Part shown: positions 1 through 21,568 of the stretch, piece after piece
How the letters are laid out: every line of letters starts with the position of its first letter
Numbering within the stretch: the stretch's first letter is position 1
IMG/VR virus record: IMGVR_UViG_3300027151_000054
Coordinates: 1-21,568 of that record
Source: a virus
Length of the DNA stretch: 21,568 nt
Strand: one strand, 5' to 3'
Notes under the pieces: generated by a model
Seen by the model: only the letters and a program-made list of their open reading frames with translations
Told to the model about the DNA's origin: nothing
Database searches by the model: none
Translations under genes and position numbers: made by a program

Positions 1-32
1 ATATATGAATTCCTAGTGACGGTTGGCAATAT

Positions 33-40
33 TATAAATA
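33..40 (+). promoter_or_regulatory. T4-type late promoter upstream of gene 18
   Basis: An exact TATAAATA octamer, the T4 late promoter element recognised by gp55-RNA polymerase. By T4 spacing the start would be near 46, leaving a leader of about 25 nt with an AGGAG ribosome site at 60-64 before the ATG at 71. Confidence 0.85.
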
Positions 41-70
41 GAAAGAAACTCTAGTCTTTAGGAGATAAAA

Positions 71-2146
71 ATGGCATTTCAAGTTAGCCCAGGCGTAAAT
101 GTTTCAGAAATCGACTTAACAACCGTTGTCCCAGCAGTATCTACTTCTGTTGGAGCAATCTCTGGTGTGTTTAAGTGGGGTCCTGTCGGAAAAAGAACCC
201 TTGTAAATTCTGAATCAGATCTAGTAACAAAGTTTGGTAAGCCTACCAATCACAATCCAGAAACATTTTTCACAGCTGCAAACTTTTTGGCGTATGGTAA
301 TGCACTTTATGTAGTAAGAGCAGCAAACACTGTCAACTTTGCAAACGGTGTTATTTCAGCTATTGCTAATACTACTGGTACAGTGGCTAATGCTCAAGTG
401 TTCACTGTAAAGAACGAAGAAGCATATGACACCATTACATGGAGCACAGATACAGATGTATTGTATGTTGCTAGATATCCTGGTGAGATAGGTAACTCAC
501 TAAAGATTTCAGTTTGTGATTCTGGTAATGCTTTCAGTAAATCCATTGATATTAAGAATGGTGATGCTAACCTAGCTGTAGGTACAGTATCTGCCGTAGT
601 CGGTTCAAATACAATAACAGTTGCAGTATCTAATACCGCTACAGGGACATTAGCTGAAGCAAACACAAGATTAGTGTCCGTGCTTAGCTCATTACAAGTG
701 AATGATTTAATCGAAGTTGGTAATACTTCTATTGGCAAGCAGTATTTAAAAATTACAAGTTTACCAACAGCAATGGGTACAAACGCATCATTTGCAAATT
801 TGACACATAGATATTTTACAATCTCAACAGATAACTCTCTTCAGCTATCTGTAAACTGCTCAAGTAATAGTGTTTCAAAGTATTGGGAATATTTCCGTAA
901 TGTTCCTGGAGCTCCAGGTACCTCTGATTACCAATCAACATATGGAAACACTTCCGCTGTTGATGAGTTGCATGTAATCGTATCTGATCAAGACGGTAAG
1001 TTTACAGGTGTTCCTGGTACAATACTAGAGGTATATTCTGGGCTGTCTAGAGCAACAGATGCTAAAACGACAGATGGCTCTACTAACTATTATAAAACTG
1101 TTATTAATGACAGTAGTAGACACATATGGTTTGGAAATGACCGAGCAGGTGTTCTATCAAATACTGCATTGAATATTACTAGCGTCGATACAGATCCATT
1201 ATATTTGTCTTTTCAGTTGGGGCAAGACGGGGACACAGAAACAGATGTGGCTATCAGCACTGTTATTGGTGGATATGATTTATTCACATCTGCTGAAGAT
1301 GTAGATATCTCTTTGATAATGACTGGTAAGTCAAGAGGCGGCACAAATGGTGAACAACTATCAAACTACCTTGTTGATAACATTGCAGAAGTACGTAAAG
1401 ACTGTATTGTTTTAACATCTCCAGACAAGGCTGACGTTGTTAACAACTCTGGTCTAGATGAATCACAAGACACCGTTGATTTCAGAAACTCTTGCAGATC
1501 TTCTTCATATTTGGTAATCGATTCTGGTTACAAGTACCAGTACGACAAGTACAACGATATATTCCGTTGGATTCCACTTAACGGTGACATTGCTGGCTTA
1601 TGTGTTCGTACAGATGCACAGCGTGATCCCTGGTTCTCTCCTGCTGGATTTAACCGTGGTCAGATTAAGAATGTTGTCAAGTTAGCTTATAACCCTAAGC
1701 AAGCCGACCGCGATCTTTTATATAAAAACGGTATCAACCCAGTTGCAACATTCCCAGGACAAGGTACAATCCTGTACGGTGATAAGACAGCATTGGCTAA
1801 GCCTAGTGCATTTGATCGTATCAACGTTCGTAGATTGTTTATTGTGCTTGAAAAAGCAATTGCAACTGCATCTAAATTCTCTTTATTCGAATTGAATGAT
1901 GAGTTCACAAGAGCGCAATTTGTTTCTCTTGTAGAACCATTCTTAAGAGATGTACAGGGACGTAGAGGTATTTACGACTATAGAGTTGTTTGTGATGAAA
2001 CAAACAATACTGGCGAAGTGATTGATAGAAATGAATTTATCGGAGATATATACGTTAAGCCAGCCAAATCAATTAACTTTATCCAACTTAACTTTGTTGC
2101 AGTAAGAACTGGTGTTGCGTTCGATGAAGTTGTTGGTAGATTTTAA
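71..2146 (+). CDS. 18: Tail sheath protein gp18
   Basis: Contractile tail sheath subunit; it polymerises around the tail tube and contracts to drive the tube through the host envelope. The 691 residues are close to T4 gp18 (659). The N-terminus has the sheath signature PGVNVSEID (residues 7-15) followed by the hydrophobic, glycine-rich stretch GAISGVFKWGPVG. The C-terminal third (from about residue 470) is the conserved sheath core, with RWIPLNGDIAGLC and a final NFVAVRTGVAFDEVVG strand typical of sheath proteins. The middle (about 100-420) is variable and Ser/Thr/Asn rich, as expected for surface-exposed domains. It starts at an ATG with AGGAG 6 nt upstream, under an exact late promoter, and is followed after 15 nt by the tail tube gene, the usual sheath-tube pair. 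Confidence 0.97.
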   Translation: MAFQVSPGVNVSEIDLTTVVPAVSTSVGAISGVFKWGPVGKRTLVNSESDLVTKFGKPTNHNPETFFTAANFLAYGNALYVVRAANTVNFANGVISAIANTTGTVANAQVFTVKNEEAYDTITWSTDTDVLYVARYPGEIGNSLKISVCDSGNAFSKSIDIKNGDANLAVGTVSAVVGSNTITVAVSNTATGTLAEANTRLVSVLSSLQVNDLIEVGNTSIGKQYLKITSLPTAMGTNASFANLTHRYFTISTDNSLQLSVNCSSNSVSKYWEYFRNVPGAPGTSDYQSTYGNTSAVDELHVIVSDQDGKFTGVPGTILEVYSGLSRATDAKTTDGSTNYYKTVINDSSRHIWFGNDRAGVLSNTALNITSVDTDPLYLSFQLGQDGDTETDVAISTVIGGYDLFTSAEDVDISLIMTGKSRGGTNGEQLSNYLVDNIAEVRKDCIVLTSPDKADVVNNSGLDESQDTVDFRNSCRSSSYLVIDSGYKYQYDKYNDIFRWIPLNGDIAGLCVRTDAQRDPWFSPAGFNRGQIKNVVKLAYNPKQADRDLLYKNGINPVATFPGQGTILYGDKTALAKPSAFDRINVRRLFIVLEKAIATASKFSLFELNDEFTRAQFVSLVEPFLRDVQGRRGIYDYRVVCDETNNTGEVIDRNEFIGDIYVKPAKSINFIQLNFVAVRTGVAFDEVVGRF

Positions 2147-2161
2147 TTAAGGAGACAATAA

Positions 2162-2671
2162 ATGGCTTTCAGTATTAATGCATTCAAGTCGTTAGTAAGC
2201 ACTACCGACTTTGCAAGACCAGCGCTGTTTCAGGTGTTTATTTCAACACCTCCAGGCGTGCCTGCTCTGATCCCTTTCAGTCCTTTCCTAGTTCGTTCTG
2301 CCAGCCTTCCAGCATCTACAGTTGGACAGGTATCCATTCCTTATGGTGGTAGAACAATCAAAATTGCAGGTGAGAGACAATATGGTGATTGGTCAACAAC
2401 AGTAATGAACGACGAAGGGTTCATTATCAGAAACGCAGTTGAGCAATGGGTTGAAATCATCAACCAGAGGACAACTAATTTCAGAGCATTTCCTAGTGAA
2501 TATAAAGTTGACTTAACAGTCAGTCAGTATTCCAAAAAAGGACCACCTCTGAAGATTGTTAAGCTAGTTGGATGTTTCCCAACAAATATTAGTGAAATTG
2601 CTTTGGATTGGGGATCTGCGGATCAGATTGAAGAATATAGTATTACTTGGTCTTACGACTACTGGGAATGA
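2162..2671 (+). CDS. 19: Tail tube protein gp19
   Basis: Inner tail tube subunit that stacks in hexameric rings inside the sheath and forms the DNA channel. The 169 residues are close to T4 gp19 (163). Family features are FARPALFQVFIS near the N-terminus, the SASLPAST segment, the GRTIKIAGERQYGDWSTTVMND region (about residues 61-82), and a C-terminal DWGSADQIEEYSITWSYDYW strand. The start is supported by AAGGAG at 2149-2154, 7 nt before the ATG. It is probably cotranscribed with gene 18 from the late promoter at 33-40. A strong hairpin begins 4 nt after the stop. Confidence 0.97.
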   Translation: MAFSINAFKSLVSTTDFARPALFQVFISTPPGVPALIPFSPFLVRSASLPASTVGQVSIPYGGRTIKIAGERQYGDWSTTVMNDEGFIIRNAVEQWVEIINQRTTNFRAFPSEYKVDLTVSQYSKKGPPLKIVKLVGCFPTNISEIALDWGSADQIEEYSITWSYDYWE

Positions 2672-2674
2672 AAT

Positions 2675-2697
2675 GAGGGGGAGATTATCTCCTCTTC
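2675..2697 (+). other. Stem-loop between genes 19 and 20
   Basis: GAGGGGGAGA (2675-2684) pairs over all ten positions, two of them G-U, with TCTCCTCTTC (2688-2697) around a 3-nt loop. No T-tract follows, so it is not a classical intrinsic terminator. It lies 4 nt after the gene 19 stop and 17 nt before the gene 20 ATG. It may stabilise the 3' end of the abundant 18-19 mRNA or mark a processing site; that role is inference. Confidence 0.6.
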
Positions 2698-2713
2698 TAA
2701 TATAGGATAAAAT

Positions 2714-4234
2714 ATGGCCAGTCTATTTGGATTTGAATTCAAACGGGTTACTCCTGAGGAGCCGCCCGTTTCCTTTGCACCACAGTCTAATGACGATGGT
2801 GCTGTTGTTGTTGCAGCCGGAGGGTCATACGGAACATATGTAGATCTAGAAGGTACTGCAAGAACAGAAGCAGAGTTAGTTACACGATATAGAGATATGT
2901 CTATCACAGCTGATATTGATAGAGCTGTTGAAGAGATTGTCAATGAAGCTATTGTTCATGAGACAGATGAGAAGATAGTTGAACTTAACTTGAATGGATT
3001 AAATTATCCAGATAATATTAAAGCTGCAATTATTCAAGAGTTTAATACAGTTAAGAATCTTTTGAATTTTGAAGAAAAGTCATATGATCTTTTCAAGAGA
3101 TGGTATATTGATGGTAGATTATACTACCATGTAATTATAGATGAGAAGAATCCTCGTTTAGGAATCAAAGAGCTTAGAAACGTTGATCCTAGAAAGATCA
3201 GAAAGATTCGCGAGCAGAAAAAGAAAAAAGATCCTAAGTCAGAATCAGTTGTTACTCAGACCACAAAAGAGTATTACATCTACAATGAAAAAGGATACAA
3301 TGCACAGGGTATAGGTAGCGGAGCAGCTGCTTACTCTGCAACTGGTATCAAGATAGCAAAAGACGCAATCGTCCATTGTACGTCCGGTCTAATGGATACA
3401 AACGGTACGATGGTTATATCTTATTTGCACAAAGCAATTAAGCCATTGAACCAGTTGAGAGTACTTGAAGATGCAACAGTTATTTACAGAATATCAAGAG
3501 CACCAGAGAGACGTATATTTTACATTGATGTAGGTAACCTACCTAAGATGAAGGCAGAACAATATCTTCGTGATATGATGGTTCGCCATAAGAACAGATT
3601 AGTATACGATGCTACTACTGGTGAAGTAAGAGATGACCGTAAGTTCATGACAATGTTGGAAGATTACTGGCTTCCTCGTCGTGAAGGTGGTAAGGGTACA
3701 GAAATTACTACATTACCAGGTGGTGAGAATCTTGGTAAGATGGAAGATGTTGAATACTTCCAAAAGAAATTATATCAAGCTCTTAATGTACCAGCAACAA
3801 GATTACAAACCGAACAGACATATTCGATTGGTAGAGCAACAGAGATTACAAGAGACGAAGTTAAATTCTCAAAATTTATCTCAAGAATGAGAGCTAAATT
3901 CTCTACATTATTTTTGAAATGTCTTGAAAAACAGTTAGTGTTGAAGGGTATTGTCACAGTTGAAGACTGGAAGTCAATGTCCCAAGCTATTAAGTTTGAT
4001 TATGCAAAAGATAACTACTATGAAGAGTTAAAAGAAACTGATGTCTTAAATTCTAGACTACAGGTTGCTGGTTTACTGACTCCATATATTGGTAAGTATT
4101 ATTCGCATGATTGGATTAGATCTAACATTTTCAAACAAAGCGATGAAGATAGAGAGCAGATGGATGAGCAGATCAAAGAAGAGCTGAGCAATCAAATCTA
4201 CTATCCACCTCCACCGCCAGAACCTCAACAATAA
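2714..4234 (+). CDS. 20: Portal vertex protein gp20
   Basis: Dodecameric portal of the head; it nucleates prohead assembly, docks the terminase during packaging and later joins the tail. The 506 residues compare with 524 in T4. Recognisable T4 portal segments are the early RYRDMSITADIDRAVEEIVNEAIV region (about residues 56-79), the block around DVEYFQKKLYQALNVPATRL, and the following EITRDEVKFSKFI. A charged linker (KKKKDPKSES) lies near residue 172 and the C-terminus ends in a proline run (YYPPPPPEPQQ). The ATG follows AGGA at 2704-2707. The gene continues directly into the prohead core genes, so portal and scaffold are probably expressed together. Confidence 0.97.
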   Translation: MASLFGFEFKRVTPEEPPVSFAPQSNDDGAVVVAAGGSYGTYVDLEGTARTEAELVTRYRDMSITADIDRAVEEIVNEAIVHETDEKIVELNLNGLNYPDNIKAAIIQEFNTVKNLLNFEEKSYDLFKRWYIDGRLYYHVIIDEKNPRLGIKELRNVDPRKIRKIREQKKKKDPKSESVVTQTTKEYYIYNEKGYNAQGIGSGAAAYSATGIKIAKDAIVHCTSGLMDTNGTMVISYLHKAIKPLNQLRVLEDATVIYRISRAPERRIFYIDVGNLPKMKAEQYLRDMMVRHKNRLVYDATTGEVRDDRKFMTMLEDYWLPRREGGKGTEITTLPGGENLGKMEDVEYFQKKLYQALNVPATRLQTEQTYSIGRATEITRDEVKFSKFISRMRAKFSTLFLKCLEKQLVLKGIVTVEDWKSMSQAIKFDYAKDNYYEELKETDVLNSRLQVAGLLTPYIGKYYSHDWIRSNIFKQSDEDREQMDEQIKEELSNQIYYPPPPPEPQQ

Positions 4235-4246
4235 ATAGGAGTATCG

Positions 4247-4465
4247 ATGGATTCTACAGCAACACAATATGGAGTGAGTGACCTTGTGAGACATGCTTAC
4301 GAGGGACAACCTGCCAAGATGCAGGATGTATTTAATGAATTGATGGCAGGCAGAATCTATGACTCCATTCAACAAAAGAAGGTCGAAGTAGCGCAGCGCT
4401 TCTTCAACAAAGACACAGAAGAATTTAACTCACAAGAAGAGGACGAATATGGCGAAAACTCTTAA
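4247..4465 (+). CDS. 67: Prohead core protein gp67-like
   Basis: Small acidic protein of 72 residues in the position of T4 gene 67, between portal and protease. In T4, gp67 is a minor scaffold component, needed for correct head shape, that is degraded by gp21 during maturation. The sequence has an amphipathic helical part (SDLVRHAYEGQPAKMQDVFNELMAGRIYDSI) and a strongly acidic tail (EEFNSQEEDEYGE), both typical of the family. AGGAG at 4237-4241 sets the ATG. The 3' end overlaps the next gene by 17 nt. Identification rests on size, composition and gene order more than on a sharp motif. Confidence 0.8.
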   Translation: MDSTATQYGVSDLVRHAYEGQPAKMQDVFNELMAGRIYDSIQQKKVEVAQRFFNKDTEEFNSQEEDEYGENS

Positions 4466-5180
4466 CCAAATTCTAGAGGTATATGCTCCTAAATCCAAGG
4501 ACGAGAAAAAGTTCATGGATAAACACATTACCACTAAGAATAAATTAGACGATCGTGGTACTCAAGATGATAAGCTGTTTAATGCTACAAACATTAAAGC
4601 AGTAAATCGTGAGACAGAGCACGGATATAATCCAGGTAATGATGAGAAGGTATATGAAGAAGCCACAAAGGGTTTGCACCCAATGGCCCTTCACGTAATG
4701 CCAGTTAAAAAAGATGGTAAAACAAAATACCATGTTATGAAGGTTGGTAGAGATCTCGAGCAACATATATCTAAGGGTGAGCATCTTTCTGATTCAGAGC
4801 TTGACGATGCCACAGAAGCTGGTGCAAAAATCAAGAATGTTACAGTCATCGGCCGAAACAAAATTACAGAAGAAGAGTTGGATGAAAAGACTCTTACTCC
4901 AGCAGAGATGAAGAAACGCGAAGAAGTAGCAAAAGCTATCGAGCGTGATAATCCAAGCATGCCAATGTCTAAAAAGATGGCTATTGCAACTGCTACTGCT
5001 AAGAAGGTTGCTGAAGAAGTAGAAGAGTTGACAGAAGATGAAGAACTAACTCAATTACTCAATACAATTTACGAAAATCTATCTGATGAAAATAAAGAGA
5101 TCTTTGAGCAGATTCTTGACGAAGATCCAGAACAAATGATTGAATTCTTAGAACAATTGGAGCTGCAAGATGGCGAGTAG
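4449..5180 (+). CDS. Putative prohead core protein, gp68-like position
   Basis: 243-residue, charged, mostly helical protein between the gp67-like gene and the protease, the slot of T4 gene 68 (141 aa); it is much longer than T4 gp68. Three parts are visible: a lysine-rich N-terminus (to about residue 45); a middle section (about 75-125, HPMALHVMPVKKDGKTKYHVMKV); and a helical C-terminus with LTPAEMKKREEVAKAIERD, a segment seen in other phage internal or scaffold proteins, then a very acidic tail rich in EE and DE. A scaffold or internal head role is inferred from place and composition. It overlaps its neighbours by 17 and 11 nt, suggesting translational coupling. Confidence 0.6.
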   Translation: MAKTLNQILEVYAPKSKDEKKFMDKHITTKNKLDDRGTQDDKLFNATNIKAVNRETEHGYNPGNDEKVYEEATKGLHPMALHVMPVKKDGKTKYHVMKVGRDLEQHISKGEHLSDSELDDATEAGAKIKNVTVIGRNKITEEELDEKTLTPAEMKKREEVAKAIERDNPSMPMSKKMAIATATAKKVAEEVEELTEDEELTQLLNTIYENLSDENKEIFEQILDEDPEQMIEFLEQLELQDGE

Positions 5181-5517
5181 AACATTAATTAACCAAAAGG
5201 GCGGCAAGTTTGTTGTCCTTTTTACATCTAACACAGAATTAACAGTAGCTTCAGCAAACTCCGGTATTGCTGGGGAAACAGTTACTGGTCTTCATATTAA
5301 CCAAGTATGGTATGGACTAGATAGTGGTTTTTGGAAAATAGCACGTGGAGCTAATAATATACTTTTTGCCGAGACATCAGTATACTTAGATTTTGCAGGC
5401 AACGGAGCATCTATTCAAGTAGATCCATCAGCTAATGTGGTTGTAAATTGTACATCAGCAAATAGTACACTTATTATTGATTTCCAAAAAGTATCTACAT
5501 TCACTAGCGAATATTAA
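5170..5517 (+). CDS. Unknown beta-rich protein in the head operon
   Basis: 115-residue protein with few charges and many Val, Ser, Thr, Asn and Gly residues, which suggests beta strands (FVVLFTSNTELTVASANSG, ASIQVDPSANVVVNCTSANS). No signal peptide or catalytic motif is visible. It overlaps the preceding core gene by 11 nt and is followed after 11 nt by the prohead protease, so it is expressed with head assembly genes. I do not recognise a T4 counterpart here. A virion part such as a small head decoration protein or a fibre is possible, but that is inference from composition and place only. Confidence 0.75.
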   Translation: MASRTLINQKGGKFVVLFTSNTELTVASANSGIAGETVTGLHINQVWYGLDSGFWKIARGANNILFAETSVYLDFAGNGASIQVDPSANVVVNCTSANSTLIIDFQKVSTFTSEY

Positions 5518-5528
5518 GAGGAACTAAG

Positions 5529-6176
5529 ATGAAGCTCATGTGCGAAGTTAACGAGAGTGTAAATTTTCTTGTAGAAGAAAAAGAAGGTAAGAATCACTAC
5601 TTTATTGAAGGCATCTTCATGCAAGCCGACTTACCTAACCGTAACGGTAGAATGTATAAGAGTAACATTCTTGAGAGAGAAGTCAATAGATATAATACAG
5701 AGTATGTTAAAGAGAACAGAGCGTTTGGCGAATTAGGTCATCCATCTGGTCCTAATATTAACCTTGAGCGTGTCTCGCACATGACACAAAAGTTAGTCAA
5801 AGAAGGATCTAACTTTGTTGGCAGAGCAAAGATTATGGATACTCCTTATGGTCAAATTGTTAAAAACTTGATGAGTGAAGGTGCAAAGCTTGGTGTTTCT
5901 TCAAGAGGTATGGGCTCTCTTGTTGCAAACAGAGAAGGTATCAATGAAGTACAGGATGACTTTCATCTTGCCACTGCTGCTGATATCGTTGCAGATCCAT
6001 CAGCTCCTGAGGCATTCGTAAGAGGCATCATGGAGGGAGTAGAATGGGTTTGGGACAATGGTATTCTCAAGGCACAGCGTCTTGAAGAAATGAAAAAAGA
6101 AATTCAAAAGACTTCTAGCCGCAATCTAGAAGAACAGAAGATTAAAGTCTTCTCAGAATTCCTTCGCTCACTGTAA
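5529..6176 (+). CDS. 21: Prohead core protease gp21
   Basis: Serine protease that cleaves the scaffold and trims the capsid and head proteins during maturation, then degrades itself. The 215 residues match T4 gp21 (212). The N-terminal FIEGIFMQADLPNRNGRMY (residues 25-43), the catalytic-histidine segment FGELGHP (His71) and the nucleophile segment GVSSRGMGSL (Ser124/Ser125) are all present, the typical arrangement of the herpesvirus-type prohead protease fold. GAGGA at 5519-5523 precedes the ATG. It lies just before the scaffold gene, one of its substrates. A likely target is LTE-A at residues 54-57 of gp23 in this window. Confidence 0.95.
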   Translation: MKLMCEVNESVNFLVEEKEGKNHYFIEGIFMQADLPNRNGRMYKSNILEREVNRYNTEYVKENRAFGELGHPSGPNINLERVSHMTQKLVKEGSNFVGRAKIMDTPYGQIVKNLMSEGAKLGVSSRGMGSLVANREGINEVQDDFHLATAADIVADPSAPEAFVRGIMEGVEWVWDNGILKAQRLEEMKKEIQKTSSRNLEEQKIKVFSEFLRSL

Positions 6177-6186
6177 GAATTTAAAA

Positions 6187-6194
6187 TATAAATA
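6187..6194 (+). promoter_or_regulatory. T4-type late promoter upstream of gene 22
   Basis: Exact TATAAATA in the 44-nt gap between genes 21 and 22. By T4 spacing the start would be near 6200, giving a leader of about 20 nt that carries AAGGAG (6209-6214) before the ATG at 6221. Confidence 0.88.
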
Positions 6195-6220
6195 ATAAAA
6201 GAACATTTAAGGAGTTATAA

Positions 6221-7192
6221 ATGGCAACAAGAAAACAATTAGATGAATTAACAGTGGGTGGTGGCGCTACAGGAGTCTCTATGGTTCCTGATGCTGGCAC
6301 TAAAAAAACCACACTGCCTAATTCTAAAAGTCAAGGCGACATGAATCCTCAGTCAGTAGCTGGTGATCAGGAAGAAACTGATCCACAAAACAACACAGCT
6401 CCAACTGGTGATATGTCTGCTCAGAATAAAGCATCCGTTGCAATGAAAGGCGCAGCAATGAAAGAGCATATCGACGCAATGTTTAACGGAGAAGATCTTT
6501 CCGAAGACTTCAAAGAAAAAGCATCTACTATTTTCGAAGCTGCTGTTCAAGTACGCATTGCTGAAGAAATCGCAGATCTAGAAGAACAATACTCAACAAA
6601 ACTAGAAGAAGCTCTTGAAGAAGTTACTACTGAGATGTCGTCTAAACTAGATGACTATCTCGACTATTGTGTTGAGCAGTGGATGGCAGAAAACGAAGTT
6701 GCTATTGAGCATTCTCTAAGAACAGAAATCACAGAAGAGTTCATGGAAGGTATGAAGAAGCTATTTGCTGAAAACTATATCGAGATTCCAGAAGACAAAT
6801 TGAACGTGTTGGAAGAGTTGACAGCAACTGTTGAGCAACTAGAAGACAAATTGAATGCACAGATTAATGAAAACATTGAGCTGTCTAAATCAATTAGCGA
6901 ATACTCAAAGCACGAAATCTTTGATCAAGTAGCAGAAGGCCTAGTTATGACACAAGTTGAAAAACTTCGTCAGCTAGCAGAGGGTATTGACTTTGACGGA
7001 TCAGACAACTATATGAGAAAGTTAGTTCTTGTTAAGGAGAACTATTTCCCATCAAAACCAGCAGCTCAAGACATCAGAGAAGAAGAAGAAGCGATTGGTA
7101 ACAACGATCTAAATGAAGAAACTCAAGTTTCTTTCCAAGATGCAGGAATTAAACGCTACTATAATTCAATCGCGCGAAATTCAAAAGTATAA
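6221..7192 (+). CDS. 22: Major prohead scaffold protein gp22
   Basis: Main component of the assembly core around which gp23 forms the prohead; later cut to small peptides by gp21. 323 residues against 269 in T4. After a low-complexity N-terminus (to about 80) the protein is acidic and almost wholly helical, with coiled-coil-like heptads (EEIADLEEQYSTKLEEALEE; EELTATVEQLEDKLNAQINE). The EDFKEKASTIFEAAV and YLDYCVEQWMAENEVAIE segments are characteristic of T4-type scaffolds. The C-terminus is basic (IKRYYNSIARNSKV), as expected for the end that contacts capsid protein. It has its own late promoter, and its stop codon overlaps the late promoter of gene 23. Confidence 0.95.
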   Translation: MATRKQLDELTVGGGATGVSMVPDAGTKKTTLPNSKSQGDMNPQSVAGDQEETDPQNNTAPTGDMSAQNKASVAMKGAAMKEHIDAMFNGEDLSEDFKEKASTIFEAAVQVRIAEEIADLEEQYSTKLEEALEEVTTEMSSKLDDYLDYCVEQWMAENEVAIEHSLRTEITEEFMEGMKKLFAENYIEIPEDKLNVLEELTATVEQLEDKLNAQINENIELSKSISEYSKHEIFDQVAEGLVMTQVEKLRQLAEGIDFDGSDNYMRKLVLVKENYFPSKPAAQDIREEEEAIGNNDLNEETQVSFQDAGIKRYYNSIARNSKV

Positions 7193-7195
7193 ATA
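7188..7195 (+). promoter_or_regulatory. T4-type late promoter upstream of gene 23
   Basis: Exact TATAAATA overlapping the gene 22 stop codon (TAA, 7190-7192). Predicted start near 7201, with AAGGAG at 7214-7219 and the capsid ATG at 7226. Its own promoter fits the high demand for capsid protein. Confidence 0.88.
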
Positions 7196-7225
7196 AAATC
7201 ATATTAACCCTCTAAGGAGATCCAC

Positions 7226-8557
7226 ATGAACTTACAAGAAGACATCCAAAGAAAGTGGGAGCCAATCCTGGCTCACCCAGACTTGGCCCCTATCAAAGAT
7301 ACGCACCGTAGAAGTGTAACAGCTGTTATTCTAGAGAATACAGAAAAAGCTCTTCGCGAAGCTAATCACTATGTTCCACAAACATTGACAGAAGCAGCAC
7401 CTGCTAACCAAACAGGTAATGACATTGATACGTTCGATCCAGTTTTAATCAGCTTGGTTCGTCGTGCAATGCCTAACTTGATTGCTTATGACATCTGCGG
7501 CGTACAACCAATGACAGGCCCAACAGGCTTGATCTTCGCAATGCGTTCTAAGTACAGCAACAGCTCTAACGCTGGTGTTGAAAACTTCTACAACGAAGTT
7601 AACACATCATTCACCTCTGTTGTTTCAGGTGCTAACACACTTGGCCAGAAGATGGTTGGTACTGTTCCAGGTAACACAACAAGTGGTACAGCTAACTTGG
7701 CTGAAACAGGCATCTATAACTTCGGTTCTGGTATGTCTACAGCACAATCAGAAGCACTTGGTACTTCTGGCAACGTTGCATTTGCTGAGATGGCATTCTC
7801 TATCGAGAAAGTTACTGTTACAGCTAAATCACGTGCTTTGAAAGCAGAATACACAATGGAACTTGCACAAGACTTGAAAGCAATCCATGGTCTAGACGCA
7901 GAAACAGAATTGTCTAACATTCTATCTGCTGAGATTCTTGCTGAAATTAACCGTGAAGTTGTTCGTACAATCAATATCACTGCTACACGTGGTGCTACTG
8001 AGAATACAACAACAGTTGGTCGTTTCGACTTAGATACAGACTCTAACGGTCGTTGGTCAGTTGAGAAGTTCAAAGGTTTGATGTTCCAAGTTGAACGTGA
8101 AGCAAACCAAATCGCTAAAGCAACAAGACGTGGTAAGGGTAACATGATCATCTGTTCATCTGATGTAGCTTCTGCTCTTCAAATGGCTGGTGTTCTAGAT
8201 TACACTCCTGCTCTAAACAGCAACAACTTGAACGTTGATGACACAGGCAATACATTTGCTGGTGTGTTAAACGGACGTGTTCGTGTTTACATCGACCCAT
8301 ATGCTGGTGGCAACTATATGGTTGTAGGTTACAAAGGTTCTAGCGCATTTGACGCTGGCTTGTTCTACTGCCCATACGTTCCTCTACAAATGGTTCGTGC
8401 TGTTGATCCAGATAGCTTCCAACCTAAGATTGGTTTCAAGACTCGTTACGGTATGGTTGCAAACCCATATGCAGAAGGCGCAACAGCTGGCCTTGGCGCA
8501 TTGACAAAAGACTCTAACGTTTACTACAGAAGAATCTTAGTTGACAACTTGATGTAA
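7226..8557 (+). CDS. 23: Major capsid protein gp23
   Basis: HK97-fold hexamer subunit of the head. 443 residues, shorter than T4 gp23 (521) but in the range of marine T4-like phages. Conserved segments include FDPVLISLVRRAMPNLIAYDICGVQPMTGPTG (about residues 70-101, broken here by nothing unusual), the EMAFSIEKVTVTAKSRALKAEY block and, near the C-terminus, DPDSFQPKIGFKTRYGMVANPY. A gp21 cleavage site of the (I/L)xE type is visible as LTE-A at residues 54-57, so the mature form would start at Ala57. Codon use is more even and less A/T-rich at third positions than in neighbours, consistent with strong expression. It has its own late promoter and is followed by a strong terminator. Confidence 0.98.
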   Translation: MNLQEDIQRKWEPILAHPDLAPIKDTHRRSVTAVILENTEKALREANHYVPQTLTEAAPANQTGNDIDTFDPVLISLVRRAMPNLIAYDICGVQPMTGPTGLIFAMRSKYSNSSNAGVENFYNEVNTSFTSVVSGANTLGQKMVGTVPGNTTSGTANLAETGIYNFGSGMSTAQSEALGTSGNVAFAEMAFSIEKVTVTAKSRALKAEYTMELAQDLKAIHGLDAETELSNILSAEILAEINREVVRTINITATRGATENTTTVGRFDLDTDSNGRWSVEKFKGLMFQVEREANQIAKATRRGKGNMIICSSDVASALQMAGVLDYTPALNSNNLNVDDTGNTFAGVLNGRVRVYIDPYAGGNYMVVGYKGSSAFDAGLFYCPYVPLQMVRAVDPDSFQPKIGFKTRYGMVANPYAEGATAGLGALTKDSNVYYRRILVDNLM

Positions 8558-8582
8558 TCAAGAATCCCCGCAGAGGGATATT

Positions 8583-8611
8583 GAGAGGACCTTCGGGTCC
8601 TCTCTTTTTTT
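8583..8611 (+). terminator. Intrinsic terminator after gene 23
   Basis: GAGAGGACC (8583-8591) and GGTCCTCTC (8596-8604) form a perfect 9-bp stem closed by a stable TTCG tetraloop, followed by seven T residues (8605-8611). It begins 25 nt after the capsid stop and ends just before the next late promoter. Confidence 0.96.
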
Positions 8612-8617
8612 GCCTAA

Positions 8618-8625
8618 CATAAATA
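8618..8625 (+). promoter_or_regulatory. Late promoter variant CATAAATA
   Basis: Seven of eight positions match TATAAATA (C for the first T). It lies directly after the gene 23 terminator, where a new start is needed. T4 spacing puts the start near 8631, at the edge of the AAGGA ribosome site (8631-8635), so the leader would be only about 13 nt. Confidence 0.65.
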
Positions 8626-8643
8626 GTAGAAAGGAATACTACT

Positions 8644-9174
8644 ATGAGTGCATTAACAAACACCCCAACAAATAGAAACTTTCTCTCACCTCTAAACTTT
8701 AGATTGGTGCTGCAGAAAGCTCCTCTTCTTAACTTCTTTTTGCAAAGTGCATCCATTCCAGGATTGACATTTGCTGGCAATGTAATCATGCCAACTCCTC
8801 TTCTTGATATTCCAATCCCTGGTGAACGTCTTGTGTATTCACCACTAACTGTGTCATTCATGGTTGATGAAGATATGACCAATTATCTAGAAATATACAA
8901 TTGGATGTTATCTCTTGCTGCAAAAGATCTACAACCGTTTGCAAGATACCAAGCTCAGACATCTATTGATTCGGACGTCAATGGTAGAGATAGGTCAGAT
9001 ATTAAGCTAATGATTCTTACAAGTTCAAAGAATCCGAACATTGAAGTTAACTTTACTGATGCCTTCCCGTCTCAGCTCGGAGAACTGAACTTCAACACAA
9101 CAGCATCCGGTGTAAACTATCTTGAAACCTCTGTTACATTTGAGTATATTAAGTACACAATTAATATGATTTGA
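8644..9174 (+). CDS. Tail-tube-like virion protein (gp19-type fold)
   Basis: 176-residue protein of a family found beside capsid genes in marine T4-like phages. Its pattern resembles tail tube and related baseplate-tube proteins: NFRLVLQKAPLLNFFLQSASIPGL (residues 18-41, shown here as two family blocks), a PLLDIPIPGERLVYSPLTVS region, and FMVDEDMTNYLEIYNWMLSL (about 76-95). The end is VNYLETSVTFEYIKYTINM, a final beta strand like that of gp19. Conserved similarity to gene 19 of this window is at pattern level only. It probably acts in the tail tube or at the tail tip or head-tail joint; which one cannot be decided. It is expressed from the late promoter at 8618-8625. Confidence 0.75.
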   Translation: MSALTNTPTNRNFLSPLNFRLVLQKAPLLNFFLQSASIPGLTFAGNVIMPTPLLDIPIPGERLVYSPLTVSFMVDEDMTNYLEIYNWMLSLAAKDLQPFARYQAQTSIDSDVNGRDRSDIKLMILTSSKNPNIEVNFTDAFPSQLGELNFNTTASGVNYLETSVTFEYIKYTINMI

Positions 9175-9175
9175 G

Positions 9176-9204
9176 TTGACTTTTATAATAATATGTAAGA
9201 CAAT
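9176..9204 (+). promoter_or_regulatory. Sigma70-like promoter before uvsY
   Basis: TTGACT (9176-9181), 17-bp spacer, then GACAAT (9199-9204), a 4/6 match to TATAAT. The predicted start near 9211 would leave a leader of about 14 nt, similar to the other sigma70-like promoters here. The -10 is the weakest of the set. A possible 5-bp hairpin (9208-9212 with 9218-9222) over the AGGAGG site could form only in transcripts that come from upstream. Confidence 0.5.
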
Positions 9205-9224
9205 TGTGTCCTGCAGGAGGACAA

Positions 9225-9659
9225 ATGAAGACCGATGAAATTATTACAGCATGGGAAACAGATAGCGAGATTGATAAGACCGAGCTCGGTAAAGAGTCTT
9301 TGCGGATTCCTCAACTTCACTCCAAATACCTGAAAGAGTTCTACATGGCTAAGACAACATATGTAAAACTCAATCAAGATTATAAAAACACGTACAGATT
9401 AAAATATCAATACTATCAGGGTATTCTTTCAAAAGAAGAACAAGAAGAGCATGGATGGGACATCCAGCCATTAAAGATTTTGAAAGCAGATATTCCTGTA
9501 TACATTGAGTCAGATGAAGATCTTCAGTTAATTAAAAATAAGATACAGTTAACGGAAGATAAGATAGAAATTCTTGAGAACATAATAAAAACACTCAACA
9601 ATCGTGGATATTTAATAAAAAATGCGATTGAATGGGAACGGTTTAAGATGGGTCTATGA
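9225..9659 (+). CDS. uvsY: Recombination mediator UvsY
   Basis: 144-residue helical protein resembling T4 UvsY (137 aa). UvsY loads UvsX recombinase onto gp32-coated single-stranded DNA in phage recombination and recombination-dependent replication. The order of segments fits the family: an early YLKEFYMAKTTYVKLNQDYKN helix, a basic LKYQYYQG segment with aromatic residues, IESDEDLQLIKNKI, and a final GYLIKNAIEWERFKMGL, which parallels the RGFAIKHIQDMRAFEAG end of T4 UvsY. The ATG at 9225 is preferred over an in-frame TTG at 9204 because AGGAGG (9215-9220) lies just upstream. Its stop overlaps the uvsW start in ATGA. Confidence 0.9.
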   Translation: MKTDEIITAWETDSEIDKTELGKESLRIPQLHSKYLKEFYMAKTTYVKLNQDYKNTYRLKYQYYQGILSKEEQEEHGWDIQPLKILKADIPVYIESDEDLQLIKNKIQLTEDKIEILENIIKTLNNRGYLIKNAIEWERFKMGL

Positions 9660-11092
9660 TACAGATAGAAAAGTTTAACGAGACGTACAATAAGATTCAT
9701 TGCAGTGATGATATTGCAAGAGAGCTTAGTGATTACTTTACTTTTGAAGTACCTGGTGCTCGTTTTATTCCGTCTGTAAGAAAAAAGAAGTGGGATGGTA
9801 AGATAAGACTATTCAACTCTGGCACCCATCACATATATGCTGGACTGATTGAATATGTTGAAGACTTTGCAAAGCAAAACACATACCAGTGTGAGAGGTT
9901 AACAGACTTCTCTGATGATGTAATTGATACCGTTTCCGATATTGTTTCCAGCTTCAACCTCACCAAAGAGCCACGTGATTATCAGCTTGCTGCATTTGCC
10001 CATGCAATAAGAAAAAGAAGATCATTGCTTTTATCACCAACAGCGTCTGGTAAGTCATTAATTATCTACATGCTTTGCAGATACTATAATGTAAAGACTT
10101 TGTTGATTGTACCTACAACCTCGCTTGTTCATCAAATGTATTCTGACTTTGAAGAGTACGGATTCGATTCAAAACAAAACTGCCATATGATCTTCTCTGG
10201 TCAAGAAAAGGATGAAGACAAGCAAATATTCATATCAACTTGGCAATCAATATACAAGCAACCCAAGAAGTGGTTTGATCAGTTTGATTGTGTAATAGGA
10301 GACGAGGCTCACCTGTTCAAAGCAAACTCCCTTTCAACTATAATGAAGAGTCTGAGCAGTTGCAAATACCGCTTTGGATTTACTGGTACATTAGATGGAT
10401 CACAAACCCATAAGCTAGTGCTAGAAGGATTATTCGGAACAGTTAAAAAGGTAACAACAACATCTGAATTGATTGAACAGAAGCACCTCTCAGAGTTCAA
10501 AATTAAAGCTGTAATACTTGACTATGATCAAGAAACAAGACAGTTGATGAAGAAAGCTACATATCCGGATGAGATGAATTTCCTTGTCAATCATCTTCCG
10601 AGAAACAAGTTCATATGCAACCTGGCGATATCGTTGAAGGGTAACACGTTAGTTTTGTATCAGTATGTTGACAAACACGGTAAGGCAATATATGATGAGA
10701 TTAAAAATAAAGCAGATGGTAGACAGATTTACTTCGTCTCTGGTACGGTTAATGGTGCGGATAGAGATGATATTAGAAGATCTGTGGAGCTGGAAGTTGA
10801 TTCGATTATTGTCGCTTCTTATGGTACTTTTTCTACTGGCGTCAATATTAAGAACTTGCACAATATCATTTTCGCTTCACCTTCAAAATCAAGGGTCAGG
10901 AATCTCCAATCAATCGGCCGGGGACTTAGACTCGGGAACAATAAAGAGAAAGCATGTCTATACGATATAGCTGACGACTTGCAATGGAAGCAAAGTAGGA
11001 ATCATACACTAAATCATTTTGTTGAGCGAATTAAAATATATAATGAAGAGAAGTTTGAGTATAAGACGTACGTAATCCCACTCAAAGGATAA
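9656..11092 (+). CDS. uvsW: UvsW helicase
   Basis: Superfamily 2 helicase that unwinds R-loops and branched DNA and, in T4, shuts off origin-dependent replication late in infection. 478 residues. Motifs in order: Q-like PRDYQLAAF (about 107-115), Walker A SPTASGKS (127-134), motif Ia IVPTTSLVHQM, Walker B DEAH (216-219), motif III FGFTGTLDG, a conserved IVASYGTFSTGVNIKNLHNI block in the second RecA domain (two adjacent family segments), and motif VI QSIGRGLR. The N-terminal part (to about 100, with PSVRKKKWDGKIRLF) is the small DNA-binding domain of T4 UvsW. It overlaps uvsY by 4 nt. Confidence 0.96.
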   Translation: MIQIEKFNETYNKIHCSDDIARELSDYFTFEVPGARFIPSVRKKKWDGKIRLFNSGTHHIYAGLIEYVEDFAKQNTYQCERLTDFSDDVIDTVSDIVSSFNLTKEPRDYQLAAFAHAIRKRRSLLLSPTASGKSLIIYMLCRYYNVKTLLIVPTTSLVHQMYSDFEEYGFDSKQNCHMIFSGQEKDEDKQIFISTWQSIYKQPKKWFDQFDCVIGDEAHLFKANSLSTIMKSLSSCKYRFGFTGTLDGSQTHKLVLEGLFGTVKKVTTTSELIEQKHLSEFKIKAVILDYDQETRQLMKKATYPDEMNFLVNHLPRNKFICNLAISLKGNTLVLYQYVDKHGKAIYDEIKNKADGRQIYFVSGTVNGADRDDIRRSVELEVDSIIVASYGTFSTGVNIKNLHNIIFASPSKSRVRNLQSIGRGLRLGNNKEKACLYDIADDLQWKQSRNHTLNHFVERIKIYNEEKFEYKTYVIPLKG

Positions 11093-11094
11093 AG

Positions 11095-11502
11095 ATGATA
11101 AAAATAATAAAGCTCGTTAATGATCATGAAATTATTGGTGAAGTAGTTGCAGAGTCATCCGAACACATAGTGATCAACCAACCTTTTTCTATCCACTACA
11201 TGATGTCTCAAAGAACAGACAAGCCAATCATTGGATTGTTACGCTACATGCCTTTTGCTAAAAGTAGAGAGTTATCCTTTAAAAGCAGAGATATAATTAA
11301 CTCGGTAGAAGCAAGAGAATCAATGGCTGGTTACTACAGCCATGTTATGACAAACCATATCAAATATGTCGATGATAACATTGACCAAGAACTCGAACAA
11401 GTTGCTGCTGAAGAGCAGTCAATAGAAGAGCAAGCGGAGATGACACCAGCTGAATTAATGGCGTCACTCCTTAGTAATTTCACTAACGATAAGATGCACT
11501 GA
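11095..11502 (+). CDS. Unknown protein between uvsW and gene 55
   Basis: 135-residue protein. The N-terminal half begins MIKIIKLVNDHEIIGEVV and continues with short predicted beta strands (HIVINQPFSIHYM), reminiscent of an Sm-like barrel. The C-terminal third is acidic and helical (DQELEQVAAEEQSIEEQAE) and ends with a hydrophobic segment (AELMASLLSNF). No catalytic motif is visible. It has only 2-nt and 1-nt gaps to uvsW and the gp55 sigma gene, so it is translated with them. A part in RNA metabolism or late transcription is possible by place, but no function is shown by the sequence. Confidence 0.85.
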   Translation: MIKIIKLVNDHEIIGEVVAESSEHIVINQPFSIHYMMSQRTDKPIIGLLRYMPFAKSRELSFKSRDIINSVEARESMAGYYSHVMTNHIKYVDDNIDQELEQVAAEEQSIEEQAEMTPAELMASLLSNFTNDKMH

Positions 11503-11503
11503 T

Positions 11504-12043
11504 ATGGCTCAACACTACATTGACAATAAGACGTTCTTCGAAGCTATCAAAAAGCACAGAGAGAATATTAAGCTAGCAGCAGAAGAAGGAAGGCCAAAGC
11601 CAATCATTCCAAACTATATTGGTAGCTGTATCCTAATGATTGCTAACAGGTTGGCAACTAAACCTAACTTTATCAACTACTCTTACAAAGATGAGATGAT
11701 ATCGGACGGTGTTGAGAACTGTATCATGTATATTGATAATTTTGATCCTGAGAAATCAACTAATCCATTTGCCTACTTCACACAGATTATCTACTTTGCC
11801 TTTCTAAGACGAATACAAAAAGAAAAGAAACATCTGTATATCAAGCACCAGGTGTTTAGGAATTTTGCTATTACGGATGAGCTGTACGATGTACAAGAGG
11901 GTGATGACTTTGGTGGCTCGCCAGTTAACAATATGATGGATACAGAAAAGATGGATGACTTTGTGAAAGCGTTTGAATTAGGATTAGAAAAGAAACGTAA
12001 GCCAGCACAAAAGGTCGGTATTGAGAACTTCGTAGAGGAGTAA
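11504..12043 (+). CDS. 55: Late-transcription sigma factor gp55
   Basis: Phage sigma factor that directs host RNA polymerase to TATAAATA late promoters, coupled to replication through the sliding clamp. 179 residues against 185 in T4. The core block has SYKDEMISDGVENCIMYIDNFDPEKSTNPFAYFTQIIYFAFLRRI in overlapping family segments (residues about 61-105); T4 gp55 has the same order (KQEMIADGIEA, HNFDE, NPHAYITQ, FVQRIKKE). This is the sigma region 2 equivalent. The C-terminus ends KVGIENFVEE, resembling the clamp-binding tail of T4 gp55 (SLDFLYE). Its presence supports reading the TATAAATA sites in this window as real promoters. Confidence 0.95.
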   Translation: MAQHYIDNKTFFEAIKKHRENIKLAAEEGRPKPIIPNYIGSCILMIANRLATKPNFINYSYKDEMISDGVENCIMYIDNFDPEKSTNPFAYFTQIIYFAFLRRIQKEKKHLYIKHQVFRNFAITDELYDVQEGDDFGGSPVNNMMDTEKMDDFVKAFELGLEKKRKPAQKVGIENFVEE

Positions 12044-12044
12044 C

Positions 12045-13100
12045 ATGAAGATTGCATTGGTGACAGATACCCACTTCGGGGCAAGAGGGGATCATTTAGC
12101 ATTTGATAAACAGTTTGATAAATTCTACACAGAAACCTTCTTTCCTACACTGGTAGAACGCGGTATAAGGAACGTAATCCATCTTGGGGATATGTTCGAC
12201 AGGCGCAAGTATATAAACTACTTAACGCTGCGTAATTGCCGTAAATACTTCTTTGATCCTATGTTTGATCTTGGTATTAAGCTAGATGTAATCATTGGTA
12301 ACCATGATGTGTTTTACAAAAACACTAACGACATCAACTCACCAGGATTGTTACTGCAACAGTATGATAATATATCTGGATATGATAGACCGGTAGAGTT
12401 GACATATGCTGGTCTTGATATACTGATCCTTCCTTGGATCTGTACTGACAACTACGAAGATTCAATGGCGATAATCAAAGATACAAGCGCAACTGTTTGC
12501 TTTGGTCATCTAGAGCTAGCTGGTTTTCAAATGTATAAGGGGCAAGTAAATGATCATGGATTTGATTCAAAGATATTCAACAGGTTTGACCTTGTTTGTT
12601 CTGGGCATTTTCACCATCGTTCAAATAATGGGAATATTCATTATCTTGGAAACCCTTACGAGCTTACCTGGGCTGATTACCAAGATCCGAGAGGGTTTCA
12701 CATCTTCGATACGGAAACTAGGGAGCTGGAATTCATAGAAAATCCTAACAAGATGTTCTATAAGATATTCTTTAACGATCAGTTCCAAGCTGAAGCATAC
12801 GAATATCAATACTTAAAAGATTGCTTTGTTAAAGTAATTGTTCAAACCAAAGAGAACCAAGCTAACTTTGATATGCTGATTGATAGATTGGAGAAAGCTG
12901 GTCCTGCAGATCTACAAGTAGTTGAAGACCATCTTCACATGGACCTTGAAGATAATGATGATATATTGGAGAGTGCGGAGGATACAATGACTCTTCTTTC
13001 TAAGTTCTGTGCACAGATCGATACCAAGGCTGATAAGAAAATGCTTGACTTATTGTTAAGAGATCTGTATAATGAGGCGATCAATTTAGAATCAACATAA
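12045..13100 (+). CDS. 47: Recombination endonuclease subunit gp47
   Basis: Mre11-type nuclease subunit that works with gp46 to resect DNA ends for recombination and to help degrade host DNA. 351 residues (T4: 339). Metallophosphatase motifs in order: DTH (residues 8-10), GDMFDRR (48-54), GNHD (85-88), GHLEL and GHFHH, which supply the two-metal ligands. The C-terminal part (about 250-351) is acidic and helical and likely holds the gp46-binding region. One nucleotide separates it from gene 55 upstream and from gene 46 downstream. Confidence 0.97.
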   Translation: MKIALVTDTHFGARGDHLAFDKQFDKFYTETFFPTLVERGIRNVIHLGDMFDRRKYINYLTLRNCRKYFFDPMFDLGIKLDVIIGNHDVFYKNTNDINSPGLLLQQYDNISGYDRPVELTYAGLDILILPWICTDNYEDSMAIIKDTSATVCFGHLELAGFQMYKGQVNDHGFDSKIFNRFDLVCSGHFHHRSNNGNIHYLGNPYELTWADYQDPRGFHIFDTETRELEFIENPNKMFYKIFFNDQFQAEAYEYQYLKDCFVKVIVQTKENQANFDMLIDRLEKAGPADLQVVEDHLHMDLEDNDDILESAEDTMTLLSKFCAQIDTKADKKMLDLLLRDLYNEAINLEST

Positions 13101-13101
13101 T

Positions 13102-14817
13102 ATGATATTGTTTCAAAAAGTAAGATGGAAGAATCTTCTATCTACTGGAGATGTATGGACTGAGATAAACTTTATAAAGTCCAAGTCTACTTTAATAGTG
13201 GGAGAGAATGGTGCTGGAAAGAGCACCATTCTTGATGCTGTTTGCTTTGGTCTATTCGGTAAGCCATTCCGCAAGATCAATAAGCCACAGCTAGTAAACT
13301 CAATTAACAGAAAAGGTATGTTGGTTGAGTTGGAGTTTAAGATTGGTAATAGACAGTACCTGATTAGACGAGGTCATAAGCCGTCTGTATTTGAGATACT
13401 GCAAGATGGTAACATCATCAATCAGAATTCCGAAGCAAGAGAGTATCAGGAGTACTTGGAGAGTAATGTTCTTAAGCTGAACTTTAAATCGTTTCAGCAG
13501 ATTGTTATTCTCGGTAGTGCTTCTTTCACTCCGTTCATGCAGCTACCTGCATCGCACCGTAGAGAGATTATTGAAGACCTATTAGACATTCAAATCTTTT
13601 CTACAATGAATTCGTTGCTAAAAGACAAGATTACCATTAACAGAACTTCTCTTTATCAGGTTGATTATGAGATCAAAGGATCCGCTGAGAAGATTGAATT
13701 GTACAAGAAGCATATCGAGTCGTTGAAGCAGAATAATGATCAGATTGTTGAGCAAAAGCAAGTACAATTAGATGAGCTCAATAGTCAAGTTAATTCTGCT
13801 AATGAATTTGCAACTACCCTGCAGGGCCAGATAGATCTACTCAGTAAAAGTATTGACGATCATAACAAAGTTATCTCTAAGTCAAATAAGTTTGCATTAT
13901 TAAATAGACAATTAGACAGCAAGCTAGACAAGATCAAAAAAGAACTTGACTTTTTCTACGAGAGTGATGATTGTCCTACTTGCCGTCAGGGAATTGCTCA
14001 TCAACACAAAAGTGAGATTGTTGAAAAGAATCATAAACAAGTTGCTGAGATAGAAGAAGGCAAACAAAAGATGTTGGTTGAGATAGAAGCAATTGAAAAT
14101 AGATTGACAGAGATTGCCAATATCAATACTCAAATATCCACTCTTAATAGAAGGGTAACAGATGGCAACATTCAGATTAAAATATGGATGTCAATGGCTA
14201 CTGGTATTCAAACAGAGATTACTAACCTAAAGACAAACAACAAACAGATTGATACTAATACTGAAGAGTTAAAGGTTCTTAAAGAGCAACTAAGAGCAGC
14301 ATTGCAATCAAAAGAAGATCTTACAAAAGAGAAAGCAGTACTTGATGTTGCGTCTGTTCTTCTCAAAGACTCTGGTGTCAAGACTAAGATTATCAAGCAA
14401 TATATACCTGTAATAAACAAACTTGTTAACAAGTATCTTGCTGCAATGGACTTCTTTGTTGCATTCGAATTGAACGAGAACTTTGAAGAAACAATTAAGT
14501 CTAGACATAGAGATGACTTTAGTTACGAGTCATTTAGCGAAGGTGAGAAGATGCGTATTGACTTAGCACTTCTTTTCACTTGGAGAGCAATTAGTAAACT
14601 GCGCAACTCTGCTTCTACCAACCTTTTGATTATGGACGAAGTGTTTGACAGCTCACTTGACAATAACGGAACAGAGGAGTTCCTTAAAATTATCAGTACA
14701 CTTACGGCTGATACTAATTTGTTTATCATAAGTCACAAAGGTGATCAGTTGTTTGATAAGTTTCATTCTCTGATCAAATTCGAGAAACATAAAAACTTTT
14801 CAAGGATATCAAAATGA
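13102..14817 (+). CDS. 46: Recombination endonuclease subunit gp46
   Basis: Rad50/SMC-type ATPase partner of gp47. 571 residues (T4: 560). Walker A GENGAGKST (residues 34-42), Q-loop region FQQIVILGSASFTPFM, a long coiled coil (about 170-400) interrupted by a CPTC zinc hook (291-294), the ABC signature SFSEGEKMR (477-485), Walker B LLIMDEVFD (508-516) with D-loop SSLD, and a switch histidine in FIISHKGD. All parts needed for an active ATPase are intact. The stop overlaps the next start in ATGA. Confidence 0.97.
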   Translation: MILFQKVRWKNLLSTGDVWTEINFIKSKSTLIVGENGAGKSTILDAVCFGLFGKPFRKINKPQLVNSINRKGMLVELEFKIGNRQYLIRRGHKPSVFEILQDGNIINQNSEAREYQEYLESNVLKLNFKSFQQIVILGSASFTPFMQLPASHRREIIEDLLDIQIFSTMNSLLKDKITINRTSLYQVDYEIKGSAEKIELYKKHIESLKQNNDQIVEQKQVQLDELNSQVNSANEFATTLQGQIDLLSKSIDDHNKVISKSNKFALLNRQLDSKLDKIKKELDFFYESDDCPTCRQGIAHQHKSEIVEKNHKQVAEIEEGKQKMLVEIEAIENRLTEIANINTQISTLNRRVTDGNIQIKIWMSMATGIQTEITNLKTNNKQIDTNTEELKVLKEQLRAALQSKEDLTKEKAVLDVASVLLKDSGVKTKIIKQYIPVINKLVNKYLAAMDFFVAFELNENFEETIKSRHRDDFSYESFSEGEKMRIDLALLFTWRAISKLRNSASTNLLIMDEVFDSSLDNNGTEEFLKIISTLTADTNLFIISHKGDQLFDKFHSLIKFEKHKNFSRISK

Positions 14818-15008
14818 GCCAATTCGAATCTGGTAAACCTGTAAAAACATTATTAGCTGAATATGTTGATGGTGGTCCTAAGTGCATAAGAGACGATTGT
14901 GATATTCGTATACAGAGCTCTGAACGAACTATTTTATCATCTGACATACCGATGCTTGAAGAGAATGTAAAGAGATGTGTATCGTGCGGAAAAACCTGGA
15001 AGGAATAA
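14814..15008 (+). CDS. Small Cys-rich (zinc-ribbon-like) protein
   Basis: 64 residues with two cysteine pairs, CIRDDC and CVSC, about 29 residues apart, the layout of a small zinc-binding fold. The rest is polar. It overlaps gene 46 by 4 nt (ATGA) and ends 7 nt before the deformylase start, so it belongs to the recombination operon. The function is unknown. Zinc binding is inferred from cysteine spacing only. Confidence 0.75.
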   Translation: MSQFESGKPVKTLLAEYVDGGPKCIRDDCDIRIQSSERTILSSDIPMLEENVKRCVSCGKTWKE

Positions 15009-15015
15009 ACATATT

Positions 15016-15534
15016 ATGGTACTAGACTTAGTTAAACCTGATCATCCTTTATTGAGGACAAAGTTGGAGAGATTTGACTTCAACAAACAACCAACTAACC
15101 CTCATGAGTTAGCTAACAACCTAATTGAGACAATGATTCACTATAAAGGGTTGGGGCTTTCTGCAAACCAATGTGGACTACCTTACCGTGTATTTGTCCT
15201 GTGGTCGAATCCAACAAAGGTTATGTTCAACCCTGTTATTGCTGATGTATCGACGGAAGAGATTCTTTTAGAAGAAGGATGCTTGACTTATCCTAATTTA
15301 TTCGTTAAAGTGAAGCGTCCTAAGCTGATTCGTATTCGTTATATGGATTCACATGGCGAGGCTCATACAGATAAGTTTACAGGAATCTCAGCGAGATGTG
15401 TACAGCATGAGATGGATCATCTTGATGGTATAATCTATACATCAAAGGCTAACAAGTTTCATTATGATCAAGCAATGAGACAGCGTAAGAAATACAAACG
15501 TGAATATAAGGTACCAGAATATGCAGAAAATTAA
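15016..15534 (+). CDS. def: Peptide deformylase
   Basis: Removes the formyl group from the N-terminal methionine of new proteins. 172 residues with all three family motifs: GLGLSANQ (residues 45-52; usual GxGxAAxQ), EGCLT (87-91; usual EGCLS, Cys89 a metal ligand), and QHEMDHLDG (130-138; His131, Glu132 and His135, two metal ligands and the catalytic base). The ATG at 15016 is chosen over an upstream GTG at 14977, which would run 32 nt into the preceding gene; AAGGA lies at 15000-15004. Phage deformylases are known, mostly in cyanophages; no photosynthesis genes are seen here. The basic C-terminal tail (QRKKYKREYK) is an extension beyond the catalytic core. Confidence 0.95.
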   Translation: MVLDLVKPDHPLLRTKLERFDFNKQPTNPHELANNLIETMIHYKGLGLSANQCGLPYRVFVLWSNPTKVMFNPVIADVSTEEILLEEGCLTYPNLFVKVKRPKLIRIRYMDSHGEAHTDKFTGISARCVQHEMDHLDGIIYTSKANKFHYDQAMRQRKKYKREYKVPEYAEN

Positions 15535-16375
15535 AATAGCAGAACTGTTCTACAGTTTGCAGGGTGAGGGAAAGTATGTAGGTACACCTAGTGTATTCTT
15601 GCGTACTTTTGGTTGTAACTTTACCTGTGGTGGGTTTGGTATGCCAAAGGATGAGATGTCAAATGAACGGTTCAAGATTCAACCTGAACAATACAGGAAG
15701 TATGATGACTTACCTCTTGTACATACTGGATGTGATTCATATGCAAGCTGGGATGTTAGATTCAAACACCTATCTCCATTAATGACAACTGGTGATATTG
15801 CAGAAAAGATTGTTGACATGCTTCCAGAGAAGAAGTGGAACAAAGAACATCTTGTGATTACAGGTGGTGAGCCATTGCTTGGATGGCAACGTGCTTTTCC
15901 GGAGTTACTGACTCATGAAAGTATGAAGAACTTAAAGTATGTTACTTTCGAGACAAACGGTACTCAGAAGATAACAGATGAATTTAAGAAGTTTCTATTT
16001 AACTACAGTAACAAGTACGGTATGGGTGATACAGAGTTTACATTCTCTGTTAGTGCAAAGCTGAGTGCCTCTGGTGAGAGTTGGGAAGATGCAATCCTTC
16101 CGCAAGTTGTAAATACATACAACACCTACGGTCAAGTGTATCTCAAGTTTGTGATCGATAAAGATACAGACATTGAAGAGGTTGAACGAGCTGTCAAAGC
16201 ATATAGAGAATACGGACTAGGATTAGAGTGTGATGTCTACTTGATGCCAGTTGGCGGAACAGATGTCAAATACTTTAGCAACTATAAGCAAGTTGCTGAG
16301 ATGGCAATGAAGAAGGGCTGGAAATATAGCCCACGATTACAAGTTGATATTTGGCGCAATGCCTGGGGAACATGA
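15521..16375 (+). CDS. queE: QueE-like radical SAM enzyme (7-carboxy-7-deazaguanine synthase)
   Basis: QueE turns 6-carboxytetrahydropterin into 7-carboxy-7-deazaguanine, an intermediate of preQ0 used for tRNA queuosine and, in some phages, for DNA base modification. 284 residues. The N-terminus IAELFYSLQGEGKYVGTPSVFLRTFGCNF carries the QueE signature SLQGEG (12-17; the stretch is given only as landmarks). GGEP (115-118) is the SAM-binding motif. The cluster cysteines appear as Cys32 and Cys36, with the third probably Cys71 in GCDSYASW, which aligns with the CDSxxxW that follows the third cysteine in other QueE proteins. That implies a 34-residue insertion inside the usual CX3CX2C. The ATG at 15521 overlaps def by 14 nt; an upstream in-frame start at 15500 is less likely. 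Confidence 0.88.
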   Translation: MQKIKIAELFYSLQGEGKYVGTPSVFLRTFGCNFTCGGFGMPKDEMSNERFKIQPEQYRKYDDLPLVHTGCDSYASWDVRFKHLSPLMTTGDIAEKIVDMLPEKKWNKEHLVITGGEPLLGWQRAFPELLTHESMKNLKYVTFETNGTQKITDEFKKFLFNYSNKYGMGDTEFTFSVSAKLSASGESWEDAILPQVVNTYNTYGQVYLKFVIDKDTDIEEVERAVKAYREYGLGLECDVYLMPVGGTDVKYFSNYKQVAEMAMKKGWKYSPRLQVDIWRNAWGT

Positions 16376-16376
16376 T

Positions 16377-16898
16377 ATGAATGAAACAACAAGTCGTTGG
16401 ATGTCAGCAAGACAATACAAGTATGTGAGTACAAAGGAATATCACGATGCGTTTCCTTGTGCGTACAGACAATGGAGAGCGGATAGTCACTGTAACTTGA
16501 TTCACGGGTACAGCTTCTCTATGAAGTTTTACTTTGGTACGGATAATCTTGATGTTCGTAATTGGGCTGCTGATTATGGTGGTTTAAAAGAACTGAAGAA
16601 TGTACTAGAGAGTCAATTTGATCATACGTTGTTAGTAGCAGAAGATGATCCTGAACTTAATTTCTATCTACAGTTACAGGAAAGAAAGCTAGCTAAGCTA
16701 ACAATTCTTCCTAAGTTAGGATGTGAAGGTCTTGCTGATCAGCTATACAAGTATGTTAATGGTGTCTACATTCCAGATATGTGGGGGCCAAGTGAATCAG
16801 AACGTCTATGGTGCTATAGAGTAGAGGTACGTGAAACCCAAAGCAATATGGCTTTCAGAGAAGGTCATCGCGAATGGAATGAGGACTTGTTTGCATAA
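16377..16898 (+). CDS. QueD / 6-pyruvoyltetrahydropterin synthase family protein
   Basis: Member of the 6-carboxytetrahydropterin synthase fold, the step before QueE in preQ0 synthesis. 173 residues. Catalytic residues of the family are present: Cys39 in CNLIHG, Asp82-His83 in FDHTLL, and Glu153 in VEVRET. Of the three usual zinc histidines only one is clearly kept: the FxxAHR site reads FPCAYR (Tyr30) and the HGH site reads HGY (His43, Tyr45). The protein either uses other ligands (His38 is nearby) or has changed function, so I give no gene symbol. GGGGAA lies 7 nt before the chosen ATG, and the gene starts 1 nt after the queE stop. Placement beside queE supports a pathway link. Confidence 0.82.
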   Translation: MNETTSRWMSARQYKYVSTKEYHDAFPCAYRQWRADSHCNLIHGYSFSMKFYFGTDNLDVRNWAADYGGLKELKNVLESQFDHTLLVAEDDPELNFYLQLQERKLAKLTILPKLGCEGLADQLYKYVNGVYIPDMWGPSESERLWCYRVEVRETQSNMAFREGHREWNEDLFA

Positions 16899-17110
16899 TG
16901 GCTTTCAAACAATTTGCATGGGTGCCTGATGGCACCTACGATTACACTGAATATCTACTTCGTTATGTCATTGTTGATGGTAATCCTAAAACAGTGATAT
17001 CGAAGCAATGGATTGATGAGGGTGGACCAGAACTGATAGCACCTGAACTCAGACAACCATGGAATACTTTTCCAGACTTCCCTCCTAAACCACCAAAGAA
17101 GTTGACTTGA
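16898..17110 (+). CDS. Small unknown protein
   Basis: 70 residues, rich in aromatic residues and proline, starting MAFKQFAWVPDGTYDYTEYLLRYV (here only as a landmark in two parts: MAFKQFAWVPDG, then TYDYTEYLLRYV) and ending in a proline-lysine tail (PKPPKKLT). No domain is recognised. Its start shares one base with the queD-like stop (TAATG), which indicates coupled translation. The stop codon lies inside the -35/spacer of the promoter at 17102-17130. Confidence 0.75.
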   Translation: MAFKQFAWVPDGTYDYTEYLLRYVIVDGNPKTVISKQWIDEGGPELIAPELRQPWNTFPDFPPKPPKKLT

Positions 17111-17130
17111 CCAAAACTATGTGATACAAT
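17102..17130 (+). promoter_or_regulatory. Sigma70-like promoter
   Basis: TTGACT (17102-17107), 17-bp spacer, TACAAT (17125-17130). Predicted start near 17137, giving a very short leader that carries GGAG (17139-17142) before the ATG at 17151. It would serve the small gene at 17151 and the tRNA after it. Confidence 0.8.
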
Positions 17131-17150
17131 CCATTTTTGGAGATTACATT

Positions 17151-17354
17151 ATGGACAACACACACATCAGAGATTGCTTTATCAAAGCTGTTCATGCTTT
17201 CAAGAACAAGCCTAAAGTGCTTGGACAAGTATTTCGTGACGCTATGATGTACAAAGATCAAGGTGTATTGTCTGAAACTGACATAAGTATGTTAAGAACT
17301 TTGAGCTCTCAGCATCATGCTTTACGTGGTGTTGACTTTTCAAAACAGTTCTAA
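17151..17354 (+). CDS. Small unknown protein
   Basis: 67 residues, mostly helical and mixed in charge (HIRDCFIKAVHAFKNKPKVLG; QVFRDAMMYKDQGVLSETDI). No motif is recognised. The ATG at 17151 is preferred to an in-frame start at 17121 because GGAG lies 8 nt upstream and the predicted transcript begins near 17137. It is the first gene after the promoter and ends 6 nt before a tRNA gene. Confidence 0.75.
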   Translation: MDNTHIRDCFIKAVHAFKNKPKVLGQVFRDAMMYKDQGVLSETDISMLRTLSSQHHALRGVDFSKQF

Positions 17355-17360
17355 TACAAT
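17332..17360 (+). promoter_or_regulatory. Sigma70-like promoter abutting a tRNA 5' end
   Basis: TTGACT (17332-17337), 17-bp spacer, TACAAT (17355-17360): the same hexamers and spacing as the promoter at 17102-17130. The -35 is inside the preceding coding sequence. A start about 7 nt after the -10 would fall at 17367, inside the tRNA, so it cannot make that tRNA whole but could serve the genes at 17457 and 17915. Confidence 0.6.
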
Positions 17361-17437
17361 GCGCTGGTAGCTTAGCGGTCTAAAGCAGCGGACTCATAAT
17401 CCGTTGATCGGGGGTTCAAATCCCTCTCAGCGCACCA
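17361..17437 (+). tRNA. tRNA with CAT anticodon (Ile2 or Met)
   Basis: Cloverleaf with acceptor GCGCTGG/TCAGCGC (one G-U), anticodon stem GCGGA/TCCGT, loop CTCATAA (anticodon CAT at 34-36), T arm GGGGG-TTCAAAT-CCCTC and encoded CCA (17435-17437). CAT is read as elongator Met or, if the host lysidine synthase TilS modifies C34, as Ile for ATA codons. The TTGATCG after the anticodon stem resembles bacterial tRNA-Ile2 (TTGGTCG), and ATA codons are frequent here, so Ile2 is favoured but not proven. It is not an initiator: no GGG/CCC anticodon stem. Confidence 0.95.
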
Positions 17438-17456
17438 TTTTTAAACGGAGTATATT

Positions 17457-17918
17457 ATGAATAAAACATCTTGGGTAATTACTGTTGAAGAAGATCCTGT
17501 CTCTGGTGATATGATTCTTCCTTTGAATGATGAGATTCTTGAAGCGATCAACCTTAAAGAAGGTGATCCAATTGAGTGGTTTAATCGTGGTGATGGATCT
17601 TGGGAGATTCGCAAGGTAGAGAACCACAAAGAAACTGAATGGGTATTGGTTGAGTGTACTTCAACATACCGTATGCGTTACATGGTTGAGGTGCCAAAAG
17701 GCAAGGCTGAATGGGCACTTGATACAGTGACAATGGAAGAAGCTAAAGAATTTAGTCAAGAACATTTAGGTGAACAGATCTTTAGTCACCGTGTTGTGAC
17801 ATATGACGAGGCTCTTGAGATGTGTGATAAAGATAATGATTACTGTAAAACGTGGCCAGATGAAGTTAAAGTTAAGAACTTCTTTACACGTGTAGATGAA
17901 GTTAAGGAATCGTTTTGA
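17457..17918 (+). CDS. Protein with AbrB/MazE-like N-terminal domain
   Basis: 153 residues. The first 55 or so (WVITVEEDPVSGDMILPLND, then EILEAINLKEGDPIEWFNRGDGSWEIRKV as adjoining blocks) follow the swapped-hairpin AbrB/MazE pattern: short strand, hydrophobic strand, LPLxDEILEAxxLKEGD, polar turn, final strand. The C-terminal part (about 60-153) is acidic with WVLVECTSTYRMRYMVEVP and a DNDYCKTWPDEVKVKNFF segment that I recognise only as a phage unknown. AbrB-type domains bind DNA as dimers or act as antitoxins; no toxin gene is beside it. GGAG at 17447-17450 sets the ATG. The stop overlaps the next start (TTGA). Confidence 0.7.
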   Translation: MNKTSWVITVEEDPVSGDMILPLNDEILEAINLKEGDPIEWFNRGDGSWEIRKVENHKETEWVLVECTSTYRMRYMVEVPKGKAEWALDTVTMEEAKEFSQEHLGEQIFSHRVVTYDEALEMCDKDNDYCKTWPDEVKVKNFFTRVDEVKESF

Positions 17919-18586
17919 AAGTTTACATAAGCAATTATCGCGATCATTGGATTAGTCCTTATACTATTCTTGAAAAAGTCTGCTTTTGGGAAAAAGATAA
18001 GGATGTATTCTACAATCATACTGATAAACCAAATGCACCGTATGAAAAGTGGATTAATTTTTTGACACCGATCTGCGGTGCTATTTCAAAGTTCTTTGAC
18101 TTTGTACATCCTAAAATTGATTATGTAAAGATCGATAAGTGGGATACGTGGTCAATGGATTCAACATTGGGTAAGATTGTTCTGCCTATGTTGAAGCAGT
18201 TAAAAGCAAATACACACGGTGCCGGATTTGTTGATGATGAAGATGTACCTGAAGAATTCAAGACAACCTCTGCTCCTCCCAAAGTGAATGAATATGATAT
18301 TGATGATAATCATTTCAAGCGTTGGGAATATGTTATGGGTGAGATGATTTTTGCATTTGAATCCCACCAAGATCACACATGGCAAGATGCATTTCGTTCA
18401 GGTGACCATGATATGAAAACTGTAGCATGTGCCTGGGATGATAATGGTAAGGCTACGATGTATCAATGGGTTGAAGGACCAAACAATACATATAAGTGTG
18501 ACTATGATGGTATGAGAGTTGTCGAAGACCGAATTAAGAATGGATTCCGATTGTTTGGCAAGTACTATCAAAACCTTTGGGATTAA
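17915..18586 (+). CDS. Conserved phage protein of unknown function, TTG start
   Basis: 223 residues, rich in Trp, Asp, Lys and His. Landmarks: MKVYISNYRDHWISPY at the start, DYVKIDKWDTWSMDSTLGKIVLPMLKQLK (about 69-97, in two parts) with conserved-looking Trp and Asp residues, EDVPEEFK, and a helical ERW-type region HFKRWEYVMGEMIFAFES. I recall similar proteins in many myoviruses, always without known role. The start is TTG at 17915 with AAGGA at 17904-17908 (6-nt spacing) and overlaps the preceding stop; there is no nearby ATG that keeps the conserved N-terminus. Confidence 0.8.
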   Translation: MKVYISNYRDHWISPYTILEKVCFWEKDKDVFYNHTDKPNAPYEKWINFLTPICGAISKFFDFVHPKIDYVKIDKWDTWSMDSTLGKIVLPMLKQLKANTHGAGFVDDEDVPEEFKTTSAPPKVNEYDIDDNHFKRWEYVMGEMIFAFESHQDHTWQDAFRSGDHDMKTVACAWDDNGKATMYQWVEGPNNTYKCDYDGMRVVEDRIKNGFRLFGKYYQNLWD

Positions 18587-18588
18587 TG

Positions 18589-18617
18589 TTGACATTAGAA
18601 GTTGGTCTTGATATAAT
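18589..18617 (+). promoter_or_regulatory. Consensus sigma70 promoter
   Basis: TTGACA (18589-18594), 17-bp spacer, TATAAT (18612-18617): a perfect sigma70 consensus. Predicted start at 18624-18626. It drives the lipoprotein and ArfA-like genes. A terminator hairpin begins on the very next base. Confidence 0.95.
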
Positions 18618-18650
18618 GAGGTTGTGATTAGTTTACAACCTCTTTTTTTT
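18618..18650 (+). terminator. Intrinsic terminator overlapping a promoter start
   Basis: GAGGTTGT (18618-18625) pairs perfectly with ACAACCTC (18635-18642) around a 9-nt loop, followed by eight T residues. It would stop transcripts from the upstream genes. RNA begun at the promoter just upstream would start at about 18624, lack nearly all of the 5' arm, and so escape termination. Confidence 0.85.
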
Positions 18651-18662
18651 GAAAGTTATATT

Positions 18663-19229
18663 ATGAAGAAGTATTTTGCGATGACAGCTATTGCATTGGC
18701 TGTAGTAGGATGTGCAAGCAATCCTAATAAGATGACAGAGATCAAGGAAGCTCCTAGAAGCGCTACCTCTACGACCATTCCAGAATGGTTTGTCACTGGT
18801 CCTGCTCCTGATGGTAAGGATATTATTGTCACAGCAACTGACACATCGCGTGAGATGCAGTTTGCTATTGACAAGGCTACAATGAATGCTCGTGTTGAGT
18901 TGGCCAACAGAATAAATATTAGAGTACAGTCTATGGTACGTGAAAGCGTTACTGAAGAGGGTGCTGGTAAGATGAAAGATGTAGAACGAGAAGTGGAACG
19001 TGTATCAAAGTTGGTAACGAATCAATCTCTTTCAATGTATACTAGAGATAAATTGCTAGTAGTAAAAGAAGATGACGGATTCCGTGCTTATGTGATGCTA
19101 AAGTTGAACGTTGACCAAAGTCGTCGTTTGGTAGATAATACACGTAAGGGCTCTCGTGAACGTGATGACAAGTTCGATGAGCTGGATCAATCAATTAAGA
19201 AAGAAAATGCAGAAGGTAAAAAGTCGTAG
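18663..19229 (+). CDS. LPP20-type lipoprotein
   Basis: 188 residues with a short signal peptide (MKKYFAMTAIALAVVGC) and lipobox V-V-G-C, lipidated at Cys17. Residue +2 is Ala, not Asp, which in Gram-negative bacteria favours sorting to the outer membrane. The mature part has PEWF near residue 39 and an ATDTSREMQFAIDKATMNAR segment followed by VELANRI, the pattern of LPP20-like lipoproteins. The C-terminal third is helical and charged. The ATG at 18663 is preferred to an upstream in-frame ATT-region start at 18624 because it gives an exact signal peptide. The leader lacks a strong ribosome site (GAAAG only). The role in infection is unknown; altering the surface to block other phages is one possibility. 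Confidence 0.85.
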   Translation: MKKYFAMTAIALAVVGCASNPNKMTEIKEAPRSATSTTIPEWFVTGPAPDGKDIIVTATDTSREMQFAIDKATMNARVELANRINIRVQSMVRESVTEEGAGKMKDVEREVERVSKLVTNQSLSMYTRDKLLVVKEDDGFRAYVMLKLNVDQSRRLVDNTRKGSRERDDKFDELDQSIKKENAEGKKS

Positions 19230-19356
19230 AAAAGCAAACGCAGTAGCTAAGGATCTTCGGACTCCTAAGTACAGACTGCGTGTTGTTGAATCTAAAATTG
19301 CATACGACAGAAAAAAAGTCAAAAAAGTTCTTGAAACTGTTGACCTGTCGTTATAA
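19207..19356 (+). CDS. ArfA-like alternative ribosome-rescue factor
   Basis: 49-residue, very basic protein. Residues 10-40, landmarks NAVAKDLRTPKYRLRVVES and AYDRKK, match the ArfA core of E. coli ([31 protein letters not shown]): both have N-A-hydrophobic, a helix turn, xPxFRxRV, a basic loop and a Y-x-R-K motif. ArfA frees ribosomes stalled at the end of broken mRNAs by recruiting release factor RF2. The start codon is inside the lipoprotein gene (23-nt overlap) with only a purine-rich AAGAAAG upstream, so translation is probably coupled. A hairpin covers the last third of the gene, as in bacterial arfA. The short hydrophobic tail (VLETVDLSL) lies in that part. Confidence 0.72.
   Translation: MQKVKSRRKANAVAKDLRTPKYRLRVVESKIAYDRKKVKKVLETVDLSL
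19305..19350 (+). other. Hairpin within the 3' end of the arfA-like gene
   Basis: CGACAG (19305-19310) pairs with CTGTCG (19345-19350), GTCAA (19318-19322) with TTGAC (19340-19344) and AGTT (19326-19329) with AACT (19335-19338). A bulge of seven A lies on the 5' side. No T-tract follows. It spans codons 33 to 48, before the stop codon. Confidence 0.6.
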
Positions 19357-19359
19357 ATA
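19352..19359 (+). promoter_or_regulatory. T4-type late promoter in the tRNA region
   Basis: Exact TATAAATA overlapping the stop codon of the arfA-like gene (19354-19356). The predicted start is near 19365. No large gene follows; the transcript would be about 177 nt long, ending at the terminator at 19511-19541. Confidence 0.8.
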
Positions 19360-19395
19360 AAGTAAAGTACAATCTGTTTTGTAAGGAATAAAAGA

Positions 19396-19482
19396 ATGCA
19401 GAGTATCCATCTATCACCGTCGACGCCCAAGGCCTCTATTGAGGTTGGGTATCGCTTTGCGTCATGGAGTAATGACGTATAG
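19396..19482 (+). CDS. Possible 28-residue ORF in the late transcript
   Basis: ATG with AAGGA (19383-19387) at good spacing, then 28 codons beginning MQSIHLSPSTPKA and ending in TAG at 19480-19482. Its codons are more GC-rich than those of its neighbours and coincide with the paired arms of the hairpin, so RNA structure may explain the sequence better than coding. If translated, its stop codon ends at the first G of the antiterminator arm, which would suit a leader peptide. Confidence 0.3.
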   Translation: MQSIHLSPSTPKASIEVGYRFASWSNDV

Positions 19483-19510
19483 GGGTTCATAGTGTACTTG
19501 TATTCTATAA

Positions 19511-19541
19511 CCCCAGTCCTAAACAAACTGGGGTTTTTTTT
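19511..19541 (+). terminator. Intrinsic terminator before tRNA-Gln
   Basis: CCCCAGT (19511-19517) pairs with ACTGGGG (19527-19533) around a 9-nt loop, followed by eight T residues. The preceding AA can also pair with the first two T residues. An alternative upstream pairing uses the same CCCC. Confidence 0.92.
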
Positions 19542-19593
19542 AGTTGGTCTTTACTGACTAGAAGTAGTTCATTAATAATTTACTGGTTTTTAT

Positions 19594-19667
19594 TGGGGTA
19601 TAGCATAGTGGTAGTGCTGCGGACTTTGAATCCGTAGGTCCTTGTTCGATTCAAGGTACCCCAGCCA
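19594..19667 (+). tRNA. tRNA-Gln (TTG)
   Basis: Acceptor TGGGGTA/TACCCCA, as in bacterial tRNA-Gln including the unusual first T-A pair, discriminator G and encoded CCA. Anticodon stem GCGGA/TCCGT, loop CTTTGAA with anticodon TTG, reading CAA. T arm CTTGT-TCGATTC-type with TTCGATT loop. Confidence 0.95.
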
Positions 19668-19678
19668 TATAAAAACAC

Positions 19679-19721
19679 ATTCTCTACTGGGTATGAATAA
19701 AATTCTCTGGTGGGTATGAAT
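19679..19721 (+). repeat. Two 20-bp direct repeats between tRNA genes
   Basis: ATTCTCTACTGGGTATGAAT (19679-19698) and ATTCTCTGGTGGGTATGAAT (19702-19721) match at 18 of 20 bases with a 3-nt spacer. They lie between tRNA-Gln and tRNA-Ser. No function is evident. Confidence 0.85.
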
Positions 19722-19733
19722 GTGTTTCTATAT

Positions 19734-19822
19734 GGGGGGTTATCGGGGCTGGGCCCTGCGCTGTCTTGAAAACAGATGGACTTTTAACGAGGTTGGAGTT
19801 CGATTCTACCATCCCCCCGCCA
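19734..19822 (+). tRNA. tRNA-Ser (TGA), irregular T arm
   Basis: Anticodon loop CTTGAAA (anticodon TGA) in the context GTCTTGAAAAC, as in bacterial tRNA-Ser(TGA); a long variable region marks a class II tRNA; encoded GCCA end. The acceptor is six G-C pairs (19734-19739 with 19813-19818). The seventh pair and the T stem do not both close: a bulged A (19811 or its neighbour at 19808) or a T-T mismatch must be allowed. The D and variable arms are also weak. It may be functional or decaying. Confidence 0.75.
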
Positions 19823-19837
19823 ACATAAGGAGTTATT

Positions 19838-20014
19838 ATGGAAAGTCTGGTATACCGTTTACGCAAGCGTGCTGAAATACGCAGGCAAATAAAAGATAGA
19901 AAGTCTGTTCAGGAAAATAAACCTGATCGGATTGCGGACCTATTAGAAGAGGCTGCAAATAAGATTGAAGAATTGGAGAATGGGCAGGATAGTAATGAGG
20001 TTACTGATCCGTGA
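19838..20014 (+). CDS. Small conserved phage protein (58 aa)
   Basis: 58 residues: a basic helix (LVYRLRKRAEIRRQIKDRK), then KPDRIADLLEEAANKIEELE, an amphipathic helix that could form a coiled coil, and an acidic end. AAGGAG (19827-19832) precedes the ATG at 19838. I recall close relatives with the RKSVQExKPDRIADLLEEAA pattern in other phages, of unknown function. It begins 16 nt after tRNA-Ser, probably on the same transcript, and ends just before the next promoter. Confidence 0.82.
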   Translation: MESLVYRLRKRAEIRRQIKDRKSVQENKPDRIADLLEEAANKIEELENGQDSNEVTDP

Positions 20015-20024
20015 ATCATCAATG

Positions 20025-20053
20025 TTGACAGTCCAATTTGGATCTACTATAAT
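20025..20053 (+). promoter_or_regulatory. Consensus sigma70 promoter
   Basis: TTGACA (20025-20030), 17-bp spacer, TATAAT (20048-20053): a perfect consensus. Predicted start near 20060, leader of about 17 nt with GGAG (20067-20070) before the ATG at 20077. It serves the DD-peptidase and the two tRNAs after it. Confidence 0.95.
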
Positions 20054-20076
20054 GTAAGATCACTTTGGAGATGTCG

Positions 20077-20853
20077 ATGAAGATTATTGTTGGAATTGTA
20101 CTTGCGCTTAGTTCTATATGTTATGCAGCACAAAGACCCAGTGTCCTATTGTATAATTCTACAGACGACAAGCACATATACAATGATAACATAAATGTGA
20201 CAAGACCAATTGCTAGCATTACTAAGTTAATGACAGCGATGGTAACTTTGGATCACGATAAGAATTTGAGTAGACAGTTAATGTTATCATTAAAAGTAGG
20301 TGGTAGTTTACCTAGACAGAAGTACACAAGGCTAGATCTTATCAATGCAATGTTAGTAAGAAGTGACAATGCAGCAGCAGAAACACTTGCTGATGACTAT
20401 CCAGGTGGTAGGAAAGCGTTTATCAAGGCAATGAATGACCATGCAACACAAATGCAATTGAGTGCTAAGTTTGTAGATCCAACTGGCCTTAGTAAACAAA
20501 ATACCGGTACTGCTAGCGATGTAGTATCAATGTTTGAGATTGCATCTGGTTACTGGGTAATAAGAGATGCAAGTGTTCAGAAGCAAATAGTAATAGATGC
20601 TAAGTTTAAGAAGAAAGTAAGAAAGATTGTTCTTAATAATACTAATAAGCCAATCTTGTTTGAATTTGATAACGTAATAGTTAGCAAGACAGGATTTACT
20701 AATTCAGCAGGATGGTGTGTTGGATTAGTGGTAGTCAAAGATGAAAAGAAGTATGTTGTTGTTGTACTCGGAGCAAGAAGTAAACAAAAACGTGCTGATG
20801 CGATTGATGAGGTGTTATACAATTATGTTGTTGACACAGAAGTAATAAAGTAG
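20077..20853 (+). CDS. Secreted D-alanyl-D-alanine carboxypeptidase/endopeptidase (PBP, peptidase S11)
   Basis: Low-molecular-weight penicillin-binding protein fold, acting on peptidoglycan peptides in the periplasm. 258 residues. Signal peptide at residues 1-17 (MKIIVGIVLALSSICYA), then all three active-site motifs: SITK (Ser47 nucleophile, Lys50), SDN (96-98) and KTG (204-206). It lacks the C-terminal domain and amphipathic anchor of DacA-type enzymes (about 400 aa) and is nearer in plan to PbpG/PBP7, a DD-endopeptidase that cuts cross-links. Carboxypeptidase and endopeptidase activity cannot be told apart from sequence. GGAG spacing favours ATG 20077 over ATG 20071. A role in lysis, cell wall change during infection, or entry are all possible. 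Its stop overlaps a tRNA by one base. Confidence 0.9.
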   Translation: MKIIVGIVLALSSICYAAQRPSVLLYNSTDDKHIYNDNINVTRPIASITKLMTAMVTLDHDKNLSRQLMLSLKVGGSLPRQKYTRLDLINAMLVRSDNAAAETLADDYPGGRKAFIKAMNDHATQMQLSAKFVDPTGLSKQNTGTASDVVSMFEIASGYWVIRDASVQKQIVIDAKFKKKVRKIVLNNTNKPILFEFDNVIVSKTGFTNSAGWCVGLVVVKDEKKYVVVVLGARSKQKRADAIDEVLYNYVVDTEVIK

Positions 20854-20942
20854 GAAGACGGGCAGGACGGTAATGCAGCGGATTGCTAATCCGTAGACTG
20901 ATGAAAGTTGGTCATAGGGTTCGACTCCCTAGTCTTCCACCA
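20853..20942 (+). tRNA. tRNA-Ser (GCT)
   Basis: Acceptor GGAAGAC/GTCTTCC, anticodon stem GCGGA/TCCGT, loop TTGCTAA (anticodon GCT, reading AGC/AGT), long class II variable arm with GAC/GTC pairing, T arm TAGGG-TTCGACT-CCCTA and encoded CCA. The discriminator is A, where bacterial tRNA-Ser usually has G. Its first base is the last base of the preceding TAG stop codon. Confidence 0.93.
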
Positions 20943-20950
20943 AAATATAT

Positions 20951-21026
20951 GTCTGCGTGACCCGAAAGGCTAGGGAGCGGATTGCAAATCCGTTATATGT
21001 AGGTTCGATTCCTATCGCAGATTCCA
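20951..21026 (+). tRNA. tRNA-Cys (GCA)
   Basis: Acceptor GTCTGCG/CGCAGAT (first pair G-U), anticodon stem GCGGA/TCCGT, loop TTGCAAA (anticodon GCA), T arm TAGG-TTCGATT-CCTA, discriminator T, which is the Cys identity base, and encoded CCA (21024-21026). It ends one base before the stop of the convergent gene. Confidence 0.94.
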
Positions 21027-21027
21027 G

Positions 21028-21568
21028 TTAACGTTGGTGAGGATGTAGCAGCTTAGGAAGTGCTCCTCTTTTGAATAGAGGAATAGAATGTTGTCTTTCA
21101 AAATCAGCACCAGACAAAGCTGGTATACCTAATTTTTCTGTAGTAATGTCGATGAGATATACGAGTCTTCTTTTTGGAGTTAGGTTGAATGCGCTGTGGA
21201 TATGTTGATTGTTGAATCCAAATAGGTCACTCCAATCAACTTCGACACCTTCGACTTCAAAGAAAATGTCACCAGGGGGAACAAGAAGGGGAATATGAAT
21301 ACGTAAGGTTCTTCCGTCTCTATTTTCCATTCCTGTGTGTCTTTTTATTAGACTTTTGGATTCAAGAATACTGTACATACTGATGTCGCAATCGCTTCCG
21401 TATTTCTTTGTAAGGGCGACAGCTGTAGGATATCTTAGTTGTATTTCATTATTTTCTTCACCGTTGAATGCCATACCGGCATCTTTGTGTAAATATTTTA
21501 CGACATCAACTTTCCAAGCGGCTTTATTAGAAGTCAATGTACCAACATCGTAAAGAGGACTAGTATTA
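21028..21568 (-). CDS. Aspartyl/asparaginyl beta-hydroxylase family protein (5' end outside the window)
   Basis: 2-oxoglutarate/Fe(II)-dependent oxygenase of the AspH type. The - strand frame is open to the window edge, so the N-terminus is missing; a TTG at 21537-21535 is not a convincing start. Family landmarks are HTG followed by RTLRIHIPL (first iron His at about 21297-21295), a PPGDIFFEVEGVEVDW segment, FGFNNQHIHSAFNL (second iron His at about 21198-21196), and RRLVYLID (Arg that binds 2-oxoglutarate). The usual FDD before the second His reads FNN. The substrate, protein or small molecule, cannot be inferred. It is the only - strand gene seen, ends 1 nt from tRNA-Cys, and no terminator lies between. 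Confidence 0.88.
   Translation of the reverse strand, partial: NTSPLYDVGTLTSNKAAWKVDVVKYLHKDAGMAFNGEENNEIQLRYPTAVALTKKYGSDCDISMYSILESKSLIKRHTGMENRDGRTLRIHIPLLVPPGDIFFEVEGVEVDWSDLFGFNNQHIHSAFNLTPKRRLVYLIDITTEKLGIPALSGADFERQHSIPLFKRGALPKLLHPHQR

Follow-up and report, generated by a model that had tools for sequence, protein, structure and literature searches.

The element described here lies in a T4-like phage. The stretch of DNA that we analysed, hereafter the window, is a whole IMG/VR contig of 21,568 bases; it encodes tail-sheath Pfam domains and a portal protein (a gp20 homologue) that shares about 55% identity with those of T4-like phages, and inspection of its open reading frames (ORFs) revealed further structural and replication ORFs as well as neighbouring core genes. 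On the plus strand, an upstream unit ends with a gene of unknown function (17915-18586; phrog_11543), whose TAA stop codon at 18584-18586 lies 2 nt ahead of a -35 box. The product of 17457-17918, on the same strand, weakly resembles MazE antitoxins, at 21.3 bits and thus under the Pfam cut-off. The first gene of the downstream unit (18663-19229, plus strand) codes for a predicted lipoprotein with a weak LPP20 match of 16.9 bits, again below the Pfam cut-off. Further along the plus strand, we noted at 19352-19541 a T4-type late promoter motif (TATAAATA) followed by a 28-codon ORF (19396-19482) and a terminator (CCCCAGT...ACTGGGG and T8, -13 kcal/mol), and at 20025-20853 a D-alanyl-D-alanine carboxypeptidase-like protein (Peptidase_S11, 2.8e-35), whose gene has its own perfect promoter and no overlapping terminator.

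The promoter between the two units (18589-18617) combines the -35 hexamer TTGACA (18589-18594), a 17-nt spacer and the -10 hexamer TATAAT (18612-18617) and thus matches the consensus at 12 of 12 positions; we call it sigma-70-like after this consensus. Perfect promoters of this kind occur twice in the window (at 18589 and 20025), against 0.014 expected per shuffled window, so that a chance origin is unlikely. As an earlier note on this DNA had it, the promoter ends at 18617 and a terminator stem begins at 18618, with zero gap after the -10 box: a 10-bp stem (GAGGTTGTGA/TTACAACCTC; 18618-18627 and 18633-18642) encloses the 5-nt loop TTAGT and runs into a T8 tract (18643-18650), the predicted 3' end of readthrough RNA. 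The hairpin has a folding energy of -14.2 kcal/mol (z = -5.3 against shuffles) and belongs to the only three strong hairpin-plus-T-run terminators on the plus strand of the window. Simple arithmetic from three terminators, two perfect promoters, seven positions and 21.6 kb gives a probability of about 0.002 for a terminator beginning no more than 3 nt from a perfect -10 box.

Standard sigma-70 spacing places the start of the downstream transcript at G18624, the seventh base past the -10 box and a purine at the usual distance. With this predicted start, the 5' arm of the stem would double as promoter discriminator and first transcribed bases, while the 3' arm would be left without a pairing partner, as the 5' leader of the RNA made from the promoter. 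The folding energy of the RNA depends steeply on where it begins: -14.2 kcal/mol from 18618, -9.7 from 18620, -6.0 from 18621, -3.0 from 18622, -1.7 from 18624 and 0 from 18625 onwards. Judged by these modelled energies, the argument that the terminator is hidden from its own promoter would be valid for starts at 18622 or later. The earlier note had stated that RNA begun at about 18624 lacks nearly the whole 5' arm, and this holds with a minor correction: such RNA retains GUGA, a 4-bp remnant worth -1.7 kcal/mol, and the remnant disappears when the start moves to 18625. With the 5' arm located ahead of the new start, only readthrough RNA would be able to build the hairpin.

One part of the earlier proposal is not supported: that the element ends one unit and starts the next with no interference. 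This does not follow, because the T tract sits downstream of the promoter, and a polymerase arriving from upstream crosses the -35 box, the -10 box and the +1 position before it stops, the predicted stop site being 26 nt downstream of the predicted start. Promoter occlusion by the upstream polymerase is possible, and on this analysis the crossing polymerases could either occlude the promoter or feed it.

We consider it likely, from the sequence, that this is a compact operon-junction element, at which readthrough RNA would be stopped while RNA from the promoter would escape. Its components would be a host-type (sigma-70-like) early promoter whose -10 box abuts the 5' arm of an intrinsic terminator, and a start site within that arm. 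Co-directional RNA from upstream, carrying both arms, would fold and stop at T8, whereas RNA initiated at about 18624 would miss six of the eight core bases of the 5' arm, could not rebuild the hairpin and would read on into the lipoprotein gene.

Comparison with relatives indicates how the element relates to its surroundings. Two relatives' contigs are identical to the window at the element. A third, L004, is 77% identical over 14758-18586 and 88% over 18588-21016, and where the window passes from 18586 to 18588 it has an insertion of about 1.15 kb with additional small genes, after which homology resumes at the -35 box; its element differs by a single change in 62 bp, located in the loop, and the TGA stop codon of the last inserted gene falls inside the -35 hexamer. 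The L004 comparison thus argues that the element kept its place ahead of the following gene through a change of the preceding one. Beyond these, DNA searches of the phage collection gave short matches only; a 29-nt blastn match of the 67-nt element in the microvirus bajarodmic virus 368 (E = 0.003) is situated within the major capsid gene and was deemed to be chance. The spacer motif GTTGGTCTT is common to the composite promoter and to a second perfect promoter of the same phage group, located ahead of a tRNA-like gene (L239, G002:34428-34456; L236, G001:14890-14918). We considered this motif as a possible activator site and set it aside, as it also occurs within a tRNA-like sequence and at other sites. 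The tRNA-like sequence of the window itself (19734-19818, plus strand) was missed by ARAGORN and scored 43.2 bits for Rfam tRNA-Sec, just under the 47-bit cut-off; its anticodon loop, CTTGAAA, suggests a tRNA-Ser(UGA) rather than a selenocysteine tRNA.

T4-like phages are known to carry promoter-early stem-loop (PeSL) cassettes, composites of promoter and terminator that are implicated in gene shuffling, as credited to Arbiol et al. 2010 (10.1093/gbe/evq006) and Comeau et al. 2014 (10.1093/gbe/evu129) in a citing paper (PMC4503421). The window element resembles them in uniting a strong sigma-70-like, putatively early promoter (12/12 match, 17-nt spacer) with a stem-loop, here a strong hairpin plus T8 for which termination is predicted, at a module boundary of a T4-like phage with insertion or deletion of neighbouring genes; in our case, the gene gain or loss boundary between relatives coincides with the element in one comparison, that with L004. 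It differs in order. In RB49, most pairs place the terminator before the promoter: the terminator lies upstream of the -35 box in 12 promoter-terminator pairs of this phage, compared to two in the composite position. Likewise, 12 related freshwater contigs contain 11 terminators upstream and two composites, namely the window element and its L004 homologue, which are the only instances of the exact geometry in the window phage's own group (12 contigs). In the incomplete contigs G001 and G002 there is one composite of this geometry, whereas PeSLs would be expected in several copies per genome, enabling recombination between copies. By the RB49 and freshwater counts, the window element would act like a PeSL, uniting a terminator and an early promoter where modules meet, but with the two overlapped and their order reversed; it is probably a variant geometry of this known kind, as judged by the order prevailing in RB49. 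The RB49-type order would avoid polymerase crossing the promoter, because there the terminator lies upstream of it. RB49 also holds a more extreme nested promoter-terminator (3174-3201, minus strand; L218), in which a 13-bp hairpin has the -10 box as its loop and is succeeded by TTCTTTT.

The earlier note had suggested looking for -10 elements fused to terminator stems in other phages, and the layout indeed recurs. A scan of IMG/VR for TTGACA-N17-TATAAT with T8 16-36 nt later returned at least 120 stretches, with 102 distinct sites among the matches listed; the counts contain related sequences. Since the matches listed are a sample that includes related contigs, the figures that follow are sample fractions and not counts of independent origins. 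Among the matches listed, a strong hairpin ends at T8 in 37 of the 102 distinct sites (0.65 expected in shuffles), the stem starts between -5 and +3 from the end of the -10 box in 34 of these 37, and in 32 of the resulting 34 composites a co-directional ORF ends between -19 and +17 nt from the -35 box, compared to a baseline of 31% of random positions with an ORF end in the wider span searched (-60 to +30). The geometry is therefore observed to recur at gene boundaries of unrelated viral contigs. Reversing both hexamers left four sites in the whole collection, and reversing only the -35 hexamer 14, versus at least 120 true ones; no hairpin was found at these control sites at the same threshold (one fell just below it). 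In bacterial genomes, a hairpin was present at only 4 of 115 near sites among the matches listed. Strong hairpins, positioned 11-49 nt past the -10 box, were also present among the matches listed with T8 at 37-67 nt (26 of 96 viral promoters; L306-L424); these attenuator-like leader hairpins are candidate attenuators. The base composition of the 5' arm (99 G versus 62 C at near sites, 59 G versus 74 C at far ones) suggests that a G-rich 5' arm has a dual role as discriminator, although the effect is modest.

Hiding of the 5' arm is graded across the composites and not universal. For RNA starting at +7, 14 of the 34 composites among the matches listed keep almost nothing (at least -3 kcal/mol), 13 keep between -3 and -6 kcal/mol, and seven fall below -6 kcal/mol. 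The earlier idea of a terminator hidden from its own promoter is thus supported by geometry, energetics and recurrence, but not as a universal rule.

Pattern searches also located the layout in named cyanomyoviruses, where it is not annotated as such in the records: P-SSM4 (51677-51732 of AY940168), P-RSM1 (10157-10211, minus strand) and metaG-MbCM1 (47573-47629) each have one element of TTGACA-N17-TATAAT and stem, beginning with the first base past the TAG-ended upstream coding sequence. Like the window, they thus present a stop codon, a perfect promoter, a stem right after the -10 box and a T run; unlike it, they have another stem and spacer sequence and are surrounded by small ORFs, ahead of gene 25. 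The stems differ from one another (GGGGGT/ACCCCC; AGAGGGGT/ACCCCTCT; and a third version in relatives, AGGGGGT/ACCCCC), and RNA from +7 folds with 0 kcal/mol in all three elements. P-SSM2 has a pattern match without an obvious stem, and the pattern had no match in T4, RB49, KVP40 (searched with the perfect-promoter and promoter-plus-T6 patterns), nt-1, Syn9, S-PM2, HTVC008M, Aeh1, 44RR or S-CRM01. As far as sequence patterns tell, and with proportions taken from the matches listed, many phages share the composite geometry, notably marine cyanophages.

It is conceivable, if improbable, that the window holds a self-attenuated promoter like that of E. coli ampC/frd, whose hairpin would end the upstream operon and also partly terminate its own RNA, giving a low basal level. 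In this precedent, as predicted for the window, one hairpin ends the upstream operon beside the downstream promoter, and the ampC promoter overlaps the upstream operon; the upstream terminator serves as the downstream gene's attenuator because its hairpin is part of the RNA that the ampC promoter makes, at +17 to +37 (PMC11838884). The leader hairpins of the far viral promoters, fully contained in the transcript, fit such a role, as do the seven composites whose truncated RNA stays below -6 kcal/mol. In the window, however, the 5' arm begins one base past the -10 box, at about -6 and not +17, and hence precedes the start, so that the whole hairpin is not in the transcript and RNA from 18624 is left with only -1.7 kcal/mol. 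We regard as somewhat less probable still that the arrangement exists for polymerase recycling, in which an enzyme stopped at 18650 would stay on the DNA, slide back about 30 bp and re-fire the promoter, thereby coupling the two units. After hairpin termination, E. coli RNA polymerase can stay bound to DNA and fire again from whichever promoter is nearest, on either side, but according to the same report this has not been shown in vivo (PMC11347151); predicted stop site and promoter are indeed separated by about 30 bp, yet genome compaction accounts equally well for this proximity. Recycling could also operate in addition to the operon-junction function rather than replace it. Equally improbable is that only one half is functional, be it the terminator of the upstream gene, with a promoter-like sequence arising next to it by chance, or the promoter, with a hairpin of no consequence: while a consensus match by itself is no proof of function, the promoter is a 12/12 match with 17-nt spacing, L004 preserves the -35 box, spacer, -10 box, stem and T8 without change, and the viral association of perfect promoters with abutting hairpins is strong and depends on an intact -35 box.

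We thus favour the operon-junction element, with readthrough RNA stopped and promoter RNA escaping. More tentatively, and with the odds somewhat against it, nested junctions with a hidden 5' arm may be a widespread, independently arisen phage device, forming one-way gates of about 60 bp at stop codons that possibly recapture terminated polymerase. In compact phage genomes, one unit must end and the next begin in very little DNA, and the 62-bp layout would do both jobs with a stop signal that is blind to RNA starting within it. For synthetic circuits, such an element is a simple part; in unannotated viral contigs it is a marker of operon boundaries, and it offers a clean test system for whether a polymerase that crosses a promoter, or terminates at it, blocks or feeds that promoter.

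Follow-up and report, generated by a model that had tools for sequence, protein, structure and literature searches.

A short-linker ArfA-like gene on a T4-like phage fragment as a probable ribosome-rescue factor

Phages break much mRNA during infection. A small gene on a viral genome fragment raises the question of whether a phage carries its own factor for freeing ribosomes from such messages and whether a hairpin within the gene controls its expression. The fragment, analyzed over its whole 21.6 kb (the window), is T4-like as judged from translations read by eye; it encodes tail sheath and tube, portal, prohead protease, and major capsid proteins, a UvsW-like helicase, and a gp46/47-like nuclease, followed by tRNAs. 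The major capsid protein, the one protein of this set that was searched, has its nearest records in a Stenotrophomonas phage, Sinorhizobium phages, Methylophilales phage Melnitz, and Pelagibacter phage Mosig. Reading by eye also indicated consecutive open reading frames (ORFs) resembling peptide deformylase, QueE, and QueD (14977 to 16898, plus strand), a possible 7-deazaguanine pathway, and a D-alanyl-D-alanine carboxypeptidase-type protein with SxxK (SITK), SDN, and KTG motifs (20065 to 20853, plus strand), which is unexpected in a T4-like phage. A tRNA-like sequence missed by ARAGORN (19734 to 19818, plus strand) scored 43.2 of 47 bits with the tRNA-Sec model, below the cut-off; given its TGA anticodon, it is probably tRNA-Ser.

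The gene in question (19207 to 19356, plus strand) has an ATG start, 49 codons, and a TAA stop at 19354 to 19356, and it encodes a basic protein, MQKVKSRRKANAVAKDLRTPKYRLRVVESKIAYDRKKVKKVLETVDLSL. Its first eight codons are shared with the 3' end of an upstream lipoprotein-like ORF. Residues 11 to 36 (19237 to 19314) carry the ArfA core, N-A-V-x3-L-x-x-P-x-Y-R-x-R-V ... K-x2-Y-x-R-K, with three residues fewer than classical ArfA at the place of the KGKGS motif. Two viral loci are identical to the window over 911 aligned bases, which leaves one distinct close relative, L008; remoter relatives do not share a tail. L008 differs from the window by two synonymous and no amino acid changes in codons 1 to 30 and by eight amino acid changes and four synonymous ones in codons 31 to 49. 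This substitution pattern indicates that the ORF encodes a protein under selection, conserved in its core and loose in its tail.

Direct scans of the window protein returned no match in Pfam, including ArfA (PF03889) and DUF7230 (PF23876), none in NCBIfam, and none by sequence in the PDB; the one PHROG match was to phrog_20887, an entry without a function (E value of 2e-4). The PF03889 search suggested by the sequence-only reading thus came back empty. Many relatives matched DUF7230: 12 of 22 family members did so at E values up to 1 (best, 6.3e-13), phage relatives reached as many as 49 bits, some of them above the cut-off, and a SAR86 homologue (from L137) was also above it. Relatives were found in 35 viral contigs with the single sequence, in 365 with a family alignment, and in 540 with a broader alignment, the best 80 being retained from each of the two alignment scans; the AKDL[RK]TPK form alone occurs in at least 540 viral contigs. 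Across this short-linker branch, the C-terminal tail is highly variable. As judged from these matches and those described below, the viral branch is large, mostly unrecognized, and also resident in SAR86.

Profile comparison bears out the match of NAVAKDLRTPKYRLRV...YDRKK to the ArfA core. When a profile built from 26 phage members was aligned with a profile of 21 purely bacterial ArfAs, hhalign gave a score of 31.4 (P = 4e-6, a value that applies to one comparison), against at most 15.8 in 200 column shuffles and 8.6 for the reversed profile; a separate SAR86 profile scored 27.9 with bacterial ArfA, against 15.7 for shuffles. With the E. coli ArfA sequence alone, the phage profile scored only 22.4, and the window protein by itself gave 6.0 bits with the bacterial ArfA model, under the best shuffled sequence (9.6). 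In the alignment, NAVAKDLRTPKYRLRVVESKI, a three-residue gap, and AYDRKK are paired with the ArfA segment, and the gap falls exactly at KGKGS, so that this mRNA-channel motif is absent from the window protein. The position of E. coli F25 is taken by Y22, followed by LRVV, and that of A18 by a lysine (K15).

Bridging proteins join the two families. Roseobacter phage CRP-212 (NPVAKILRTPRYRQRKVMPKKGKGSYKR), the viral locus L034 (KDLRTPKYRLRVVKPKKGKGSYVR), and a bacterial ArfA, L184 (NALKAQLRTPRFKMQQQTPKKGKGSYSRK), mix features of both. CRP-212 and L034, which are outside both profiles, scored 37 to 38 bits with the phage profile and 33 to 41 bits with the bacterial one, where the best of 3,000 shuffled sequences reached about 10; the Bambus protein likewise scored far above background with both, and the same CRP-212 ORF was matched by E. 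coli ArfA and by the phage family. L034, CRP-212, L334, and Pseudoalteromonas phage J2-1 exceed the PF03889 cut-off. The J2-1 ArfA exceeds both curated cut-offs over overlapping residues (41.3 bits for PF03889 and 28.6 for DUF7230), yet it has no KGKGS; therefore, a missing KGKGS is by itself no bar to ArfA membership. Because of the profile comparison, the bridges, and J2-1, we take DUF7230 and the short-linker branch to be divergent ArfA, and we hold with high confidence that the core of the window protein, the segment that in ArfA contacts RF2 and the decoding center, is homologous to it (31.4 against 15.8 or less, plus the intermediates). We do not file the window protein under PF03889, since the profile failed and KGKGS is absent. 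The ArfA identity first proposed from the sequence thus stands for the core, although the protein itself has no Pfam match, and the link required relatives and profiles; a simple family search was insufficient.

We propose, with a probability of roughly 70%, that the product of the gene is a ribosome-rescue factor belonging to this divergent short-linker branch. ArfA orders on the ribosome together with RF2. By analogy, the basic C-terminal half of the phage protein would occupy the empty mRNA channel of a ribosome stranded at the end of a broken message, while the NAVAKDLRTPKYRLRV segment would fill the decoding center and add a strand to RF2, with Y22 in the place of F25; host RF2 would then release the nascent chain. 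In E. coli ArfA, F25 and Q27 to E30 have roles in the RF2 contact (PMC8012679). Ribosome binding, the use of RF2, and a benefit to the phage are what we infer from this homology; our literature search found no experiment on a member of the short-linker branch.

The same branch is found in bacteria. Six loci came from a scan of genome contigs; the titles of five name SAR86, and that of the sixth is Gammaproteobacteria bacterium TMED112. In two of these (L129 and L131), translations show the gene overlapping the end of tatC in the order ubiE-ubiB-tat. Of the 101 genomes searched within the same order, 20 match at an E value of 0.01 or better, a few of them weakly, and the upstream ORF is tatC-like in all 13 loci where one was readable (none was found at L150). 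All 12 genomes tested from the SAR86 set encode tmRNA, and classical ArfA (PF03889) had no match in any of the 6 tested; these genomes are metagenome-assembled or from single cells and may be incomplete. In SAR86, the gene is a resident one, with the pattern of tmRNA plus a back-up that is seen in E. coli. Among 13 large viral contigs that carry the gene, no tmRNA exceeded the Rfam cut-off, and weak matches were uninterpretable. With these findings, the range of ArfA grows to include hundreds of viruses as well as SAR86, a lineage abundant in the ocean.

It is unlikely, if worth weighing, that the protein is a ribosome binder of ArfA ancestry that does not perform non-stop rescue, for example, one that acts in hibernation or blocks host translation. 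The loss of KGKGS and the very diverse tails of the branch would suit such a role, as would the lysine at the A18 position, where an A18T change in E. coli ArfA abolishes release (PMC8012679). However, CRP-212 has a lysine there too and is above the Pfam cut-off, J2-1 is above the ArfA cut-off without KGKGS, and the genomic setting in SAR86 fits a back-up factor.

A second alternative concerns regulation. Bacterial arfA makes active protein mainly from mRNA that is cut or ended in an intragenic hairpin (PMC8012679), and the sequence-only reading extended this design to the window gene: a hairpin at 19305 to 19350 (plus strand) would be cut or would end the mRNA, and expression would be induced when tmRNA is overloaded. 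The 46-nucleotide segment folds somewhat better than shuffled sequences (−10.2 kcal/mol, z = −2.6), as does the whole gene (z = −3.3), and four viral relatives contain strong intragenic stems where 0.28 would be expected. The stability is nonetheless ordinary for the contig, where equally stable folds make up 9.8% of all 46-nucleotide windows and lie inside 42% of 60-nucleotide blocks. In L008, the outer stem is changed at four positions and retains three of its six pairs; the inner stem could still pair via G-U, and the best fold of the segment is a different one (−6.6). Tails from 66 distinct homologues, a set that leaves out the window's own tail, have a mean z of +0.28, and 4.5% fall below −2, so neither the pairs nor the fold is conserved in the family. 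The stem is short, contains a 7-nucleotide bulge, and has no U-tract. Its 5' arm covers codons 33 to 35, within the Y-x-R-K motif, so that cleavage in the outer stem would harm the core that it had been expected to spare, and the tail that would be removed, VLETVDLSL, is of mixed composition, unlike the strongly hydrophobic ArfA tail. The hairpin is probably a chance fold, and we regard hairpin-based self-sensing of this gene as very improbable.

Other signals around the gene point to simpler expression. A terminator-like hairpin with a T-run precedes the lipoprotein-ArfA pair (18618 to 18650, plus strand; GAGGTTGT...ACAACCTC), and the first such site 3' of the ArfA-like gene is intergenic (19509 to 19541, plus strand; AACCCCAG...CTGGGGTT), with a further ORF in between. 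The stem scan found no strong stem before the stop codon. Because no terminator or strong hairpin precedes the stop, unlike in E. coli arfA, the protein is probably made from intact mRNA whatever the saturation of host tmRNA. A T4-type late-promoter motif, TATAAATA, overlaps the stop codon (19352 to 19359, plus strand) and is kept in L008; it probably serves the downstream small ORF rather than the ArfA-like gene. The window has four such motifs (at 33, 6187, 7188, and 19352), all on the plus strand and each 34 to 44 bases 5' of an ORF start, against a chance mean of 1.68 with both strands counted. The downstream ORF, of 28 codons (MQSIHLSPSTPKASIEVGYRFASWSNDV; 19396 to 19482, plus strand), lies between this motif and the terminator; L008 has three synonymous changes and one amino acid change (S to L) in it, and among the loci examined it was found in L008 and the near-identical copies only. 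We also considered an RNA gene at 19380 to 19541, a stretch highly conserved in L008, but a late promoter, the 28-codon ORF, and a terminator explain it better.

The intragenic design is plausible in other viral ArfAs. We defined a strong stem as having at least seven pairs, five or more of them G-C, between the core and the stop codon. Of 36 bacterial ArfA genes, 10 have such a stem (1.4 expected in shuffles). Of 207 viral tails, 4 have one, where 100 shuffles averaged 0.28 and never gave more than 2; the viral excess is a lead and not a test, since the thresholds were chosen after L011 was seen. The four are L011 (5086 to 5115), L334 (near 3100), L331 (near 560), and L119, which is the cultured Citromicrobium phage RXM (near 3088). 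T4-like Acinetobacter phages such as ZZ1, Acj9, and 133 exemplify short-linker phages that have no intragenic stem. In L334, GAAAAGGCCGCTGCGAAGCGGCTTTTTT precedes a T-rich stretch, and the protein has a hydrophobic tail ending in LFYWFLI. In L011, L334, and L331, the ArfA gene is convergent with its neighbor, and the two might instead share a bidirectional terminator; even so, these ORFs have no stop before the stem or terminator. The idea of an intragenic stem fails for the window gene but finds similar arrangements in these relatives, in which the arfA/brfA-type stop-less design can be tested.

Least probable of all is that the protein has no kinship with ArfA and is a basic phage peptide in which AK-x-x-RTPKY resembles the uS14 N terminus as an rRNA-binding motif or by chance: the family profile weakly matches uS14 type Z in the PDB set (E value of 0.5), and hhalign gave 25.7 for uS14 (an approximate sequence) against 22.4 for E. 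coli ArfA alone, but the match is limited to 17 residues and leaves out the second half, the SAR86 set favors ArfA (24.0 versus 16.9 with the same approximate sequence), intermediates connect the family continuously to ArfA, and J2-1, over both Pfam cut-offs, largely refutes the idea. We judged uS14 mimicry to be a short chance or convergent match.

A divergent rescue factor thus remains our preferred reading of the window gene. More tentatively, and at slightly less than even odds, we speculate that DUF7230 as a whole is a large viral ArfA clade that has dropped KGKGS, is mostly free of tmRNA control, and serves phages as a constitutive rescue factor, that its SAR86 members are a native back-up to tmRNA, and that the branch may have moved between phages and bacteria. 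Pfam lists the function of DUF7230 as unknown, and we found no paper on it in a literature search of partial coverage; the proposal gives this family a testable function.

The window protein resembles E. coli ArfA (YhdL, PF03889) in being small and basic and in its core, which in the latter reads N-[AP]-[IV]-x3-L-x-x-P-x-[FY]-R-x-R-V ... K-x-Y-x-R-K. Unlike E. coli ArfA, it is three residues shorter at KGKGS, has a lysine at the A18 position, ends in a short tail without strong hydrophobicity, and is encoded without a conserved intragenic hairpin or terminator. DUF7230 is matched by its phage relatives, while the model leaves the window protein itself undetected. Phage-borne ArfA homologues have already been annotated in HTVC027P (gp30; PMC12753301), RXM (gp10; PMC8953757), J2-1, and Bambus; these are near enough to classical ArfA to be so named, and most keep KGKGS, J2-1 being without it. 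Phage-borne ribosome rescue has hardly been studied, and phage ArfA received brief annotation only in the papers that we found.

ArfT of Francisella and BrfA of Bacillus, compared by description only, are also short, basic, release-factor-dependent rescue proteins, but they are regarded as independent of ArfA. At the position of F25, ArfT lacks a hydrophobic residue, and it works with either RF1 or RF2 (PMC6299226). ArfA and BrfA are specific in their choice of release factor. A preprint on DRT2 defense proposes that host ArfA helps to release protein from stop-less mRNA (PMC11100668), and for that reason an extra ArfA could matter in phage-host conflict. Another phage-borne rescue device is the tmRNA of Melnitz, whose major capsid protein shares 68% identity with that of the window, and of other phages, but that system is RNA based and works by trans-translation, tagging the peptide for decay (PMC9004378).
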